From positions 1-64,000 of the forward strand of contig VEMY01000019.1 in the NCBI GenBank assembly GCA_009711825.1: a DNA stretch of 64,000 nt, read 5' to 3'. This DNA comes from Bacillota bacterium. GTDB lineage: Bacteria > Bacillota > Proteinivoracia > UBA4975 > VEMY01. The notes beneath the pieces are model-generated. The model worked only from the letters and a program-made list of their open reading frames with translations. It was not told the origin of the DNA and did no database searches. A program made the translations under genes and the position numbers. This document shows positions 1 through 64,000 of the stretch, one piece after another; within the stretch, counting starts at the first letter, position 1; every line of letters begins with the position of its first letter.

Positions 1-313
1 TTTCCGAAGCTGTTAAGACCGGCAACAAGTTATACTGCTGGAACACGAAGCCAACCTGAGTACGACGAAAATCTGCCTGTTGACGGTCATTGAGTTTGTG
101 CAAATCTATGCCCTGGCACATAATTTTGCCTTCAGTGGGTTGCTCCAGAAGACCCAACAAGTATAGGAGCGTAGATTTCCCGGAACCGGAGGGGCCAACA
201 ATTGAAACAAATTCCCCCTCCTCAATACTCAGCGAAATGCCGTCTACAGCTCGCACTGCATACTGACCGGACTTATATTCCTTAACCAAAGCGTTTGTCG
301 CTAAGAATGGCAT
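1..313 (-). CDS. ABC transporter ATP-binding protein, MacB/LolD-like (5' part; 3' end outside window)
   Basis: Reading from the ATG at 313 down to the window edge gives 104 codons of a typical LolD/MacB-type ATPase. A Walker A motif (GPSGSGKST) lies near residue 40 and a Q-loop (GFVFQQYNLLP) near residue 93. The signature motif, Walker B and H-loop fall outside the window. The gene begins 20 nt after the stop of the large FtsX-type permease at 333-3233, so the two form an operon. Members of this family energise extrusion of peptides or lipids, or drive mechanotransmission, rather than import. Substrate unknown. Confidence 0.93.
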   Translation of the reverse strand, partial: MPFLATNALVKEYKSGQYAVRAVDGISLSIEEGEFVSIVGPSGSGKSTLLYLLGLLEQPTEGKIMCQGIDLHKLNDRQQADFRRTQVGFVFQQYNLLPVLTASE

Positions 314-332
314 ATGGTTTTTCCCCTTTCAC

Positions 333-3233
333 TTATTCTTCGCGGATTACTTGTGCCGCCGGAATCTTTTTGGCGCGCCCAGCTGGCACTAGCGCTGCCA
401 ACCCTCCAACCAAAGCAGGCAACAAAACGAGCAACAAACCGTTGAGCAATGGTTTCGGCGGCAACAGCCCGAAAACATACATGTAGAAAAATCCAGCAGC
501 CACAGTCCCAATAACGCCACCCACCAAGCCAAGGCTGACCCCTTCGCAAAACAGGAGCCCGGAGACGGTATTGTTCCGCCAGCCGATTGCTTTCAACAGC
601 CCGAGCTCTTTTTGTCGCTCCCTGAGGTTCATCAACAGCGCATCGGTTACTGCCAACCCTGCCACAGCGAAAATTAGGCCGTTTAAAACAAAGTGATAGC
701 CTCTGAATTCCAATGCCAGATACTCGCCCAGCAACGTTTCGCCCATCAGTGATTGCACACCAAAATATACAAAAAAGCTGAAGGCCAGCATCCCAGCGGG
801 TATAATCATTGCCAGGAGGGTGACAAAGGTCCGTCCCAGGCGCAATGTTAGTCCCCGCAGAATAAAGCCCAGGGGGTGTGCCCCGCCAATCCGGGACTTA
901 CTTTTTAACTCACCTTGCCTGACCCCAGCCAGGGGTGGGATGAAGATGGTGCGAATAAGCGGTGGTATTCCACCAATCAGAAAGGTAACGAGCACCGCCG
1001 GCGCAACCAATAGCAACACCATAGAGTCCAGATACCGCTCGCTGAACATCCAGACCAAGGCAAGTACTGTGGCAGTCGTTATCCCGGCCAGCAGAGCGAC
1101 AAGCAGAGTTTCGGTCAGGGATACCCGAAACACGGTGCTCCGCCGCCACCCTAAAGAACGCAAGGCCGAGAACTCACCGATCCGCCCCACAGCCGAAATA
1201 TATGTAGTATTGCCGATAAACAATGTCCCCACCGCCAGCAGTCCTAAAGTAATCCAAAAGGTGCCCCGGTTAGTCTCTTCATAGATGCGAATATGAGTGC
1301 CCAGCTTAATCCAATGCTGTTCCACCACCCCGTATAGATCTCTGGGCTCACCGTCTGCCATTTGATATTCCGGCATCACAACCGTGATTTTCTTATGCCA
1401 ATTATAAGGGTTATATTGAATTTGCTGGTACTGATTGCTTAAATCCTCATAGCCTAATTCGGCTAAGGGCTTTTCCAAATGAGTCATAACAACCGACAGC
1501 AACTCTTCTCTCTCGGTTTCCGTCATTCCTCTAGGCAAGATGAACATGGGCTTTTCGGTGTCCAGGAACCAATCACGCATATCCGTTTCCAGGGTATAAA
1601 AATCGATTGTGGTAGGCATACCTGTTGCCAGTTCAAGCTCCTGAATGCTGTCTTGAAGAGCAGATACGACATACTCCAGGTAGTTTTCACGCTCCGCATT
1701 ATTATAACTATATAAGTGGACGGGCTTACGCTGCTGGGACGAACCAAGAACGATATCCGCGTGCAACCCGGTGCGCTCTTCAATTTGCTGAGCGATATAT
1801 GCGATACGCAGCTGACTCTCTTCACTCATATCATCTACGCCAGATACCCGAACCCGCACAGAATCTATGCCAACATCCCCCAAAACATCTGTTGCCTCCA
1901 GGGGAACCAGCCCGCCAATTGGCGCACCGACAAAATCATAGGCATGAACAAATCTGGCGTAAGTTTCTGGTGGGACCGGGGCGCCGTTAAGACCGCTCAA
2001 CACTATTTCGGGACTGGAACGGTATATTTCCAGCGGCGCCGCAACCGGCGAGTCGCTTTCCATCACCGAAAGCAGCTCTGGGTCAAAAGTACCGGCATAG
2101 GAGTATTGAATTGTGCCACCAGTTAATGAACCCGGGCGGTCATCGCCAGCCGGCCGCCGGAAGACCTGGTTTCTGCCCCCCAGCTCATACCGACCGGTGA
2201 CATCCTGATTCAAAGGATCTAGAGATAAGCTGCCCCCCAGTGTATGGGAAAAGAGAGCAATTTCGCCCCCTGAATCACTGTACTCAAGGCCCTCCGGTGC
2301 CCGAAATTCGGTTTGCGCAAAGGTTTCGCCAAATCCCGGCAGAGTCAAGGGAACCTCTAAATTCAGATCAAAGTCTTTGACATGCTCCTCTTTCGCCTGC
2401 CTAAACAAGTTCCTGTCGGTATCCGCCAACATCTCTACGGTTTCCAGTCTGGGTGTCATTTCAGTCAACCGTGATAGACTTACCGATGCATTCCCCTCCG
2501 GGCCATAGTACTGGTTCAATATAATAGGAAGATTGATCTGTCCTTCACCATCCCTGTAATTTCCACCTTGGGAAGGCAAATCTCCTTCTATTAGCGCCCT
2601 ATCCAGGCCATGCAAGGCCGCCTCCGCTTCAAGATCCACCGCAACCACATTTATGGTAAATTGCATGGCGCTAAACCGGTACGGGGGAATACTGAGCCCG
2701 GCGTTATAGAACAAACTTATGGGAATCTCATCATATTCTGTTCCAAACTCCATAAAGGAATCGTGGCTAATAAAATAACTGGTATAGCTGGTTTTGATAT
2801 TTTCAATTCCGTTGCTTTCCGTTACAGTAATTACTTCTTTATAAACCCCGGGCTCTAAATTATCATAAGGCATTGGCACACCAACGCCTGATTGAACATA
2901 CGCGGGACCAACTACTGCCAGGGGCGCCGCCACCTCAACTCCTTCAATATCCCGAATTGCTTCCAATTGAAGGACAGATATCTCGTGATCGGAAAAATGA
3001 TTGGACTGAAACTTACTGCTAACACTTTCATCGGCCTTTTCAATTTCGCTGACTGCCGAGTGCGGTCGAACCAGAATATCATAATCTGTCCGCCAGTGCT
3101 GAGCCAACTCTTCGTCAACAGTGCCCTGGATCGACCGGGCTGTAGACGCGGACAAACCAGCGGCAAGAGAGACAAGCAAAATGCCCAATAAAACTAGAAA
3201 TAAGCGCTCCTTACGTCGAAACAAAGTAAGCAC
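333..3233 (-). CDS. ABC transporter permease, FtsX/MacB family (966 aa)
   Basis: Large permease with one N-terminal membrane segment (about residues 10-30), a very long extracytoplasmic domain (about 30-640), and then FtsX-type membrane segments at about 655-770 and 835-960. Conserved FtsX-type phrases are visible: RIGEFSALRSLGWRR after the first core segment, and RERQKELGLLKAIGWR followed by the C-terminal VPAGRAKKIPAAQVIREE. This is the fused, double-FtsX organisation common in Firmicutes exporters. The start is a GTG about 10 nt after AAGGGGG; an ATG 7 nt upstream is in another frame. It is followed directly by its ATPase (1-313). Substrate not inferable: no linked membrane fusion protein or regulator is in the window. 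Confidence 0.9.
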   Translation of the reverse strand: MLTLFRRKERLFLVLLGILLVSLAAGLSASTARSIQGTVDEELAQHWRTDYDILVRPHSAVSEIEKADESVSSKFQSNHFSDHEISVLQLEAIRDIEGVEVAAPLAVVGPAYVQSGVGVPMPYDNLEPGVYKEVITVTESNGIENIKTSYTSYFISHDSFMEFGTEYDEIPISLFYNAGLSIPPYRFSAMQFTINVVAVDLEAEAALHGLDRALIEGDLPSQGGNYRDGEGQINLPIILNQYYGPEGNASVSLSRLTEMTPRLETVEMLADTDRNLFRQAKEEHVKDFDLNLEVPLTLPGFGETFAQTEFRAPEGLEYSDSGGEIALFSHTLGGSLSLDPLNQDVTGRYELGGRNQVFRRPAGDDRPGSLTGGTIQYSYAGTFDPELLSVMESDSPVAAPLEIYRSSPEIVLSGLNGAPVPPETYARFVHAYDFVGAPIGGLVPLEATDVLGDVGIDSVRVRVSGVDDMSEESQLRIAYIAQQIEERTGLHADIVLGSSQQRKPVHLYSYNNAERENYLEYVVSALQDSIQELELATGMPTTIDFYTLETDMRDWFLDTEKPMFILPRGMTETEREELLSVVMTHLEKPLAELGYEDLSNQYQQIQYNPYNWHKKITVVMPEYQMADGEPRDLYGVVEQHWIKLGTHIRIYEETNRGTFWITLGLLAVGTLFIGNTTYISAVGRIGEFSALRSLGWRRSTVFRVSLTETLLVALLAGITTATVLALVWMFSERYLDSMVLLLVAPAVLVTFLIGGIPPLIRTIFIPPLAGVRQGELKSKSRIGGAHPLGFILRGLTLRLGRTFVTLLAMIIPAGMLAFSFFVYFGVQSLMGETLLGEYLALEFRGYHFVLNGLIFAVAGLAVTDALLMNLRERQKELGLLKAIGWRNNTVSGLLFCEGVSLGLVGGVIGTVAAGFFYMYVFGLLPPKPLLNGLLLVLLPALVGGLAALVPAGRAKKIPAAQVIREE

Positions 3234-3409
3234 AAACCATTAACCCCCTTCAGGTACATTCACTTTAAAGAAATCCAAGGTAAATCATCGGTGTAAAACT
3301 ATTCTCCTTGCCCTTAATTTCGTTTTTTTTTTATTTTCCTGCAACTAGGCTGGAAAATAATATCCATATTACAATTTGTTTACTACTGGCTTTTCTTCCT
3401 CTCCGCGTT

Positions 3410-3415
3410 TATAAT
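3410..3415 (+). promoter_or_regulatory. -10 element of the putative rsgA leader promoter
   Basis: A perfect TATAAT lies at 3410-3415, which would start transcription near 3422, ahead of the leader peptide and terminator. The -35 region at the right distance (TGGCTT, 3387-3392) is poor, so this rests mainly on the -10 and on the structured leader downstream. Confidence 0.5.
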
Positions 3416-3457
3416 GGAGGTAATCAGTGGCAAATCCTCTGAAAGGGGTTGATTAGT

Positions 3458-3490
3458 ATGAGAAACGAAAACAAGGTGGTTGTCCGTTAA
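3458..3490 (+). CDS. Putative 10-aa leader peptide MRNENKVVVR
   Basis: ATG at 3458 lies 9 nt after AAAGGGG (3442-3448). Ten codons, stop TAA at 3488-3490. The ORF sits between a -10 element and an intrinsic terminator preceding rsgA, the usual layout for translation-coupled attenuation. The Val-Val codons GTGGTT are the part that could pair with the terminator. A peptide this short can arise by chance, so support comes from the ribosome binding site and context. Confidence 0.4.
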   Translation: MRNENKVVVR

Positions 3491-3566
3491 CTTCATACCG
3501 GGCGCCTTTGGCACTTGTGCCGGGCAATGCCCATCCCCATTCAAAGAGCATACCCTGAAAATGCCG

Positions 3567-3594
3567 AACCACAGGGATACTCCTGTGGTTTTTG
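3567..3594 (+). terminator. Intrinsic terminator (attenuator) upstream of rsgA
   Basis: Nine-base-pair stem AACCACAGG (3567-3575) with CCTGTGGTT (3582-3590), loop GATACT, then a T run. It ends 38 nt before the rsgA start and there is no gene upstream on this strand apart from the leader peptide, so it probably controls read-through into rsgA. Confidence 0.75.
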
Positions 3595-3631
3595 TGTGCG
3601 CTTTTTTAGGGATGTATTAAGGAGGATTTAC

Positions 3632-4717
3632 TTGAATTTAAAAGATTATGGCTGGAGCCCACAGTTGGCAGAACAATTCCAGCCCTACGAAGAACAGGGC
3701 CAGATTCCGGCCCGTGTAACCGCATGCTGGTCCTGGCAGTATGAAATCGCAACCGACGAGGAAGTGGCCCGAGCGGAAATATCCGGTAAACTGCGGCACA
3801 ATGCCCTTTACGCCGCCCGGCGTCCGGTAACCGGCGATTGGGTGGCGGTCCAAAAGGCCGATTCAGAAAAGTATATTATCAATGCTGTCTTGCCCCGCTC
3901 TAGCTGCTTGCAGCGACAACAGGTAAACGACAACCCGGAGGCCCAGGCGATTGCCGCCAATATTGACGTCTGCCTGATTATCCAGGCACTTGCGGGCGAT
4001 TATAACCTGGCCCGGCTAGACCGCTATATTGCCCTGGCAATAAACGCCGGGGCCACACCGCATATTGTGCTGACCAAAGCCGATCTTGTCCCTGAGGCCG
4101 ACGAACTGGCAAAAGCCGTGCAGAATCACCATCCCGGAGTAAAGATAGATGTGGTCTCGGCTGTCAGCGGCGCCGGTGTCGACCAGCTTCGGCAACAACT
4201 GAACCCAGGCCGCACCTATGTGGCCATCGGCAGCTCCGGTGTCGGCAAATCGACGTTACTCAATGTCCTAGCGGCAGAGGAGCTGATGAAGACCGCCTCC
4301 GTCCGTGAAGAGGATCATCGTGGCCGCCACACCACCACCCACCGACAGCTATCTGTCCTGCCCGGTGGCGCGCTCTATATCGACACCCCGGGCATTCGCG
4401 AGCTGGAACTGTTTGCCCCGGGCGGACTCACCGGCACGTTTCAAGACATTGAGACCCTAGCCGCCGCCTGCAAGTTCCGGGATTGTACCCATGAAAACGA
4501 ACCGGGCTGCGCGGTTCGCCGGGCGCTTGAAAGCGGCGAGCTTACCCAAGAGCGCCTTAGCAATTACCATAAACTGCTGCAGGAAGAAGGCATGTTTCAT
4601 AAAAAGCAGATCCGTCTCAACAAAAAGGTGTCCAAGACCCGCATCAAACGCAGAGGTGTGCACTATAAGGATTATGTCCGTGGTGGCACGGACAAAGACT
4701 GGCTGGGTGACATTTAG
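3632..4717 (+). CDS. rsgA: Ribosome small subunit-dependent GTPase A, RsgA (361 aa)
   Basis: Late-stage 30S assembly GTPase that binds near the decoding centre and hydrolyses GTP in a 30S-dependent way. The circularly permuted GTPase order is visible: G4 TKAD (about residue 146), then G1 GSSGVGKST (about 200-208), then G3 DTPG (about 251). A C-terminal zinc knuckle CKFRDCTHENEPGC follows at about 280-293. An OB-like N-terminal region precedes the GTPase. I chose the TTG at 3632 because it follows AAGGAGG (3619-3625) by 6 nt and gives the family-typical N-terminus MNLKDYGWSP; an in-frame ATG at 3515 would add residues read through the terminator. The C-terminus is basic, suited to RNA binding. 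Confidence 0.95.
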   Translation: MNLKDYGWSPQLAEQFQPYEEQGQIPARVTACWSWQYEIATDEEVARAEISGKLRHNALYAARRPVTGDWVAVQKADSEKYIINAVLPRSSCLQRQQVNDNPEAQAIAANIDVCLIIQALAGDYNLARLDRYIALAINAGATPHIVLTKADLVPEADELAKAVQNHHPGVKIDVVSAVSGAGVDQLRQQLNPGRTYVAIGSSGVGKSTLLNVLAAEELMKTASVREEDHRGRHTTTHRQLSVLPGGALYIDTPGIRELELFAPGGLTGTFQDIETLAAACKFRDCTHENEPGCAVRRALESGELTQERLSNYHKLLQEEGMFHKKQIRLNKKVSKTRIKRRGVHYKDYVRGGTDKDWLGDI

Positions 4718-4740
4718 TGATTACAAAGGAGTTGATGCAG

Positions 4741-5151
4741 ATGAACATCAAATACCAGACAACAAAAGACCTGCCCCAACAGGCAGTGCAAGAACTGTAT
4801 AGTGATGCCGGCTGGCTTGCGTACACAAAAGACATTGATGGCCTAATGCGGGCGCTTGCCAACTCCCTGGCGGTTATCAGCGCCTGGGACGGCGAAGAGC
4901 TGGTGGGCCTGATCCGGGTGGTAGGCGATGGCCAGTCCATCCTTTATATCCAGGATATCCTGGTGCGAAAATCCCATAAACGCTGCGGCATAGGCAGCGA
5001 ACTGCTAAACCAAATCCTCGAAGAGTTCCGTCATGTTCGCCAAAAGGTGCTGCTCACCGATGAGTCGCCCGAGACCAGGGGTTTTTATGAAGCCAACGGT
5101 TTTCAATCCTGCGACAAAGGCGAAACCGTCGCCTTTGCCCGCTTTAACTAA
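4741..5151 (+). CDS. GNAT family N-acetyltransferase (136 aa)
   Basis: Small GCN5-related acetyltransferase. The acetyl-CoA binding loop appears as RKSHKRCGIGSELL (about residues 80-93), preceded by the ILYIQDILV strand, with the C-terminal FYEANGF motif. The ATG at 4741 lies 9 nt after AAAGGAG; an ATG at 4735 is too close to it. It starts 23 nt after the rsgA stop, so it is probably co-transcribed with rsgA. Substrate unknown; close relatives include YhbS/PhnO-like small-molecule acetyltransferases. Confidence 0.85.
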   Translation: MNIKYQTTKDLPQQAVQELYSDAGWLAYTKDIDGLMRALANSLAVISAWDGEELVGLIRVVGDGQSILYIQDILVRKSHKRCGIGSELLNQILEEFRHVRQKVLLTDESPETRGFYEANGFQSCDKGETVAFARFN

Positions 5152-5180
5152 AAGAGGGATGCCTGACCGGCATCCCTCTT
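5152..5180. terminator. Hairpin after the acetyltransferase
   Basis: Twelve-base-pair perfect stem AAGAGGGATGCC (5152-5163) with GGCATCCCTCTT (5169-5180), loop TGACC. The following T run is weak. It starts directly after the stop codon and probably ends the rsgA-acetyltransferase transcript. Confidence 0.65.
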
Positions 5181-5252
5181 CGCTTATCCATATATCATAA
5201 CTACTGAGTAGAAGATCTAGGGGAGATGAGTACGACCTGACGGACCTTCTTG

Positions 5253-5266
5253 CAAACAACTGTTCC
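5253..5266. promoter_or_regulatory. LexA (SOS) box of the Y-family polymerase operon
   Basis: CAAACAACTGTTCC matches the Gram-positive LexA consensus CGAACRNRYGTTYC at 12 of 14 positions, with both half-sites nearly intact. It overlaps the expected -35 region of a promoter whose -10 would be TACAAT (5286-5291). This is the expected place for repression of an error-prone polymerase gene. Confidence 0.6.
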
Positions 5267-5338
5267 CCTCTCTCCAAATATATAGTACAATATAGCTGGG
5301 TGGATGTGCAGGCCACAGATCCAGGAGGTGACTGGCAG

Positions 5339-6862
5339 ATGAAGAGCAGAATCTATATCGCCATCGACCTAAAGTCTTTTTATGCTTCGGTGGAATGCAT
5401 GGAGCGCGGACTTGATCCAATGACCACCAATCTTGTTGTCGCTGATGATAGTCGAACTACAAAAACAATATGTCTTGCCGTCTCCCCCGCTCTAAAAGCC
5501 CACGGCATTCCAGGAAGACCGCGGTTGTTTGAAGTTGTGCAAAAGGTTAAGGAAATTAATGCAAAGCGGCGGCGCAAGGCACCGGGGCATACCTTTACCG
5601 GCTCTTCTTGTGATGACAATGAACTGAGTTCTTCCCCTGACCTATCCTTGGACTATATAACTGCACCGCCGCGAATGGCCCGCTACATGGAGTACAGTAC
5701 GAGAATTTACGATGTTTATTTAAAGCATATCGCCCCTGAAGACATCCATGTTTACTCCATTGACGAGGTCTTTATGGACATCACCGATTACCTCAACACT
5801 TATAAACTTTCGCCCCGAGAACTGGCTAAGAAAATTATCCTCGACGTCCTTGCCACCACGGGCATTACTGCCACGGCAGGAATAGGCACGAACTTGTACC
5901 TGGCTAAAATCGCCATGGATATCCAGGCAAAGCGTATTCCCACAGATGAAAGTGGTGTCCGTATTGCCGAGTTGGATGAGATGAGTTATCGGCGACTATT
6001 ATGGTCCCATCGCCCCATTACTGACTTCTGGCGCGTAGGCAGGGGCTATGCAAAGAAACTGGAGGGAAAAGGCCTCTATACCATGGGCGACATAGCAAGG
6101 TGCTCCTTGGGTGAGCCCACCGATTTTCACAACGAAGACCTGCTGTACAGACTTTTCGGTGTCAATGCCGAACTGCTCATCGATCATGCTTGGGGATGGG
6201 AGCCTTGTACCATCGCTGACATCAAAGCATACAAACCCAGCGCCAAGAGTGTGGGCTCGGGTCAGGTCTTGCATAATCCCTATAGCTTCGAAAAGGCTAA
6301 ACTGGTTGTGCGAGAAATGACTGAGTTATTGGTGCTGGACCTGGTGGATAAAGAGCTTGTGACAGATCAGATGGTGCTGACGGTGGGATATGATATTGAA
6401 AACCTCAAGGACGAAAAAATACGCCAATCCTACCATGGCGCAATTACCACCGATCACTACGGTCGTTCTGTTCCCAAGCATGCCCATGGCAGTGTTAACC
6501 TTAAGGGGCCCACATCCTCCACTAAGCAGATTTTACAGGCCGTCATGGAGCTTTTTGAGCGCATCGTCGACCAGAACCTTCTAGTCAGGAGGGTCACCAT
6601 TGCGGCAAACCACGTAGTTGATGAGGCATCTATTGGCAAGACTAACGACATTGAGCAACTTGACTTGTTTACCGACTACCAGGCCGAGGAGGTAAAACAC
6701 AAACAAGAGGAAGCCGAACTAATACGAGAAAGGAAAACCCAAGAGGCAACCCTGGCCATCAGGAAAAAATACGGCAAGAATGCCATCCTCAAGGGAATGA
6801 ACCTGGAGGAAGGCGCCACCACCACGGAGCGAAATAAGCAGATTGGAGGGCATAAGGCATGA
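5339..6862 (+). CDS. Y-family DNA polymerase, UmuC/UvrX-like (507 aa)
   Basis: Error-prone translesion polymerase. The first catalytic carboxylate lies in IDLKSFYASVEC near the N-terminus, and the palm motif YSIDEVFMD (about residue 140) supplies the other two. The helix-hairpin-helix and little-finger regions follow. At 507 aa it is longer than DinB (about 350-410 aa) and matches the Firmicutes UvrX/YqjW-type proteins, which often have a charged C-terminal tail like the one seen after residue 450. The ATG at 5339 lies 10 nt after AGGAGG (5323-5328) and gives the conserved start MKSRIYIAIDLKSFYA. It overlaps the next gene by 4 nt (ATGA), as usual for polymerase-YolD pairs, and has a LexA-box promoter. 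Confidence 0.93.
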   Translation: MKSRIYIAIDLKSFYASVECMERGLDPMTTNLVVADDSRTTKTICLAVSPALKAHGIPGRPRLFEVVQKVKEINAKRRRKAPGHTFTGSSCDDNELSSSPDLSLDYITAPPRMARYMEYSTRIYDVYLKHIAPEDIHVYSIDEVFMDITDYLNTYKLSPRELAKKIILDVLATTGITATAGIGTNLYLAKIAMDIQAKRIPTDESGVRIAELDEMSYRRLLWSHRPITDFWRVGRGYAKKLEGKGLYTMGDIARCSLGEPTDFHNEDLLYRLFGVNAELLIDHAWGWEPCTIADIKAYKPSAKSVGSGQVLHNPYSFEKAKLVVREMTELLVLDLVDKELVTDQMVLTVGYDIENLKDEKIRQSYHGAITTDHYGRSVPKHAHGSVNLKGPTSSTKQILQAVMELFERIVDQNLLVRRVTIAANHVVDEASIGKTNDIEQLDLFTDYQAEEVKHKQEEAELIRERKTQEATLAIRKKYGKNAILKGMNLEEGATTTERNKQIGGHKA

Positions 6863-7284
6863 CAAGGTCATATGAAGACATTATCAACTTGCCTCGCCAT
6901 GTATCGAAAACCCGGCCCCCTATGTCGATTATTAATCGTGCCGCCCAATTTGCCCCCTTCGCCGCCCTTACCGGTCACGATGCCGCCGTCAAAGAAACCG
7001 CTAGACTCACCGACAAGAGAGTGGAGTTAGATGAGTGCGAAAAGGAAAGATTGAACGACAAACTGCAGCTTGTTGCAGAATGCCTAGAGGACTATCCGGA
7101 AATATCCATAACCTACTTCCAGCCTGATAGCAAAAAAGCCGGTGGCTCTTATGTTACAACCACCGGTCAGGTGAAGAAAATAGACGCATATCGGCGTGTC
7201 ATCGTCATGTCCGGGGGGATAACCATACCCATTGAGGAAATCCTGGACATAGACGGCAGCTTATTCTCACAAGCTGAGGATTGA
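6859..7284 (+). CDS. YolD-like protein (141 aa)
   Basis: Small protein of the YolD family. The characteristic N-terminal motif RAAQFAPFAALTGHD is present at about residues 27-41, and a C-terminal segment resembles the beta-rich WYL-like or SH3-like part of the family. Its start overlaps the polymerase stop by 4 nt, indicating translational coupling. YolD proteins are nearly always encoded beside UmuC/UvrX-type polymerases and are thought to be their accessory partner, a functional analogue of UmuD; the biochemical role is not settled. Confidence 0.9.
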   Translation: MTRSYEDIINLPRHVSKTRPPMSIINRAAQFAPFAALTGHDAAVKETARLTDKRVELDECEKERLNDKLQLVAECLEDYPEISITYFQPDSKKAGGSYVTTTGQVKKIDAYRRVIVMSGGITIPIEEILDIDGSLFSQAED

Positions 7285-7316
7285 GCAATTACTTGTCGAT
7301 CTTCATGAGCAGTAAG

Positions 7317-8051
7317 CTATAAATCGGCAAATATCTCCTGCACCGACAGCTCTAATCCCTTAAATGTCTCTGAACTAACCACATCTCCCGCAAAGAAAGT
7401 AGTAAACTTAGCCACTTCCCGTTCTGCGGTAAAAGAATAAAACGTCAGTTGCTTGGCATCTGGATCTACAATCCAGTATTCTGACACGCCGCTCTTGCGG
7501 TATAGCTCCAGCTTAGTGGCAAGGTCCTTGCCCTTCGTAGAGGGAGAGAGGACCTCGACAATTAATGTCGGTACGCCATGGTACTTATTATCCTGTACCT
7601 TGTCCTTATCACAGACCACAACAATGTCCGGTTGAACCACATTCGGATCTTCCATAAACTTGGCAGCAAAGCCAAAAAGCCGGACATCAAAGGGTGATGT
7701 CAATGGCTGGCAAGATTTGTCTCTGAAATAATTATAGAAACGACCGGCAATCTCATTGACTACCACCTGGTGAGAATAACTGGGGGCAGCCAACAGATAT
7801 ACCTCGCCACCAATCAACTCATAGCGTTGGTCAGAGGACTCCACCAGCGCCTCGTATTCCTCGTAGGTAATCTTTCGTCGGGTGGTCTTATAATTCATAG
7901 CCTCTTCATGAAGGATGGCGTAATCCGGCACAGTGTACTTAGTTAACTTGGCTACATTTTTGCCGTTTTTCACCACGATGATATCTTCCTTTTCCAACAT
8001 GGCAAGGTATTTGCCAAAGGCATTCTGCAAGTCTGTAGAATTGACCCGCAT
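7317..8051 (-). CDS. Phd-like antitoxin domain fused to Uma2-family endonuclease-like domain (244 aa)
   Basis: Residues 1-45 (MRVNSTDLQNAFGKYLAML...VVKNGKNVAKL) look like the DNA-binding half of a Phd/YefM antitoxin. Residues about 60-244 are a Uma2/DUF820 domain of the PD-(D/E)XK nuclease fold: YELIGGEVY, then PDIVVVCD (conserved Asp), then TLIVEVLSPSTKGKDLATKLELYRKSGV with Glu and Lys, and EYWIVDPDAKQL. The ATG at 8051 follows AGGAGG with 7-nt spacing, better than the in-frame start 18 nt upstream. It is monocistronic, with two palindromic TAGCTA boxes upstream. Uma2 proteins are widespread and poorly understood; fusion to an antitoxin-like domain suggests either autoregulation or a self-contained toxin-antitoxin protein. 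Confidence 0.82.
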   Translation of the reverse strand: MRVNSTDLQNAFGKYLAMLEKEDIIVVKNGKNVAKLTKYTVPDYAILHEEAMNYKTTRRKITYEEYEALVESSDQRYELIGGEVYLLAAPSYSHQVVVNEIAGRFYNYFRDKSCQPLTSPFDVRLFGFAAKFMEDPNVVQPDIVVVCDKDKVQDNKYHGVPTLIVEVLSPSTKGKDLATKLELYRKSGVSEYWIVDPDAKQLTFYSFTAEREVAKFTTFFAGDVVSSETFKGLELSVQEIFADL

Positions 8052-8082
8052 AGTACCACCTCCTGCCACAAGGATAACAGAG

Positions 8083-8115
8083 AATAGCTATTAGCTCAAC
8101 AAAATATAGCTATTA
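8083..8115. promoter_or_regulatory. Two palindromic boxes upstream of the Phd-Uma2 gene
   Basis: ATAGCTATTA occurs at 8084-8093 and again at 8106-8115, 22 bp apart, about two helical turns. Each contains the palindrome TAGCTA. They lie between the start codon (8051) and a minus-strand TGTATAAT -10 box (8133-8140), a suitable place for autorepression by the Phd-like N-terminal domain. Confidence 0.45.
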
Positions 8116-8227
8116 TATTTCTTATGTTCCCTATTATACAACATAATATTAGTCACATACTGCCCTACCCCTTTTAACAGACAACAGGTCATTTTTTATT
8201 TCCACCTATAGATATACTTCGGAACGA

Positions 8228-8255
8228 TTCAGGGGCGCCTTTCGGCGCCCCTGAA
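8228..8255. terminator. Hairpin terminator after the DUF1292 gene
   Basis: Twelve-base-pair stem TTCAGGGGCGCC (8228-8239) with GGCGCCCCTGAA (8244-8255) and loop TTTC, 6 nt beyond the stop of the minus-strand gene. The T run is weak but the stem is strong. Confidence 0.65.
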
Positions 8256-8260
8256 CTGTA

Positions 8261-8533
8261 CTATTCTTCGTTGTCGTTTGCTTCCATCAAGCTGACAAAC
8301 TCTGCAAACACCTGATCCAAGACGTTTTCATCGTCCACAGACACATACTCTTCCGCGCCATCTTCACCCTCGATAATCTCCAGGATGATCACTTCACCCT
8401 CGTCTTCATTCTGGTCTGTTGGATAAAAGATAGCGTAGTTCTTGTCTTCGTGTTCAATCGCTGCCAGATATTCGCACTCCACCTCGGTGCCTTCTCCGTC
8501 GGTTAACACCAACAGGCCGTCGGTCTCAGTCAC
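8261..8533 (-). CDS. DUF1292 family protein (90 aa)
   Basis: Very acidic small protein with the DUF1292 pattern: an N-terminal L.DGEG.EVECEYLAAIEHEDKNYAIFYP-like segment and a C-terminal VDDENVLDQVFAEF helix. Relatives (YrzB in Bacillus) are commonly linked to yrrK/alaS-type genes in Firmicutes and have no assigned function. The GTG start at 8533 lies 7 nt after GAGGAG. Here the gene stands alone, divergent from the methyltransferase. Confidence 0.85.
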   Translation of the reverse strand: MTETDGLLVLTDGEGTEVECEYLAAIEHEDKNYAIFYPTDQNEDEGEVIILEIIEGEDGAEEYVSVDDENVLDQVFAEFVSLMEANDNEE

Positions 8534-8747
8534 GTTAATCTCTCCTCTTTAATAAAGATTGTTCTAAACTACTCTACCCAATTTTTGCAGGAAAAATCAG
8601 GTTGCGAGTACTAACAATACTATACTTTATGCCGTGTGTCTACAACAATTCATAATCTCCTGCGCCGGTTACATTTCCGTTACTATAAAGGATTTTCAAA
8701 CTTACCAAGAAGATAAAGATTCTGCTTCAAGACTGGAGGAACATGCT

Positions 8748-9533
8748 ATGGAAAAATATTTCGGCACTGCCCGGCAACTGCTGGAGCAGGGACTGGCCAC
8801 AGAAATTACATCTTACGACGAAAACAACACCTATGACACCGCAATCCAGTTTACAGAGGACCTGGAATTCTACCTGGAACTTGCCAGGGGCCGCAGAGTA
8901 CTGGACATCGGTTGCGGAACCGGGAGGGTGATGCTGCCCCTGCTTCAGGCAGGTGTGGATGTTACCGGCATCGATATGTCGCCGCATATGCTGAAACTGG
9001 CGGCGGAAAAGCTGAACGGGGCCGGGTTCACACCGGAACTGCATCAGGGGGACATGCGGGACTTCAACCTAGAGAGCGAATTTGACCTGATCATCATTCC
9101 CTACTATTCGATGACCTACATGCACTCAGATGCAGAACGCAGCACGGTGCTGAATTGCTGCTGGCGCCACCTCGCCTCCGGCGGAATGCTGGCCTTTGAC
9201 TTCGATGCCGGCACCAATGAGACTAATTTAAGCAAACCCTGGCTGGGCTTTGAAAAGATTGATCCCAACTCCGGCGACGTGACGATCCAAACAGTCCAGA
9301 TGAACCAGGTTGACCCGCATCTGCGGATTATTAACATGATCACCTACCGAATTAACGGTTCTGCATCCCGCATCGATGTCAATGCCAGCGTTGAGGCGTC
9401 CATCCCTGCCCCCAGGATGCAAGCGCTGTTGGAGGCTACCGGGTTTAGCGTGCAGGAATTTTACCAGGATTATCAGTATACTCCCTATGCCGGTGGCGAA
9501 GAGTGTGTGGTTGTCGCGAAGAAAGATAAGTAA
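8748..9533 (+). CDS. Class I SAM-dependent methyltransferase (261 aa)
   Basis: Rossmann-fold methyltransferase. Motif I VLDIGCGTGRVMLPLL (about residue 52) binds SAM, followed by GIDMSPHML (acidic residue for the ribose hydroxyls) and GDMRDF. The C-terminal half matches the Methyltransf_25 type of small-molecule methylases (IIIPYYSMTYM, GGMLAFDFD). The ATG at 8748 lies 7 nt after GGAGGA; in-frame upstream codons have no ribosome binding site. It is monocistronic and ends at a clear terminator. Substrate unknown. Confidence 0.88.
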   Translation: MEKYFGTARQLLEQGLATEITSYDENNTYDTAIQFTEDLEFYLELARGRRVLDIGCGTGRVMLPLLQAGVDVTGIDMSPHMLKLAAEKLNGAGFTPELHQGDMRDFNLESEFDLIIIPYYSMTYMHSDAERSTVLNCCWRHLASGGMLAFDFDAGTNETNLSKPWLGFEKIDPNSGDVTIQTVQMNQVDPHLRIINMITYRINGSASRIDVNASVEASIPAPRMQALLEATGFSVQEFYQDYQYTPYAGGEECVVVAKKDK

Positions 9534-9537
9534 ATTT

Positions 9538-9561
9538 AAGGACGCCGGCGGGCGTCCTTTT
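9538..9561 (+). terminator. Intrinsic terminator after the methyltransferase
   Basis: Stem AAGGACGCC (9538-9546) with GGCGTCCTT (9551-9559), loop GGCG, then TTTT. It also separates the convergent alpha/beta hydrolase gene. Confidence 0.8.
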
Positions 9562-9578
9562 ACATATCGTTACAAATA

Positions 9579-10494
9579 CTAGTCAAAATGCCGGTGCAGG
9601 AAATCAACTATCCGTTCCCGGTAAAACTCGCTATCATCGGCCAAAACATCATTGACAATCAGGTGGTCTTTGTCAGGCGCAATCCACAGCTCTTTCTGGG
9701 TGCTGCTGTTTTGCTCGTGGAGGGTCTCCCCATGGTAGACAGAGGTCTGGGTATCGGCCTCTCCATGGGCAATCAGCACCGGTATATCCGCCAGGTTCTG
9801 CACCGAAACGGCGGGGCTTTGCTGTACCGGCCGGACATTATATTTTTGCCACAGCACAAGATTAACAAAGGGCTGAAAAGCACTGACGAACAGCTCAGGG
9901 GCGCCGTCCCGGAGCATATAATCGCGGACCTGGTCCTGCAGGGACAGAAACGGGCTGATTGCAATAATCCCATCAACATTGCCGAATTCGGCGGCAGTGT
10001 TGATAGCGGTACTGCCACCCATGGACAAACCGTACAGGATGATTGGCTGTTGATTAAACCGTGAATCTGCCTGCAAGAAGTCAATAACCGCAGTAACATC
10101 CAACGTCTCCAGATAGCCAAAGAACAGGCTCTCGCCCTCGCTCTGGCCATGGGCCCGCATATCAATTACAACCGGGGTATAACCGGCATCATTGATAAAC
10201 CGGGCATAGTCAAGTAGGGAACTGGCATCCATGCCGTGGAGAATCAACACATTGCCTTTGGCTTCCGGATTGGGTGCAATGTATGCATTAGCCGTCTGAA
10301 CTGGTGACGCTGGCTTGCTCTCCTTCAAGTTGATAATCTGCCAGCTCAGCTCCGTTTATTTCCACCCGCAGATCCGCCATCTCAGAAATAACGCTGTTGG
10401 CGATAACGGTGCACACAACACCAAAAATTAATCCTGATATGAGAATAAAAATGCCAATGATTATCGTGAACCGCTTGCGCTTTGCAGTCTTCAT
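9579..10494 (-). pseudogene. Membrane-anchored alpha/beta hydrolase, frameshifted
   Basis: Two reading frames together make one protein. Frame 1 (10494-10288) has an N-terminal membrane segment (TIIIGIFILISGLIFGVV) and runs to VTSSDG then TAA at 10290-10288. Frame 2, in the +1 frame, continues with NAYIAPNPEAKGNVLILHG. Dropping one T at about 10290 gives SDG-NAYIAP without a break. Catalytic parts are intact: oxyanion LHG, nucleophile GLSMGG, an acid in HGEADTQTS and His in PDKDHLIV. So a serine hydrolase of the membrane-tethered YqkD-like group was present. A TTG at 10328 could start frame 2 alone, giving a soluble 249-aa enzyme. Alternatives are a sequencing error or programmed +1 shift; GGC-TAA is not a known slippery site. 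Confidence 0.8.
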
Positions 10495-10710
10495 ATCTTC
10501 ACTCCTGTCATCGATTAGACTGCTTCAATTATACATGGTTAGCATCCTTAACCTGTAACGACAGTGTATCTTTTACGTTACGCTCTGATAAAGGGAGGTT
10601 TTTGCCTGCCAGTTCAGTGGTTTTTACTAAAACAAGCAGGATTCAGGCTGGAACAAAAAGAAGAAGTATATAGCAAATTCTAGCAAACAAACATCAAAGG
10701 AGGGAATGTT

Positions 10711-10992
10711 ATGAGCAAGCAAATGATCCGTCTGTCCAAAAGAGCGATCAGAGAGCTGACAAACAGTAAACCGGTTTTATACATCATTACAAGCAATAAC
10801 GGCACTAATATCTATACCGGAACTGCAAAACGGGGCGAATTGAAAGATACCCTGGCAACCCATTTCTATGGCCAGGAAAACCATGTTCCTGGCGCCCGGG
10901 TGAAGATATTCGAGCTTAGCAGCATCAAGGACGCCCGAGACAAGGCCAAGGAGATCATCGAGCAGGAGCAGCCCAAGTACAATCTGGCCTAA
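10711..10992 (+). CDS. Small GIY-YIG-like protein (93 aa)
   Basis: Resembles a minimal GIY-YIG nuclease fold: VLYIITSNNGTNIYTGTAKRGELKDTLATHF contains a degenerate GIY-YIG pair (LYI...IYTG) followed by the usual R-x-x-x-H segment. The C-terminus ends in IIEQEQPKYNLA, as in UvrC-N-like proteins. The first Tyr is kept, but the glycines and catalytic Glu are not clearly present, so nuclease activity is doubtful. The ATG follows AAAGGAGGGAATGTT. Monocistronic, ending in a strong terminator. I cannot assign a function. Confidence 0.65.
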   Translation: MSKQMIRLSKRAIRELTNSKPVLYIITSNNGTNIYTGTAKRGELKDTLATHFYGQENHVPGARVKIFELSSIKDARDKAKEIIEQEQPKYNLA

Positions 10993-11003
10993 CCGCAAAT
11001 CAA

Positions 11004-11042
11004 AACAGGGGAACGATGCGGAATCGTTCCCCTGTTATTTTT
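11004..11042. terminator. Bidirectional terminator between the GIY-YIG-like and ABC exporter genes
   Basis: Fourteen-base-pair perfect stem AACAGGGGAACGAT (11004-11017) with ATCGTTCCCCTGTT (11023-11036), loop GCGGA, then ATTTTTA on the plus strand. It lies between convergent genes. Confidence 0.85.
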
Positions 11043-12753
11043 ATGCTGAGCTCTGGGCCCGGCAGAGCTGGTGATAGAGGCCGTTTTCTTTCAGCAACTC
11101 TTCGTGGGTTCCCTGCTCTAGGATCTCACCTTCTTTGAGCACAACAATTTGGTTGGCCTGCTGAATTGTGGACAAACGGTGGGCGATGACGATTGCCGTC
11201 TTGTTGCGCTTCAGCTTGGTCAGGGCCTGCTGAATGAGGCGCTCGGTCTGGGTATCCACTGCTGAGGTGGCCTCATCGAGAATCAGGATTGGCGCGTCCT
11301 TGAGGAAGGCCCGGGCAATGGAGATCCGCTGCTTTTGGCCGCCAGAGAGTTTGACGCCCCGCTCGCCGACCCGGGTCTCGTAGCCGTTTTCCAGGCCGAG
11401 GATGAAGTCATGGGCATTTGCTGCCTTGGCGGCAGCATATACGTTCTCTTCCGACGCCCCCGGGGCCCCGTAGAGAATGTTCTCTTTGACGGTGCCGTTG
11501 AACAAAAATACGTCCTGGGACACAAGACTGATTTGCTTCCGCAGGCTGAGCAACGTCAGTTGGCGGATATCTTCGCCGTCAATGAGAATCTCCCCGCTGT
11601 CGGGGTCATAAAAACGTGGAATCAGGCTGGCAATTGTGGTCTTGCCAACACCGGTAGCACCGACCAGGGCCAGGGTTTCTCCCGGTTGGACGGTAAAGGA
11701 GATGTTCTTGAGCACCGGGATGTTGTTCACATACTGGAAGCAGATATCCCGGAACTCAACTGCACCCTGGACATTCCTCAGGGCAATGGCGTTGGGAGCT
11801 TCCTTGATTTCGGGCTCCTGCTCCAGTAGAGCCACCACCCGCTCGGCACTGCCCAATGCCTGTTGCACACCTTCATTAATTTGACCGAGGGCAGTAATCG
11901 GCCGGTAGAACATCTCCAGATAGAGGAGAAATGCCACCAGATCTTCCAAGGGTAAGGAGCCGGTTAAGGCTAAGCGACCGCCAAAAAAGATTACGATAAC
12001 AGTGCCAATGCTGGACACAAACTCCACCCCGGGATGAAAGGCATTGGTTAGCTTCAGGGCTTGCAGAATAGATTTGGTATGGGCGGACAAAGACTTCTGC
12101 GTCCGTTTGCTTTCATATCCTTCCTGGGTGAAGGCCTTAATCTCCTTGATTCCGGTGAAATTATCCTGAAGGATTGCATTAACCTCACCAATCCGCTCCT
12201 GGGCCTTGCGGAACAGGGGACGGGATTTCTTGCTGAACTTTACGGCCATCCAACCCAAAAATGGCATTGGTATCAATGTGTACATGGCAAGGGTGACATT
12301 CATGGAAAAAAGGATGACAGCAATACCGATGAGCATGATGCCGTTTACCATCACCGTGGGAATTGCGTGGGCCAGGAGAATTTCGAAGTTCCGGGTGTCA
12401 TTAATCACCCGGGACATGAGATCGCCGGTTTGTTTGTTGCTGAAAAAACGCAGCGAAAGTTTCTGCAAATGGTCATACATCGTCTGCCGGATGTCGTTGA
12501 GGATGTGCCAGGCGGCAAAATGAGATATGTAATTGGTGCCAAACTGGGAGAGGGCCCGGAAAATATAAATACCGATCACAAGGATGGTTAAGATGTTAAC
12601 CTGCCGCAGGCTTCCCTGGCCTTCAACACCCTCGGTTACCGTTTGAATCAAGCTGCGGATTGCCCAGGGGCCAGCCAGGTTCATGCTGGTGACCACCAAC
12701 ATACATAAGGTGGCCAACGCCAACCACCACTTATATGGTTTTGCAAAATGCAA
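11041..12753 (-). CDS. ABC exporter, fused membrane and ATPase domains, MsbA/LmrA-like (570+ aa)
   Basis: Half-transporter with six membrane segments in residues 1-300 and a C-terminal nucleotide-binding domain: Walker A GATGVGKTT, Q-loop SLVSQDVFLF, signature LSGGQKQR, Walker B ILILDEATSAVD and H-loop IVIAHRLS. It should work as a dimer exporting lipids or drugs. The TTG at 12753 is the first plain start, but in-frame codons upstream (LKELKAL) look coding. A CTG at 12774 overlaps the MarR stop as CTGA, 6 nt after GGGAGGGAA, and would give MLKELKALLHFAKPYK. Placement behind marR suggests drug-inducible export, with the regulator repressing its own operon. Confidence 0.92.
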   Translation of the reverse strand: MHFAKPYKWWLALATLCMLVVTSMNLAGPWAIRSLIQTVTEGVEGQGSLRQVNILTILVIGIYIFRALSQFGTNYISHFAAWHILNDIRQTMYDHLQKLSLRFFSNKQTGDLMSRVINDTRNFEILLAHAIPTVMVNGIMLIGIAVILFSMNVTLAMYTLIPMPFLGWMAVKFSKKSRPLFRKAQERIGEVNAILQDNFTGIKEIKAFTQEGYESKRTQKSLSAHTKSILQALKLTNAFHPGVEFVSSIGTVIVIFFGGRLALTGSLPLEDLVAFLLYLEMFYRPITALGQINEGVQQALGSAERVVALLEQEPEIKEAPNAIALRNVQGAVEFRDICFQYVNNIPVLKNISFTVQPGETLALVGATGVGKTTIASLIPRFYDPDSGEILIDGEDIRQLTLLSLRKQISLVSQDVFLFNGTVKENILYGAPGASEENVYAAAKAANAHDFILGLENGYETRVGERGVKLSGGQKQRISIARAFLKDAPILILDEATSAVDTQTERLIQQALTKLKRNKTAIVIAHRLSTIQQANQIVVLKEGEILEQGTHEELLKENGLYHQLCRAQSSA

Positions 12754-12770
12754 TAATGCTTTTAATTCCT

Positions 12771-13208
12771 TCAGGACTGTTCCCTCCCGCTATCTTGGTC
12801 CGCTAATTTACGCAGTAACTTAGCGAGCAACGCCAGTTCTTCTCCGCTCAGGCAGCTCATACGTCGCTCGATATTTTGGCGATGCAAAGGGAAAAGTCTC
12901 TCCTTGAGCTGCTCGCCTTCCTCAGTTAGCTTTACCAGCCACACCCGCCGATCCCGGGCAGAATGTTCCCGGTAAACCCAACCATTCTCAATCATTCGGT
13001 CGACGAGACCGGTCATATTGCTGGCGTTACAGTGTAGTTCTCGGGCCAGTTCATTGGCAGGTATGCCCTGCTCTCCAATATGGTAGAGGGCATGAAACTG
13101 CGGCCAACTAATGCCATGCGCTTCTATCTGCTTCCGCAGATCATTCTTGAGCGTACTTGTGGTGTTTCTAAGCAACCAGTAAACATCCCGGCTTAACGAA
13201 TGGGCCAC
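12771..13208 (-). CDS. MarR family transcriptional regulator (145 aa)
   Basis: Winged-helix regulator: SWPQFHALYHIGEQGIPANELARELHCNASNMTGLVDRMIENGWVYREHSARDRRVWLVKLTEEG contains the helix-turn-helix, recognition helix (NMTGLVDRM) and the wing with the conserved D-x-R motif (DRR). I chose the GTG at 13208, 10 nt after AAGGAG; a GTG at 13217 directly abuts the ribosome binding site. It is first in an operon with the ABC exporter. Its promoter carries an interrupted palindrome over the -10, consistent with autorepression relieved by a drug-like ligand. Confidence 0.92.
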   Translation of the reverse strand: MAHSLSRDVYWLLRNTTSTLKNDLRKQIEAHGISWPQFHALYHIGEQGIPANELARELHCNASNMTGLVDRMIENGWVYREHSARDRRVWLVKLTEEGEQLKERLFPLHRQNIERRMSCLSGEELALLAKLLRKLADQDSGREQS

Positions 13209-13231
13209 AGCCGCCACTCCTTCACATGCAA

Positions 13232-13274
13232 ATAATTCACATCTGAATTATACCGTAACCGAACAATGTGTCAA
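13232..13274 (-). promoter_or_regulatory. marR-ABC operon promoter with overlapping operator
   Basis: TTGACA (13274-13269), 16-bp spacer and TATAAT (13252-13247) read on the minus strand. A palindrome ATAATTCA-CATC-TGAATTAT (13232-13251) overlaps the -10, so a dimer bound there would block RNA polymerase. This is the usual MarR autoregulation layout. Confidence 0.75.
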
Positions 13275-13293
13275 GGGAACGCGCTATCCGAAC

Positions 13294-13326
13294 CAAAAAA
13301 AGGATCAGTCCGTAAACTGACCCTTT
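13294..13326 (-). terminator. Terminator of the beta-lactamase-family gene
   Basis: On the minus strand, stem GGGTCAGT with ACTGATCC (about 13301-13324) is followed by TTTTTTT (13300-13294). It ends the recQ/beta-lactamase-family transcript, 7 nt after the stop codon. Confidence 0.8.
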
Positions 13327-13332
13327 ATATCA

Positions 13333-14354
13333 CTACCAAATCTCATTCAATTCCTTCAGCAAAGAAAAGATGTTTGACTCGGTATTTGCCAGGGCCGTAG
13401 CCGTGACCTTTTTCAGGGGATAGTAAACTGAAAAGAATTGGACACCCGGATCGGCACCCAGCACATAATAACGTGTAGTTTCTTCATTTACTTTCGCCAT
13501 GTAAACACCGAGACCATAATAAATACCGACATCTGCATTCAACGTTGCCCGGGGCGCGAGCATTGCCTCGGTCATTGCTTCAGAAAGCAGCTTACTGCCA
13601 ATAAGGTGTTCCCAAAAAGCGTTCATATCTGCCGCAGTGGTAAAGAGGCCACCATCAGGGCCGCCGATTACCGGCACCGAAAATATATTTGTGCGCCAGC
13701 CCTTTAAATCCTCGTCATAAATGTGCCCCCTAGCAGTGTTTTCCGGCAACATATCCATCCGGAAGAAGCCTGTGTTTTTCATCTGGCAGGGTTTAAGCAC
13801 ATGCTCGGTCACAAACTCCTGGTAGCTTTGCCCGGAAATCGTCTCAACTACAAGGCCCAGCAGAATATAGCCGGAGTTGGAATAAGCAAATCGCTCGCCC
13901 GGCTCAAAGTTCATTTTCATCGCTTGGAACAACGGCAGAAAGTGCTTCGGCGCTGTCAGTTTGTAGACCGGATTGTCAGCCCAGATTGCCTCAAAATCAT
14001 CGGTTACAGATTCATCGAAATAGTCGGGAACGCCAGCCGTATGAGTCAACAACTGCTCCACAGTTATGGCCGGCGAAAAATGAGGAAATCAGCGTCCAGA
14101 ATATCCAGCAATTTGTCTTCTAACCGCAGCTTACCTTGATCAATTAGCATGCACACCGCAACCGCCGTAAAAATCTTTGTCCCGGAAGCGATACCAAACC
14201 TGGTTTCGGGATTGTTCGGCAAACATTCTCCCATATTCCGGGAGCCGGATGCTTCTTCGAAAATAGCTCCCCCCGCATCCTGTACAGAAAATACCCCGGA
14301 AAAATTGTCTTCTTGGTTCCATGCCTCATATAGAGCCTGGATTTTCGTCCGCAT
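13333..14354 (-). pseudogene. Serine hydrolase of the beta-lactamase/penicillin-binding protein family, frameshifted
   Basis: The first frame (14354-14064) carries the catalytic S-x-x-K (SGTK, about residues 58-61) and runs to DADF, then shifts and stops. The second frame (14061-13333) carries the Y-x-N motif (YSNSGY) and the class C-like core. Restoring one base in the CC run at 14084-14085 (plus-strand GG) gives DFPHFSPAITVEQLLTHTAG, the normal family sequence, so a 1-nt loss explains the break. The third motif (H/K-x-G) is replaced by GADPG. No signal peptide is present, as in many cytoplasmic esterase or D-aminopeptidase-like members. It follows recQ by 23 nt. A homopolymer sequencing error cannot be excluded. 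Confidence 0.82.
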
Positions 14355-14377
14355 ATAGTCACACTCCTCTTAAATAA

Positions 14378-16150
14378 TCATGCTTTGGTCAGGTATTCTT
14401 CAATCACTGCCAGAAACTCTTGACCGTAGCGCTCAAATTTTACGGCGCCCACACCGGGAATTTCCAGCATTGACTCCCGGTCCCGGGGCTGCCGGCTGCT
14501 CATCTCCCGCAAAGTATTGTCGGGGAAAATAATGTATGGGGGCAGGTCAGCGGCAGCTGCCAGTTCACGGCGCAGCTTGCGCAACTGTTCAAATAGCGTG
14601 TCGACCGGTTGCGCCTGTTGGATGCGCCGAATACGCCGACTGACCTTTTCCCTGCCCTTCAGCACCGGCCACGCCCGTTCCGTCAGTCTCAGCACCGGCA
14701 AGCTGCCCTCGGTAACAGCCAAATAGCCCTCCGCCGTGAGGATTTTAATCAAGTCCTGAATCTGCTCCAGGGTGTGTTCCCGCATTATTCCGTAGGTCGA
14801 CAAACTTTGAAAACTCAATTGCCGTATGCGGGCAGTGTTGGATCCCTTCAGGACCTGGGCCACCAGGGCGACGCCAAACCGCTGCCGGGTGCGTACAACG
14901 CAGGAGAGGATTTTTTGCGCCTCGATTGTGATGTCCTGAACATCCGATTCCTCAGAGCAATTGCCGCAGTTCCCGCAAGTCCCCAGCTGGCTGGTTCCCT
15001 CAAAATATTCCAGGATATAACTGCGTAGACAGCCTGAAGTATGGCAGTAATCGACCATTTTCTGGAGCTTCTTCGTTTCAAACTCCAGGCGCTGAGACTG
15101 GTTTGCCGACTGCTCAATCAGGAATTTCTGGGTCTGGACATCGCCGGGAGCAAAGAGCAGAATGCAACTGCCCGGTTCCCCATCCCGGCCGGCGCGTCCC
15201 GCCTCCTGGTAATAGGCTTCAAGACTGCCAGGCATGTTGTAATGTAGTACATAGCGGATATTGGACTTGTCGATGCCCATGCCGAAAGCATTGGTGGCGA
15301 CCATCACCCGTATGCGGTCATGGAGGAAGTCGTTCTGGGCCGCAGCACGCTCCTCGGCGCCCAGTCCAGCGTGATAGCGGCCGACAGCCACCTCCCTCCC
15401 CAGCAGGTAATCGTAAAGATGATCCACTTCTTTGCGGGTGGACACATAGATTACCCCCGCCTCATTTTTCTGCGCCTGCAAATACTCCCGCAGGAACCGG
15501 CGTTTGTTAACACCACGGTAAACCGTGAAGGATAGATTCTCCCGATCAAAACCGGTCACAAATACCTTTGGTTCCGTCAGTTTCAGATAGCGGGTGATAT
15601 CATCAATGACCTCTTGGGTGGCGGTGGCAGTAAAGCCGGCCACGAGCGGCCGCCGGGGCAGTTGGGCGGCAAAGGCGGCGATTTCCCGATAGCTGGGGCG
15701 AAAATCGTGTCCCCACTGGGACACGCAGTGGGCCTCATCCACGGCCAGCAGCGAAATCGTGAGCTTAGCCAGCAAGCGCCGGAAACTCATGATTTGCAAG
15801 CGCTCCGGCGCCACATAAATTAGCTTGTATGCTCCCCTGGCCGCGTTTTGCAACCGCAGCTCCACTTCTGCCTGGGAAAGCGAACTGTTGATATATGTAG
15901 CCCCCACCCCCTGGCTCTCCAGGGCATCCACCTGATCTTTCATCAGGGAGATCAGCGGCGATATGACCAATGTTGTGCCGGAAAAAAGCAAGGCGGGGAT
16001 CTGAAAACATAAAGACTTGCCGCCACCGGTGGGCATAATCCCCAAGGTATCCCTGCCTGCCAGCAATGAGGCTATGACCTGCTCCTGGCCTTGCTTAAAC
16101 TCCGAATAGCCAAAGGTAGTGCGCAGTATCTCTCTGGCTTTTTCCATCAT
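14378..16150 (-). CDS. recQ: ATP-dependent DNA helicase RecQ (590 aa)
   Basis: Superfamily 2, 3'-5' helicase. Motif 0 ([14 protein letters not shown]) and Walker A ([11 protein letters not shown]) lie near the N-terminus, then motif II DEAH ([17 protein letters not shown], about residue 138), motif III GFTATAT and motif [12 protein letters not shown]. Then come the RQC zinc-binding cysteines ([15 protein letters not shown]...CGNCGNC), the winged-helix part and a C-terminal HRDC domain ([16 protein letters not shown]...). The length is typical for RecQ with one HRDC. Two adjacent ATGs; either is possible, the upstream one after AGGGGGGG is taken. It precedes the frameshifted beta-lactamase-family gene in an operon. 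Confidence 0.96.
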
Positions 16151-16192
16151 TTACCCCCCCTAACAGTTCCTTGATTATATCATAAGTTGGCG

Positions 16193-16469
16193 GGAGCACG
16201 GGGACGGTTCTCCTGCTCCCAACTCACCGCGGCGGTGAAAGGCCTCGAAATCAGCAGTCCTCAGGCAACAAAGCTAAGGATTCCCCTTCCCAGGACAACC
16301 GATAAGCGCCAGGAGCATCCAAAAGCAGGTAGCCCCTCTACCTTGCCGCGGACAAAGGTGCCAGCAGACAAAGCCAGGAGCTGCACCTGCGGTGCGGCTA
16401 GGCGCAGCCCCTCTGCATTCCAGTAGCCGTGCCGAGGGGACGGGAGCAAAAGAACCGTCCCCGTGCTCC
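16193..16469. mobile_element. 277-bp MITE/BIME-like element with 28-bp terminal inverted repeats
   Basis: The outer ends are inverted copies of one another: 16193-16220 and the reverse complement of 16442-16469 agree at 26 of 28 positions, sharing GGAGCACGGGGACGGTTCT and TGCTCCC. Each end is itself partly palindromic (GGAGCA...TGCTCC). The interior has no convincing gene. It lies between recQ and a decayed lysO copy. The end sequence belongs to the GGGGAC-core repeats found elsewhere in the window, so a transposase acting in trans is likely needed. Confidence 0.65.
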
Positions 16470-16521
16470 GGGTATGGTATAATCGAGCTATCATGCCGGT
16501 TCAGATGATGAGGTGAGGCTA

Positions 16522-16759
16522 CGTGTCTTGACAATGTCCGTCTGGGATGTGGTACCCTGGAATGAGGCCGCGGCCATGGCTTCGGGTTTTGGTTGGGCCA
16601 ATCCCCTCCCTGGAGCCTGGCGGCGCAACAAATATGGATGTGCAAATACCGATTATAGCCCGGGGAGTCGGTCGTGAATATGTTCCGCTGGCGTTTTTCT
16701 CCGGGGTTGTCCTCGCCCTGTCGGAGGCAGCACTGATTATATTCTTCATCAGCATTTAA
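16522..16759 (+). pseudogene. Remnant of a second lysine exporter (lysO-like) gene
   Basis: Translated in two frames it matches the C-terminal part of the intact lysO just downstream. WNEAAAMASGFGW (16558-16596) corresponds to WNEAAALASGFGW, and GPIPSLEPGGATNMDV through PLAFFSGVVLALS (16595-16756) corresponds to the last 55 residues. About 42 residues between them are missing and the frame changes by one at the join. The junction TTGG matches both sides, suggesting deletion between short TTGG repeats. The 5' part is absent, replaced by the inverted-repeat element that ends at 16469. This looks like a tandem duplicate that decayed. Confidence 0.78.
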
Positions 16760-16783
16760 TAACGTTACTTAGAGGTGAATGAA

Positions 16784-17704
16784 ATGTGGACAATCATAAT
16801 TCCGTTAATCGCAGGCTATGTTCTGGCCGCTAAAAAACCGGCGCTGGTCGCCCGGCTGCCAGTAAATATCCTGACCAATATCAGCCTGGTGCTCCTCTTG
16901 ACAGTGATGGGCGCCCGGATTGGCGCCGACTCGGAGGTGGTTGGGCAAATCACCCGTATCGGTCTCCAGGCCTTTGTCCTCGCCTGGGCCACTGTCATCG
17001 GCAGCGTCCTAATCTTGTACCTGCTCCAATTCTGGTTACGACGGCGTCTCCAGGTTGAGCCAGGTGACAGTCAGCCCGAAAGTGCCACCGGCAGCAGTTA
17101 CGGCCTTACAATAATGCTCCTCTGCTCAGTGGCCCTGGGCATCGGCCTAGGCATTCTAGTTATACCCGAAACAGTGCTCCCTGTCCTCACCACCCTCACA
17201 ACCTGGGTTCTGAGCCTCTTGCTTCTGGCCATCGGTCTTGACCTGGGCCTGGCCGCCGGCGTGTTTGGCAGCCTCAAACGGCTGGGAGCGCGGATCATCC
17301 TCATTCCCGCCGGCATCATTGTCGGCAGCATCGTCGGTGCAGTAGCGGCTGTGGCTCTGTGGAATATCCTGGCCTGGAATGAGGCCGCTGCTCTGGCTTC
17401 GGGCTTTGGCTGGTACAGCCTCTCCTCAGTGCTGATTGCCGAGCTCCACAGCCCCCTCCTGGGCGCCATGGCCTTTATCATGAATGTGTTCCGGGAGCTG
17501 ATTGCCATCGTGTTTACACCGCTTGTTGCCAGACTCTTTGGCCCGATTCCCTCTCTGGGTCCGGCCGGGGCTACGGCCATGGATGTGCTGCTGCCAGTGA
17601 TTGCCAAGGGAACCGGCAGGGAATATGTGCCCCTGGCCTTTTTCTCTGGCGCGGTGCTTTCCTTGTCGGTGGCGCTGTTCATCAACATTTTCATGGGTTT
17701 CTAA
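16784..17704 (+). CDS. lysO: Lysine exporter LysO family protein (306 aa)
   Basis: Member of the LysO/DUF340 family, which exports lysine and toxic analogues. About eight hydrophobic segments can be seen, with conserved phrases TNISLVLLLTVMGARIGAD in the N-terminal half and NEAAALASGFGWYSLSSVLIAELHSPLLGAMAFIMNVFRELIAI, GATAMDVLLPVIA and GREYVPLAFFSGAVLSLSV in the C-terminal half. Length is close to the 299 aa of the E. coli protein. Many Firmicutes split this into two genes; here it is one chain. The ATG at 16784 follows AGAGGTGA with 6-nt spacing; a GTG at 16775 is too close. A decayed copy lies immediately upstream. Confidence 0.88.
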   Translation: MWTIIIPLIAGYVLAAKKPALVARLPVNILTNISLVLLLTVMGARIGADSEVVGQITRIGLQAFVLAWATVIGSVLILYLLQFWLRRRLQVEPGDSQPESATGSSYGLTIMLLCSVALGIGLGILVIPETVLPVLTTLTTWVLSLLLLAIGLDLGLAAGVFGSLKRLGARIILIPAGIIVGSIVGAVAAVALWNILAWNEAAALASGFGWYSLSSVLIAELHSPLLGAMAFIMNVFRELIAIVFTPLVARLFGPIPSLGPAGATAMDVLLPVIAKGTGREYVPLAFFSGAVLSLSVALFINIFMGF

Positions 17705-17719
17705 GTGACTGCCACAAAT

Positions 17720-17757
17720 AGACCACCTCTCCCGCGAGTGAGGTGGTCTTGTTGTTT
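17720..17757. terminator. Terminator between lysO and the GH127 gene
   Basis: Ten-base-pair stem AGACCACCTC (17720-17729) with GAGGTGGTCT (17740-17749), then TTGTTGTTT on the plus strand. It lies between convergent genes and may serve both. Confidence 0.75.
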
Positions 17758-17761
17758 ACGG

Positions 17762-20035
17762 TCATACGTCCCAGGTGATTCGGAAATATACGTGGTAAGG
17801 CTCGCGATTGATGAGTGCCAGGGGGACAAAGTCGATACCCCGGTATCTGAACGCCAACTCGCCTACCCTTTCAAATGTTGCTTCCAGAGGCTGCCCCTTG
17901 GTGGCGATGGTCAACATTTCCTCGCCCGCATCAAGTGCAGCCAGCACATAGGGACCATACAGCAGCGAAGCCAGTTCCGGGACGTCCGGACTCGGCTCAC
18001 TGTGCAGCGAATAGCTAATAGCGATTGTCACGGTGTTGTCGTGCCACTCTCGCTCCAGGGTAAAGTACCCGTCAATCAGCGGCGGGTTGACCGGTCGACC
18101 ATCAATCTCTATGGCTACCCCCTGCGACCAACCGGGCTTGCGCAGGCGCAGGGCAAACAGACCCTTTCCAGATACTCTTAGCTCAAACTGGCCTTCGCCC
18201 TCGCCGGAGGCCAATTGAATTTTTACTCCCTTTTGCCCCCAGTCAACCTGGGAGGGGACATACATGTTTACGAACAGGTTGTCCTCATTCCAGGCGTAAA
18301 TCGACTCGTGGTATTTGAAATGGTTTTCCAACCCGGTGCCGTGGCAGCAGGTATTCTCTGTAGTATCGAAGGATTTGCGGGAGCCGGGGGCCAGGGGCAT
18401 AAAATACGTGCTGCCGGCAGTCGGGCCACCGGGGTCGCCACTGGCCAGGATATGGTTGTACATGGCCCGTTCGTAATACTCCATGTACTTGGCATCGGGC
18501 TTATAGGCATAGAGCTCCCGGGTCAGCTTCAACAAATTGTAACTGGCGCAGGTTTCCGCTGTTTTCTGGGTAAGCAGCCTGCCGATACAATCAGGTTGCC
18601 TGAACATCTCTGTTTCGCCGGTGCCGCCGATGCTGTAGATATGAGCGCTGGTAACAAGCTGCCAAAAGTTGTTGGCGATATCATAGTATTTCTTGTCACC
18701 CGTGGCAGCGAAAAGCTTGATAGCGCCGATTACCTGGGGAATATGCTGATTGGCATGGAGGGTACCGAGGGTGTCGTACTTCTGCTCCATGGGCAAAAAC
18801 AGCTTGATGTTATCAAATAACCTTGCCGTGCGCAGGTATTTTTTATTGCCGGTTATCGTATAAAGATCGGTCATAACTTCATTCATGCCGCCAAATTCCC
18901 CGGCAATATAGAGGGACCACATCTTTTCTCGCTGCGGCTTTGGCAAGCGGCTAAGCCGGTTGTCCACCCAGTCTCCGAGCCCAATATAAATGTCCAGGGC
19001 ATCCTGATTCCCCGCCAGCTGGTAACAGTCCCTCAGGCCGGCGAGAATCTTATGCAATGTGTAGTAGGGCGCCCAGATTGTCGGGTATGTTGTATATTCC
19101 TCCAGCTTATCAAACTGTTCCTCCGAATAAGCGCTTAAAAATCCGGAGGCGTATTTGTCAGTCATCGCCGCCTGGCATGTCTTCAGCTCGCTAAGCATAT
19201 AGTCCAACTTATCCTTAATCCGAATATTGCCGCTGGTTGCCCAGGCCAGGGCCAGGGCAGACAGATAGTGACCGGTGGTATGCCCGCGCAAATTGCCCTG
19301 GGGGGCATCCCAGCCTGTCATCGACGGTGCTCCTAGAGTATCCAACCCGGCCGCAACGCGGAAACTATAGAGCATTTGGTCATCATTTACCCCCAGCAGA
19401 TACTCCAGCACCCGGTCCCGGGCCCTGGCAAAAGGAGTGTCGGGCGCCAAGACAACCTGGTCAGGCAGAAAATAATTAATCTGTTTGCTGGTATCGGCCC
19501 GGGGTGGCTCACTGTCGGTGAAAGTAATCCGGGCGGTGGCCACAATTTCACTGCCAGCTACGGCGCCTTTGACGGTAATAGCGCCCTGGCTAAGTTGGGT
19601 AGCAGTGACGGCTTGCCAGGTTACTGGCGCAACTGTATAAGCGCCGCTATCGTTTTCGACGACCACCACCGAAGGTAGTTCCGGTAAGGAACCTTTTAGC
19701 GCTGTAACGGCCACAGGAAATGCGCGAACCGGCCGGGACAGGTCTTCCTCTTCCAACACATTTACCGCAAACACCTTGCTTTCAGAATATCCGGCGTAAC
19801 TGGCCGTGACCACCAGCTCAACGGTTCGGTCGCCAACACCCAGAGCTGGTCTGGTTACTTTCCCTGCGTGGCTGACAAACAGTGTGTGCCGGGAAAACCA
19901 AGTAAGCTCGGAACCCCGCTCACCGCGAGCAGGCAGGTTCAAATCTGAATCGACGGTGGCCAGATTTCCGAGGTAAATTGTTGCCAAGTCTGATTGCACA
20001 ATCTCCTTGTCGGCATTTTGCTTCATTTCGTTCAT
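17762..20035 (-). CDS. Glycoside hydrolase family 127 (DUF1680), beta-L-arabinofuranosidase-like, with N-terminal Ig-like domains (757 aa)
   Basis: Residues about 10-95 are an atrophied bacterial Ig domain (SELTWFSRHTLFVSHAGKVTRPALGVGDRTVELVV), residues about 100-175 another Ig-like domain, and from about 190 a GH127 (alpha/alpha)6 barrel. Zinc and catalytic residues known from the Bifidobacterium enzyme HypBA1 are recognisable: Glu and Cys in AETCASYN and the Cys-Cys pair in TENTCCHGTGLENH, of which the first Cys is the nucleophile. So a zinc-thiolate arabinofuranosidase or related activity is expected. There is no signal peptide although Ig-like domains usually sit outside the cell. ATG at 20035; the ribosome binding site is weak, and the ATG at 20026 is an alternative. 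It stands alone, without transporter or other sugar genes. Confidence 0.85.
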   Translation of the reverse strand: MNEMKQNADKEIVQSDLATIYLGNLATVDSDLNLPARGERGSELTWFSRHTLFVSHAGKVTRPALGVGDRTVELVVTASYAGYSESKVFAVNVLEEEDLSRPVRAFPVAVTALKGSLPELPSVVVVENDSGAYTVAPVTWQAVTATQLSQGAITVKGAVAGSEIVATARITFTDSEPPRADTSKQINYFLPDQVVLAPDTPFARARDRVLEYLLGVNDDQMLYSFRVAAGLDTLGAPSMTGWDAPQGNLRGHTTGHYLSALALAWATSGNIRIKDKLDYMLSELKTCQAAMTDKYASGFLSAYSEEQFDKLEEYTTYPTIWAPYYTLHKILAGLRDCYQLAGNQDALDIYIGLGDWVDNRLSRLPKPQREKMWSLYIAGEFGGMNEVMTDLYTITGNKKYLRTARLFDNIKLFLPMEQKYDTLGTLHANQHIPQVIGAIKLFAATGDKKYYDIANNFWQLVTSAHIYSIGGTGETEMFRQPDCIGRLLTQKTAETCASYNLLKLTRELYAYKPDAKYMEYYERAMYNHILASGDPGGPTAGSTYFMPLAPGSRKSFDTTENTCCHGTGLENHFKYHESIYAWNEDNLFVNMYVPSQVDWGQKGVKIQLASGEGEGQFELRVSGKGLFALRLRKPGWSQGVAIEIDGRPVNPPLIDGYFTLEREWHDNTVTIAISYSLHSEPSPDVPELASLLYGPYVLAALDAGEEMLTIATKGQPLEATFERVGELAFRYRGIDFVPLALINREPYHVYFRITWDV

Positions 20036-20160
20036 CTCATATCAATCCTTTACTTTTACGGCTAAGTCTTAGTTCATTTTCTGCGGGCTTATTTCCTGCT
20101 TATGTAAGCGACGCTTGCACCAGATTCGAGATGACTGTAAACTTAATGGCAAGTACAGGA

Positions 20161-20230
20161 AAAGGAGGTGGACAGCATTCAAGTTAATCATATTACCCTG
20201 TCCACCGGGAGAACTACCTACTAATCCCGG
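20161..20230. other. Overlapping inverted repeats upstream of the FeeM-like GNAT gene
   Basis: GGTGGACAG (20167-20175) pairs with CTGTCCACC (20198-20206), and CCGGGA (20205-20210) with TCCCGG (20225-20230). The two hairpins share bases at 20205-20206, so they exclude each other partly. A ribosome-binding-like AAAGGAGG (20161-20168) precedes them without a good start codon. The rest of the 20040-20255 interval shows nothing I recognise. It could be a leader or a divergent regulatory region. Confidence 0.3.
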
Positions 20231-20255
20231 TGAGTACCATTAAGGATGTGTACAC

Positions 20256-21077
20256 ATGCTTCAGGAACTGAAATCAAGAGAGTTTCACCGCATTCGTCCC
20301 CTTCTGACCGGCGAGCAGGTTAACCTGGAGATTAGAGCAATTGCCGCCACCAGCAGTCCAGGCTGGATTTTCGTGGACGACCGGGTCAACCCCCAAACGG
20401 CACTGGTCTTCTCTCACGGCCAATCTGGCTTTTACTTTACAGGCCGGGAGAACAATCCCCGCTTTGAGGCGGCACTAGTCCAAACGATAGAAAATCTCCG
20501 TCCCCGTTTAGCTGAAATGGGTATCCACGACTTCGAGTTCTCCGGCACCAGTGAAGAATGGGAGCTGGCGTTGGAACGGATTTTTGTCGGTAAAGACCTT
20601 GAAAAATTTACGCAACATGTTTACTTGTTCCCCGACCTCCGGCAGGTTCAGTTGGCTGAAACCCGCCCGGCTGAGAATTTCCAGGTCACGGCAATCAGCA
20701 GAGAATTGCTCGCTAGCCCAGAAATTGATACCAGCTACATTGAAAAAAACCTCCTCGACTGGTGGGAGTCTCTGGACAATTTTCTGGACCAGGGTTACGG
20801 ATATTGTGTTATTTGCGAAGGGAAGACGGTGGCCCTGTGCTTTGCCAGTTTTGTGGAAGATAGCAACTGGGCGCTGGGGGTCTACACCCAGGCAGAGTAC
20901 CGTAAACGAGGCTTTGCCTGGGCGGCAGGTCTTAAAATGATAAAGTACTGTCAGAAACACAACATTGCGCCTTACTGGGACTGCATGGGGGATAACATCC
21001 CCTCTCGGCGCCTTGCGAAGAGCCTCGGCTTCTCCTTGGCCTTTAAATACCAAGTCTATGGCTTTCGATTCATTTAA
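20256..21077 (+). CDS. GNAT acetyltransferase with N-terminal extension (273 aa)
   Basis: Resembles the GNAT_acetyltran (PF12746) group: an N-terminal half of about 140 residues without the acetyl-CoA site, then a GNAT core with the P-loop-like segment TQAEYRKRGFAWAAGLKMIKYC (about residues 212-233) and a C-terminal WDCMGDNIPSRRLAKSLGF. The conserved phrase YGYCVICEGKTVALCFASFV is also typical. The ATG at 20256 follows AAGGA by about 9 nt. Monocistronic or co-transcribed with bioY (82 nt apart). Substrate unknown. Confidence 0.8.
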   Translation: MLQELKSREFHRIRPLLTGEQVNLEIRAIAATSSPGWIFVDDRVNPQTALVFSHGQSGFYFTGRENNPRFEAALVQTIENLRPRLAEMGIHDFEFSGTSEEWELALERIFVGKDLEKFTQHVYLFPDLRQVQLAETRPAENFQVTAISRELLASPEIDTSYIEKNLLDWWESLDNFLDQGYGYCVICEGKTVALCFASFVEDSNWALGVYTQAEYRKRGFAWAAGLKMIKYCQKHNIAPYWDCMGDNIPSRRLAKSLGFSLAFKYQVYGFRFI

Positions 21078-21158
21078 GCAACCGCCTGCGCCCAGAATGA
21101 CTGGCGGCGCCGCTTCTGCTATCATTAGCATAGAAGCTACACAGACGTGGAGGGACAA

Positions 21159-21683
21159 ATGAAAGCGATAGATATTGTGCGGCCGGCTCTGCTTGCCGCC
21201 CTGACGGCAGCGCTGGCGTATATAATTATCCCCTTACCCTTCTCCCCGGTTCCGGTTACCTTGCAAACCTTGGGTGTTATGCTGGCGGGAGTAGTCCTCA
21301 CCCCTCACCAGGCGGCCCTGGCCATGGGCGTATATGTTTTGCTGGGTGCCATTGGCGCGCCGATTTTTTCCGGTGGAACCGCGGGACTCGGCACCCTCCT
21401 GGGGCCAGCCGGCGGCTACCTGGTTGGATTTGTGCCCGGCGCGGCGCTTATTGCCATTATTAGGGGGAATGATGGCCGCATAACCCGGCTCACAACCGCA
21501 GTCATAACCGGTGGTCTGTTGGCGATTTACCTTCCTGGCACACTGTGGCTCAGTTATGTTACCGGCATGGGGTTCACTGCAGCACTTACCGTTGGCACTC
21601 TCCCATACATCCCTGGTGACCTACTGAAAGCGCTGGCCGCAATCGCTTTGGGCAACCGTCTTAAGCACACCCGGTTTCGGTAA
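21159..21683 (+). CDS. bioY: Biotin transporter BioY, S component of an ECF transporter (174 aa)
   Basis: Membrane protein with six hydrophobic segments. BioY hallmarks are FSPVPVTLQTLGVMLAGVVL near residue 30, YVLLGAIGAPIFSGGTAGLGTLLGPAGGYLVGF in the middle and PGDLLKALAAIALG at the end, which is the helix that contacts the ECF module. It binds biotin with high affinity and uses the shared EcfA/A'/T energising module encoded elsewhere, or works alone. The ATG at 21159 follows GGAGGG. No biotin biosynthesis genes or BirA box were seen nearby. Confidence 0.93.
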   Translation: MKAIDIVRPALLAALTAALAYIIIPLPFSPVPVTLQTLGVMLAGVVLTPHQAALAMGVYVLLGAIGAPIFSGGTAGLGTLLGPAGGYLVGFVPGAALIAIIRGNDGRITRLTTAVITGGLLAIYLPGTLWLSYVTGMGFTAALTVGTLPYIPGDLLKALAAIALGNRLKHTRFR

Positions 21684-21730
21684 AGAATTTGGCCAATGAT
21701 AAATCTGCACAAGTTTATAGCCACATTGAT

Positions 21731-21753
21731 AGGCCCGGCATCAGCCGGGCCTT
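21731..21753. terminator. Terminator after bioY
   Basis: Nine-base-pair stem AGGCCCGGC (21731-21739) with GCCGGGCCT (21744-21752), loop ATCA. T run weak. It lies between convergent genes (bioY and the DUF2812 gene). Confidence 0.65.
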
Positions 21754-21796
21754 AATGTATAGCATTTTCTTCGTCCATACCCTTGCCATCCCAACA

Positions 21797-22936
21797 TCAG
21801 CTGCGGGCAATAGTCCTTCTTACCCGAAGATAATAGCTTATTGTCAGAGCAATGAATAACCCAAACTCAATTAGCCCTATTGCCAATATGATGTAAAAAA
21901 CCGTGTCTCCTGACCGTATTCCATGCTCCATATGATGTCTAAATTGGTTGATCAGCATAAGGAGAAACAAAACAAACGGTATCACGCAGAGTGAATTAGT
22001 CGCGGCCACCCGCTTTGCGTGCCTTAGTATGTCAGTGTCTTCACTGTAGAATTGGGAGGGTTGCTGCTCATATTCCTGGGACCAGAATGACCATTTCCCG
22101 GGATAATTCTTTCTTGTATACAGCAGGTTCCAACCATTATCCTTGTGCAAATCGTAATAGCCCTCATCCAACGAGCGCTAATAATCGACACTATACTTTA
22201 CCTTTCTGGGACTACCCTTTTCAAACCAAAAACTTCTGGCATAGCTTCCAACCTGTACAAGGTTATAACCTTGCTCTTCCATAGTTTCAAGCCATTGTTC
22301 CAGTTTATCGGGGGAATATACCCAGAAATAGTTGCGCTTTTTAATCACATTTGCTGTGCTATTCGGGTCTTTTATCTGTTCCTTAACTCTTTCACCGAGG
22401 TTCCGATTAGATCTAACTAATGCAATACATGTGTAGATTATCCCTGACCAAAAGGCGATCCCTGCTAAGAAAATAAGCGGCGTAAGAACCCACCACGGAC
22501 TTGGGACAATGGTTATAGGTGTGCTAATATAAGCCATGAAACCAAGCAAAGTGAGTTGAATGGACAAATTTACGGCCCCGTAAATAAGTATGATTGAACA
22601 TAGTAGCAGCAACCAATTATTTCTTCTGATTAGTCCAGTACGCACGGGGTAGGTCTTAAGCTCATTAGGCGGTTCTTCATTGACAATTACATACCATTTA
22701 CGCTCACCAAATACCTTGGTCCACCCACTGTTTATCAACGTTTTGGGTAGTGCATAATTTGGCCCCTCACAGCCAATTCGGTAAGTAAGCTGCCTTGGGC
22801 TCCCCTCTTGAAAACTGAACTGGCGGGTGAGCAGGTTTACCGCAACAAAGTGAAGTCCCTTTGCCGACATGGCCGCAAGCCACTTCTCGGTCTTCTGCAC
22901 ATCCAAACTCCAGAATAGCTTTACCTTTTTAATCAA
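21797..22936 (-). pseudogene. DUF2812 membrane protein interrupted by an in-frame amber codon
   Basis: A single open frame from 22936 to 21797, broken only by TAG at 22180-22178. Upstream part: DUF2812 domain (KTEKWLAAMSAKGLHFVAV...), two or three membrane segments and the start of a second DUF2812-like domain ending in KVKYSVDY. Downstream, in the same frame: RSLDEGYYDLHKDNGWNLLYTRKN and two more membrane segments. DYQRSL would be the natural join, so CAG to TAG is the likely change. The TTG at 22936 follows GAGGTGGGG and overlaps the PadR gene end. PadR-DUF2812 gene pairs are common in Firmicutes. Function unknown. A one-base sequencing error would also explain the stop. Confidence 0.8.
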
Positions 22937-23261
22937 TGAACCCCACCTCATTTTCGGTTGCATTATGATATAACTCTTTGATTCGCCGAATCTCGGCTAG
23001 TATAAGTTTTTTACCGATGTCCGTTATCTCGTAAATTGTCCTACGTTCCTCATCAGCGAAAACCGTAATAATTCCATCCCGTTGCATCTTGGTCAGGGTC
23101 CCATAAACCGTGCCGGAGCCCAACCGAATTCGTGATTCTGTTAACTGCTCTACATGCTTGACAATCCCGTAGCCATGGCGTGGCTCCCCCAGGGACAAGA
23201 GGATATAAAAAGCTGTTTCAGTCATGGGTAAATATGTTTTCAGGATTTTATCCAGGCTCAT
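22929..23261 (-). CDS. PadR family transcriptional regulator (110 aa)
   Basis: Winged-helix repressor of the short PadR subtype: MTETAFYILLSLGEPRHGYGIVKHVEQLTESRIRLGSGTVYGTLTKMQRDGII contains the helix-turn-helix and the conserved GTVYGTLTKM recognition element, with a C-terminal dimerisation helix. The ATG at 23261 follows GAGGG by about 8 nt and gives the typical MSLDKILKTYLPMTE start. It overlaps the DUF2812 gene by a few bases, so the two are translated together. A 13-bp palindrome just downstream of its promoter is the likely operator. Confidence 0.9.
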   Translation of the reverse strand: MSLDKILKTYLPMTETAFYILLSLGEPRHGYGIVKHVEQLTESRIRLGSGTVYGTLTKMQRDGIITVFADEERRTIYEITDIGKKLILAEIRRIKELYHNATENEVGFID

Positions 23262-23286
23262 TTCAATCACCCTCGCGTTATGATAT

Positions 23287-23342
23287 GTCACACTGTGACC
23301 AATTGTGCCATTACTATATCACGCCGCGACATAAGTGGTCAA
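23287..23342 (-). promoter_or_regulatory. padR promoter and candidate PadR operator
   Basis: On the minus strand, TTGACC (23342-23337), 18-bp spacer, TATAGT (23318-23313). About 8-20 nt after the predicted start lies GTCACA-C-TGTGAC (23287-23299), a perfect palindrome with one central base. Its position fits repression by PadR. Confidence 0.6.
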
Positions 23343-23371
23343 GATAATTTTCTGGAGTGTGCCAATAACAA

Positions 23372-23400
23372 CAGCCACCGGGGACGGGCCCCGGTGGCTG
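23372..23400. repeat. Strong GC-rich palindrome in the padR/XRE divergent region
   Basis: Twelve-base-pair perfect stem CAGCCACCGGGG (23372-23383) with CCCCGGTGGCTG (23389-23400), loop ACGGG. It lies between divergent promoters rather than after a gene and lacks a T run. The GGGGACGGG centre recalls the dispersed GGGGAC-core repeats seen elsewhere, so a REP-like unit is as likely as a terminator. Confidence 0.45.
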
Positions 23401-23402
23401 AC

Positions 23403-23465
23403 ATGTAAAACGGTCTTTACATTTTACCAGCATACAGCTATAATAATGTAAAGACCATTTTACAT
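23403..23465 (+). promoter_or_regulatory. Promoter with two mirror-image operators (membrane protein/XRE operon)
   Basis: TTTACA (23416-23421), 17-bp spacer, TATAAT (23439-23444). Around it are two arms, 23403-23423 and 23445-23465, inverted copies with one mismatch in 21. Each arm is itself a palindrome ATGTAAA-N6-TTTACAT, one covering the -35 and the other the transcription start. This is the arrangement of two dimer sites for a repressor, most simply the XRE regulator encoded second in the operon. Confidence 0.8.
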
Positions 23466-23481
23466 TACGGAGGTGTACTAC

Positions 23482-23721
23482 GTGTCTTTTTTCAAGAAGC
23501 TGGGATTCAGACGGTCGGATGAGCTTGATCTGCACATTGCATTTCTGTCGATGCGTGTTGCCTGGGTTTTTACAACGATTGCTCTCTTGGCCTGGACACT
23601 CCAGGAAGTAATCAGCACCGGTCAATTTGGAGTCCAGGGCATTATCTTCTTCCTCTCCCAGACGGTTTTCTGGTCATCAAATCTATACTACACCAAAAAA
23701 TTCAGCGCCGATGGAGAATAA
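23482..23721 (+). CDS. Small membrane protein, two transmembrane segments (79 aa)
   Basis: GTG start at 23482, 7 nt after GGAGGT. Hydrophobic stretches at about residues 20-43 (FLSMRVAWVFTTIALLAWTL) and 50-68 (GVQGIIFFLSQTVFWSS). It overlaps the following XRE regulator by 11 nt. This pairing of a small integral membrane protein with a short helix-turn-helix protein is common in Firmicutes; the membrane partner is usually annotated as DUF2178-like or hypothetical. It may control or sequester the regulator, but nothing in the sequence proves this. Confidence 0.75.
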   Translation: MSFFKKLGFRRSDELDLHIAFLSMRVAWVFTTIALLAWTLQEVISTGQFGVQGIIFFLSQTVFWSSNLYYTKKFSADGE

Positions 23722-23899
23722 GCTCAAGCAATATCGACAGCAGCGAAAGTTGACCCAGGCAGAGCTGGCTGAAGCGGTGGGCGTGACCCGCCAGACAATC
23801 ATCGCCGTCGAAAACAACAAGTACGCCCCGACCCTGCGCCTGGCCCTAAAAATTGCAGCTTATTTCGACGTCTACGTAGAAGAGATTTTTAAACTGTAA
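23711..23899 (+). CDS. Short XRE-family regulator, YozG-like (62 aa)
   Basis: Almost entirely a helix-turn-helix domain: LKQYRQQRKLTQAELAEAVGVTRQTIIAVENNKYAPTLRLALKIAAYFDVYVEEIF. The QAELAEAVGVTRQTIIAVEN stretch is the classic HTH_3 motif. The ATG at 23711 lies within the end of the membrane protein gene, so translation is coupled. No sensing domain is present. It probably binds the two ATGTAAA-N6-TTTACAT sites at its own promoter. Confidence 0.9.
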   Translation: MENKLKQYRQQRKLTQAELAEAVGVTRQTIIAVENNKYAPTLRLALKIAAYFDVYVEEIFKL

Positions 23900-24041
23900 A
23901 CCCTAACCGAAAGCCAGGGTCTTATAGAATAAAAGATATGTCCCCGCAGGCTAATATGACACATCGCAGTCATGTATTCTGTGCTAAGTTCTAGAGAGTA
24001 AGAGCGAAAACTCTGCTAAGCATATGAGGGGAGGAATACTT

Positions 24042-25067
24042 GTGGAATGGAGTATTGAAAAGATTATCAACTACCAGTCTGACAAACTGTGGGGAGAGGG
24101 CTATTTTCAGTTTGGATTCCATGATCGCAACGGCAATCGGTATGTAATCGACCATGATAATAACCGCCTCGGACTGTTGGCGGGAGACGGAGAGAGTTTT
24201 GACTGGAGTGCCGGTATTGAGCCGCTTCCAGGCAGCGAAACCCACATCCCACTTGCTCTGGATGCCCCAGTCTATTTAGGGGACTATGGAGACGGCACTT
24301 TTATCGTGTCCAGCTATGGTAATAGCAAAATTTACAGGATTGATCCGACTAATCACAGTGCAAGTGTGATGATTGACGGTAATAAACTGGGACTGAATGA
24401 TCTCCATAACTGTGTTCCGGATTTGATGGGAAATATTTGGATTCACGGTGTAAAGGCCAATCGGGTCTGGTGCTTTAATCCCCAAGGAGAACTATTACAC
24501 ACTTTGGGCGATGGGCAACCCGGATTTCAACCGGATATTGTTGCGTGGGAGCAGGTCCGGTTTCGAAAGATCTTTGACCTGCGGCAAGGACCGGATGGGC
24601 AAATCTATGTTCTGGACAGCGGCAACTTTAGTGTCCGTAAGATTGACATAGACGCGCAAACAGTCAGTACTTTGGCAGGAACCGGCGAACCTGGATATAC
24701 CGGGGACGGGGGGGCCGCCAAGGACGCAACCTTCGGCGGGAACCCCGGGGCAGATTTCGACGGTCCCTGGTCCCTCTCTCTTGATGAACGGGGCAATATT
24801 TTTGTCGGTGACACCCAAAACGGAGTTGTGCGGATGATAATCAGAGAGACCAGTGTGATCACTACTATCGCCGGAAGGCCCAATCCTGTTAAAGGACTGC
24901 GCAACAATCCGGCAGAAACAGATCCGCATAAGCTAAATTTTCCACTGATTTGCAGTCTGGATTATTACAACGGACGCCTTTTTATACCCGAGTGGGACGG
25001 AGATATGGTTGTCTTAAAATCTAACCTACCCGATAGTAAGATTAACTTGCATAGGCTGGAACAATAG
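24042..25067 (+). CDS. NHL-repeat beta-propeller protein (341 aa)
   Basis: Cytoplasmic-looking protein (no signal peptide) with several NHL-type repeats: GNRYVIDHDNNRL, GTFIVSSYGNSKIYRID, GNIWIHGVKANRVWCF, GQIYVLDSGNFSVRKID and GNIFVGDTQNGVVRMI, followed by AGRPNP. These fold as a beta-propeller that typically binds ligands or proteins. GTG start at 24042, 7 nt after GAGGAA. Monocistronic. Function not predictable. Confidence 0.75.
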   Translation: MEWSIEKIINYQSDKLWGEGYFQFGFHDRNGNRYVIDHDNNRLGLLAGDGESFDWSAGIEPLPGSETHIPLALDAPVYLGDYGDGTFIVSSYGNSKIYRIDPTNHSASVMIDGNKLGLNDLHNCVPDLMGNIWIHGVKANRVWCFNPQGELLHTLGDGQPGFQPDIVAWEQVRFRKIFDLRQGPDGQIYVLDSGNFSVRKIDIDAQTVSTLAGTGEPGYTGDGGAAKDATFGGNPGADFDGPWSLSLDERGNIFVGDTQNGVVRMIIRETSVITTIAGRPNPVKGLRNNPAETDPHKLNFPLICSLDYYNGRLFIPEWDGDMVVLKSNLPDSKINLHRLEQ

Positions 25068-25210
25068 CCAAAAAAACCGGCGGTGCCTTCTATGGTATGA
25101 TCAGAGGACGTTAAATAGATGGGGTTGGGGTTATACTGAAGATACCTGAGTGGGGTTGGAAGGCCAAGGTTCAGCAGTATCGCGAAAGTTAACGCAGGAA
25201 GAGGTGCGCT

Positions 25211-25882
25211 GTGGAAATACCGATTATATTTGAAGACAATCATCTCCTAGTGGTTAATAAACCGGTAAATGTATTATCCCAGGCGGATAAAACCGGGGAT
25301 AAAGATATGCTTACTTTGCTCAAACAGGATTTAAAGGTCAGATATAACAAGCCCGGCAATGTCTATTTGGGCCTGGTGCACCGATTGGACCGACCGGTGG
25401 GCGGGGTCATGGTTTTTGCCAAGACCTCAAAGGCGGCAGCGCGGCTTTCAGACCAAATAAGGACACGGGAGTTTGCAAAGACTTATCTGGCAGTTGTGCA
25501 CGGTAAGCCCAAAAAAGCAAACCGACTGCGACACTACCTGGCCAAGGATTCCAGCACCAACACAGTTTCTGTCGTCAGCAGTGACGCGCAGAATGCCAAG
25601 GAAGCTGAGCTGGAGTACCATGTCTTAGCTAGCACCGGGGACTTGAGTCTGCTCAAGATTAACTTAATTACGGGGCGGCCCCACCAGATCAGGGTTCAGT
25701 TTGCCGCAACAGACTATCCTTTATATGGGGACCAAAAATACGGCGCCAAGATTAATAAACCCGGGCAACAATTAGCTCTATTCTGCCACGAAATAAGTTG
25801 TCTGCATCCCACCCGTAAAGAACCGCTGACCTTCAGCCAGAATCCACGGGATGTTCACCCCTGGAATCAATTTGCGTTGTAG
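25211..25882 (+). CDS. RluA-family RNA pseudouridine synthase (223 aa)
   Basis: Contains the RluA signature HRLDRPVGGVMVFAKTSKAAARLSDQ with the catalytic Asp (about residue 60), and LITGRPHQIRVQ near the C-terminus. At 223 aa it is the short form, lacking an S4 domain, like YjbO/TruC-type enzymes. It converts uridine to pseudouridine in rRNA or tRNA. GTG start at 25211 after GGAAGAGGTG. Convergent with the VWA operon and separated from it by a strong terminator. Confidence 0.92.
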   Translation: MEIPIIFEDNHLLVVNKPVNVLSQADKTGDKDMLTLLKQDLKVRYNKPGNVYLGLVHRLDRPVGGVMVFAKTSKAAARLSDQIRTREFAKTYLAVVHGKPKKANRLRHYLAKDSSTNTVSVVSSDAQNAKEAELEYHVLASTGDLSLLKINLITGRPHQIRVQFAATDYPLYGDQKYGAKINKPGQQLALFCHEISCLHPTRKEPLTFSQNPRDVHPWNQFAL

Positions 25883-25912
25883 TTCTTCCCCGTCAAAATA
25901 TGACGTCATAGC

Positions 25913-25941
25913 TAACCCCTGGCCGGTGTGGCCAGGGGTTA
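25913..25941. terminator. Bidirectional terminator between rluA-like gene and VWA operon
   Basis: Twelve-base-pair stem TAACCCCTGGCC (25913-25924) with GGCCAGGGGTTA (25930-25941), loop GGTGT. It lies between two convergent genes, 17 nt past the VWA gene stop. Confidence 0.75.
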
Positions 25942-25957
25942 ACTTGTCCGGTCTGCC

Positions 25958-28573
25958 CTAGCGAGAGCGTTTTTTGGCTTTAAGCAGGCGCTCCATGGCC
26001 GGGTCTTGCCCCGGTCCCGAGTCAGTATCTTCGGCTAGGGGCCGTTTTTGTTTGCGCCGGGGCATGGTGACGGCCAGCCCCAGACGGCGGGCAGCGATGT
26101 CCACGGGCCAGAGGATGATAGCGGCTAAAAGTAGCCAGTTGCTGATGTCAGTCGCCCGGCGGGCAGGCGTAAAGTCCGCGTTAAAGACCTGACGGGCGGC
26201 GGTGAGCTCACGGCCGCCAGTGGTTTCGGCAAGAGTGTGCAACAAGGCGTTGCCATCACTTTGACTAATGGAGAATTCCGGTGGGTAGGGAACGGCGAAG
26301 CCGCTTACAGCCTGGGCCTGAACCACGTCATCTTGCAGGCGCTGGCCGCTGAGCAGGTAAACGCCCTGGGGAACATAATCCACACTGACGCTGTACCTAC
26401 CCCGGCCCACAGGCAGAAGCTCCAGCACTTGGCGCTGATTTTCAACATCGATCATCGTCACCTTGATTGACTCGCCATCTCCCAGTGATTCATTGGTCAT
26501 CGCCGATATTTCGGCGCCGGCATCCTGGAGGCGCACATCCAGGGCCAGGTCGCCACCACTCCGGGCCGGGACCACCCAGTTGAGGGTATCCAGCCAGAGG
26601 TCGGCAAAGGCCGGATGGGCAAGCAGTTGCTGGCTCCAGAGGCCAAAACTGTCGCTGGTGAAAGCGATTGACCGGCCAAGCCCGTACTGCCAGCGGGCAA
26701 GCAACGGGTGTTCCCGGTGGGTCGCCAGCAGCACCTCCGCCGTTGCTTTGGCTTTGCTGGCCACATACCCATGCAAAACAGGGGCAGTTTCCAGGAACCA
26801 ACGGCTGTCGGGATGGGTGACGGAGGGTTGGAAGTCCTCCTCCACCAGGTAATCGCCGCCGGCCAGCACAGTTTCCTGAACAAAAACCCCCGGCAAATCC
26901 CCCGGTCGGGGCACCGGGTAATAGCGACCATCGGCATTTTCCGCCAGGCTCTGCATATGTTGCTCATCGGCATCAGCGCCCAGGGCAATTGTAGTCAGAC
27001 TGACGGCATTGTCGCGCATGGCCTCAAGCAGGGGTTCGTAATTGTACTGGGTCCCTTCTACACCGTCACTAAGGAGGATTATATGCTTGGAGCGCACACT
27101 GTCCCTAAGCATTGCCTCTGCCTGTTCCAGAGCAGGGTGGATGATTGTGCCGCCACCCTGCTGTATTGCCTCTATCTTGGCAGTTAGCGCAGCTTTGTCG
27201 GTGACCTCTGTCAGGTCAAATTCCACGCGGTAGTTGTTATCGAAGGTAATAACCGACAGACGGTCCCGGGGCTTGAGGATATCCAGAGCGCTAACGGCAG
27301 CGTTTTTAGCCATGTTCAACTTTTCGCCGCTCATGCTGCCGGAACGGTCGATTACCAACACCAAGTCGAGGCCCGGAAGGTCTTCCTGTTCCTCCACTTC
27401 CATGGTCACGGGCAAAAGGGTCTCCAGGGGCGTGTCCTGGTACAAACCGAGCCCATAAGAACTTTTGCCGCCAACTGCCACCAAACCGCCGCCCAGCTCG
27501 CTGACAAATGCCTCCAAGGCATGCATTCTCGCCTCATCCAGGAAATAGGCGGGAACATCCACCAGGTATACGGCCTGGAAGCTGGCAAGGTCCGTGAGGT
27601 TATGGTGAAACTGATCAACGCTGATGCGTTGGACATCGACACCGTTGTTGACAAACACATCATGCAAGGGAAAACCTTTATCCCGCACCCCTTCAACGAT
27701 CAGCAGCCGCGGTGGCGCCTGGACAAAAGTAATCCCATCCACCTGATTGTTCTGCAGCCAGGTGTCGTGCTCCGGTTGAATGGCCGCCGTGACTCGCTGC
27801 ATGCTCTGGCCACTGACGGTAACCGGAATTGAGTAACGTTGAACACCGGCGCTCACCGAAACATCATCGGCAAAGACAAGGTTAGGACCCCAGAACAAAC
27901 TGAGCTGGGCACTGGTGTTGACGGTGGACTCCAGCTCCACGTCGACAATAACTTGTTGGTCCAGATAGGTGTTGCGGGGGAGAGAGATGTCCCGGATTGC
28001 CACTTCCGGGCCCTGTTCCGGGCTTAATGGCAAAACATCGACGGGCAGGTCACCCAGTGTTTGGGCAAAGCGGACAGCGTCACCGACATTCTCCAGCCCG
28101 TCGCTGACCAGGACAACCCGTCCATTGGCATCGCCGGGAATCAGGCCGTAGGCGGTGCGCAGGGCCGCTTCAATGGCGGTAAACTGGTTATCCACGCTGC
28201 TCTGTAGCCCCGGCAGCCGCTCCATGCCATAGGGCTTGAGCAGTTGACTGTCCCGACCAAAGGCCAGCACTGCCGCCTGATCTTCTGACCCCATATAGCC
28301 CAGGCTTTCATTAATCCAGCCGGTAACGTCCTCAGCTTGCTCAACGCTCCTGGAGCTGTCCACCAGAAACACAACACTCTGCCCGGGGAAGGTCCTGACA
28401 AGATGGGGCCCAGCCATGGCAAGAATCAAGAGGAAGAGAATGCCGGCCCGCAAGAAAAGAATCAGGGGGCGGGCCGCCCGCAGATAGCGACGGCGACCGT
28501 TGTACATAACCATCAGCAATGCGGCAGGCAGAAGCAAGAGCAAAAACCAGGGACTGGCAAAACTAATAGCCAC
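25958..28573 (-). CDS. Membrane protein with two von Willebrand factor A-type domains (871 aa)
   Basis: Two N-terminal membrane segments, then a first VWA-like domain with a DSSRS MIDAS (about residue 70), a middle glutamine-amidotransferase-like fold (LGGGLVAVGGKSSYGLGLYQDTPLETLLPV), and a second VWA domain with a full DRSGS MIDAS (about residue 407), a Thr in VSDGVEGT-type position and a C-terminal membrane segment with basic tail. The GTG at 28573 overlaps the end of the upstream BatA-like gene. It is the last gene of a five-gene unit with MoxR and DUF58, the layout of bat operons. Its job is probably assembly or ligand binding at the outer face of the membrane. Confidence 0.85.
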   Translation of the reverse strand: MAISFASPWFLLLLLPAALLMVMYNGRRRYLRAARPLILFLRAGILFLLILAMAGPHLVRTFPGQSVVFLVDSSRSVEQAEDVTGWINESLGYMGSEDQAAVLAFGRDSQLLKPYGMERLPGLQSSVDNQFTAIEAALRTAYGLIPGDANGRVVLVSDGLENVGDAVRFAQTLGDLPVDVLPLSPEQGPEVAIRDISLPRNTYLDQQVIVDVELESTVNTSAQLSLFWGPNLVFADDVSVSAGVQRYSIPVTVSGQSMQRVTAAIQPEHDTWLQNNQVDGITFVQAPPRLLIVEGVRDKGFPLHDVFVNNGVDVQRISVDQFHHNLTDLASFQAVYLVDVPAYFLDEARMHALEAFVSELGGGLVAVGGKSSYGLGLYQDTPLETLLPVTMEVEEQEDLPGLDLVLVIDRSGSMSGEKLNMAKNAAVSALDILKPRDRLSVITFDNNYRVEFDLTEVTDKAALTAKIEAIQQGGGTIIHPALEQAEAMLRDSVRSKHIILLSDGVEGTQYNYEPLLEAMRDNAVSLTTIALGADADEQHMQSLAENADGRYYPVPRPGDLPGVFVQETVLAGGDYLVEEDFQPSVTHPDSRWFLETAPVLHGYVASKAKATAEVLLATHREHPLLARWQYGLGRSIAFTSDSFGLWSQQLLAHPAFADLWLDTLNWVVPARSGGDLALDVRLQDAGAEISAMTNESLGDGESIKVTMIDVENQRQVLELLPVGRGRYSVSVDYVPQGVYLLSGQRLQDDVVQAQAVSGFAVPYPPEFSISQSDGNALLHTLAETTGGRELTAARQVFNADFTPARRATDISNWLLLAAIILWPVDIAARRLGLAVTMPRRKQKRPLAEDTDSGPGQDPAMERLLKAKKRSR

Positions 28574-30347
28574 TGTTATCCACCCACCATTCCAAACCGA
28601 TGACTGCCAGGGCAAAAAGCGCCAAGGGCATAAACAAGGGGAGCTGCCCGCCGCGACGCTGGCTGTCCCGGGGCTCACCGGCAATATTTATCGTTGAACG
28701 GGCCGAGAGGTTCTCACTGGTCGCCGGCGGATTCACCGGAACGAGAACCTCACTGCCGTCTATTGTCAGGGTATAGATTCCCGGTTCGTCCAGGACGGGG
28801 CCCTGGTGCGGCCAGGGCGCGGAACCGGCGCTGAGGCTGCCATCCGGTGCCTGCAGGCTCACTGTTTCCGCGGCGTAAGGCGGCTGAATCAGCGGCATGC
28901 GACCGAAGCGAAATTCACCTAGGTCAACTTGGTAACCGCGGAAATAATCAAGGATATTGCGCATTAGAATCGGGAAGGCCGGGCGCAGGGGGAGGTCCCC
29001 GGCCTGGACAGCAAACCCAAAGGCCACCAGGGGGTGCCCCTGGTTTGAATACTCGGCCGCCACTGGTCCCCGATCGCTTTGCAAGAGAACCTGACCGCCC
29101 CGCAGCGACTTGGCGAAGCTAATATTCACCTCGGTGAAATCGACCCATTCCAACAACCGATGCGCGGCCGGGGTTACATCGGCAAGCTCGGTCGGCGCAG
29201 CGGTCTCCATATGACTATTGGGGTGGGGAGGATCGAAGACCAGGAGAGGCGCCTGAGGTAATTGGGCGGGCAAATATCCGTCGAACACAAAATAGTCATG
29301 GTTAGCGGCCATCTCGGAATGATAGCGCTCCGGCGCCACCTTGCTCACCGTCAAACCAGGCGTGAGCATCAGGGCCCGCTCCAAAAAGAGGTTGCCTTCG
29401 CTGATCAGAAGCAGACGCTCGTCACTTCGCTCTCCGACAGTGGCGTAAATTTCATTGTCCCAGGCCAAATCGTCCCCCTGGGTCGTGGCCCGGTACCAGG
29501 AGGAGGCAGGTAAATTGCGCCAGACCTGGACAGTGCGTTCCCCGGGAACGACCCTGATTTCCCGGCGCCCAACCACAGCGCCCTTGTCATCGCTAACCTG
29601 GATTGTGGCCGCCACTTCCTCGGTGCCATTATTTAAGACTGTGAGATATAAGCGCTCGCCGTCGCCGAGCAAATCTTCCAAGGCAAGGTTGCGTACCTCG
29701 GTTGTGCCAACGGCGAAGTATGTCAAAGAATAGTCCAAGCGCTGGGGCACTTCAGCAAATACACCGTCACTGAGCAGAACCAGTTCGGGCTCCTCCAGGG
29801 AGTGGGCCATGTTTTCCGCCAAAAGCAGGGCAGCGGCGGCATTGGCCTGACCGGAATCGATATTTACCCGCTCAAGGCCGCTGAGCAAAGTGGCGGCGTT
29901 GGCTGTGAGGCCGCTGATGATTGTCGCCTCTTCGCCCATAGCGACTATGCCAATCTGATCTCTGCCAGACTTGCTGTTCACCAGCTGCCGGGCCTCAGCC
30001 AGGGCACGGTCGAGGCGGGTCCCTCCTGCGCTATCGGCTACGCCCATGGACACCGAGGTGTCGATTATTAAAACACGGTCGCGTCCGCCCAGGGCGCCGG
30101 CCCAGTCCAGAGCCGGTCGCGCCAGAGCCAAAACCAGCAGCAATGCCGCCAGCAATTGCAGGTAAAAGAGCAAATTGCGCAGCAGCCGATTGATGCGCAG
30201 GGCCGGGGAAGAGATGCGCTCCAGACGCTCCCAAAGCAACACGCTGGATACGGTCTGGGGACGGGTGCGTTTTTTTAACATATAGAGAAGAATTATAACC
30301 GGCAGCGAAAGCGCTGCCAAAAGGGCCATAGGTTGAAGTAAAGTCAA
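28563..30347 (-). CDS. BatA-like membrane protein with VWA domain (594 aa)
   Basis: N-terminal aerotolerance-type region (MTLLQPMALLAALSLPVIILLYMLKKR, then LLFYLQLLAALLLVLALARPA), followed by a VWA domain with the MIDAS pattern DTSVS (about residue 94) and a C-terminal membrane segment. A central part (DYFVFDGYLPAQLPQAPLLVFDPP) resembles the ThuA/amidotransferase-like fold found in the same family. TTG start at 30347 after GGAGGG. It lies between the DUF58 gene (14-nt gap) and the double-VWA gene (11-nt overlap). The family is linked to stress and envelope functions; the exact role is unknown. Confidence 0.87.
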   Translation of the reverse strand: MTLLQPMALLAALSLPVIILLYMLKKRTRPQTVSSVLLWERLERISSPALRINRLLRNLLFYLQLLAALLLVLALARPALDWAGALGGRDRVLIIDTSVSMGVADSAGGTRLDRALAEARQLVNSKSGRDQIGIVAMGEEATIISGLTANAATLLSGLERVNIDSGQANAAAALLLAENMAHSLEEPELVLLSDGVFAEVPQRLDYSLTYFAVGTTEVRNLALEDLLGDGERLYLTVLNNGTEEVAATIQVSDDKGAVVGRREIRVVPGERTVQVWRNLPASSWYRATTQGDDLAWDNEIYATVGERSDERLLLISEGNLFLERALMLTPGLTVSKVAPERYHSEMAANHDYFVFDGYLPAQLPQAPLLVFDPPHPNSHMETAAPTELADVTPAAHRLLEWVDFTEVNISFAKSLRGGQVLLQSDRGPVAAEYSNQGHPLVAFGFAVQAGDLPLRPAFPILMRNILDYFRGYQVDLGEFRFGRMPLIQPPYAAETVSLQAPDGSLSAGSAPWPHQGPVLDEPGIYTLTIDGSEVLVPVNPPATSENLSARSTINIAGEPRDSQRRGGQLPLFMPLALFALAVIGLEWWVDNSGY

Positions 30348-30363
30348 GACACACCCTCCTCTC

Positions 30364-31248
30364 TCACCAGGAGTTTAAAACTGTCGATGCAATCGTCAGC
30401 AGAAAATCCACAGGGTTTTCACTGCAATCATAGCGGAAATAATTGATGCCCCGCTGGCGGCAAAAGTCAGCGATTTGCTCGCTATGGCGGGCAAAAGCGT
30501 CCCGATAACCACGCAGTACAAGCGGATCCACATCCACTTCTTTTTTGCTGCCGGTTTCGCTGTCAACCAGGGAGACCGGCCCCCGGTACTCGGGTTCCAG
30601 TTCATCGGGGCTGAATACATGAAACAGCAAAAGCTGCTGGCGGCTGTTCACCAGCTTTTCCAAACCCCGCTGCCAGCCGCCCGGGGAGAGAAAGTCGGAG
30701 ATGAGCACAGTCAGCTGAAGCGGCTTGAGCTGACGGGCAAAGGAAAGGCAAAGGCTGTTTAAATCCCCTTCCCGGTCAAACTCCCGGGCGCTGAGAAAGC
30801 TGAGCAGACGGGAGAAGGCGCCCTTACCATGCACCGGCGGCAGATACTGGCTCAACTCTTTGGGGCCAATGCCCACCGCAACCCGGTCATAGGCCTTGAT
30901 GCTCAAATAACCCAGCGCCAGGGCCAGTTCCAGGGCACGACGACCCTTGTCGTATTCCCCCCAGTCCATAGAGCGGCTGCCATCGATCAGGACATTGACG
31001 GTGGCATCCACTTCGCTGCGGTTAAGCTTGGTGTACAGACGCCGGGAACGTCCATACAGAGACCAGTCGATCCGACGCACGTCATCGCCGGGCAGGTAGG
31101 GCCGATAATCTGCGAATTCCATTGCGGTCCCGTATTTGTTGGTCAGGCGCTTACCACTGCTGTGGCCGACCAGGCCGCCTTTATAGCGGAGGGCCAGCCG
31201 GTCCAGACGTTTGAGATCCAAATCGAAGGTCCAGGTCACTGGGCTCAA
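30364..31248 (-). CDS. DUF58 domain protein (294 aa)
   Basis: Contains the DUF58 core RPYLPGDDVRRIDWSLYGRSRRLYTKLNRSE and a degenerate VWA-like fold (VLIDGSRSMDW with DGSRS). Such proteins form a co-conserved set with MoxR ATPases. The TTG start overlaps the moxR stop by 4 nt (TTGA). The conserved Tyr-x-x-Gly-Asp-Asp-x-Arg-x-Ile-Asp-Trp element marks the family; the function is inferred only from gene context. Confidence 0.92.
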   Translation of the reverse strand: MSPVTWTFDLDLKRLDRLALRYKGGLVGHSSGKRLTNKYGTAMEFADYRPYLPGDDVRRIDWSLYGRSRRLYTKLNRSEVDATVNVLIDGSRSMDWGEYDKGRRALELALALGYLSIKAYDRVAVGIGPKELSQYLPPVHGKGAFSRLLSFLSAREFDREGDLNSLCLSFARQLKPLQLTVLISDFLSPGGWQRGLEKLVNSRQQLLLFHVFSPDELEPEYRGPVSLVDSETGSKKEVDVDPLVLRGYRDAFARHSEQIADFCRQRGINYFRYDCSENPVDFLLTIASTVLNSW

Positions 31249-32207
31249 CCCTTGGCCGTGGCAGCGAGAATCTCCGCCACCACCTGATCACCAGTGACGC
31301 CTTCGCCATAGGCCTCGAAATTGAGGACGAGACGATGACGCAAAGCAGGCAGCGCCACCCGCTCGATATCGTTAAAGCTGACATTATAGCGCCCCGCCAT
31401 AATCGCCGCCACCTTGGCAGCAAGAATGATGCTCTGAATCCCCCGGGGACTGGCGCCAACCTGCACATACGTTTGCACCAGCGGTGTTGCCTCAGGATTG
31501 CCGGGATGGGTAGCCAGCAGCACCTTAAGAGCAAACTCCAACACCGTTTCCGCAATTGGTACTTCCCGGGCAAAAGCATTAAAGGTAAGTATATCCTCAC
31601 CGCTCATCAGCGGTGTCACCTGGGGCTGCTGGGAGCCAGTGGTACGCAGCACAATCTCCCGCAAGTCCGACAGCGAGGGGTAATCCACCAGCACCTTAAA
31701 CAAAAACCTGTCCAACTGCGCCTCTGGCAGGGGATAGGTGCCCTCCATTTCCAGCGGGTTCTGGGTGGCGATTACAAAAAAGGGGCGGGGCAGGTCCCAG
31801 GACTTGCCGAACACCGTCACCGAGCGCTCCTGCATGCTCTCCAAGAGGGCGCTCTGGGTTTTGGGTGTGGCCCGGTTTATTTCATCGGCCAAAACCAGGT
31901 TGGCAAATACCGGCCCGGCCTTGAACTTAAAGTCATCGCCCTCTCCGGGGGTAATCAAATTGGTGCCGGTGATATCCGAGGGCATCATGTCCGGAGTGAA
32001 CTGAATGCGGTTGGTGCTGACGTTAAAGGCCTCACCGAGGGTGCGAACCAGCAAGGTCTTACCGAGACCGGGGACGCCTTCCAAAAGCACATGGCCGCCG
32101 GCCAGCATCGCAATCATGGTCAAATCCACAACTTCCCGCTGCCCGACAATGACCCGGCCAATCTCCTCCTGGACCTGATTTATCCGTTCCAGCCAATTGG
32201 TTTCCAT
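31245..32207 (-). CDS. MoxR-family AAA+ ATPase (320 aa)
   Basis: AAA+ chaperone-like ATPase. Walker A GVPGLGKT (about residues 39-46), Walker B LVLADEIN (about 108), the helix-2-insert-type loop ESMQERSVTVFGKSWDLPRPFFVIATQNP, sensor 1 N in ATQNP, and sensor 2 in GASPRGIQ. These are the RavA/MoxR signatures. MoxR proteins help assemble metal or cofactor-containing or multi-subunit VWA complexes. ATG at 32207, immediately after the stop of the coiled-coil protein gene. Co-transcribed with DUF58 and VWA genes. Confidence 0.95.
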   Translation of the reverse strand: METNWLERINQVQEEIGRVIVGQREVVDLTMIAMLAGGHVLLEGVPGLGKTLLVRTLGEAFNVSTNRIQFTPDMMPSDITGTNLITPGEGDDFKFKAGPVFANLVLADEINRATPKTQSALLESMQERSVTVFGKSWDLPRPFFVIATQNPLEMEGTYPLPEAQLDRFLFKVLVDYPSLSDLREIVLRTTGSQQPQVTPLMSGEDILTFNAFAREVPIAETVLEFALKVLLATHPGNPEATPLVQTYVQVGASPRGIQSIILAAKVAAIMAGRYNVSFNDIERVALPALRHRLVLNFEAYGEGVTGDQVVAEILAATAKG

Positions 32208-33608
32208 CTAATTTCCTCCCTGTTGGGGCGCTATCGACTGAAAATAATCGCGCACGTAGTTTTCCAGTGGGCCAGGGACTTCTCCCCGGCGGATTGAACT
32301 CAAAGCATCCCGCTGATAGCCGGGGTAATGGCCGGCGTAGCTATCAACCTGCAGGCCCGGGTTGAAGCGAATGATATCCCGAAGGGTAAATTCCCCATCT
32401 TCCCCCTCGCCACCCAGGGCCACTTCCTCTTCCCCGGGGATGAAAAAGAAATCCTCGTCAGTGGGGGGAGCGCTACCGGTGCCGGCGCCATCACCCGGGG
32501 TCTCACCATTGCCTTCGCCGATGCCATCACCGTCGCCGTCGCCATCACCGTTACCATCTCCATCACCGTCGCCATCACCATTGCCATCACCGTTGCCATC
32601 GCCGTCTCCCTGGTTCCCGTTTTGGCCATCCTGAGTTAACTCATCCAGGGCCGCCTGGGCCTGTTCTGGATCCAGCTCCGCCAGCACTTGCTGCAGACGC
32701 TCAATGTCCTGGGCCGTGGGCTGGGAGGCACTGTCGCTGAGTTGGGCAAGCACTTCCGAGAGTTGCTCCCGGGTATCACCTGGGGGCAGGCGGTCTACGA
32801 GCTGGCGGAGTTCTTCCGTTAATAGCTCCTGCAGCCAGGGTTCCTGTATCATTTCCCCGGCAATATCTTCGGGGGCGCCGTCAAGCAACTGGCCAAGCTG
32901 TTCGCTGGCAGCTGCGATTTGCTCCAGCTGTTCCCGGTATGCTTCCAACAGTTCCAGGGCTTCCTGGAGCAGGAGCTCCGGGTCATCTGTATTCAGCATC
33001 TGTTCCTTCAGGGCTTCCAGCTCAGCCACCAGCTCCTCCAGCAACTGATTATCCGGAAGTTCCTGGATAAGTTCTTCCACCTGTTCCACCGCTTGCTGAC
33101 GCTCTTCCTCAATTTGGCGATACTCATCAAGGGCAGTTGAAATTACCGGCGATAAAAACAGGGAGGCCAAGAATAACGCCAGCGTTACCAGAACCAGGGG
33201 CAGTGAGCGCAAAATGCGCCGGTAATCAAAGCGAACCTGCAGGGGATGGGAGTGCAAAAACTCCCGGGTATTCTCCCGCAATTTGGAAACCAGCTTGCCA
33301 TCGCCGTCCTGGTGTTCCAATACGGTCTGAATGCGCTCCTGACTTCCCAACTTGACGTCCAGCCAGCGAGCTACAACCAGGTCGCTTGGGCGCCGACGCC
33401 AATAGCAAATAAGGCCGGGAACAGCTACAGCCAGTGCTGGCAACAACCGCCAGACTCCAAGCTCGGGCCAAATCGCAGCAGTCAGATTGGCAGGAATCAG
33501 TGCCGCGAGTGCGAACACGATTATTTTCATGATTGCCAACAACCAATACTCAACAATATATCTGCGCCGTAACGGCAACAGTGCAGCAAGCTCTGCAGGC
33601 CATCTCAT
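32208..33608 (-). CDS. Membrane protein with long coiled coil and Gly-Asp repeat, DUF4175-like (466 aa)
   Basis: Three hydrophobic segments in residues 20-160, a long acidic coiled coil at about 170-330 (repeated [13 protein letters not shown]-type heptads), a low-complexity linker of about 45 residues built from GDGNGDGD units, then a C-terminal domain ending [17 protein letters not shown]. This resembles the DUF4175-type protein found upstream of MoxR in bat-like operons. ATG at 33608 after AGGGGGAA. The GD-rich segment (32500-32612) is likely flexible and might bind Ca2+. It is the first gene of the MoxR-VWA unit, separated from the upstream ABC genes by a terminator. Confidence 0.8.
32500..32612. 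repeat. Imperfect 6-18-bp tandem repeat encoding Gly-Asp/Asn units
   Basis: On the plus strand, units such as CCATCACCGTCG repeat with variations (GCC/GTC/ATC changes), encoding GDGNGDGD on the other strand. Array length is prone to change by slippage. It lies inside the coiled-coil gene and stays in frame. Confidence 0.8.
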
Positions 33609-33735
33609 CCAATTCCCCCTGAATTTACTTTATACTATACGACGCTTGGAATCAGGAAATAGTTTGCTTTCTAATAAAGATTATATCCGACTCCGCTACT
33701 AAGTTCGGCAATTGTGGTTCGGTCTCCTTTACGAA

Positions 33736-33762
33736 GACAAAAGACCTCGGAGTGAGGTCTTT
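33736..33762 (-). terminator. Terminator after the ABC permease gene
   Basis: On the minus strand AAAGACCTC (33762-33754) pairs with GAGGTCTTT (33748-33740), loop of 5, then TTTTG. It lies 17 nt past the permease stop and separates the three-gene ABC unit from the MoxR-VWA unit. Confidence 0.8.
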
Positions 33763-33778
33763 GCCAAGTCTAGGGTCT

Positions 33779-34642
33779 CTAGCCCGAACGTCTTCCCGCC
33801 CGCAAGGGGTTTACCGCCCGGGTAGCGAGATAGAGTGCCGCCCCCGCCAGCGTTCCTTTCACGAGCAAAGACAGGTGCCAGAATTTCAGCCAGGGGATAT
33901 TGAAGGGATATGCCTGTTGGGTAATTTCCCGCAGCAATTCCACTCCCGGCTCGGGAAACAACCACTCAAACAGCGCCACCGGGTGCAGCAATAAAACCCA
34001 GGAAAAAATCGCATTCTGATTGCCCATTCCAAACAGAATCAGCGTGAATAAGCTGACTATAATCGCCGTGCCGCCAACTAAAAACAGGCTGAAAGCATAA
34101 CTGGCAATAACGGCAGTAATTGTCCGCTTAAACAGTGAGGAAAAAAGCAGGGAAAAGCTCCCGTAAATCAGGGCGGTGAGGATAAAGATGGCAATCAAAA
34201 TCATCAATTCTGTCGGCGAGACCCCGCCCAACAAAAATACAAAGCCATAAAGCGGGAGAGAGGCAAAAATCAGCAAAAATACAAAGCTCAGGGATGAGAA
34301 GAGTTTACCGCGGACAATTGCAAACGGGGTGAGCTGGGTGCAGACCAGCAAATCAAAGGTCTGGCGCTCCCGCTCATTGCTGAGCGCCCCGGCAGTCAAC
34401 CCCGGCACCAGGAAGAAAATCAGGCCGAACTGAATAAAGGCCAAAAACACGAACAGGGTCTGACCAACCTGGGCAAGGTCGCCGGTGCCGTAACGCAGCA
34501 TATTGGATACAGCGGCATAATTCAAAACCCCGAACCCGCCGAGAATTACCAGGTAGAGGGTGAAGAGGAGGAAGGTGCGCCAATTGCGCATCCGCAACCG
34601 CAGCTCCTTGGCCAACAACGGGTTAATGGGCAGAGTCTTCAT
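33779..34642 (-). CDS. ABC-2 type transporter permease (287 aa)
   Basis: About six hydrophobic segments in ABC2_membrane order. The conserved region NERERQTFDLLVCTQLTPFAIVRGKLFSSL after the second segment is the ABC-2 signature, and LFSSLFKRTITAVIASYAFSLFLVGG follows. It starts 20 nt before the ATPase stop, so translation is coupled. With the ATPase and the signal-peptide protein upstream it looks like a GldFG/NosFY-type system. Cargo unknown. Confidence 0.88.
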   Translation of the reverse strand: MKTLPINPLLAKELRLRMRNWRTFLLFTLYLVILGGFGVLNYAAVSNMLRYGTGDLAQVGQTLFVFLAFIQFGLIFFLVPGLTAGALSNERERQTFDLLVCTQLTPFAIVRGKLFSSLSFVFLLIFASLPLYGFVFLLGGVSPTELMILIAIFILTALIYGSFSLLFSSLFKRTITAVIASYAFSLFLVGGTAIIVSLFTLILFGMGNQNAIFSWVLLLHPVALFEWLFPEPGVELLREITQQAYPFNIPWLKFWHLSLLVKGTLAGAALYLATRAVNPLRAGRRSG

Positions 34643-35564
34643 TGCTGCTTCCCTCCGTAATCTGCATAAATATTTCTTCCAAATTGCCTGAGCGGGGGGT
34701 AAAGCTGTATAGCGTAAACCGGTTGCCCAGCTCCTTGAGCAAAGCGGCCTGCTGATTTTTGTCGCCGCTAAACATAAACTCGAGACTGCCGGTATTAGTA
34801 ATGTTCACGTCCCGGACCGCCTGCTGTTCTAAGAGCCAGAGCCGGGCATCTTCTGTCCGGTCAGCCACCGCGGCCTCAATGACTGCGTTGCCGCTGACCC
34901 GGGCAAGGATTTCGGTAATCGAGCCACAGAGGGGCATCTCTCCGTTGCTGATTACCCCCACATGGGTGCAGAGCTGAGACAGTTCCGCTAGTATATGGGA
35001 GCTAATAACAATTGTCTTGCCCATGCGTTGAAGCTCCCGGAGAATGTTCCTGAGCTCCACCCGGGCCCGGGGGTCAAGGCCGGAAGCCGGTTCATCGAGA
35101 ATCAGGACCGGAGGCTGATGGATTAAGGTGCGTGCCAGGCATAAACGCTGTTTCATACCCCGGGAGAGATTGTTCACAAAATCGTCACGCTTTGAGCTCA
35201 GTCCCACCAGCTCTAACAAGTCAGGCATCATCCCGCGCACTTCCGGCACAGAACAGCCTGAAGCTTCGCCATAGAACTCCAAGTATTCGCTGACCCTGAG
35301 GTCGTCGTAGACGCCAAAGAAGTCCGGCATATAGCCGATCAGCCGCCGGGTCCGGCGGGGATCACGAAACACCGACTGGCCGTCAATCTCAATATCACCG
35401 CGGGTGCTGGTAAGCAAAGTGGCCATGATCCGCATGGTCGTTGTCTTGCCAGCGCCGTTAGGACCAACGAAACCAAAGATACTGCCTTTATCGACATCAA
35501 AACTGATGTTATTTACGGCGGTGAAGTTGCCGTACTGCTTAGTCAGGTTTTTGACAGCAATCAT
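34623..35564 (-). CDS. ABC transporter ATP-binding protein, GldA/CcmA-like (313 aa)
   Basis: Walker A GPNGAGKTT, Q-loop YMPDFFGVYDDL, signature LSRGMKQRL (the LSRGM variant typical of this CcmA-like group), Walker B PVLILDEPASGLD, H-loop VISSHIL. An extra C-terminal domain of about 90 residues follows, as in GldA-type ATPases. The ATG overlaps the previous stop (TAATG). It should power the permease encoded next. Confidence 0.93.
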   Translation of the reverse strand: MIAVKNLTKQYGNFTAVNNISFDVDKGSIFGFVGPNGAGKTTTMRIMATLLTSTRGDIEIDGQSVFRDPRRTRRLIGYMPDFFGVYDDLRVSEYLEFYGEASGCSVPEVRGMMPDLLELVGLSSKRDDFVNNLSRGMKQRLCLARTLIHQPPVLILDEPASGLDPRARVELRNILRELQRMGKTIVISSHILAELSQLCTHVGVISNGEMPLCGSITEILARVSGNAVIEAAVADRTEDARLWLLEQQAVRDVNITNTGSLEFMFSGDKNQQAALLKELGNRFTLYSFTPRSGNLEEIFMQITEGSSNEDSAH

Positions 35565-37807
35565 TACCTGATCCCCCCATTCTGGACCGTAATATAGAGA
35601 CTGTTACCGGAAAAGGCGAACTGACCACTATCCATTTCCAATCGGAACATCAAATTGTTTTCTACCAGATAGCTGCTGGGATCTGGAAGCGAAAGGGACT
35701 GTCCCTGACGCCCAACCTGAATAGAATCCAATTCTTCCCATTCCTGATTAGCCTGTGACCAAATTAATAACTTGCCTGTCCCCTGTCCCCAGAATTCTTC
35801 AAAGGTCAGGTGAAATACGCCTCGGGCAGGATCCAGGTTTTCCGGCAGGGTAAACCTAAACTCTCCATACTCATTGCCCTCGATAATATACATAGACTCG
35901 TTTGCCCGGGCATACTGTTCCCGTCGCGCCTGGATTGAAGGTGTCAGCCAACCTTTGGGAATGTCGACGGTGTCGCCTGTAAACTCCACATTGCTGAAGT
36001 CAGTCCCGGAGACAATGATATCTAGAACCTGAGAGCGCTCACCAATCTCATACAAAGGTTGAACTGCCTGATCGGTAAAACCAAAATAACTGATTCCGGC
36101 GCTGTTGCTTCTAAATCCCGGCGGCATACCGTGCATAGGATCGATATCATAATGGCTGAACAACGCGGTCAGATCAATGTCGTGAACGGTCTGGGCCAGG
36201 GGCACTGTTTTTGTTTCTCCCTTTGCCAAGGGACCAACCTTATACAGAGAATTTCCCACCTGAAGATAACCGTCAAACATTTCTCTATCGAGGGTATTGA
36301 CGATTGTAACTTCTGCATGTCCGTCATCTACACGGACATCAAACTGGATTGTGCCAGGGAAGTCAATTACATCACCGCCATAAAGCCGTTGCACTGACCA
36401 GAGCGGCGGGTTAATTATTTGGACATCCTGCCCCCGAACGGTGGTGCCGCTTGCCGGGACAAGATACCTCCATTGGCTCTCGGTGTTAATCGTCCCCCGG
36501 GAAGGGATATAGAGTCCGCCCAGAGTTTCCACGTGCATACGTTCTTGCTGCAACAGCTCCACAATCCCAATTTGGTACGTAATGCGTTCGGTGCTGCGCC
36601 CGCCACTCCCGACCATAAAGGTGCCGGTGGTAAAGATGATTGCCGCCAGCGGTATCGTCACCCACGCCCAATCCAGTCGCTTCAAGCGCCGCAGAACAAG
36701 AAAGTTAACCGGGCCCAGTAACACTACATATATAAATAAACCAAGGAAAACTCGCGATGGCGTCAAACCGCCCAGGCTCATTTCACTGCCATAAAGTCTG
36801 CCGAAGAGACTACTCAGCAACCAGTGGTCCACAACCAGCCGGCTGCCAGCTTCATTTGCGCCGGCGTTGGCCAGCAGATAGCGCCAGTACTCTTCAAAGT
36901 TCAAGGCGTTATCAAATGGCGCCGCCTCCAAATTCAGGGTTGAATAAAAAACGCGGCCATTGCCAAAGCTTTTGGTCAGCAGCAAGGGCTGCTGGCCGGT
37001 GGTCAACAAAACATCGCCGGCTACCGAACCGGTGACCACGGGAATCGGGCCAGTTACGGTGGCAGGAAACTGAAAGAAAGGACTCTCGGGCTGCAATTCT
37101 TCAGTAGTGGTAACGCCAGTCCCCACAAAGGGCAACAAGTCAGAGTCCACCAGCGCCTGATTGCGCTGCCAGTTGCTGCCGCCACTGATAATCAACGTGC
37201 CACCGCCGCCCACCCAGTCGGAGAGGTTTTGGATTTGTTCCGGCCGTAAATTCAATGTGCCCGGATCGCTAAGCACGATGAAGGAAAAGTTGCGCATAAA
37301 CATGGAATTGTTAAAATGCACCGGGTCCATTGCCACAGGAGACAACGCTGGTTCCACGGTGGTCAAGCGCTGCCAGGGTGCCAATGAATCGGTCACAATG
37401 CCTGCGTAATGTATTGGCTCGTAGACTTGCCGGTCAACAACTACGTCCACGGAATTTATTTCCCGGCCACGGCCATCCAGAATAGCCACGGTAGCGCGGC
37501 TTGCCCAATCGGAGAAGAAATAATTGGCCATCTCCTGAGGAGGTAGGTAGAACTCCAGTGTCACTTCCTTGCCTTGCTCAATAAAAACTTCCTGCTGCAT
37601 TCTTCCGCGATGGCGGACTTCTACCACTCCCTGAATGTCCTGGTCGCCGGTATTCTGCACAGTTACATGCAACAGGTTCCATTGATTGGTGAAAATCTGG
37701 CCGTCAAAATTCACTCCGTATTCGATTTCTGCCTCCGCTGCCCAAGCCGACAGAGGTACGGCGACAATAAATGCCACAAACAGGAGCAGTATTCCTAATC
37801 GCTTCAT
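35564..37807 (-). CDS. Signal-peptide-bearing membrane protein with large extracytoplasmic domains (747 aa)
   Basis: Signal peptide MKRLGILLLFVAFIVAVPLSAWAAEAE, an Ig-like N-terminal domain, then an amidotransferase-like segment (MFMRNFSFIVLSDPGTL...LSDWVGGGGTLIISGG, FGNGRVFYSTLN), two membrane segments at about 365-415 with VFLGLFIYVVLLGPVNFLVLRRL, and a C-terminal beta-rich domain. It resembles GldG/DUF4350-type proteins that travel with ABC-2 transporters. The ATG at 37807 lies 8 nt after GGGAG; the ATG at 37813 is too close. It is the first gene of the ABC unit. Probably an outer-face partner of the transporter; no enzyme activity is expected. Confidence 0.8.
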   Translation of the reverse strand: MKRLGILLLFVAFIVAVPLSAWAAEAEIEYGVNFDGQIFTNQWNLLHVTVQNTGDQDIQGVVEVRHRGRMQQEVFIEQGKEVTLEFYLPPQEMANYFFSDWASRATVAILDGRGREINSVDVVVDRQVYEPIHYAGIVTDSLAPWQRLTTVEPALSPVAMDPVHFNNSMFMRNFSFIVLSDPGTLNLRPEQIQNLSDWVGGGGTLIISGGSNWQRNQALVDSDLLPFVGTGVTTTEELQPESPFFQFPATVTGPIPVVTGSVAGDVLLTTGQQPLLLTKSFGNGRVFYSTLNLEAAPFDNALNFEEYWRYLLANAGANEAGSRLVVDHWLLSSLFGRLYGSEMSLGGLTPSRVFLGLFIYVVLLGPVNFLVLRRLKRLDWAWVTIPLAAIIFTTGTFMVGSGGRSTERITYQIGIVELLQQERMHVETLGGLYIPSRGTINTESQWRYLVPASGTTVRGQDVQIINPPLWSVQRLYGGDVIDFPGTIQFDVRVDDGHAEVTIVNTLDREMFDGYLQVGNSLYKVGPLAKGETKTVPLAQTVHDIDLTALFSHYDIDPMHGMPPGFRSNSAGISYFGFTDQAVQPLYEIGERSQVLDIIVSGTDFSNVEFTGDTVDIPKGWLTPSIQARREQYARANESMYIIEGNEYGEFRFTLPENLDPARGVFHLTFEEFWGQGTGKLLIWSQANQEWEELDSIQVGRQGQSLSLPDPSSYLVENNLMFRLEMDSGQFAFSGNSLYITVQNGGIR

Positions 37808-37825
37808 ACCCATCTCTCCCTCTAA

Positions 37826-38563
37826 TCAACGCTCATATATATCACATTCTACATTTTCTGCCTCCAGGGCAGTAACAACAACGCGCCGCAACCAGGTAAG
37901 GCGGAGCAAAACTCCGGCCAGTTCGGAGGCCCTCCTCCGGTCATCGGCGGTGTCCGCCTGGTTGATTAGGCAGGTAACATGCGGGTAATCCCAGTAGCGC
38001 CCGTAGGAACGGGGGTGGGCGATGATTTCCTGTACCCGTTCCGCAGTGAGCATCGTTCCCAGAGTCAAAGCGAGATGACGCTCCGCCAGTTCGGTCCGCT
38101 GAAAATTTTCCGGCCCCAGGGGCTTATCCAGGCAGCTGAGACCGAGCACTAGCACCAGCAGGCCTGACCCGCAGAACACCGGCTCATATTCGGCTGGGAA
38201 TTTTAGGGGCCGATTCCGGGACCCGTCAGCTTCATAAACAAGTAAATCGATGCCGGGCAGCCCGGCCAGCGCTTCAACCCAGGAACAGGGCACACCGACG
38301 ACTTTGTCATTCTCTACACCCTGCCCCACCAGGACAGGGCGGGAAGCGGCCTGCACCGTTTTCACCACAGTCTGCAGGTCAGTATTCAGCATCAGCGGCA
38401 CTTCAGGCGAGGGCACATACATGCGGGTAGTGGTGGCGAGCACCACTTTCTTTCCGACAGCAGCCTGTTCCTTGGCCAGGTGGAACAGTGCCGTAGTCTT
38501 GCCACCACCGCCCACCAACGCCACTTGCTTATGCTTATTTACACCCAGGGCTTCCGCTAACAC
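37826..38563 (-). CDS. yqeC: Selenium-dependent hydroxylase accessory protein YqeC (245 aa)
   Basis: ATP/GTP-binding protein with P-loop GGGGKTT (about residues 18-24) and the YqeC-type phrase LVYEADGSRNRPLKFPAEYEPV. It ends with ADTADDRRRA. In known genomes yqeC travels with yqeB and selenium-dependent molybdenum hydroxylases, for which it is thought to be a maturation factor. It overlaps yqeB by 29 nt. The start is a likely internal one around 38563; the overlap with yqeB is unusual in length but in keeping with the operon. Confidence 0.85.
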   Translation of the reverse strand: MLAEALGVNKHKQVALVGGGGKTTALFHLAKEQAAVGKKVVLATTTRMYVPSPEVPLMLNTDLQTVVKTVQAASRPVLVGQGVENDKVVGVPCSWVEALAGLPGIDLLVYEADGSRNRPLKFPAEYEPVFCGSGLLVLVLGLSCLDKPLGPENFQRTELAERHLALTLGTMLTAERVQEIIAHPRSYGRYWDYPHVTCLINQADTADDRRRASELAGVLLRLTWLRRVVVTALEAENVECDIYER

Positions 38564-39362
38564 GCCGATTGGCCCCGCCCCCCTTCAGATGTAAAATTGC
38601 CTCCAGCACGCCTCCGGAGATTGTCCGGGCCTTATCGGAAATAGTCGCACAATAACTGACATCTCCCCGGGGGTCAATATCTCCCAGCTTAGTGCCGGGC
38701 TGCACCCTAGTGCCAGGGAGCAATAGGCCCCGCACCACCCCGGTGATTTTTGCCGTAAGCTGCACTTCGCCAATGTGGCCAAACACGGCGCCAGCCTCGA
38801 TATTGTCGCCAATTGCCAGTTCGGACTGAAACACACCAGCCACCGGCGCTTTTAAGACGCGCTCCCTTGTGACGCCCATGATTGCTCCAGGCTCACTGGT
38901 ATTGGGAGCGGCGCTGCCCTGGTAATAGATGCGCCCCAGGTCGTGGCCGCGGTTAGTTTCGATGACAGCATGTACATCCTGACCGGCAGTAAACCCGGGC
39001 CCAAGACCGATGACAATTGGCGCGTCCACAAGTGTGGTGCCGGTATTGACCTTGGCCAAGGTCGCATCGACCAGAACATCCGGATGGAAAGACGCAGGCC
39101 GATTATTGCCGTAATACACAGCAATAATCCCGTCTGAGGCCAAAGTCAGCGCATGCCCGGCATCGTCTGTAGCCACCGCCCGCACACCTTCCACCACCTG
39201 CTCGCCGTCAATCACCGCCTGGGCGAAGGACACCTGACGGCGCACGGCCAATGGGCGCGCTAACTCGGTCATAACTATAGAAAAACCGGCATTAAATAAA
39301 CGGTGAGCACAGCCGCTGGCCATCTCACCGGAGCCGCGAAACGCTACTAACATTTCATTCAC
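38535..39362 (-). CDS. yqeB: EF2563-family selenium-dependent molybdenum hydroxylase system protein YqeB (275 aa)
   Basis: The protein starts MNEMLVAFRGSGEMASGCAHRLFNAGFSIVMTELARPLAVRRQVSFAQAVIDGEQVVEG, which is the family signature (GSGEMASGCAHRL, then PLAVRR...FAQAV). A C-terminal region with repeats like biotinyl or lipoyl-type beta hammerheads (APVAGVFQSELAIGDNIEAGAVFGHIG) follows. The family is associated with selenium-dependent xanthine dehydrogenase or nicotinate hydroxylase maturation. It overlaps the mocA-like gene start by 4 nt. There is no hydroxylase gene in the window. Confidence 0.9.
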   Translation of the reverse strand: MNEMLVAFRGSGEMASGCAHRLFNAGFSIVMTELARPLAVRRQVSFAQAVIDGEQVVEGVRAVATDDAGHALTLASDGIIAVYYGNNRPASFHPDVLVDATLAKVNTGTTLVDAPIVIGLGPGFTAGQDVHAVIETNRGHDLGRIYYQGSAAPNTSEPGAIMGVTRERVLKAPVAGVFQSELAIGDNIEAGAVFGHIGEVQLTAKITGVVRGLLLPGTRVQPGTKLGDIDPRGDVSYCATISDKARTISGGVLEAILHLKGGGANRRVSGSPGCK

Positions 39363-39973
39363 TCCTGTTCCTCATGGGGCCTGTACTTTACGTAATCCCC
39401 GGGGGTATCCAAATCAATAACTATACTCTCCTCAGCCAGGTCTAAATAGCGAACCCGCTGGGGGTAGCGAAGCAAAAGCTCCCGCAATCCTTTATCTGCT
39501 GTGGTAAGCTCCTGAATCTCAGGAATTAAACTCTTCCCAAACAGCACCGGGTGCCCCCGTCGCCCATTGTACACAGGGACGAGTATGTCCGGGCGTTCCT
39601 CCTGCCAGCATCTGATTAAGGTAGCTAATACCGAACGCCCCACAAGCGGCTGGTCCCCCAATGCCAGCAAGAAGGCGGCACTGGTCGCAGGAAGTCCGGC
39701 CACACCTCGCTGGATGGACGACAGCATGCCGCTGGCATAGTCCCGGTTCTCCAGGACCTCTAACCGGGGATCACTTACCTTCTCCAGCAGCGGACGGATA
39801 GTGTCAGCGCCGGCGCCTACGATCACCCGGACAGTATCGTCAATCTCCGGGCAGGCAAGGATAGTATCCGTCACCGCTTCAACAATTGTCTTGTCGTCCC
39901 GCCAGGGCAAAAGCTGCTTTAGGCGGCCCATGCGGGTGCTCTTACCAGCAGCAAGAATAACAGCAGACAGCAT
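39359..39973 (-). CDS. mocA: Molybdenum cofactor cytidylyltransferase-like protein, MocA family (204 aa)
   Basis: Nucleotidyltransferase with the signature LAAGKSTRMGRLKQLLPW (about residues 7-24), then NRDYASGMLSSIQRG, a metal-binding LALGDQPLV, and RRGHPVLFGKSLIPEI. These match MocA, which transfers CMP or GMP to molybdopterin for molybdenum hydroxylases. First gene of the mocA-yqeB-yqeC operon, divergent from a small membrane-anchored protein. The cytidylyl versus guanylyl specificity cannot be read from the sequence with confidence. Confidence 0.87.
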   Translation of the reverse strand: MLSAVILAAGKSTRMGRLKQLLPWRDDKTIVEAVTDTILACPEIDDTVRVIVGAGADTIRPLLEKVSDPRLEVLENRDYASGMLSSIQRGVAGLPATSAAFLLALGDQPLVGRSVLATLIRCWQEERPDILVPVYNGRRGHPVLFGKSLIPEIQELTTADKGLRELLLRYPQRVRYLDLAEESIVIDLDTPGDYVKYRPHEEQE

Positions 39974-40115
39974 ACTAGCACTCCCCGTCCAAATTTGCGT
40001 TCCAGCCAGTAGTGTAATTTTACACCCTGGACACGAAAAATACCACTATGGCAGGACATCAGGTTTAAGTCATGATAAACTACGGATAAGAAGTCAGATT
40101 CTGGGAGAGAGGGAA

Positions 40116-40553
40116 ATGAGCAAAAAGATTATCATTGGCGCTGCGTGTATCGTAATCCTGCTGATTGTCACTGGCTTATTCTTGATTGAAAGGGAAGATT
40201 TCGCCCACACGTTGGTTCTAGAGCCAGTTGAATCGCAAGCGGCCACTTCAGCGAACCTGGAGGGGGAAACTTTCCAACTCAGCGGACGTATCACTAAATA
40301 CCCCTTCGGCTACTATGCCATCGACGGAATTGCTTTGATTGACGGTGTCGAGCTAAACCTGGAATCATATAAGAGCATACATGAGGATGATTTCTTTATG
40401 CTGGATTTCTCTAACTATCAGCGCACTATCAGCGGCACTGTTTTTCTCAACGAACCGATCTGGGGAGACCTGGAGCAAAGCATCCGGGTGCAGATTCGTG
40501 GCCTGCAATGGTTCGAGCAATTCGAAGAACATACAGGCATACCGATTAATTAG
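40116..40553 (+). CDS. Small membrane-anchored protein of unknown function (145 aa)
   Basis: ATG at 40116 follows AGAGGGAA. Residues 4-23 (KIIIGAACIVILLIVTGLFL) form one membrane anchor with the rest outside the cell. The remainder has OB-fold-like spacing (FQLSGRITKYPFGYYAIDGIALIDGVELNLESY, ISGTVFLNEPI, QIRGLQW) but I cannot name a family. Not in an operon; a strong terminator follows. Confidence 0.65.
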   Translation: MSKKIIIGAACIVILLIVTGLFLIEREDFAHTLVLEPVESQAATSANLEGETFQLSGRITKYPFGYYAIDGIALIDGVELNLESYKSIHEDDFFMLDFSNYQRTISGTVFLNEPIWGDLEQSIRVQIRGLQWFEQFEEHTGIPIN

Positions 40554-40554
40554 C

Positions 40555-40583
40555 AATGGCGGCCAGCGGCCGCCATTTTTTTG
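40555..40583 (+). terminator. Strong intrinsic terminator
   Basis: Ten-base-pair stem AATGGCGGCC (40555-40564) with GGCCGCCATT (40568-40577), loop AGC, then seven Ts. It ends the small membrane protein transcript and faces the convergent peptidase gene. Confidence 0.88.
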
Positions 40584-40623
40584 TCTATAATCTTATCACT
40601 GTAAAACGTCAGGCCGGTAAAAA

Positions 40624-42126
40624 TCAGCCGTTTATGTCTGCCACCAGAGCATCGACTGCCAGGGGCTTGCCGGTGTTTTCCTCCAGCTTCTGCCGCCAGG
40701 GCTTGAGGGCGCCGGGAGCAATGTACTGCTCTAAAACAAAGTCCACCGCTTCCCGAGTATGATGTAATGGGCCAAACCTTGCCTCCAGGTCGTGATGAAT
40801 CTGACTGGCGATTACATCGGCCAATACATAATTCTGCCAGTAAACCGGGAAGTTCAGGAACCAGGCATTGGCAGCCCAACGCGGGCTGGCATTTGCAGAG
40901 CACCCCAGCACCCAGGCCTCAGTTTCGCCTAAGACGGCATCCGGATTGATGGCGGTGTTGCGGTAGAGTTTATACTCGAACAGGGCGTATGCGGTGCGCT
41001 GACGCAGATAATGGAACTGTGGCCCGCGGGCAGCTTCCAGGGCAAGCTGCACCTGGTTGTGGTCTAAGCCCCGTTCTTTCAGCCAGCGTTCATTACCAGG
41101 CACATAGCCAAACACCTCGGCGATGGCTTCGTTAAATACCGACGCTTCCCGGCGCAGACTCAGATGCTCCTGTTTGTTCATCGTCCCGTGGAGGGCGTGG
41201 CCCAGCTCGTGGAACGATGTTTTATAGTAGCCGTAGCCGTCAGCCGGATTGCCGAGGATCCGAATATCATTGCGGCCCAGGGCCATGCACAACCCGTTAT
41301 ACGGGATGTCGGCAGTAATCATATGAATTCCTAATTTGTCAATATCCAACCCCATGGAATCGGCCCAGGCCCGGACAGCCGGCAGGATTCCGTCCCGGGG
41401 GAATAATGAATCGGGCACTCCGGAAGTGCTCTCCAGTATAAACTGCACATCCCAGGGCTCAATCTTATCCAGGCCCAACTTGGCAGCGCCAGCCTCAAGA
41501 ACTCCCAGGTACACTGGGTTAGTGGCTGTTACCAGAGTCTCCAACATCCCCTCGGATTCAACCAAGGACAATTCACTGCGTTCGAGAATTAAGTCGGCGT
41601 AGGTGTCATAACCCAGCTTGGCAGCTTCAGCATTGCGAAGCTCGATCAGTTCCATCAGCTTGGGCGCCATCTTTTCCGAGAGTTCGCCATAGCTGTGCCA
41701 AGCCAGCTTGCGCTGTTCCCGGTCGGGGTTGGCCCGCACTGTCTGACGGACACCGGTTATATCCACCCTTTCGCCCCCCAGCGGATACTGGTAACCAACC
41801 ATCAGGTCATTCAACTCCCGGGCCAGTTCCAATATCTTGGGTTGGGAAGCAACTCGCGCCAGTTGCAATTGGGCACGGATATTCTCCAGGCGCCGGCGCA
41901 ATACCGGTTCCTCCACCCGGGGCAACCATTCTTCCACCAAATTAGCAAAGGCCGGGTCCAGCATCATTTCCGCCCGCTGCTGCTCTAACCCCGGCAGACG
42001 GGGGTCACTGGTTTTTTCCACAAATCGGCGGTAGGAAATCTTGGAGATTTCGTTTGAGACATCCTCTAGTTTCCGCTCCCGCTGATCGAGAAAAGCTTGC
42101 AGTTGCTTACTGTCGGTAAAATTCAT
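40624..42126 (-). CDS. M3-family oligoendopeptidase (500 aa)
   Basis: Zinc metallopeptidase with the HELGHALHG motif (in SFHELGHALHGTMNKQ, catalytic His-Glu-x-x-His at about residue 300) and the M3-type third ligand Glu in EASVFNEAIAEVFG. It is at the short end for the oligoendopeptidase F group. The ATG at 42126 lies after GGAGGAG with the right spacing, better than the ATG at 42141. It directly follows the peptide deformylase-like gene (16 nt). Probably cleaves peptides in the cytoplasm; no signal peptide. Confidence 0.92.
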   Translation of the reverse strand: MNFTDSKQLQAFLDQRERKLEDVSNEISKISYRRFVEKTSDPRLPGLEQQRAEMMLDPAFANLVEEWLPRVEEPVLRRRLENIRAQLQLARVASQPKILELARELNDLMVGYQYPLGGERVDITGVRQTVRANPDREQRKLAWHSYGELSEKMAPKLMELIELRNAEAAKLGYDTYADLILERSELSLVESEGMLETLVTATNPVYLGVLEAGAAKLGLDKIEPWDVQFILESTSGVPDSLFPRDGILPAVRAWADSMGLDIDKLGIHMITADIPYNGLCMALGRNDIRILGNPADGYGYYKTSFHELGHALHGTMNKQEHLSLRREASVFNEAIAEVFGYVPGNERWLKERGLDHNQVQLALEAARGPQFHYLRQRTAYALFEYKLYRNTAINPDAVLGETEAWVLGCSANASPRWAANAWFLNFPVYWQNYVLADVIASQIHHDLEARFGPLHHTREAVDFVLEQYIAPGALKPWRQKLEENTGKPLAVDALVADING

Positions 42127-42141
42127 CAGACACTCCTCCAT

Positions 42142-42663
42142 CTATTCTTCTTCAGGCTCCCAATAACGGGAGAAATACTCACCGGTGGTGCATAACGTAC
42201 TTAAATCGGCAACCAGGTCAATAGCCAGCCTGCCGTCGAGATGCTCGATTTCATGTTGAAAAAGTTCTGCCATTGAACCATCGGCTTCTGTTATTCGGGA
42301 TTGCCAGTCCAGATCCCGATACTCCACAGTTACTTCCCGGTGTCGGCTTACTTTAAACCAAATGCCCGGGTAACTGAAACAGGCGTCCCAAACCTCAAAC
42401 TGCTCGGGACTTTTTTTAATGATGCGGGGATTGATCAACACCAGGGGCTGGCCCTTGTTGGTTATGGCCACCACCCGTTTGGAAACGCCAACTTGCGGCG
42501 CTGCTATCCCCCGGCCAAAACCGTTATTCTGACGGAAATCCAAAAGGGTGTCGTACATGTCCAATACCAAATCGTTGATTTCGGGGAGTTCCTCCCGTTT
42601 AACCGGTCGACTGGGTTGTCGCAAAAGCGGATTGCCTAACTCAATAATCGGGCGTACAGCCAT
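42142..42663 (-). CDS. Peptide deformylase-like protein (173 aa)
   Basis: Contains the three deformylase motifs with variation: GRGIAAPQVG (motif 1, normally GxGxAAxQ), WDACFSYPG in place of EGCLS, and QHEIEHLDG (motif 3, HExxHxDG). The metal ligands Cys, His and His are all retained, so activity is plausible. The second motif lacks the usual Glu-Gly before Cys, as in several deformylase-like paralogues. ATG at 42663 after GGAGGTGATTTGTT. The neighbouring gene is an M3 peptidase, consistent with peptide processing or turnover. It may be a second deformylase rather than the essential one. Confidence 0.85.
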   Translation of the reverse strand: MAVRPIIELGNPLLRQPSRPVKREELPEINDLVLDMYDTLLDFRQNNGFGRGIAAPQVGVSKRVVAITNKGQPLVLINPRIIKKSPEQFEVWDACFSYPGIWFKVSRHREVTVEYRDLDWQSRITEADGSMAELFQHEIEHLDGRLAIDLVADLSTLCTTGEYFSRYWEPEEE

Positions 42664-42791
42664 AACAAATCACCTCCACCAACTATTTCGACATACGACA
42701 TATCATTCCTGCGCCGCATATGAAAAAACCGTGGATTTGCACAAAAAGCACGCCACCTGAAAACATATACATTAACTCCAATTGCTGGTAT

Positions 42792-42797
42792 TATAAT
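42792..42797 (+). promoter_or_regulatory. -10 element for the GNAT/ATP-grasp operon
   Basis: TATAAT at 42792-42797, about 43 nt before the start codon. No clear -35 at the right distance (ACATTA, 42769-42774). Weak support. Confidence 0.35.
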
Positions 42798-42839
42798 GGT
42801 ACTTGCTCTGTGCATACTGCACCGCAAAGGAGGCCGGGT

Positions 42840-43436
42840 ATGCTTAACCTCAAATACAAGGACGTCATCCTGCGGGACATGTTGCCGAACGACCTTATCA
42901 ATCATCGCCGGTGGTGGACTGAAGAAACTGAATGGATGAACTGGGACGCCCCTTGGGAGGCCAACGCGCCCGGCTTTGCCAAGCAGTATCTGTCCAGACT
43001 GGAAAAGAGATTACACTCTCCCCCGCCAAATATCCGCCCGACATTACAGATATGTACAAGCGGCGGCGTTCATATAGGGTCTGTGAACGCCTATTACTAT
43101 AACCGGGTTTTTGGCCTTAAGGCGGTTGGAATCGCAATCAGAGAAAGCAAGTTCTGGGGCAGAGGCCTGGGTGGACAAGCTTTCGGCTTGTGGTTGGCAT
43201 ATAACTTTGTTGTCGGCGGCGCTCCAACATTATACTGTGAAACGTGGTCAGGCAATAAGCGTATGATTAATCTCGCTAGGAAATTTGGTTTTGAAGAAGC
43301 CCGACGCAAAAAAAATGCTCGCTCTTGGCAGGGAAAAACCTACGACGCCCTTGCTTTTAGCTTGGAGCGAACTCGCTTTTGTCGGGAACATCCAAATCTG
43401 CTTACTGATTTCCGGGCCAATTTACCCGAGAGTTAA
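42840..43436 (+). CDS. GNAT family acetyltransferase, RimJ-like (198 aa)
   Basis: GNAT fold with an LRDMLPNDLINHRRWWTEETEWMNWDAPWEA N-terminal part, as in RimJ/RimL-type and aminoglycoside-acetyltransferase-like enzymes. The acetyl-CoA segment is AIRESKFWGRGLGGQAFGLWLAY (about residues 97-119), then CETWSGNKRMINLARKFGF. The ATG at 42840 lies 6 nt after AAAGGAGG. The next gene, an ATP-grasp enzyme, starts 25 nt after the stop, so the two are probably co-transcribed. Substrate unknown. Confidence 0.85.
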   Translation: MLNLKYKDVILRDMLPNDLINHRRWWTEETEWMNWDAPWEANAPGFAKQYLSRLEKRLHSPPPNIRPTLQICTSGGVHIGSVNAYYYNRVFGLKAVGIAIRESKFWGRGLGGQAFGLWLAYNFVVGGAPTLYCETWSGNKRMINLARKFGFEEARRKKNARSWQGKTYDALAFSLERTRFCREHPNLLTDFRANLPES

Positions 43437-43461
43437 TTTTTGACCGGAGGAGGTTTTAATC

Positions 43462-44595
43462 TTGCAGTTTGTAAACCCCAAAGCAGGCAAAAACATCAAG
43501 TCTCGTTTACGACAGTTTTTCGAGCAAATCTATATCGCGGCCTGGTTTCAAATCACACCCAGCCAGTATAAGCTCTATCGGTTTTATAAGCAGGACGTGG
43601 ACATGCAAAAAGTGCGGGAATATATGTCGCGCTGGGCCTATTTTACTTATGTTCAGCCTGCCCTGAACCACCCCAACTGGGCAATCCTGCTGAAAAACAA
43701 ATGGTTCTTTCATGCCCACTACAGCAAGTTCGACAATGTCCCCCTTACCAACGTATTTGGCTATTATCATCCTCATTTCGGTTTCGCTAAAGGGGGCGCT
43801 GGACTCCGCACCGCAGAGGATCTGCACCGTTTATTGGCAAACAAAAAGCCCAAGGGCATCGTTTTAAAGCCGGTCAGTGGCTTTCAGGGCAAAGGCGTGC
43901 TAATCATCGACAAGATAATTTATGGCGAGGAACTCTCATTTGTCACAAATAAAGATACAAACCTGAGCTTGGGCGAACTGATGGATTACATGAACTGCGG
44001 ACCGGTGGATAAGTACATTGACGAGGGATTCCTGATTGAAGAAAAACTTGTTCAACACCCGTTTTTTGAGGACATTAACCCCCACCATGCCAATACTATG
44101 CGGGTAGTGACTTTTATCGACAAAGATAACAAGCCCAATATTCACTTTGCCATGCTGAGGCTGGGGCGCAAAGGCAGTCCCACTGACAACTGGCAATGGG
44201 GAAATATTGCTGTGCAGATTGATCAGACAACAGGTGTGATGGGCAAAGGTCTGCATCCCCCGGACTATTCCCTGGAGTACGTAACTAAGCACCCAGATAC
44301 GGGAGTCACCTTCACCGGCAAACAGATTCCAATGTGGGATGAAATACTCGATGCCTGCAAGGCAATCGCTCTTGCAACACCCAACTCCCGTGCAATTGGT
44401 TGGGATGTGGGGCTTACTGCTGAAGGCCCGGTAATTATAGAGGGGAACAGGAATTATGATATGACCTGGCCCCAGGCCTACGGTTCCGGGTATCTGCAAC
44501 CGGAGATTGCCCAGCAGCTGGCCCAGTTCGGACTGGAATTCACGCCCGGATTGAAACTCAAGTTTCTCTTGGACCTGCTGCCAGGAAGAAAATAA
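43462..44595 (+). CDS. Sugar-transfer-associated ATP-grasp protein (377 aa)
   Basis: ATP-grasp enzyme of the group seen with sugar transfer and teichuronic/teichoic acid or peptide modification genes. It has GIVLKPVSGFQGKGVLII (Lys and Gly-rich ATP loop), EEKLVQHPFFEDINPHHANTMRVVTF (catalytic core with Arg), and WDVGLTAEGPVIIEGNRNYDMTWPQ (Asp/Glu/Asn Mg2+ ligands near the C-terminus). It joins a carboxylate to an amine or thiol with ATP hydrolysis. TTG start at 43462, 8 nt after GGAGGAGG. With the GNAT gene upstream it forms a two-gene unit that could modify a cell-surface or small-molecule amine. Confidence 0.85.
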   Translation: MQFVNPKAGKNIKSRLRQFFEQIYIAAWFQITPSQYKLYRFYKQDVDMQKVREYMSRWAYFTYVQPALNHPNWAILLKNKWFFHAHYSKFDNVPLTNVFGYYHPHFGFAKGGAGLRTAEDLHRLLANKKPKGIVLKPVSGFQGKGVLIIDKIIYGEELSFVTNKDTNLSLGELMDYMNCGPVDKYIDEGFLIEEKLVQHPFFEDINPHHANTMRVVTFIDKDNKPNIHFAMLRLGRKGSPTDNWQWGNIAVQIDQTTGVMGKGLHPPDYSLEYVTKHPDTGVTFTGKQIPMWDEILDACKAIALATPNSRAIGWDVGLTAEGPVIIEGNRNYDMTWPQAYGSGYLQPEIAQQLAQFGLEFTPGLKLKFLLDLLPGRK

Positions 44596-44634
44596 ATTCC
44601 GCCCCTTTTCAGCTTTACTTCTGGAGATATATAG

Positions 44635-44664
44635 ATGCCCGCGCCTGTTGACGCGGGCATTTCG
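44635..44664. terminator. Terminator after the ATP-grasp gene
   Basis: Stem ATGCCCGCG (44635-44643) with CGCGGGCAT (44652-44660), loop CCTGTTGA, then TTCGGTTT. It lies between convergent genes. Confidence 0.7.
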
Positions 44665-44666
44665 GT

Positions 44667-46022
44667 TTATGATGCTTTTTTATCCCTGCGGGTTTCTCTG
44701 CCAACATCTTTTGGCAGTACCAGGTTCAAGATTACTGCCACCAGACAGGCGACAACAATGCCGGAACCGGAGAATATCATTCCCACTTCTTCCGGCAGCT
44801 GGGCTAAAGCTTCCGGAACGGAGCCGAGGCCCAAGCCCAGCCCAAGGGCGACAGCAACAACCAGCAAATTGCGTCGGTTCATTTCACCCTGACTGATGAG
44901 TACTATGCCTGATGTGGCAATCATCGCGAACATGATAATCGCTGCCCCGCCGAGTACGCTCTGGGGCATGACAGAGACCAGAGCGCCGAATTTGGGGAAA
45001 AGTGCAAAGGCAATCAGGAACAAAGCGCCAATTGACACAACATACCTGCTCATAACACCGGTAAACGCAACAATACCAACGTTTTGACTATAAGATGTGT
45101 TGGGCAAGGAGTTGAAAATACCGGCGAAACTACTGGCAATACCATCAGCCATGACACCGCCGGATAGTTCTTCATCTGTAGCCTCACGGCCGGCACCACC
45201 CATGGTTATCCCGGATATGTCACCTACCGTCTCTACCGTAGTAACCAAATACATTATCAACATCGGAACAATTGCGGCCCAGTGAAATGACATGCCAAAC
45301 TCCAGTGGTCGGGGAATCGCAAACCATTCCGCCGCGCCAACCGGACCGAAGTCAATCATATCCATGGGGATAGCGACGATGTACCCGACAACTATGCCAA
45401 TTAAAATTGCGGCCATACTGATAAAACCCTTAAAAAACTGGTTGGCAATAATGACGACAACCAGAACGAGTGCTGCCAACGCCAGATTCTGGGGCGAACC
45501 AAAGTCTTCGGCACCAGCACCACCGGCGACGTAGTTAATCCCGGTTGGCATTAGCGAGAGACCTATCGCCAGAACGACTGTGCCCGTTACCACCGGTGCA
45601 AACAGCTTACGTATTGGTTTTAGGAAAAATCCCAAGATCATCTGGAAGAAACCACCTACAAACGTGGCCCCAAGGATGGCCGGCAGGCCAAAGCCAGGAG
45701 TAGTACCGATAGCAATGGCGGTCGGCAGGAAACCAAAGCTAGTACCCTGAACAACGGGAAGCTTCGCGCCCACCCTGCCAATGCGGTTAGTCTGTAGCAA
45801 AGTGGTGATTCCAGCCACTAACATGGCGCATTGAATCAAAAAGGTCTGCTCTCCGATGGTCAGTCCCAGCGCCCCGGCAATAATAATTGGAACAGCGACG
45901 TTACCACCAAACATAGCTAAAACATGTTGGATTCCCAGGGGAATTGCTTCATTAAGGGGCGGCTTGTCTTCGACGTCATAAACCGGTTCGACAATCACTT
46001 GCGTTTGTTTGTTTTCCTCCAC
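44667..46022 (-). CDS. Nucleobase:cation symporter-2 family permease (xanthine/uracil type, 451 aa)
   Basis: Twelve-or-so hydrophobic segments. Family hallmarks include GIQHVLAMFGGNVAVPIIIAGALGL near the N-terminus, and the substrate-site region VGDISGITMGGAGREATDEELSGGVMADGIASSFAGIFNSLPNTSYSQNVG. The FNSLPNTSYSQNVG motif is that of xanthine/urate carriers (PbuX, UacT) rather than the uracil permease UraA, but this is not conclusive. The GTG at 46022 follows AAGGAGG and is preferred to an upstream start. In view of the linked molybdenum hydroxylase maturation genes it might supply purine substrate. Confidence 0.9.
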   Translation of the reverse strand: MEENKQTQVIVEPVYDVEDKPPLNEAIPLGIQHVLAMFGGNVAVPIIIAGALGLTIGEQTFLIQCAMLVAGITTLLQTNRIGRVGAKLPVVQGTSFGFLPTAIAIGTTPGFGLPAILGATFVGGFFQMILGFFLKPIRKLFAPVVTGTVVLAIGLSLMPTGINYVAGGAGAEDFGSPQNLALAALVLVVVIIANQFFKGFISMAAILIGIVVGYIVAIPMDMIDFGPVGAAEWFAIPRPLEFGMSFHWAAIVPMLIMYLVTTVETVGDISGITMGGAGREATDEELSGGVMADGIASSFAGIFNSLPNTSYSQNVGIVAFTGVMSRYVVSIGALFLIAFALFPKFGALVSVMPQSVLGGAAIIMFAMIATSGIVLISQGEMNRRNLLVVAVALGLGLGLGSVPEALAQLPEEVGMIFSGSGIVVACLVAVILNLVLPKDVGRETRRDKKAS

Positions 46023-46059
46023 GCAAAAAACCTCCTTAAAATTGTTACCCCTCCGGGTA

Positions 46060-46152
46060 CATGTTAACACTATTCCGCTTTAACCCAATAAATTCCTGCC
46101 GAATATTAAATAAGTTTTAAATACATTATTTATTTTAAGTGCAGTTAACATT
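46060..46152. promoter_or_regulatory. Upstream region of the nucleobase permease with two GTTAAC sites
   Basis: GTTAAC occurs at 46063-46068 (in ATGTTAACAC) and 46144-46149 (in AGTTAACATT). Between them is an A+T-rich stretch. I looked for the conserved core of a purine riboswitch and did not see it. The sites may be operators, but the hexamer is common enough for this to be chance. Confidence 0.2.
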
Positions 46153-46191
46153 TTGCTGTCGTCAAACACAGCTACAATATCTTCGGTAGAG

Positions 46192-48270
46192 CTACTTACC
46201 CTTGCGAGCCGGGAAGTCAAACTCTACCCGGTTATCTTTCAGTACCAAACGGGCAGCAAACTTCTTGCCGGCTTTGGATGTAAAACCCTTGAGTTCCCGG
46301 GTGCGACCTTTGTTCAATAATTCACGGGCCTGGTTTGCACTCAAGTTCTTGCCGGCAATTCTTTTCCATATCACAAACTTACAGCCACCGGCCTCTGGCT
46401 TCCAGTTTCTGCAGCCAAAGGCTTTACGATTTTCCGCAACTTCGCCGCCACAGAGTGGGCAGGTACCGATTGGTTCCCTGGCAGAACCAGCGCTTGCGAT
46501 TTCTGCCCGAGGCACAGTTAGAGCCGCCTCCACAGCTGTAGTTGCCAGCTTTGTCACAGCGTCCATGAACTGCGCAGGATCCTCTTCGCCCCGCTCCATG
46601 GCCGCCAAGCGCTTTTCCCAGTGACCGGTGAGCTCCGGCGAAAGCAACTCCGGGGTCGCCAGCAAGCCAATCAGCTGTTCTCCCTTTTCGGTAGGCAGCA
46701 GCGCCTTACCTTCTGCCCGCACATACTCCACGTTTTTGAGCCGTTCAATAATCGCTGCCCGGGTGGCGGGGGTGCCCAATCCACCCTCTTTCATGGCTTC
46801 CCGCAGCTCGTCATCATCAACCAGCGTCCCGGCCCCTTCCATGGCCGCAAGTAAGCTCCCCTCAGTATACCGGGCAGGCGGCTTGGTTTGGTCGGCGCCA
46901 ATTATCACATCTTTTACCTGAACTGCCAGCTCCGGAAACAGTGGCGGCAGCAATTGCTCACCGCTTGCGCCTTCCACTGTCCGCCAGCCGGCCTGCACCA
47001 ACTCTTTCCCCTTGGTCTCAAAACTCTCTGCTTCCACCTGGGTTATCACCCGGGTCTCCTGCCAAAGGCAGGGGGGATAGAATACGGAAATAAACCGGCG
47101 GACAATCAGGTCGTAAACCCGGGCCACCTCCGACGCGAGACGGGCGCCTGCTTTTTTTTCGGTGGGAATAATTGCATGGTGGTCAGTAACTTTGGCGGGA
47201 TTGATTACGCGACCGCTTAAGCGAGGCGGCTTTGGCAAGAGCGGTTGGACCAACTCTGCATACTGTCCGACGCTAATCGCCTGCAAACGCCGGGGAAAAC
47301 TGGGGATCAAATCGGGACTTAAAAACCGGGAGTTGGTCCGGGGATAGGTAATCAGCTTATGTTTTTCATACAATGCCTGGGCGGCAGCCAGGGTCCGGGA
47401 GGCGCTGTAGCCAAAGCGCTTGTTGGCCTCCCGCTGCAAGCTGGTCAGATCATATAAAAGCGGCGGGTTTTCCCGGCGTTCCTTGTGCTCCAGTTCTGCG
47501 ATCCGGCCTGGTTTCCCGGCGACTTTACGGACAATCGCTTCAGCCTGCTCCTCCTGCCAAATCCGGTGGCCCTCTTTATTGAACCACCGCCCCTGGTACT
47601 CCCCCGCCTCTGCGGAAAAGGTGGCTTTGACCACCCAGAAGTCCTCGGGGACAAAGGCGCGAATTTCCTGCTCCCGGCTTACCAGCAAGGCCAAAGTGGG
47701 CGTTTGCACCCTGCCCACCGATAGTAAGGTCTTTTGCCGCCCGGTGTACGCCCGGGTGGCGTTGATACCCATCAACCAGTCGCCCTGGGAGCGGCAGCGG
47801 GCAGCGGCGGCTAGGTTATCGTAGCGCTCCCCCGGCTGCAAATCGGCAAAACCCTGGCGGATGGCACTGGTTGTCAGGGATGAAATCCAGAGCCGTTTAA
47901 CCGGTCCCTGGTAGCCGGCAAGCTCACAAATCTGGCGGAAAATCAACTCGCCCTCCCGGCCAGCATCACAGGCATTTATGGCAAGGGTCGCCCCCCGCAG
48001 TAATCTCTTTATCAATTCGAACTGACGACGCTGCCGGGGAATTGTCTTGAGTCCAAATTCCGGTGGCACTATTGGCAATGTCTTCAGGGACCAGCGCTTC
48101 CACCGGGCATCATAATCCTCGGGTTCTTTCAGGGTGACCAGATGGCCACTGGCCGCGGTCAATATGTATTCGGGGCTCTCCATGTAGCCCGCCTGCTTAA
48201 CAAATCCGCCCAGGGCCCGGGCAATATCCCGGGCCACCGAGGCCTTTTCGGCAATAATCACCGGTTTCAT
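46192..48270 (-). CDS. topB: DNA topoisomerase III (692 aa)
   Basis: Type IA topoisomerase. Toprim motif region with IIAEKASVARDIARALGG and NACDAGREGELIFRQI (D-x-D type), the active-site Tyr in KLITYPRTNSRFLS (about residue 310), and the C-terminal zinc-ribbon-like GTCPLCGGEVAENRKAFGCRNWKPEAGGCKFVIW. It relaxes negative supercoils and decatenates. The ATG at 48270 is chosen since GAGGTG gives better spacing than the GTG at 48273. Firmicutes often have such a TopB beside mobile elements; here it is next to a repeat-flanked Nudix gene. Confidence 0.95.
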   Translation of the reverse strand: MKPVIIAEKASVARDIARALGGFVKQAGYMESPEYILTAASGHLVTLKEPEDYDARWKRWSLKTLPIVPPEFGLKTIPRQRRQFELIKRLLRGATLAINACDAGREGELIFRQICELAGYQGPVKRLWISSLTTSAIRQGFADLQPGERYDNLAAAARCRSQGDWLMGINATRAYTGRQKTLLSVGRVQTPTLALLVSREQEIRAFVPEDFWVVKATFSAEAGEYQGRWFNKEGHRIWQEEQAEAIVRKVAGKPGRIAELEHKERRENPPLLYDLTSLQREANKRFGYSASRTLAAAQALYEKHKLITYPRTNSRFLSPDLIPSFPRRLQAISVGQYAELVQPLLPKPPRLSGRVINPAKVTDHHAIIPTEKKAGARLASEVARVYDLIVRRFISVFYPPCLWQETRVITQVEAESFETKGKELVQAGWRTVEGASGEQLLPPLFPELAVQVKDVIIGADQTKPPARYTEGSLLAAMEGAGTLVDDDELREAMKEGGLGTPATRAAIIERLKNVEYVRAEGKALLPTEKGEQLIGLLATPELLSPELTGHWEKRLAAMERGEEDPAQFMDAVTKLATTAVEAALTVPRAEIASAGSAREPIGTCPLCGGEVAENRKAFGCRNWKPEAGGCKFVIWKRIAGKNLSANQARELLNKGRTRELKGFTSKAGKKFAARLVLKDNRVEFDFPARKGK

Positions 48271-48343
48271 CACAAATCACCTCACGGACATATGTTCGCC
48301 AAGACGATGCAATTCTCCTGCAGCCCTGTTAAGGGCAAACAAC

Positions 48344-48364
48344 AAGGGACTTGTCCCCTTGTCC
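48344..48364 (+). repeat. Dispersed GGGAC repeat, copy upstream of the Nudix gene
   Basis: AAGGGACTTGTCCCCTTGTC (48344-48363) is a shorter, diverged copy of the 27-bp repeat at 48858-48884 and 62605-62631 (consensus RAGGGACYTGTCCCCYTGTC). It contains the -35 (TTGTCC, 48351-48356) of a promoter with TATAAT at 48373-48378, spacer 16, so a repeat copy supplies part of the Nudix promoter. Confidence 0.6.
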
Positions 48365-48378
48365 TTATGTGGTATAAT
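48351..48378 (+). promoter_or_regulatory. Promoter of the Nudix gene
   Basis: TTGTCC (48351-48356), 16-bp spacer, TATAAT (48373-48378), start point near 48385, 25 nt before the chosen ATG. The -35 lies inside a copy of the dispersed repeat. Confidence 0.5.
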
Positions 48379-48409
48379 ATCCTGGGTGATAATATTGAAA
48401 TTGAGACAA

Positions 48410-48889
48410 ATGGTCGGCATCCTGCTGCTCTCCGGCGACGAAATCCTGATGATCAAGCGCAGTGAAAAGCAAAAAATTGCCCCTGGCCTGTGGAGCAACA
48501 TCGGCGGCCATATGGAACCGGAGGAACTAAATGACCCCCAAGCAGCCTGCCTGCGGGAACTACAGGAAGAGACCGGTTACCAGGCAGACGAAATTACCGG
48601 GCTTCATCTCCGCTATATCTCCATGGGCGAATTTAACGGCGAGCTCTACATTTACTATGACTACGTGGCCCACACCAATGTCAAACACCCCCTCCCCGCC
48701 TGCAGCGAAGGACAACTTGCCTGGGTGCCAGTCAAGAATTTGCACGCCCTGAAGATGCCCGAAACACTGCATCAGTTGCTCAATCACTTTCAAGAACATC
48801 CTGAGGAAAACCACACCCACATCGGCACTATTTCCGAAAATCTCACACTATGGACCCCGGACAGGGGGACAGGTCCCTCGTCCGACTAA
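48410..48889 (+). CDS. Nudix hydrolase (159 aa)
   Basis: Nudix box GGHMEPEELNDPQAACLRELQEETGY, with REL-x-EE-x-G present and the spacing two residues longer than the usual G-x5-E-x7-REUXEEXGU. Hydrolyses nucleoside diphosphates linked to another group. The ATG at 48410 gives MVGILLLSGDEILMIKR, typical of MutT-like proteins; no strong ribosome binding site precedes it, and a GTG at 48386 is an alternative. The last 10 residues (DRGTGPSSD) are encoded by a copy of the dispersed repeat, so the natural C-terminus may have been replaced. Confidence 0.85.
   Translation: MVGILLLSGDEILMIKRSEKQKIAPGLWSNIGGHMEPEELNDPQAACLRELQEETGYQADEITGLHLRYISMGEFNGELYIYYDYVAHTNVKHPLPACSEGQLAWVPVKNLHALKMPETLHQLLNHFQEHPEENHTHIGTISENLTLWTPDRGTGPSSD
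48858..48884 (-). repeat. 27-bp dispersed repeat, copy at the 3' end of the Nudix gene
   Basis: Exact reverse complement of 62605-62631 over all 27 bp (core GGGACAGGTCCCT, outer GGAC...GTCC). It overlaps the 3' end of the Nudix gene and encodes its last residues. Together with 48344-48364 in the opposite orientation it brackets the Nudix gene. Confidence 0.8.
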
Positions 48890-48904
48890 CTCCCATACAA
48901 TATA

Positions 48905-48946
48905 AACATCCCCTCCCTACCAAAAATAGGGAGAGGATGTTTTTTT
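48905..48946. terminator. Bidirectional terminator between the Nudix and surface-protein genes
   Basis: Stem AACATCCCCTCCCTA (48905-48919) with TAGGGAGAGGATGTT (48927-48941), one mismatch, then TTTTTTT on the plus strand. The stop codon of the giant surface-protein gene lies in this T run. Strong for the plus strand and workable for the minus strand. Confidence 0.8.
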
Positions 48947-51900
48947 ATACCTTTTTCCGCCTGAACAGGCTCCATGTTACCACTAAAACCAGTGTTAGCA
49001 CCATAGCGCCCAGCCCAAACCACAACCAACGAGCAGCATCAGATTTAGTCTGGTTCGGATTGTCTTCGCCGGGAGTTGATTCCGGCTCCTTGCCTTCGTT
49101 TTCCCCGGCTGGGTCTTCCTGATCTTTCCCTGGGGTGCTGTCAGTCACTTCTTGGGGAGTTTCATGACTGCTGTCATCCGACACCCCGTCACCAGCGCCG
49201 GGAGTGTCACCAACTCGACTCCCACCGCCTTTATCATCCGTGTCATCGCTGTCTTCTTCCGGACCTGCGACGGTGGTAAAGCTGAAGGAAAACTCACGAT
49301 TCGGCTCGCCGCTGCTGCCCGTTACCGAATCGGCGGGAATTGATACTGTGTAAATCGCGTTCGGGCGGAGTCCGCCTGCGGGCTCTAAGTGCAGAACATT
49401 ACCCTGGGCGCCAGCGACAACTTCGCCACCGGGGCTGCTACTGCGAATACTGGCAGCGTACTCAACTTTATCTCCGTTTTGAGTAGTGATGGAGATTTCA
49501 TCAAACTGATTGCCTTTGTGAATATCCTCATTAAACGTAATATCCACTTCGGTATCCAGAGCTACATCAACCATTTGATCTAGCGGGAAGGTAAAGATAA
49601 CTGTTGGCTGATCGTAATCGGGCTCGGTGTTGAAGCCCAGAGTAAATGGTTGTCGCAACTTGTTGTCCTCAACACCCTGAACGCCTGCCGAATCAAGAAT
49701 AAGCGTATAGGCCTGGTCGTGTTCAAGATTCTCCACTGTCCGAACTCGAAGGGTGGAGTCATTTATCTCAGTATCAATCTCAACACTCTGTCCGGCTCCA
49801 TCAAAGAGATTGATTTCAGCAGCATCGCCATCAGCTTTCTGAATCGCCATATTGAAGTTGAGCTCTATTATTTGGTCAACCGGCACGGGTCGGGAGCTAG
49901 CTGCCGGCGCGAAAGATTCTATCTGCAGCGCCGGCTTATACAGAGTTACGGTGTAGATACTGTTTTCCTCAAAATACTGATTTACCCCTAGCGGAGGAAT
50001 TAATTGAGCCGTTAAATCAACACCTTCGTCACCAAGCTTCTGGTTCGCTGCATCCCAGGTAAACAGCACCTGTGTTTTCTCTCCGCTTTCCAGGGCCGGA
50101 ACCGTTGCCCTCAGCAAACTCTCCCCTTCAGCAGCTGCACCAATGTAGAGAGCAATCTCAGAATCTGCAACAGCTATGCTGCCAATATTGGCGGCTTCAG
50201 CTGTGAATAAATATCGTGTGCCACCTACCCACTGATAACGTAAATCGCTTAACTCAAGGTCTGGGGCAATGGCTGTTACCGCTGCCTGGTTGTTGGACCG
50301 GTCGCTATCCGCGACTTTTTTATCCGGGTCTACAACCACGTAGATTTCCTGCTCTTCTTCGCTTTGGGGCACCGTCCAGTCCACTGTTACCGCAGCAGTT
50401 GCCCGGGCGGGAATTACGGAATCAATCACCTGGGTTGCGCCAATTTGCTTGCCTCCCTCTGCGGGATTGCCGGCAAAGAAGGCAACTTCCACATCTCGGG
50501 CCGAGAACTCGCCGATGTTGCTGATATCCGCTGTTATGGCCACGGTACTGCCTGGGACCGGGTTCATCTGGGAAAAAGTAATATCTTCTTCCCACACTGC
50601 CAGGTCGGACCGGGGAGACAGGGAGGCAATCGAAAAGTCAGTCTGACCGGGATACACATGCTCCTCACCATCAATTGTTTCGATAATCCATTCCAGGGTG
50701 GTATATACAATCTTGAGATTACCTTCTTTGTCGACCACGGAATCCAGGGGCCGACTGACAGTCTTGTTGTCTGTGAGCCGAACTTCCCTGCTCCACACAT
50801 CTTGGGCTTGCTCATAGAACAAAGTATGAATGTCGGCGCCTTCGCCGGCATGCAGGGAATAGCTCACAGCCGCCAACCCTGCTGCCGCGTCGGTTGTCAG
50901 GATGTAATCCTGCACTCCCGGCTCCGCCCCGGGGACTGGGTGGAAGTCTGCTTCTATGTCGCCTTTCAGGTAGACCAGCTGATCGTTTAGCGACCAGACC
51001 AACAGCAGTTCGCCATTGAGATAATCAACCAAGGGGTCGGCATTGAATCCGTCGCTGATAATAACCGGGTTGCTCCACCGGCCTTCTTCAAAAGTGATGA
51101 CGTACAGATTCTGGCTTTCAGCTTCATCACCGTCCACCACAAAGGTGAGCACACCCTGTTTTCCGTTGTAGGCGAGGTCGGCGCCCGCATAGCCCTTGAC
51201 TCCGCTGGCTGCGGTTTTCGGCTCGCTCCAAGCCTTGCCGTCCCAGTAGCTAAACATAATTTCGTTGGGCTCATCAGCCGAACCGATATAGTTGCCGGCC
51301 CTATTCCGTATCCATGTCAGCACAGCCTTGTCTCCGGCGGCGGCAATGCGGGGGGAGTGATCAAGATACTGATTATCTGTCAGCATCCGGTATCCGGCCC
51401 AGTTGCCCTCTGCATCACGGTTTGCTACGGCGATTTCGCTGGCCGCCAACATCTCTTCTAGGGTCGCGTCCTGATCCAATTCCTGGTTAAGCTTTTGCCA
51501 GGCCAAAAGAGTGCTTTCATCTGTCTTTGCAAGCACGGGCAGGAAATCTGCAGTTTTCGCTTCCTCCCCGAAATCGATGAATTCCGGAGTATTCCAGGTG
51601 CTGCCGTCAAATATCGAGCACTGAAGCTGGGTGTGGTTCATGTCAGCACGTTCCGGGTTATCTGCTATCCAGACCATCACTATTCCATCATCTGAGCGAA
51701 TCAGCGACGGCTGGGGCTGGGGATAAATATTCTCCTGGAGCATCCGATTGTTCACAGCAGCGTCAGTAACGCCTTGGTTGAGCACGCCAAACCGGACCGG
51801 CTGCCAGTCGGACTGGGCCTCCAGATATGTCCGGGGCAACATTGACAGCTCTCCCTGGTCAGGAGGAGCGAGTGCGTCCCCCAGCAGGCCCAAACCACTA

Positions 51901-54900
51901 ACCGACGTGCTATTGGAATTCCAGGTATAAACCAGCGCTTCCGATTCGGCACTCATAAACAGGAACTGGGTCCTGACTCCACCTTTCAGCTGGCCCTGAA
52001 CATACCAGTCTATTTCCGGCGAAAACACAAATCTTGGACCAAGACTGCCACGAATGTAACCTTCAACACAGGCAATTCCCTTGGCGCCAGCGCCGATTGC
52101 TACCTCGACAAAGGGGGACATTCCCAATTCACCGTGAAACTCAAACTTATTTGTGTATAGTAAACCCAATCTGGCGTCCGCGCTAGCCCCGATTGTGGCG
52201 TCCAGATAAGCGGGCACCGGCCCAATCAGGAAATATTGCGTGTAACCAACGCTGCCCTCCAACTCCAAACTTACATAGCCACCGATCGGCAGCCAGTCCC
52301 CGTGGGCATCGGGAGCAAAAACATATTCCGCGCCGATAGCTCCGCCAATATCAACAGGTCCTATCTTTGTGCTGACATTGTTTCGGGCTGCCCTGCGGAA
52401 GGGGGACTTATAACCATCTGCGCCTGCTGCCACCCCGTAGACCAAATTACCAGCTTCATCTATCTCACCGTGCAAAGTTACAGTTTGCCTGTCTATCCCC
52501 AGGGTATGGGAGCCAAATACCGGCATGCCAGATGGCGCCCTGCCGGTTGCCATTCCAGGTAAACTTAAGGGTACCGAGAGCTCATACCTAACTCCCTGAA
52601 ATACGGCAACCCCCAACGGAGGCCGCTTGGCAACAACGATGCCGCCGTCATAGGCGGGGGAAGAGCTGCCGTGACCGCTGACAGCCACCACCTGGAACCT
52701 TCCTGTGTCCATTTTCCCCATATCAAGCTCACCGAAGTTATAGTCACCAATCCCTTGCCGGAAAGCATCGGCAGTAAACGCCATCCTTTCCATGCCATCA
52801 GGAGAAAGCAGGAGGAGATAGCCCGGTTTATGCCCGTGCCAGTCTATCGTTGCCTGTAAACGCACTTCCGCTTCGGTGCCCTGGAAATAGGTAAACTCGT
52901 TGCTTGCGCCGGTATCCGACAGGGTGTTCTTCCCATGCCCGGAAGTAATGCGGGTAACCACCGGCCGCTCACTGGGAATATCAGGGGTGAGCTCCACATA
53001 TCCGGTATGCTGCTTGGCGTAGAAATCCACGGTTTGTTCAAAATCATAGTAGTAGCTCGATGATATGTTAAGGCGCTGTTCGCCCATGGGAACATTTTCA
53101 ATGACATAAAAACCATCATCGTCCCGGCTTACCGGCACCCTGCCGCCGTTGAGCCGCACTACCAAGCCAGTTACGTCTTCCTCAGTATAATCGTTAATTA
53201 AGAATCTGTACGTGGAATTACTGCCTGCCGTCATACGAACCAGCCTGTCCACCTTGCGGTCCTCATAACGGAAACTCAGATTGGTATTTCCGGGCGTCAG
53301 CTCTCCCCTGGCAATGGTAAGCACAGCGCGTCCATCCCGGTTGGTGGTTACTTCCCAGGTGTCGGAAACGGAAATAGTGCGCCCCTGCAGGGGAATGCCA
53401 TTGGCCGAAAGCTCCACCGTATAGTTAAAGGTTGAAGCCGCCTGCGCCTCAGTCTCTGGCTCATAAACCAACAGCGTCCCCCCTGGTGATACGCTCATGG
53501 TGAAGTTGTCCAGGGCTTCAACGATTACTTCAACGCTCAAGCTAAACTGCTGCCCCTTATTATCGGTGGCGGTAAGGGTCACAGTATAATCGCCAGCTTC
53601 AGCATAAGAATAATTGATTTGCCGCCCAGCCTGGGTATGTCCGTCCCCCATATCCCAGCTGTAGTCCACAAGCTCCCGGCTATATTGCCGTTCCATTGCC
53701 AAGAAAATATAGGAGGCGTCGAAATCTACCGGGTCGCCCAAGAGGTGTCGGGCCGGGCTGAACTGGAAGGGCAGCAAATTGCCGGAAATCTCCTGCGCGG
53801 TGGTAAAGCTGAACCGGTAATCGTCATTTGCCTGCCCGGATTCGTCAATAATACTGCCTGCGGGCAGAATCACAGTATAGTCTGAAGAGAAGCTGAGATT
53901 GTCCACTGGAGTCACAATTAAAGTCTGGTCTTGCGTGCTCACATTTATCTCGACACTGTTGCCCGTTTCGTCCTCTAGGGATATGTCAGCGAACTTATCC
54001 CCTTTAGTCACGGGCTTGTCAAACAGCACCCGGGGCGCAATATTGACTGCCACATCTGTTTCATTGTTGGCCGGTGCAGGCAGCATTGCTGCTGTGCCCG
54101 TCTCGAAGGAGAAGGCGAAGTCATTTTCTGTTTCTACTCCCGAGGTATTGACAATCGATCCTGCCGGGACGAAAACATTGTAACGTGCATTGGGTCTCAA
54201 GTCAGTATCAGGAGAAATGCTCAAGGTTCGGCCCTGCAGATGGACCTGGGCATTAACTCGTTTGCTGTCGCTGTCCAGAAGACGGATATCCGCAAACTTG
54301 TTACCCTGGCGGACCCCTTCGTTAAAACTAATCCTGATATCGGGGTTGAGCTCTCTCTGGCCCTGCCCGGGCATGGGGTACTGACTTTCCACAACCGGTG
54401 GCGCCAAACTAGTTTCTGTTGTGAACTGATAGACTCTAACCCGCTGTAAGTCGCCATCATGGAGAACAAAGTGGGTCTCAAAGGAGTTGCCAAAATTATC
54501 CCTGACTACTCCCTGGGGAATCACCAATTCATATTCGGTGTTTCCGTCCAGCGCTGTCCGCGGCTCGACAATTAAGTTGTGCTCATTGATTGAAAACCTG
54601 GCGCCAACAGCTGCGCCGTTTTTCTCCCTGAGATAAATCTCGCCAAAATTTGGCCCGGATTGAATCACTTTCGTGAACTCCACTGTTACAACGCTATCGA
54701 GACTGACATCTGTGGCGCCCATTGCCGGATGAACCGAGGCAATTGCCGGCAGCTCCCGGTCAGCAAGGATTATCAGGTCAAATTCCTTTACCTCCCAGGC
54801 GAATCCCCTACTAAGGGTCGCGGTCAGCCGTATCTGTTGATTGCCCGCCGCCCTCGAAGGCCTGGTCACTTCTCCACCATGGGTAACGTAAGTAGTGTTG

Positions 54901-57900
54901 CTTGAGGTCCAGGTAATGCGGGAACCGTACCCGCCCCAGCCACTGAGTCCCAGATCGCCGGTAACACCGTTCAGGGAATCAGTGTCTGTAAACTCAAGTT
55001 CAAGGGCAACCCGGTCAAGAATCGCCGCTTCGAAATCTGTTACCGGCAACTTTCGGACAACCAACTCAAACTCTTTTGTGTCTGTTTCCACGCCTCTGTT
55101 TATAGTGGCGGTAAGGATGACAGACATATCTCCAGCCATATAAGCCGGACGCTTCACCCACTGGGCGTCGGCGCTCAGAACATCCGGGTGGCTGGAAGAC
55201 CAGCTGATCTTGGTTTCATTGGCCCCGTGAGCAGGCAAAGTTTCCAGGGGACGACTGACAGAGCCCGCCGAATCACCAGGGGCAAACCCCAGATTCAGGG
55301 CAGCTTTGTCTGTAGCGACTGAATCCTGGTCAGAAAGCCGGACATTGATTGTCGCCCGGGGGTTGTTTCCTACATCCATTTTAAATGTAAGGGGCAATTC
55401 TGCGATCGGCTGCGATTCCAGAAACCCAGCAGCAATGACATACTCGTTGCCGGAGACTTGGTAATCCTCGCCTGGAATCAATTCCTCTGTACCGGCGAGA
55501 ATCTTGTTCAATTGACTTCCATACGATGGGGTGAGCGTAAACTGCTTGTCCACTCCGGAACCGATAATATAATCGGCGCTCTCCGGTGCGACAAAAGACT
55601 CAAGCGTGATCACCAGTTCTCCCGGGACAAAAACTATGTCATAGTTGTCTGAACTGAAGCCTGATGGTGTAATAGCGTATGCTCCCAAATCTTCGCCAGG
55701 CATCCGGACAAGTTTTAAAGCGCCTGCAAGATTTGTCTCATCTTCACCGGGGGCGAAACCCTGATAGGTAACAGTCAGTTCCGGATCATCTTCTCCCTGC
55801 ATCTTGACTTTGTTATCGGCGCTGATACTCAAGGGCCGCTGCCCAATGGTGAGCTGGGCCGAGGTAAAGGTGATATCATACCAAGAATGGTCCAAACTAG
55901 CTTGGGTAATCTGGTAGCTCCCAACGCCTTCGCCAGGTTCACGGCCCAGGGCGCCGGTAAGGGTATCCTCGCCAAACAACTGGCCGGCAATAATCTGATA
56001 AGTGAGTTGGGGATCGGCGGCGCCGTATATTTTGCTCTTGCCGTCAGCTGAAACGGTAAGCGGAGCGGGATTAATGGTCAACGTGCCGCTCTCAAGGATC
56101 AACTCGTAATTATCCGCCGTCAGGGCATCATGGTCGATTTGGATTTCATAGCTTCCGGGGGTTTTTGCATCCACAGCCGGCCCGGTAAACCTGAGGCTGC
56201 CCAGGTCTCCCTCGCTGTCTCCCGGGACAAAACCATCGAAACTGGCAGTAAAATCGGTAAACATATTACCGTTATAGATATGTGTCGGGCTATCTGCGCT
56301 CACAACCAGCGGCTTTTTCTCAACGCTAATCTCTAAAGTGGAGCTGATCGGCTGATAGTTTTCCCTGTTGTCGGGCATGAAGGTAACTGGCACGATATGC
56401 GTACCGACCTCCGGTTTCAAAAAGGGCTCTGCAAACACGAATCTGCCAGGAAGTTCGTTGGCAACCTTCCCGCCGCTCAGTTCTGAATCCATCAGGGCGT
56501 CACCATAGATAATTGGCGCGGCCTGGGGCCATTCTTCTACCGGGGGAGTTCCCCGCTCAACGTTAAAGGTATTAGATACACCCTGGTGTCCTGCATATTC
56601 TGAGCTATATATTGTCGCCGTTAGCGTATGCTGAAGAGCCAGCTCAACTGCTATTTGGTAGTTGACGTTTGTAAGGTAGTTGTCGCCGATAAACGAGTAT
56701 TCGCTGCTTAAATTGGTCGTATGGTAAAAGTCAGGTATAACATTGCCGAATCTATCCCTGGGAACAATGCAGATAAAGAAGCTTTCCCCCACTTTCTGTG
56801 TCCCAATCTCGCCACCTTCGCCTGACTCCACCACCAGGTTATCAAAAGGCCCCGGGTCTACCGAGACTTGCCTTGAATGCACAGTAACAGGTGTAGCGCC
56901 CAGCACCGCTGTAAATTCGATAGTAATCGTTTCAGCGGTTTCATAGGCCAGATTTTCGAAGCTAACAATGCCTCCCGCAGCTCTGGCGGTGGTGACGCCA
57001 ACCAATTCTCCGGTGCCGGCGCTGATTAAGGCTGTTACAACTGTATTGTCATCATGGGTAGCTAAATTTCCGTACGCATCCAATAGGTGCAACACCGGCT
57101 GAGCGGCAAAAGGTTCACCTGCAACTGCTGTGCTCGACGGTTCCGTTTCGATGTGCAGCTGGTCGGGCGGCCCGGAAACCACAGCAATACTGTATCCATC
57201 TGTGAGCACCGTCCTGTCCGCAATTACAACCAGGTCATCGGCACTCCCTGTCTTGGAGCCGGCTTTGATGGTAATCTGCACTTCGTTCTCGACGCCGGAG
57301 TCATAATCGTACTGGACACTTTCAATCCAATCGTAAGTATCCAGGGCACTCCCGTCTTTGCGTTGAATGTCAATCTTAATTTGTCCTTCTTCTGTACCTA
57401 GATTTGTCAAGGGTCTGCCTTGTTGATCATTTACGTAAACTGAGATTGAGTTTGACTCGCTTTGGGTGGGCAGAAGAGGCAACCCTGCATCGGGACTGAT
57501 CTCGCTATTACCGGCATCAGGGACCTGGTATATAAACTCATAGGCTCCGTCTTGATTGAGCATCTTGGTAACCGGCGTCTCAGCCTGCATGTTTAGTACA
57601 GGACGCACCCAAGTTATGGTGCCAACGTTTGTAAGACCAAAATCGAAATCTGGATTTGGTTCGTTATCCCTGAAAAGCAAGCTTAATAAGTGAGCTTTTT
57701 GATTACCATTGGGTGTTCGGGTCCAGTAGTTTATACTGGGCGGAAACGGATTCGACCAATCATTATGATAAGGATGGTATGCCTTCCGGTTATTTCGAAC
57801 CGTCTCAGCGTCTCCCTGAAAGTAGGGGAAAACCTCACCAATTGAAATGTAATCAATAGATAAACCCTGGAGATAAACAATGTCATCATTTGAGCTTGCT

Positions 57901-58493
57901 CCCAACTCAGTGGCAGAGGGAATAAAGACATTATCAGTGGTTGTGTAGCTAAAGCCATTACATTCTTTGTTGGGAACTGTGGTCGGGACAATATGCTCCT
58001 TAAAATCATTGGAAAAAAAGCTGTAAAACCCTTCCGATGCGTGTACGCCAGTGCTGTTTAACCAGTGGCGTAAAACATATTTATCTCCTCCGTGGATGCC
58101 ACTGAGACCCCAGTAATTAGCCCCGCTATTATTATCGGGGTGCGGTGCAGGGTGCTGAAATATAAAATCATTGATTAGCTCTTCAGACATCAGGGTTACG
58201 CCTGAACCCTCCCCATAATGGTCTTTGGCCACCACAACCCAGGTGACGGGTTTGGTAACCGTGTCATAATCATAGCTTACGTAGTCATAATACTGCTGGA
58301 ACATTATATAATCCCAATTCCAATTGGGATCAACCACCCGATCCCCGATCTGCAAATCCCACAGGTCCTGGGTGGCGCCTCCCGCGGCCTCAACCTCTGT
58401 ACGATCCCACATAAAAGGCACAAATAAGGATAGTAAAAGTAAACACGCGATACAAATAACAACTGTTTTTATTTGCTTACTCTCATTAAACAT
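48945..58493 (-). CDS. Giant multidomain surface protein (about 3182 aa), membrane anchored at the C-terminus
   Basis: Signal/anchor at residues 10-33 and a C-terminal Ser/Thr/Asp/Glu-rich stalk (about 3074-3144), then a membrane segment and RRKKV; no LPXTG. From N to C: DUF6273-like domain (about 40-300); Ig-like domains (about 448-650); three MBG-type repeats (about 733, 818, 894); X2-like Ig domain (978); two atrophied Ig domains (1121, 1208); three Big_5/SbsA-like Ig domains (1258, 1374, 1478); PKD (WDMGDGH, about 1614); a unique glycine-rich beta region (1965-2190); a beta-propeller-like region (2237-2590); two CARDB domains (2634, 2750); two more Big_5 domains (2864, 2977). ATG at 58493 follows GAGGGGGC by 7 nt. 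Probably an adhesin or envelope scaffold. The promoter carries 11-bp direct repeats. Confidence 0.9.
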   Translation of the reverse strand: MFNESKQIKTVVICIACLLLLSLFVPFMWDRTEVEAAGGATQDLWDLQIGDRVVDPNWNWDYIMFQQYYDYVSYDYDTVTKPVTWVVVAKDHYGEGSGVTLMSEELINDFIFQHPAPHPDNNSGANYWGLSGIHGGDKYVLRHWLNSTGVHASEGFYSFFSNDFKEHIVPTTVPNKECNGFSYTTTDNVFIPSATELGASSNDDIVYLQGLSIDYISIGEVFPYFQGDAETVRNNRKAYHPYHNDWSNPFPPSINYWTRTPNGNQKAHLLSLLFRDNEPNPDFDFGLTNVGTITWVRPVLNMQAETPVTKMLNQDGAYEFIYQVPDAGNSEISPDAGLPLLPTQSESNSISVYVNDQQGRPLTNLGTEEGQIKIDIQRKDGSALDTYDWIESVQYDYDSGVENEVQITIKAGSKTGSADDLVVIADRTVLTDGYSIAVVSGPPDQLHIETEPSSTAVAGEPFAAQPVLHLLDAYGNLATHDDNTVVTALISAGTGELVGVTTARAAGGIVSFENLAYETAETITIEFTAVLGATPVTVHSRQVSVDPGPFDNLVVESGEGGEIGTQKVGESFFICIVPRDRFGNVIPDFYHTTNLSSEYSFIGDNYLTNVNYQIAVELALQHTLTATIYSSEYAGHQGVSNTFNVERGTPPVEEWPQAAPIIYGDALMDSELSGGKVANELPGRFVFAEPFLKPEVGTHIVPVTFMPDNRENYQPISSTLEISVEKKPLVVSADSPTHIYNGNMFTDFTASFDGFVPGDSEGDLGSLRFTGPAVDAKTPGSYEIQIDHDALTADNYELILESGTLTINPAPLTVSADGKSKIYGAADPQLTYQIIAGQLFGEDTLTGALGREPGEGVGSYQITQASLDHSWYDITFTSAQLTIGQRPLSISADNKVKMQGEDDPELTVTYQGFAPGEDETNLAGALKLVRMPGEDLGAYAITPSGFSSDNYDIVFVPGELVITLESFVAPESADYIIGSGVDKQFTLTPSYGSQLNKILAGTEELIPGEDYQVSGNEYVIAAGFLESQPIAELPLTFKMDVGNNPRATINVRLSDQDSVATDKAALNLGFAPGDSAGSVSRPLETLPAHGANETKISWSSSHPDVLSADAQWVKRPAYMAGDMSVILTATINRGVETDTKEFELVVRKLPVTDFEAAILDRVALELEFTDTDSLNGVTGDLGLSGWGGYGSRITWTSSNTTYVTHGGEVTRPSRAAGNQQIRLTATLSRGFAWEVKEFDLIILADRELPAIASVHPAMGATDVSLDSVVTVEFTKVIQSGPNFGEIYLREKNGAAVGARFSINEHNLIVEPRTALDGNTEYELVIPQGVVRDNFGNSFETHFVLHDGDLQRVRVYQFTTETSLAPPVVESQYPMPGQGQRELNPDIRISFNEGVRQGNKFADIRLLDSDSKRVNAQVHLQGRTLSISPDTDLRPNARYNVFVPAGSIVNTSGVETENDFAFSFETGTAAMLPAPANNETDVAVNIAPRVLFDKPVTKGDKFADISLEDETGNSVEINVSTQDQTLIVTPVDNLSFSSDYTVILPAGSIIDESGQANDDYRFSFTTAQEISGNLLPFQFSPARHLLGDPVDFDASYIFLAMERQYSRELVDYSWDMGDGHTQAGRQINYSYAEAGDYTVTLTATDNKGQQFSLSVEVIVEALDNFTMSVSPGGTLLVYEPETEAQAASTFNYTVELSANGIPLQGRTISVSDTWEVTTNRDGRAVLTIARGELTPGNTNLSFRYEDRKVDRLVRMTAGSNSTYRFLINDYTEEDVTGLVVRLNGGRVPVSRDDDGFYVIENVPMGEQRLNISSSYYYDFEQTVDFYAKQHTGYVELTPDIPSERPVVTRITSGHGKNTLSDTGASNEFTYFQGTEAEVRLQATIDWHGHKPGYLLLLSPDGMERMAFTADAFRQGIGDYNFGELDMGKMDTGRFQVVAVSGHGSSSPAYDGGIVVAKRPPLGVAVFQGVRYELSVPLSLPGMATGRAPSGMPVFGSHTLGIDRQTVTLHGEIDEAGNLVYGVAAGADGYKSPFRRAARNNVSTKIGPVDIGGAIGAEYVFAPDAHGDWLPIGGYVSLELEGSVGYTQYFLIGPVPAYLDATIGASADARLGLLYTNKFEFHGELGMSPFVEVAIGAGAKGIACVEGYIRGSLGPRFVFSPEIDWYVQGQLKGGVRTQFLFMSAESEALVYTWNSNSTSVSGLGLLGDALAPPDQGELSMLPRTYLEAQSDWQPVRFGVLNQGVTDAAVNNRMLQENIYPQPQPSLIRSDDGIVMVWIADNPERADMNHTQLQCSIFDGSTWNTPEFIDFGEEAKTADFLPVLAKTDESTLLAWQKLNQELDQDATLEEMLAASEIAVANRDAEGNWAGYRMLTDNQYLDHSPRIAAAGDKAVLTWIRNRAGNYIGSADEPNEIMFSYWDGKAWSEPKTAASGVKGYAGADLAYNGKQGVLTFVVDGDEAESQNLYVITFEEGRWSNPVIISDGFNADPLVDYLNGELLLVWSLNDQLVYLKGDIEADFHPVPGAEPGVQDYILTTDAAAGLAAVSYSLHAGEGADIHTLFYEQAQDVWSREVRLTDNKTVSRPLDSVVDKEGNLKIVYTTLEWIIETIDGEEHVYPGQTDFSIASLSPRSDLAVWEEDITFSQMNPVPGSTVAITADISNIGEFSARDVEVAFFAGNPAEGGKQIGATQVIDSVIPARATAAVTVDWTVPQSEEEQEIYVVVDPDKKVADSDRSNNQAAVTAIAPDLELSDLRYQWVGGTRYLFTAEAANIGSIAVADSEIALYIGAAAEGESLLRATVPALESGEKTQVLFTWDAANQKLGDEGVDLTAQLIPPLGVNQYFEENSIYTVTLYKPALQIESFAPAASSRPVPVDQIIELNFNMAIQKADGDAAEINLFDGAGQSVEIDTEINDSTLRVRTVENLEHDQAYTLILDSAGVQGVEDNKLRQPFTLGFNTEPDYDQPTVIFTFPLDQMVDVALDTEVDITFNEDIHKGNQFDEISITTQNGDKVEYAASIRSSSPGGEVVAGAQGNVLHLEPAGGLRPNAIYTVSIPADSVTGSSGEPNREFSFSFTTVAGPEEDSDDTDDKGGGSRVGDTPGAGDGVSDDSSHETPQEVTDSTPGKDQEDPAGENEGKEPESTPGEDNPNQTKSDAARWLWFGLGAMVLTLVLVVTWSLFRRKKV

Positions 58494-58546
58494 TGTTTTA
58501 GCCCCCTCAAAGCCAAACATCTCTAGATATTAGATACCTTGGATAG

Positions 58547-58613
58547 ATTATACACCGCGAAAAATATTCCAACCTAAAGTTAACCTAAAGATTAGCTAAA
58601 GTTTACCTTAAGA
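58547..58613 (-). promoter_or_regulatory. Promoter of the giant surface-protein gene with four 11-bp direct repeats
   Basis: Minus-strand -10 TATAAT (58552-58547), spacing to four direct repeats at 58570-58580, 58581-58591, 58592-58602 and 58603-58613. On the plus strand the units are CCAACCTAAAG, TTAACCTAAAG, ATTAGCTAAAG and TTTACCTTAAG. The repeats are one helical turn apart and the nearest one starts exactly where a -35 would be; the -35 itself is poor (GGTTGG). This is the hallmark of direct activation by a PhoB/OmpR-type response regulator dimer. The adjacent OmpR-type regulator (59668-60399) is the obvious candidate. Confidence 0.65.
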
Positions 58614-58662
58614 ATGCTTGCTGCCCAGGTCACAAATTCCTCATGACCGGCAAGAAAGATGC

Positions 58663-58707
58663 AAAAACGCCTGCACCTCTTTCACAAAAGAGGAATGCAG
58701 GCGTTTT
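58663..58707 (-). terminator. Terminator of the MTA/SAH nucleosidase gene
   Basis: Long hairpin: on the minus strand AAAACGCCTGCA pairs with TGCAGGCGTTTT, with CCTCTTT and AAAGAGG inside, loop about TGTG, then TTTTT. It separates the nucleosidase gene from the surface-protein promoter. Confidence 0.85.
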
Positions 58708-58756
58708 GTGTTATACAATCTTTCGCCGTCTACTCTCCTAGACTGGGGCCCGTCCC

Positions 58757-59431
58757 CTAGCTTAACATGGCTAAAACCAGGCGCGCCGAGACTGCTGCCG
58801 CCTGGCGGGAAAATTCGGCAAAGCTGACGGTTGCGTCGTTATCGGCCTTATCAGATATAGAGCGGATTACAATGAACGGGACCTTGTTGATATAGGCAAC
58901 ATGGGCGATGGCCGCTCCTTCCATTTCGACGCAAAGCGCACCGTAGGTGCTGAAAATCCGCTCTTTCACTGCCGGGTCTTCAATAAAGCTTTCGCCGCTA
59001 ACAATCCGCCCAGTTCTCCAGTTGGTTACGCCCGTCTCCCGGCAAGCCTTCTGGGCGCGCTGCACCAGCCCGGGGTCACAGGGAAAACTCAGGGCATAGG
59101 GAAATAAGCTCTCCATCTGGAGTGGCCGCACATCATGGTAGGTTAAGTCGTCGGCGATAACGACTTGCCCAACATCCAAATACTCTGCCAGCGCCCCTGC
59201 CACACCAGTGTTAATCACCTGGCTGACTTCGAAGCGGTCAATCATTATCTGGGCGCAGGCGGCGGCATTCACCTTGCCAACACCAGAGCAGGCAACAACT
59301 ACAGAACAATTGCCGATATGCCCCGAAGCAAAATTGATACCGGCAATTTCCCGGGTTTGGATGTCGTTTATCAGGCCATGAAACATTTCCACCTCGCAGC
59401 CCATGGCGCCAATTATGCCAGTAATAGCCAA
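58757..59431 (-). CDS. mtnN: 5'-methylthioadenosine/S-adenosylhomocysteine nucleosidase (224 aa)
   Basis: Hydrolyses MTA and SAH to adenine plus the thioribose sugar. Visible family elements: GIIGAMGCEVEMF near the N-terminus, VVVACSGVGKVNAAACAQIMIDRF, VINTGVAGAL (catalytic region), VCVEMEGAAIAHVA (Met-Glu binding the ribose) and RSISDKADNDA with the catalytic Asp. The TTG at 59431 follows GAGGGG and gives the standard 224-residue length; upstream in-frame codons would add 18 residues without a start signal. It stands alone on the minus strand. Confidence 0.92.
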   Translation of the reverse strand: MAITGIIGAMGCEVEMFHGLINDIQTREIAGINFASGHIGNCSVVVACSGVGKVNAAACAQIMIDRFEVSQVINTGVAGALAEYLDVGQVVIADDLTYHDVRPLQMESLFPYALSFPCDPGLVQRAQKACRETGVTNWRTGRIVSGESFIEDPAVKERIFSTYGALCVEMEGAAIAHVAYINKVPFIVIRSISDKADNDATVSFAEFSRQAAAVSARLVLAMLS

Positions 59432-59562
59432 GCTGATCCCCTCTTCCTCCCAGTTTCTCAAATAATACTGCATGGGAAAGAGCAAGTAAAGGTGTTGGAG
59501 CTTGATTTACCAGCGAATTAATACCACCGCTGTAACGCCCTAACAAGGAAAAACCAGTCAAT

Positions 59563-59579
59563 ATGTCGAATTATGTCGA
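59563..59579. promoter_or_regulatory. Two ATGTCGA direct repeats upstream of the two-component system
   Basis: ATGTCGA at 59563-59569 and 59573-59579, 10 bp apart, about 85-105 nt before the response-regulator gene. They could be a regulator site. The rest of 59432-59667 shows no clear promoter I can support. Confidence 0.25.
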
Positions 59580-59667
59580 GTAAAACCGGAATGTCTTATC
59601 TAATCTAAACATCTGCGCCAACCCAAATTTTTTAGCTGGCGACTACTACCGAAAGAGGGGTATGGGA

Positions 59668-60399
59668 GTGACTGGAGAGCGGATTTTAATCGTTGAAGAC
59701 GACCCGCACATCAGCAATGTGGTGAAGCTGTATCTAACCAACAACGGATTTGATGTCTTTACGGCCGCGAATGGTACTGAGGCACTGCAAAAAACAGAGC
59801 AGATCGACCCTGACTTGGTTATCCTGGATGTTCAGTTGCCTGAAATGGATGGGATGGAAGTATGTCGGCAGATACGGCAAGACAACAATGTCCCAATTAT
59901 ATTTCTCAGCTGCAGGGCAGAAGGTACTGATAAAATTATGGGCCTGACTGTGGGCGGCGATGACTATATAACCAAACCCTTCGATCCGGGTGAACTGCTG
60001 GCACGCATCAAAGCGCATTTGCGGCGCCATACCAGGCTCAACACCCCCCCAGAACAGCAAAATGTCCAACTCTGTTTCCCCGGACTGATTATTAACCCGG
60101 CCACCCATACTGTGCAGGTGAATAACGCTGACGTTAGCTTATCGGCCCGGGAGTTTCAGCTCCTGCTGCTTCTGGCTAAACAACCCAACGTTGTATTTGG
60201 GATGGATGAAATCTACCAGCACCTGTGGCAGGCTGACAGCATTGGCGATCACAGAACTGTCATGGTCCATATCAGCAATTTGCGCAAGAAGATAGAGCAG
60301 GATTCTGCCCGCCCCAAATTTATTATGACTGTGAAGGGCGCCGGCTACAAGTTTGCCGACTCCTCAGTTGCAGACAAAGAGGGAAGCAAGGATGCGTAG
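59668..60399 (+). CDS. OmpR/PhoB-family response regulator (243 aa)
   Basis: Receiver domain with acidic pair EDD (about 10-12), phospho-acceptor Asp in VILDVQLPEMDG (about 53), Thr/Ser position LSC and Lys in DDYITKPFDPGELLARIKAHLRR. The C-terminal winged helix shows SAREFQLLLLLAKQPNVVFGMDEIYQHLWQ, HISNLRKKIE and VKGAGYKF, i.e. the OmpR type. I chose the GTG at 59668, 7 nt after GAGGGG; the ATG at 59662 directly abuts it. It overlaps the kinase gene by 8 nt. It is the obvious candidate for activating the giant surface-protein promoter. Confidence 0.94.
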   Translation: MTGERILIVEDDPHISNVVKLYLTNNGFDVFTAANGTEALQKTEQIDPDLVILDVQLPEMDGMEVCRQIRQDNNVPIIFLSCRAEGTDKIMGLTVGGDDYITKPFDPGELLARIKAHLRRHTRLNTPPEQQNVQLCFPGLIINPATHTVQVNNADVSLSAREFQLLLLLAKQPNVVFGMDEIYQHLWQADSIGDHRTVMVHISNLRKKIEQDSARPKFIMTVKGAGYKFADSSVADKEGSKDA

Positions 60400-62506
60400 G
60401 CTCATTTTGAATAGTCAGTTGAAAGCTCCAGTCCTGTTCCTTATTATTCTGGGGCTTTCATTTTTGATGGTGAATGTGGCGGGCGCGGAAAATTCTTTCC
60501 ATGAAATACACCCAACAGCAAAAAACGGGGTTCTCGACCTTACTGCCTGGGATTTAGATACTGATGGGATTGTTCCGCTGGAGGGACAATGGGAGTTCTA
60601 TTGGCAAGCGTTATTAGAGCCCGCTGACTTTGCTGATTCAAATGGCAGCCCGGAACTTATCAATGTTCCTGGCACCTGGAACCAGTATAAGGTCAATAAT
60701 GAGGCAATTGGCGGCATGGGCTATGCCACCTATAAATTATCGGTTGAGATCGATTCCCAGGACAGGTTGCTGGCTCTGAAAATTCCTCGAGTGTTTACGG
60801 CTTATACGCTCTGGATAAATGGCGAGCTCGCGGCCTCGGCTGGCAGTGTTGGCACCAGCAGGGAAAATTCCACCCCCAAATACCTGCCCCAGGTGGCCGT
60901 TTTTGATGCCGGTGAAGGTAAAGTTGAAATTGTAATGCAAGTTTCAAACTACCACCATCGCAGCGGCGGTGTGTTGGAGAACATCGGCTTTGGCCTGGAG
61001 GAACAAATCCTTGATGCCCGCTATCGGGCACTAGGTTTGGAGTTGTTTATCTTTGGTTGCCTCTTCATAATGGGGCTTTACCACTTGGGGCTATATGCCT
61101 TTCGGCGCAGTGAACTATCTTCGCTGGTGTTTGGCGTCTACTGCCTTGCCATTGGCATGCGAACACTGCTAGCGGGCGAAATATTTTTTATCTATCTCTG
61201 GCCCGGATTTAACTGGGAGGTTGCCCATAATTTGCAGACCCTGGCCTTTTACCTGGGGCTGCCCTTATTCGTTATGTTCATCCGCCTCATCTTTCCCCAG
61301 GATGTGCCCCTGCGGGCTGTACGTCTGGTCCAAGCCATCAGTCTCGCCTTCTCGCTGTTGGTGGTCTTCACGCCGGCGAGAATATTTACACACGTCAACC
61401 CCGCGTTCCAGATGTTCTTTCTGGCGACTATCCCCTACTTTGTTTACACTTTAATCCGGGCGATTCGCAATAAAAGACAAGGTGCTTTGGTAATTGGAAC
61501 TGGCGCCTTCGCCCTGATTCTTTCTACCGTCAATGACGTAATCTTTTTAAGCGTAATCATGAATGATTACCCCGCTCCCTTGTTGCGTGAAATTGTCACC
61601 AGAGGGAATCTGTCCTCACTGGGAATCTTGGCATTTGCGTTTGCCCAGGCCCTGGTTTTGGCGATGAAATTTAGTACGGCGTTCACCCGTGTCGAGGAAA
61701 TGTCGGCGGAAGTGCAGGAGCTCAACATAAATATGGAAGATAAGGTCGCCGAGCGCACTGCTGACCTGGAGAAATCCAATGAGGAACTTGATGAAGCATA
61801 TCGGGAACTGTTTAAACTGCAAAAATTCCGCCGTAATTTGCTGGCCAACATATCCCATGATCTGCGCAGCCCGATGACCACCATTAAAGGGTATGTCGAT
61901 GCAATCTTAGACGGGATGGTCAAGGATCCGAATGAACAACGCCGTTACCTGGAGGTCGTCCGGGAAAAATCCCTGGGCCTGGAGATCCTTACCCGGGAGT
62001 TATTTGAACTTGCTCGCCTGGAATCCAGAGAGGTAAATCTTGACCTTGGGGTTTTCTCAGCGGAAGAGATTGTCCAGGCCATTTACCTGAAGTACCGGTT
62101 GGATGCGGAAGCGAAAGGTATAAATCTCAGCTTAGATATCCCCGAACAAACACCGATAGTCAACGTTGACATCGAGCAAATTGCGCGGGTCTTCGACAAC
62201 TTAATTGCCAACTCAATCAGGCATAGCCCTGCCGGGGGCAGCATCACCATCGGCTACTTCGCCCAGGAAAACCAGGTGGTGTTTTCTGTGACCGATACGG
62301 GAGAAGGAATACAAGAAGCGGACCTGCCAAATATATTTGACCGTTTTTATAAGGGAGATAAATCGAGAACCGCTAGTTCCGGGGGCAGCGGCCTTGGCCT
62401 AGCGGTAGCGCGGGAAATTGTTGAATACCACGGCGGTAAAATTTGGGCCAGAAATAATCCTGGGGCTGGTAGCACCTTCGGCTTTTCACTCCCGGTGCAT
62501 CAGTGA
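60392..62506 (+). CDS. Sensor histidine kinase with 7TMR-DISM sensing module (704 aa)
   Basis: Signal/anchor, then an extracytoplasmic jelly-roll-like domain (WDLDTDGIVPLEGQWEFYWQALL...VPGTWNQY...GYATYKLSVEI...LWINGELAASAG, about 40-200), seven hydrophobic segments at about 220-430, a coiled coil, and the kinase core. The phospho-acceptor His lies in NISHDLRSPMTTIKG (about 490); the N box is NLIANSIRHSPAGG, G1 DTGEGI and G2 GGSGLGLAVAREIVE. 7TMR-DISM kinases have DISMED2-type domains resembling carbohydrate-binding folds, so a sugar or cell-wall signal is plausible. ATG at 60392, overlapping the response-regulator stop. Confidence 0.92.
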   Translation: MRRLILNSQLKAPVLFLIILGLSFLMVNVAGAENSFHEIHPTAKNGVLDLTAWDLDTDGIVPLEGQWEFYWQALLEPADFADSNGSPELINVPGTWNQYKVNNEAIGGMGYATYKLSVEIDSQDRLLALKIPRVFTAYTLWINGELAASAGSVGTSRENSTPKYLPQVAVFDAGEGKVEIVMQVSNYHHRSGGVLENIGFGLEEQILDARYRALGLELFIFGCLFIMGLYHLGLYAFRRSELSSLVFGVYCLAIGMRTLLAGEIFFIYLWPGFNWEVAHNLQTLAFYLGLPLFVMFIRLIFPQDVPLRAVRLVQAISLAFSLLVVFTPARIFTHVNPAFQMFFLATIPYFVYTLIRAIRNKRQGALVIGTGAFALILSTVNDVIFLSVIMNDYPAPLLREIVTRGNLSSLGILAFAFAQALVLAMKFSTAFTRVEEMSAEVQELNINMEDKVAERTADLEKSNEELDEAYRELFKLQKFRRNLLANISHDLRSPMTTIKGYVDAILDGMVKDPNEQRRYLEVVREKSLGLEILTRELFELARLESREVNLDLGVFSAEEIVQAIYLKYRLDAEAKGINLSLDIPEQTPIVNVDIEQIARVFDNLIANSIRHSPAGGSITIGYFAQENQVVFSVTDTGEGIQEADLPNIFDRFYKGDKSRTASSGGSGLGLAVAREIVEYHGGKIWARNNPGAGSTFGFSLPVHQ

Positions 62507-62533
62507 CGCTTGCCTTCGAATATAGAATTAAAA

Positions 62534-62570
62534 GACGCCTGCATCTCTAAAAATCGTGATGCAGGTGTTT
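62534..62570 (+). terminator. Hairpin after the histidine kinase gene
   Basis: CCTGCATC (62538-62545) pairs with GATGCAGG (62558-62565), extended by wobble pairs, then TTTCG. The stem resembles the terminator at 58663-58707 (shared CGCCTGCA), perhaps through duplication. Confidence 0.65.
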
Positions 62571-62597
62571 CGCAATATAGTTACTTCCCAGGCCTGA

Positions 62598-63179
62598 TTA
62601 TTTCCGGACGAGGGACCTGTCCCCCTGTCCGAAGGCTTGGAGGTTTAAGTCGCCGGTGCCGGCGGGGACGTTGGCGATGATCGCCTTTTCCCAAGCCTCG
62701 GCAGGCAAGGCCAGTTTGTCGGCCAGGGCACCGATGAGCACTGTGTTTACAAGGCGTTGATTGCCGAGCTTGCGGGCAATCTGAGGCGCCGGCACCAAGC
62801 GTACGTCATGGCCCTTGGCTTTAAATTGACCGGGAATATCTTCCGGATATTCTTCCTTTTCCAGCAATACCGGGGTGGGGAAAGCAGTGTAATCATTGAG
62901 GATCGCCGTCGACTCCGGCGCCAGATATTGCAGCCAGCGCAATCCTTCCAGCTGCTCCAGGGCCACCAGAATGTCGGCCTCACCCCGGGGAATTAAGGGC
63001 AAAAATCGCTGTGCGCCGATGCGCACCATCCCCCAGACAGCGCCGCCCCGTTGAGCCAAACCATACACATCGGATGAGCAAACCTCATGCCCCGCAAACA
63101 TAGCCGCCTGGGTTACCACCTGGGTAGCGAGGACAAGCCCCTGACCGCCAACACCAGCAAAAATAATATCTGCCTTCAT
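62598..63179 (-). CDS. iorB: Indolepyruvate oxidoreductase subunit beta, IorB (193 aa)
   Basis: Gamma-type subunit of a 2-oxoacid:ferredoxin oxidoreductase. Begins MKADIIFAGVGGQGLVLATQVV with the GVGGQG motif, continues with SSDVYGLAQRGGAVWGMVRIG, and GNQRLVNTVLIGALADKLAL. It works with IorA to convert aryl pyruvates (from aromatic amino acids) to aryl-acetyl-CoA. ATG overlaps the iorA stop by 4 nt (ATGA). The C-terminus, FGQGDRSLVRK, is encoded by the dispersed repeat (62605-62631), so the natural end may be altered. Confidence 0.9.
   Translation of the reverse strand: MKADIIFAGVGGQGLVLATQVVTQAAMFAGHEVCSSDVYGLAQRGGAVWGMVRIGAQRFLPLIPRGEADILVALEQLEGLRWLQYLAPESTAILNDYTAFPTPVLLEKEEYPEDIPGQFKAKGHDVRLVPAPQIARKLGNQRLVNTVLIGALADKLALPAEAWEKAIIANVPAGTGDLNLQAFGQGDRSLVRK
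62605..62631 (+). repeat. 27-bp dispersed repeat, copy at the 3' end of iorB
   Basis: Identical, in inverse orientation, to 48858-48884. It has partly palindromic ends (CGGAC...GTCCG) and a GGGACCTGTCCC centre. It overlaps the last residues of iorB, which therefore end in GQGDRSLVRK. Confidence 0.8.
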
Positions 63180-64000
63180 TGCGCTCCCCCCTTCACACGT
63201 TTGATGGCACCCACAGGACAGACCTGGGAACATACTGAACAACCAACGCACATGTCGCCGACAATAAACGATTTCTTTTCCTCGATGCCGGTGTACTTGC
63301 GCATGTGTATGGGCGGGCAGTTCACGCTAATGCAGGAGCGGCAATTGATACATATCTTGGGGTCGACATAGAATCTGGGTTCCCGGATTTTAAAGTTCAG
63401 GGCGCAGGGGCGGGTGGTGATAATCACCGAGAGTCCCGGACGCTTAATCTCTTCCCTGAATATGTTCAGGGCCTCTTTATACTTAAACTGATCTACTTCC
63501 CGCACGTTCTCGATGCCCATGGCGTTTAATATTGTCTTAAAGGACAGCCCCTTGCTATCCTCTTCCCGCTTAAGGACTCCGGTGCCGGCGTTGTCCTGGC
63601 CACCAGTCATCGCCGTGGTCCGGTTATCCATAATCACTAAGGTGATATTCCGCTGGGTATCCCGGAGGTTGACGAATCCGGGCAGGCCCGAATGGAAACC
63701 GGTGCCGTCGCCGATTATTGCCACCAGCGGTTTATCGTTGCCAATCTGATGATGCAGCTCTGCCATGCCCTTGACCATCCCCAGGCAGGCGCCCATGCTT
63801 ATATTGGTCTTGCTAACTTCAAAGGGTTCGAGAATGCCCAAAGAATAGCAACCGATATCGCCAATTACTGTCGGGCGCAAGCGCTTAAGTATGTGGAATA
63901 CCGGGCGATGGGGGCAGCCCGAGCAGAGGATCGGCGCCCGGGCAGGAATATCGGGTTCCGGTTGTTCTGCCTTTGGCCCTGAATCTACGAGCCCTGCCTG
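63176..64000 (-). CDS. iorA: Indolepyruvate ferredoxin oxidoreductase subunit alpha, IorA (C-terminal part)
   Basis: The frame is open from the window edge (64000) to the stop at 63176, giving 275 codons of the C-terminal third of IorA. Seen are the TPP-binding region (LCSGCPHRPVFHILKRLRPTVIGDIGCYSLG...MGACLGMVKG; GDGTGFHSGLPGFVNLRDTQRNITLVIMDN) and C-terminal 4Fe-4S ferredoxin motifs (CINCRSCISVNCPP and CVGCSVCSQVCPVGA). IorA carries the catalytic TPP and iron-sulfur clusters; the N-terminal domains lie outside the window. Followed by iorB in the same operon. Confidence 0.95.
   Translation of the reverse strand, partial: QAGLVDSGPKAEQPEPDIPARAPILCSGCPHRPVFHILKRLRPTVIGDIGCYSLGILEPFEVSKTNISMGACLGMVKGMAELHHQIGNDKPLVAIIGDGTGFHSGLPGFVNLRDTQRNITLVIMDNRTTAMTGGQDNAGTGVLKREEDSKGLSFKTILNAMGIENVREVDQFKYKEALNIFREEIKRPGLSVIITTRPCALNFKIREPRFYVDPKICINCRSCISVNCPPIHMRKYTGIEEKKSFIVGDMCVGCSVCSQVCPVGAIKRVKGGAQ

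Follow-up and report, generated by a model that had tools for sequence, protein, structure and literature searches.

Introduction

The pho box half-site of Escherichia coli reads CTGTCAT. Direct repeats of 11 bp with 4-bp spacers are characteristic of OmpR/PhoB regulators (PMC4832192), and PhoB-type regulators contact region 4 of sigma at the -35 position (PMC3973317). E. coli PhoB touches a guanine through Arg201 and thymines through Thr194 and Val197 (PMC3973317). PhoP of Mycobacterium tuberculosis binds as tandem trimers or tetramers with a strict 4-bp spacer, tri- and tetra-repeats being bound more tightly, and in its complex with DNA the residue equivalent to position 196 of PhoB contacts base pairs 6 and 7 of the motif (PMC4832192). 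The control of giant surface proteins is rarely known.

We analysed a window of 64,000 nucleotides (positions 1 to 64,000 of contig VEMY01000019.1, assembly GCA_009711825.1) from a Bacillota bacterium, in which the gene of a giant surface protein is preceded by an array of direct repeats. The array has the same tandem 7-bp half-sites and 4-bp spacers as the PhoB regulons of E. coli and of the same genome (phoB-pstC, contig 8), with the last half-site likewise replacing the -35 element before a good -10, and the candidate regulator is of the same winged-helix family and has a similar recognition helix. It differs from the boxes of the contig-8 PhoB in its half-site (CTTTAGG, not CTTTACA) and in its targets, which are surface-protein and not phosphate genes. 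The head-to-tail tandem direct repeats are also alike in the PhoP-DNA complex, whereas the PhoP motif (TCACAGC) and regulon are different. On the sensor side, 7TMR-DISM kinases such as Pseudomonas SagS share the 7TMR-DISM_7TM domain, an extracytoplasmic module with predicted sugar binding and a link to surface or attachment traits; here, in contrast to SagS-type kinases, a simple kinase is paired with a PhoB-type regulator. We propose that this neighbouring 7TMR-DISM kinase/PhoB-type regulator pair probably activates a small surface-protein regulon through tandem CTTTAGG boxes.

Repeat array and promoter of the giant gene

The array unit at the giant gene was CTTTAGG-N4, present in four copies with an 11-bp period (58569-58612; Table 1). 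It was the best array of four 11-bp units in the window, with a score of 32 out of 36, compared with a maximum of 29 in twelve Markov sequences (first order, 64 kb each). The original prediction had described four 11-bp direct repeats, a good -10, a poor -35 and the geometry of a promoter activated by an OmpR/PhoB-type regulator, and our results agree with it: the array had the top score of the window and recurred in the genome, the -10 is TATAAT, and the hexamer at the -35 position (AGGTTG, 17-nt spacer), inside repeat R4, matches the consensus at one of six positions. The geometry is supported by four tandem 7-bp half-sites with 4-bp spacers, the last over the -35, at four promoters. The repeats had also been placed exactly up to the -35; the close placement stood, but the exact end did not, as R4 overlaps the -35 and the coordinates were one base off.

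Table 1. Positions of the features at the giant gene and of the arrays found elsewhere in the genome.
Feature	Position	Strand	Remarks
Terminator, 18-pair stem	48904..48942	minus	Strong; directly 3' of the giant gene
Giant surface protein gene	48945..58493	minus	3182 aa; ATG start at 58493 behind GAGGGGG Shine-Dalgarno
-10 element TATAAT	58547..58552	minus	18 nt downstream of base 9 of R4
Repeat R4, CTTTAGGTTGG	58569..58579	minus	Covers -35 position 58570-58575 (AGGTTG)
Repeat R3, CTTTAGGTTAA	58580..58590	minus	
Repeat R2, CTTTAGCTAAT	58591..58601	minus	
Repeat R1, CTTAAGGTAAA	58602..58612	minus	
Terminator of upstream MTA/SAH nucleosidase gene	58664..58707	minus	Inverted repeat, then T-run
MTA/SAH nucleosidase-type PNP_UDP_1 gene	58757..59485	minus	Between promoter and regulator; no array
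OmpR/PhoB-type response regulator	59662..60399	plus	Proposed activator; recognition helix HRTVMVHISNLRKKI
Histidine kinase	60392..62506	plus	7TMR-DISM_7TM, HisKA and HATPase_c; overlaps the regulator's stop codon
Array, contig 39	69746-69785		Before a paralogous surface protein gene
Array, contig 39	73847-73886		Before a paralogous surface protein gene
Array, contig 53	6193-6232		Before a 35-aa signal-peptide-like ORF

The terminator of the nucleosidase gene isolates the array promoter from read-through, so the giant gene probably depends on the array promoter. A riboswitch or other RNA leader was rejected, with no Rfam match in the window or at the regulon loci.

The giant surface protein

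The open reading frame from the first ATG extends over 48945-58520 on the minus strand (3191 aa), and the Shine-Dalgarno sequence sets the start that gives the predicted length of 3182 residues. Pfam detected DUF6273, MBG_2 (three copies), CBM_X2, aBig_2 (two), Big_5 (five), PKD and CARDB (two), and the domain list also contains a CarboxypepD_reg-like part. About 14 of these domains have an Ig-like fold, in line with the expected number of at least 12 Ig-type domains, and DUF6273, PKD and CARDB had been correctly named. The beta-propeller that had been claimed gave no clear Pfam match and is supported by structure prediction: residues about 2269-2610 form a predicted beta-propeller (AlphaFold2, pLDDT about 80), with sialidase propellers as best Foldseek matches (E about 1e-8). 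The protein begins with a signal peptide and ends with a transmembrane (TM) helix and a basic tail, and it has neither an LPXTG nor an SLH anchor (SLH looked for in Pfam scans).

The central ~990 residues are shared with giant SLH/Ig/CARDB surface proteins of 2000-3200 aa from other families of the phylum (L228-L233). The two of these homologues that were scanned with Pfam (L228 and L229) are SLH-anchored at the C-terminus, whereas the giant protein has the TM tail instead. No array was found upstream of the homologues, among those whose start is covered by sequence. Another giant ORF of the genome (3594 aa, with a PKD-like match; contig 36, 16530-27314, L184 4531-15315) was also examined, and no array promoter was found at that locus.

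Recurrence of the array in the genome

Looking for the repeat elsewhere, a check proposed with the original prediction, we detected three further full arrays; the total of full four-repeat arrays in the 3.09-Mb genome was thus 4, compared with 0 for the reversed-pattern control. The four arrays align without gaps and are conserved base by base across 41 nt, with the same order of repeat variants (GGTAAN, GCTAAN, GGTTAN, GGTT), while the spacer and the flanks differ. The distance to TAWAAT was 18 nt in all four loci, the -10 being TATAAT or TAAAAT. In all of them TG directly precedes the -10 hexamer, a placement that led us to drop the reading as a canonical extended -10. Over the 16 repeats, the half-site reads C-T-T-(T15/A1)-A-G-(G12/C4)-T. 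The two arrays of contig 39 are recent duplicates and not independent of each other. Repeats and spacing were kept while flanks and spacers diverged, which argues for selection, and repeats recurring with fixed spacing before surface genes look like the signal of a regulon, not of a single promoter.

Loose two-repeat matches were at or below the reversed-pattern control genome-wide, and beyond the four arrays only one site stood out (contig 38, position 98068; two repeats, 19 nt from TAAAAT). The exact four-repeat array was present in 0 of 397 other genomes sampled in the phylum; matches at the 18-bp level in relatives from the class and the phylum were chance-like and contained no four-repeat array. 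A literature search for the motif string CTTTAGGTTA returned unrelated matches only.

Genes behind the arrays

The contig-39 arrays precede the genes of two paralogous, membrane-anchored proteins (1053 and 1289 residues). Both start with a signal peptide, contain GLUG, YDG and MBG domains and have a TM helix at the C-terminus. In genome searches with the first 2992 residues of the giant protein and the 1289-aa contig-39 protein as queries, MBG-type similarity was found only among the three array-controlled genes, i.e. the giant gene and these two.

The perfect four-repeat promoter of contig 53 (6009-6232, L010) is followed only by a 35-aa ORF and lies right behind a SigI/RsgI operon; the ORF is probably a decayed surface-protein gene. 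The two-repeat site of contig 38 (98068-98388, L011 6069-6388) precedes a 74-aa protein with a lipobox, perhaps a further member of the regulon. Its C-terminus (WLW, TM helix, basic tail) resembles those of other array-gene products, including the giant protein, and may be a shared sorting signal. Finally, an out-of-frame remnant of the contig-39-type C-terminal tail (GLTWLWIALGALL...) was found on contig 22 (24114-24206, L183), with no array near it; it is the fossil of another surface-protein paralogue.

The neighbouring regulator and kinase

The regulator gene is divergent from the giant gene, and the nucleosidase gene, which is thought to lie outside the regulon, stands between them. The regulator has Response_reg and Trans_reg_C domains above the Pfam cut-offs, with the motifs DLVILD and TKPF and with the receiver Asp and Lys present. 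We looked for autoregulation, and no array was found before the regulator gene in this genome. The outer domain of the kinase matches no Pfam family, 7TMR-DISMED1/2 included, and is predicted as an extracytoplasmic beta-sandwich with a fold like that of the sugar-binding domain in GH2 glucuronidases.

Seven typical regulators of the OmpR/PhoB type are encoded in the genome, together with a single atypical Trans_reg_C protein. One of the seven belongs to an apparent PhoB-PhoR-PstSCAB cluster on contig 8, and in a genome scan exact matches to YTTTACA-N4-YTTTACA were limited to the promoters of phoB and pstC. At pstC the third repeat lies 18 nt from TATAGT, the same distance as in the surface arrays. 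The surface arrays read CTTTAG(G/C) and lack CTTTACA, the genome's PhoB box, which a promoter of the Pho regulon would be expected to carry; the two boxes differ at half-site positions 6-7, with GG or GC in the surface arrays and mostly CA in the PhoB boxes. Among the seven regulators, only the neighbouring one and PhoB have a VHIS(N/Q)LR helix (RTVMVHISNLR and RTVDVHISQLR, respectively), differing from each other at PhoB positions 196 (Met in the neighbouring regulator) and 201 (Asn). With the PhoP residue matched to position 196 by hand alignment, and the helix-to-base contacts borrowed from other family members, the counterpart of 196 contacts bases 6 and 7, so the differences between the proteins would fall where those between the boxes require them. 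The neighbouring regulator, already named as candidate in the original prediction, was thus the best of the seven by recognition-helix comparison, and it gained further support from motif-like arrays at orthologue-linked loci in two other families.

Orthologous pairs in other families

Using the sensor of the kinase, we traced orthologous kinase-regulator pairs in two genomes of other families (G266 and G216). The regulators are 51% (G266, helix RTVMVHISHIR) and 53% (G216, helix RTVMVHISNIR) identical to the neighbouring one, and TVMVHIS is kept in both; the kinases are both 46% identical, with 7TMR-DISM, HisKA and HATPase_c domains. We scanned the two genomes for triplets of the CTTWAGS-N4 unit, allowing three mismatches at most, with the reversed pattern as control, and obtained five matches against one in G266 and three against four in G216. 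These raw counts are close to the control and so do not prove enrichment; it is the locations that carry weight. In G266, the best site and one of the next best are separated by 2.6 kb within a cluster that encodes SLH proteins of 907-1035 residues. The best site is found 214 nt before the gene of the 1035-aa SLH protein, and TATAAT follows its third repeat at 20 nt; the other site precedes an apparently broken gene. Markov sequences of the two segments reached the observed scores in 0 and 3 out of 1000 cases, respectively. The best site of G216 lies upstream of the kinase gene, in the 142-nt gap that separates this gene from a divergent one for a SpoIIE-type phosphatase (none of 1000 shuffles as good). 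Another site of G216, inside recN (contig 2, 102478), was judged to be chance.

The motif is degenerate in both genomes (2-3 mismatches over three repeats), with a -10 spacing of 19-20 nt. We have moderate support, from these sequence comparisons, for a motif that travels with the regulator and has surface proteins as recurrent targets. We looked around 80 loci with relatives of the regulator (35-47% identity) and found no arrays. The nearest members of the class had neither arrays nor a close orthologue, so the co-occurrence of motif and regulator rests on three genomes. A degenerate four-unit array was also seen in G266 upstream of a FlaG gene that adjoins the orthologous regulator (L248 7136-7238; 19 nt from TATAAT; 15 of 1000 shuffles as good).

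Proposed mechanism and alternative explanations

We infer that the regulator binds the arrays, that it activates and does not repress, that it is the cognate one and what its signal is, as follows. A ligand, perhaps a glycan, would be recognised by the kinase's outer domain, which has the predicted fold of a sugar-binding domain, and the kinase would phosphorylate the regulator. Four winged-helix domains of the phosphorylated regulator would then bind the CTTTAGG-N4 half-sites head-to-tail and cooperatively, and the last one, over the missing -35, would replace the -35 contact and recruit RNA polymerase. With the -35 filled by the last regulator unit, the promoter should be nearly silent without phosphorylated regulator. 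The predicted regulon would include the giant protein, both contig-39 proteins with GLUG, YDG and MBG domains, the contig-53 remnant and perhaps the contig-38 lipoprotein. Beyond the original prediction, the arrays thus appear to mark a regulon of surface proteins and not one gene, with boxes other than those of the phosphate regulon.

The similarity of the two boxes, which share CTTTA and the 11-bp and 18-nt geometry, and of the two recognition helices would also fit binding of the arrays by the contig-8 PhoB encoded beside pstSCAB, with the surface proteins as phosphate-starvation genes. We consider this improbable: the 16 repeats of the arrays all have G at position 6, followed by G or C, where PhoB boxes mostly have CA, no exact CTTTACA pair occurs outside the pho locus, and a degenerate array is also present at loci linked to orthologues of the neighbouring regulator. 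Geometry alone singles out no member of the family, and the cognate regulator might be another of the seven (contigs 1, 28, 40 and 45), but their helices have K/R-R or S-F at positions 200-201, and Y or T for H in some, and no arrays were found in their neighbourhoods, so that we find this quite improbable.

The position of R4 over the -35 is also what would be expected if the neighbouring regulator bound the arrays and mainly repressed by covering the -35. This is very unlikely, since the -35 is nearly absent (AGGTTG) and basal activity should be low, and the same layout is seen at pstC, the promoter of an operon classically activated by PhoB. All four arrays have their repeat variants in one order, which suggests common descent, and they might be a duplicated promoter cassette that is recognised by a protein from a different family or has no regulatory meaning; however, flanks and spacers diverged while repeats and spacing did not, which points to selection, and the 11-bp period with 4-bp spacers is typical of sites for OmpR/PhoB regulators (PMC4832192), leaving this explanation hardly credible.

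We see about an even chance that the neighbouring pair, a 7TMR-DISM kinase whose sensor resembles a sugar domain and a PhoB-type regulator whose recognition helix carries a Met substitution, represents an undescribed two-component system, scattered over several families of the phylum, that is devoted to the control of S-layer and giant surface proteins and coexists with PhoB in the same cell by a box shift from CTTTACA to CTTTAGG through changes at two base-contacting positions. PhoB-type two-component regulation is known as a kind; the system, box and targets were not found in the papers searched, and our search returned no paper linking S-layer with PhoB and the pho box. For giant surface proteins, the proposal names a specific regulon, binding site and sensor, all as predictions. 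The two PhoB-type regulators, apparently insulated within one genome with two helix residues and two box positions that differ, offer a natural pair on which specificity in the largest family of response regulators can be tested directly.

Finally, the outer and 7TM sensor module of the kinase recurs at 43-48% identity in other families (L247, L250-L254), where it is joined to GGDEF-like C-termini; the same signal may therefore also feed cyclic di-GMP.
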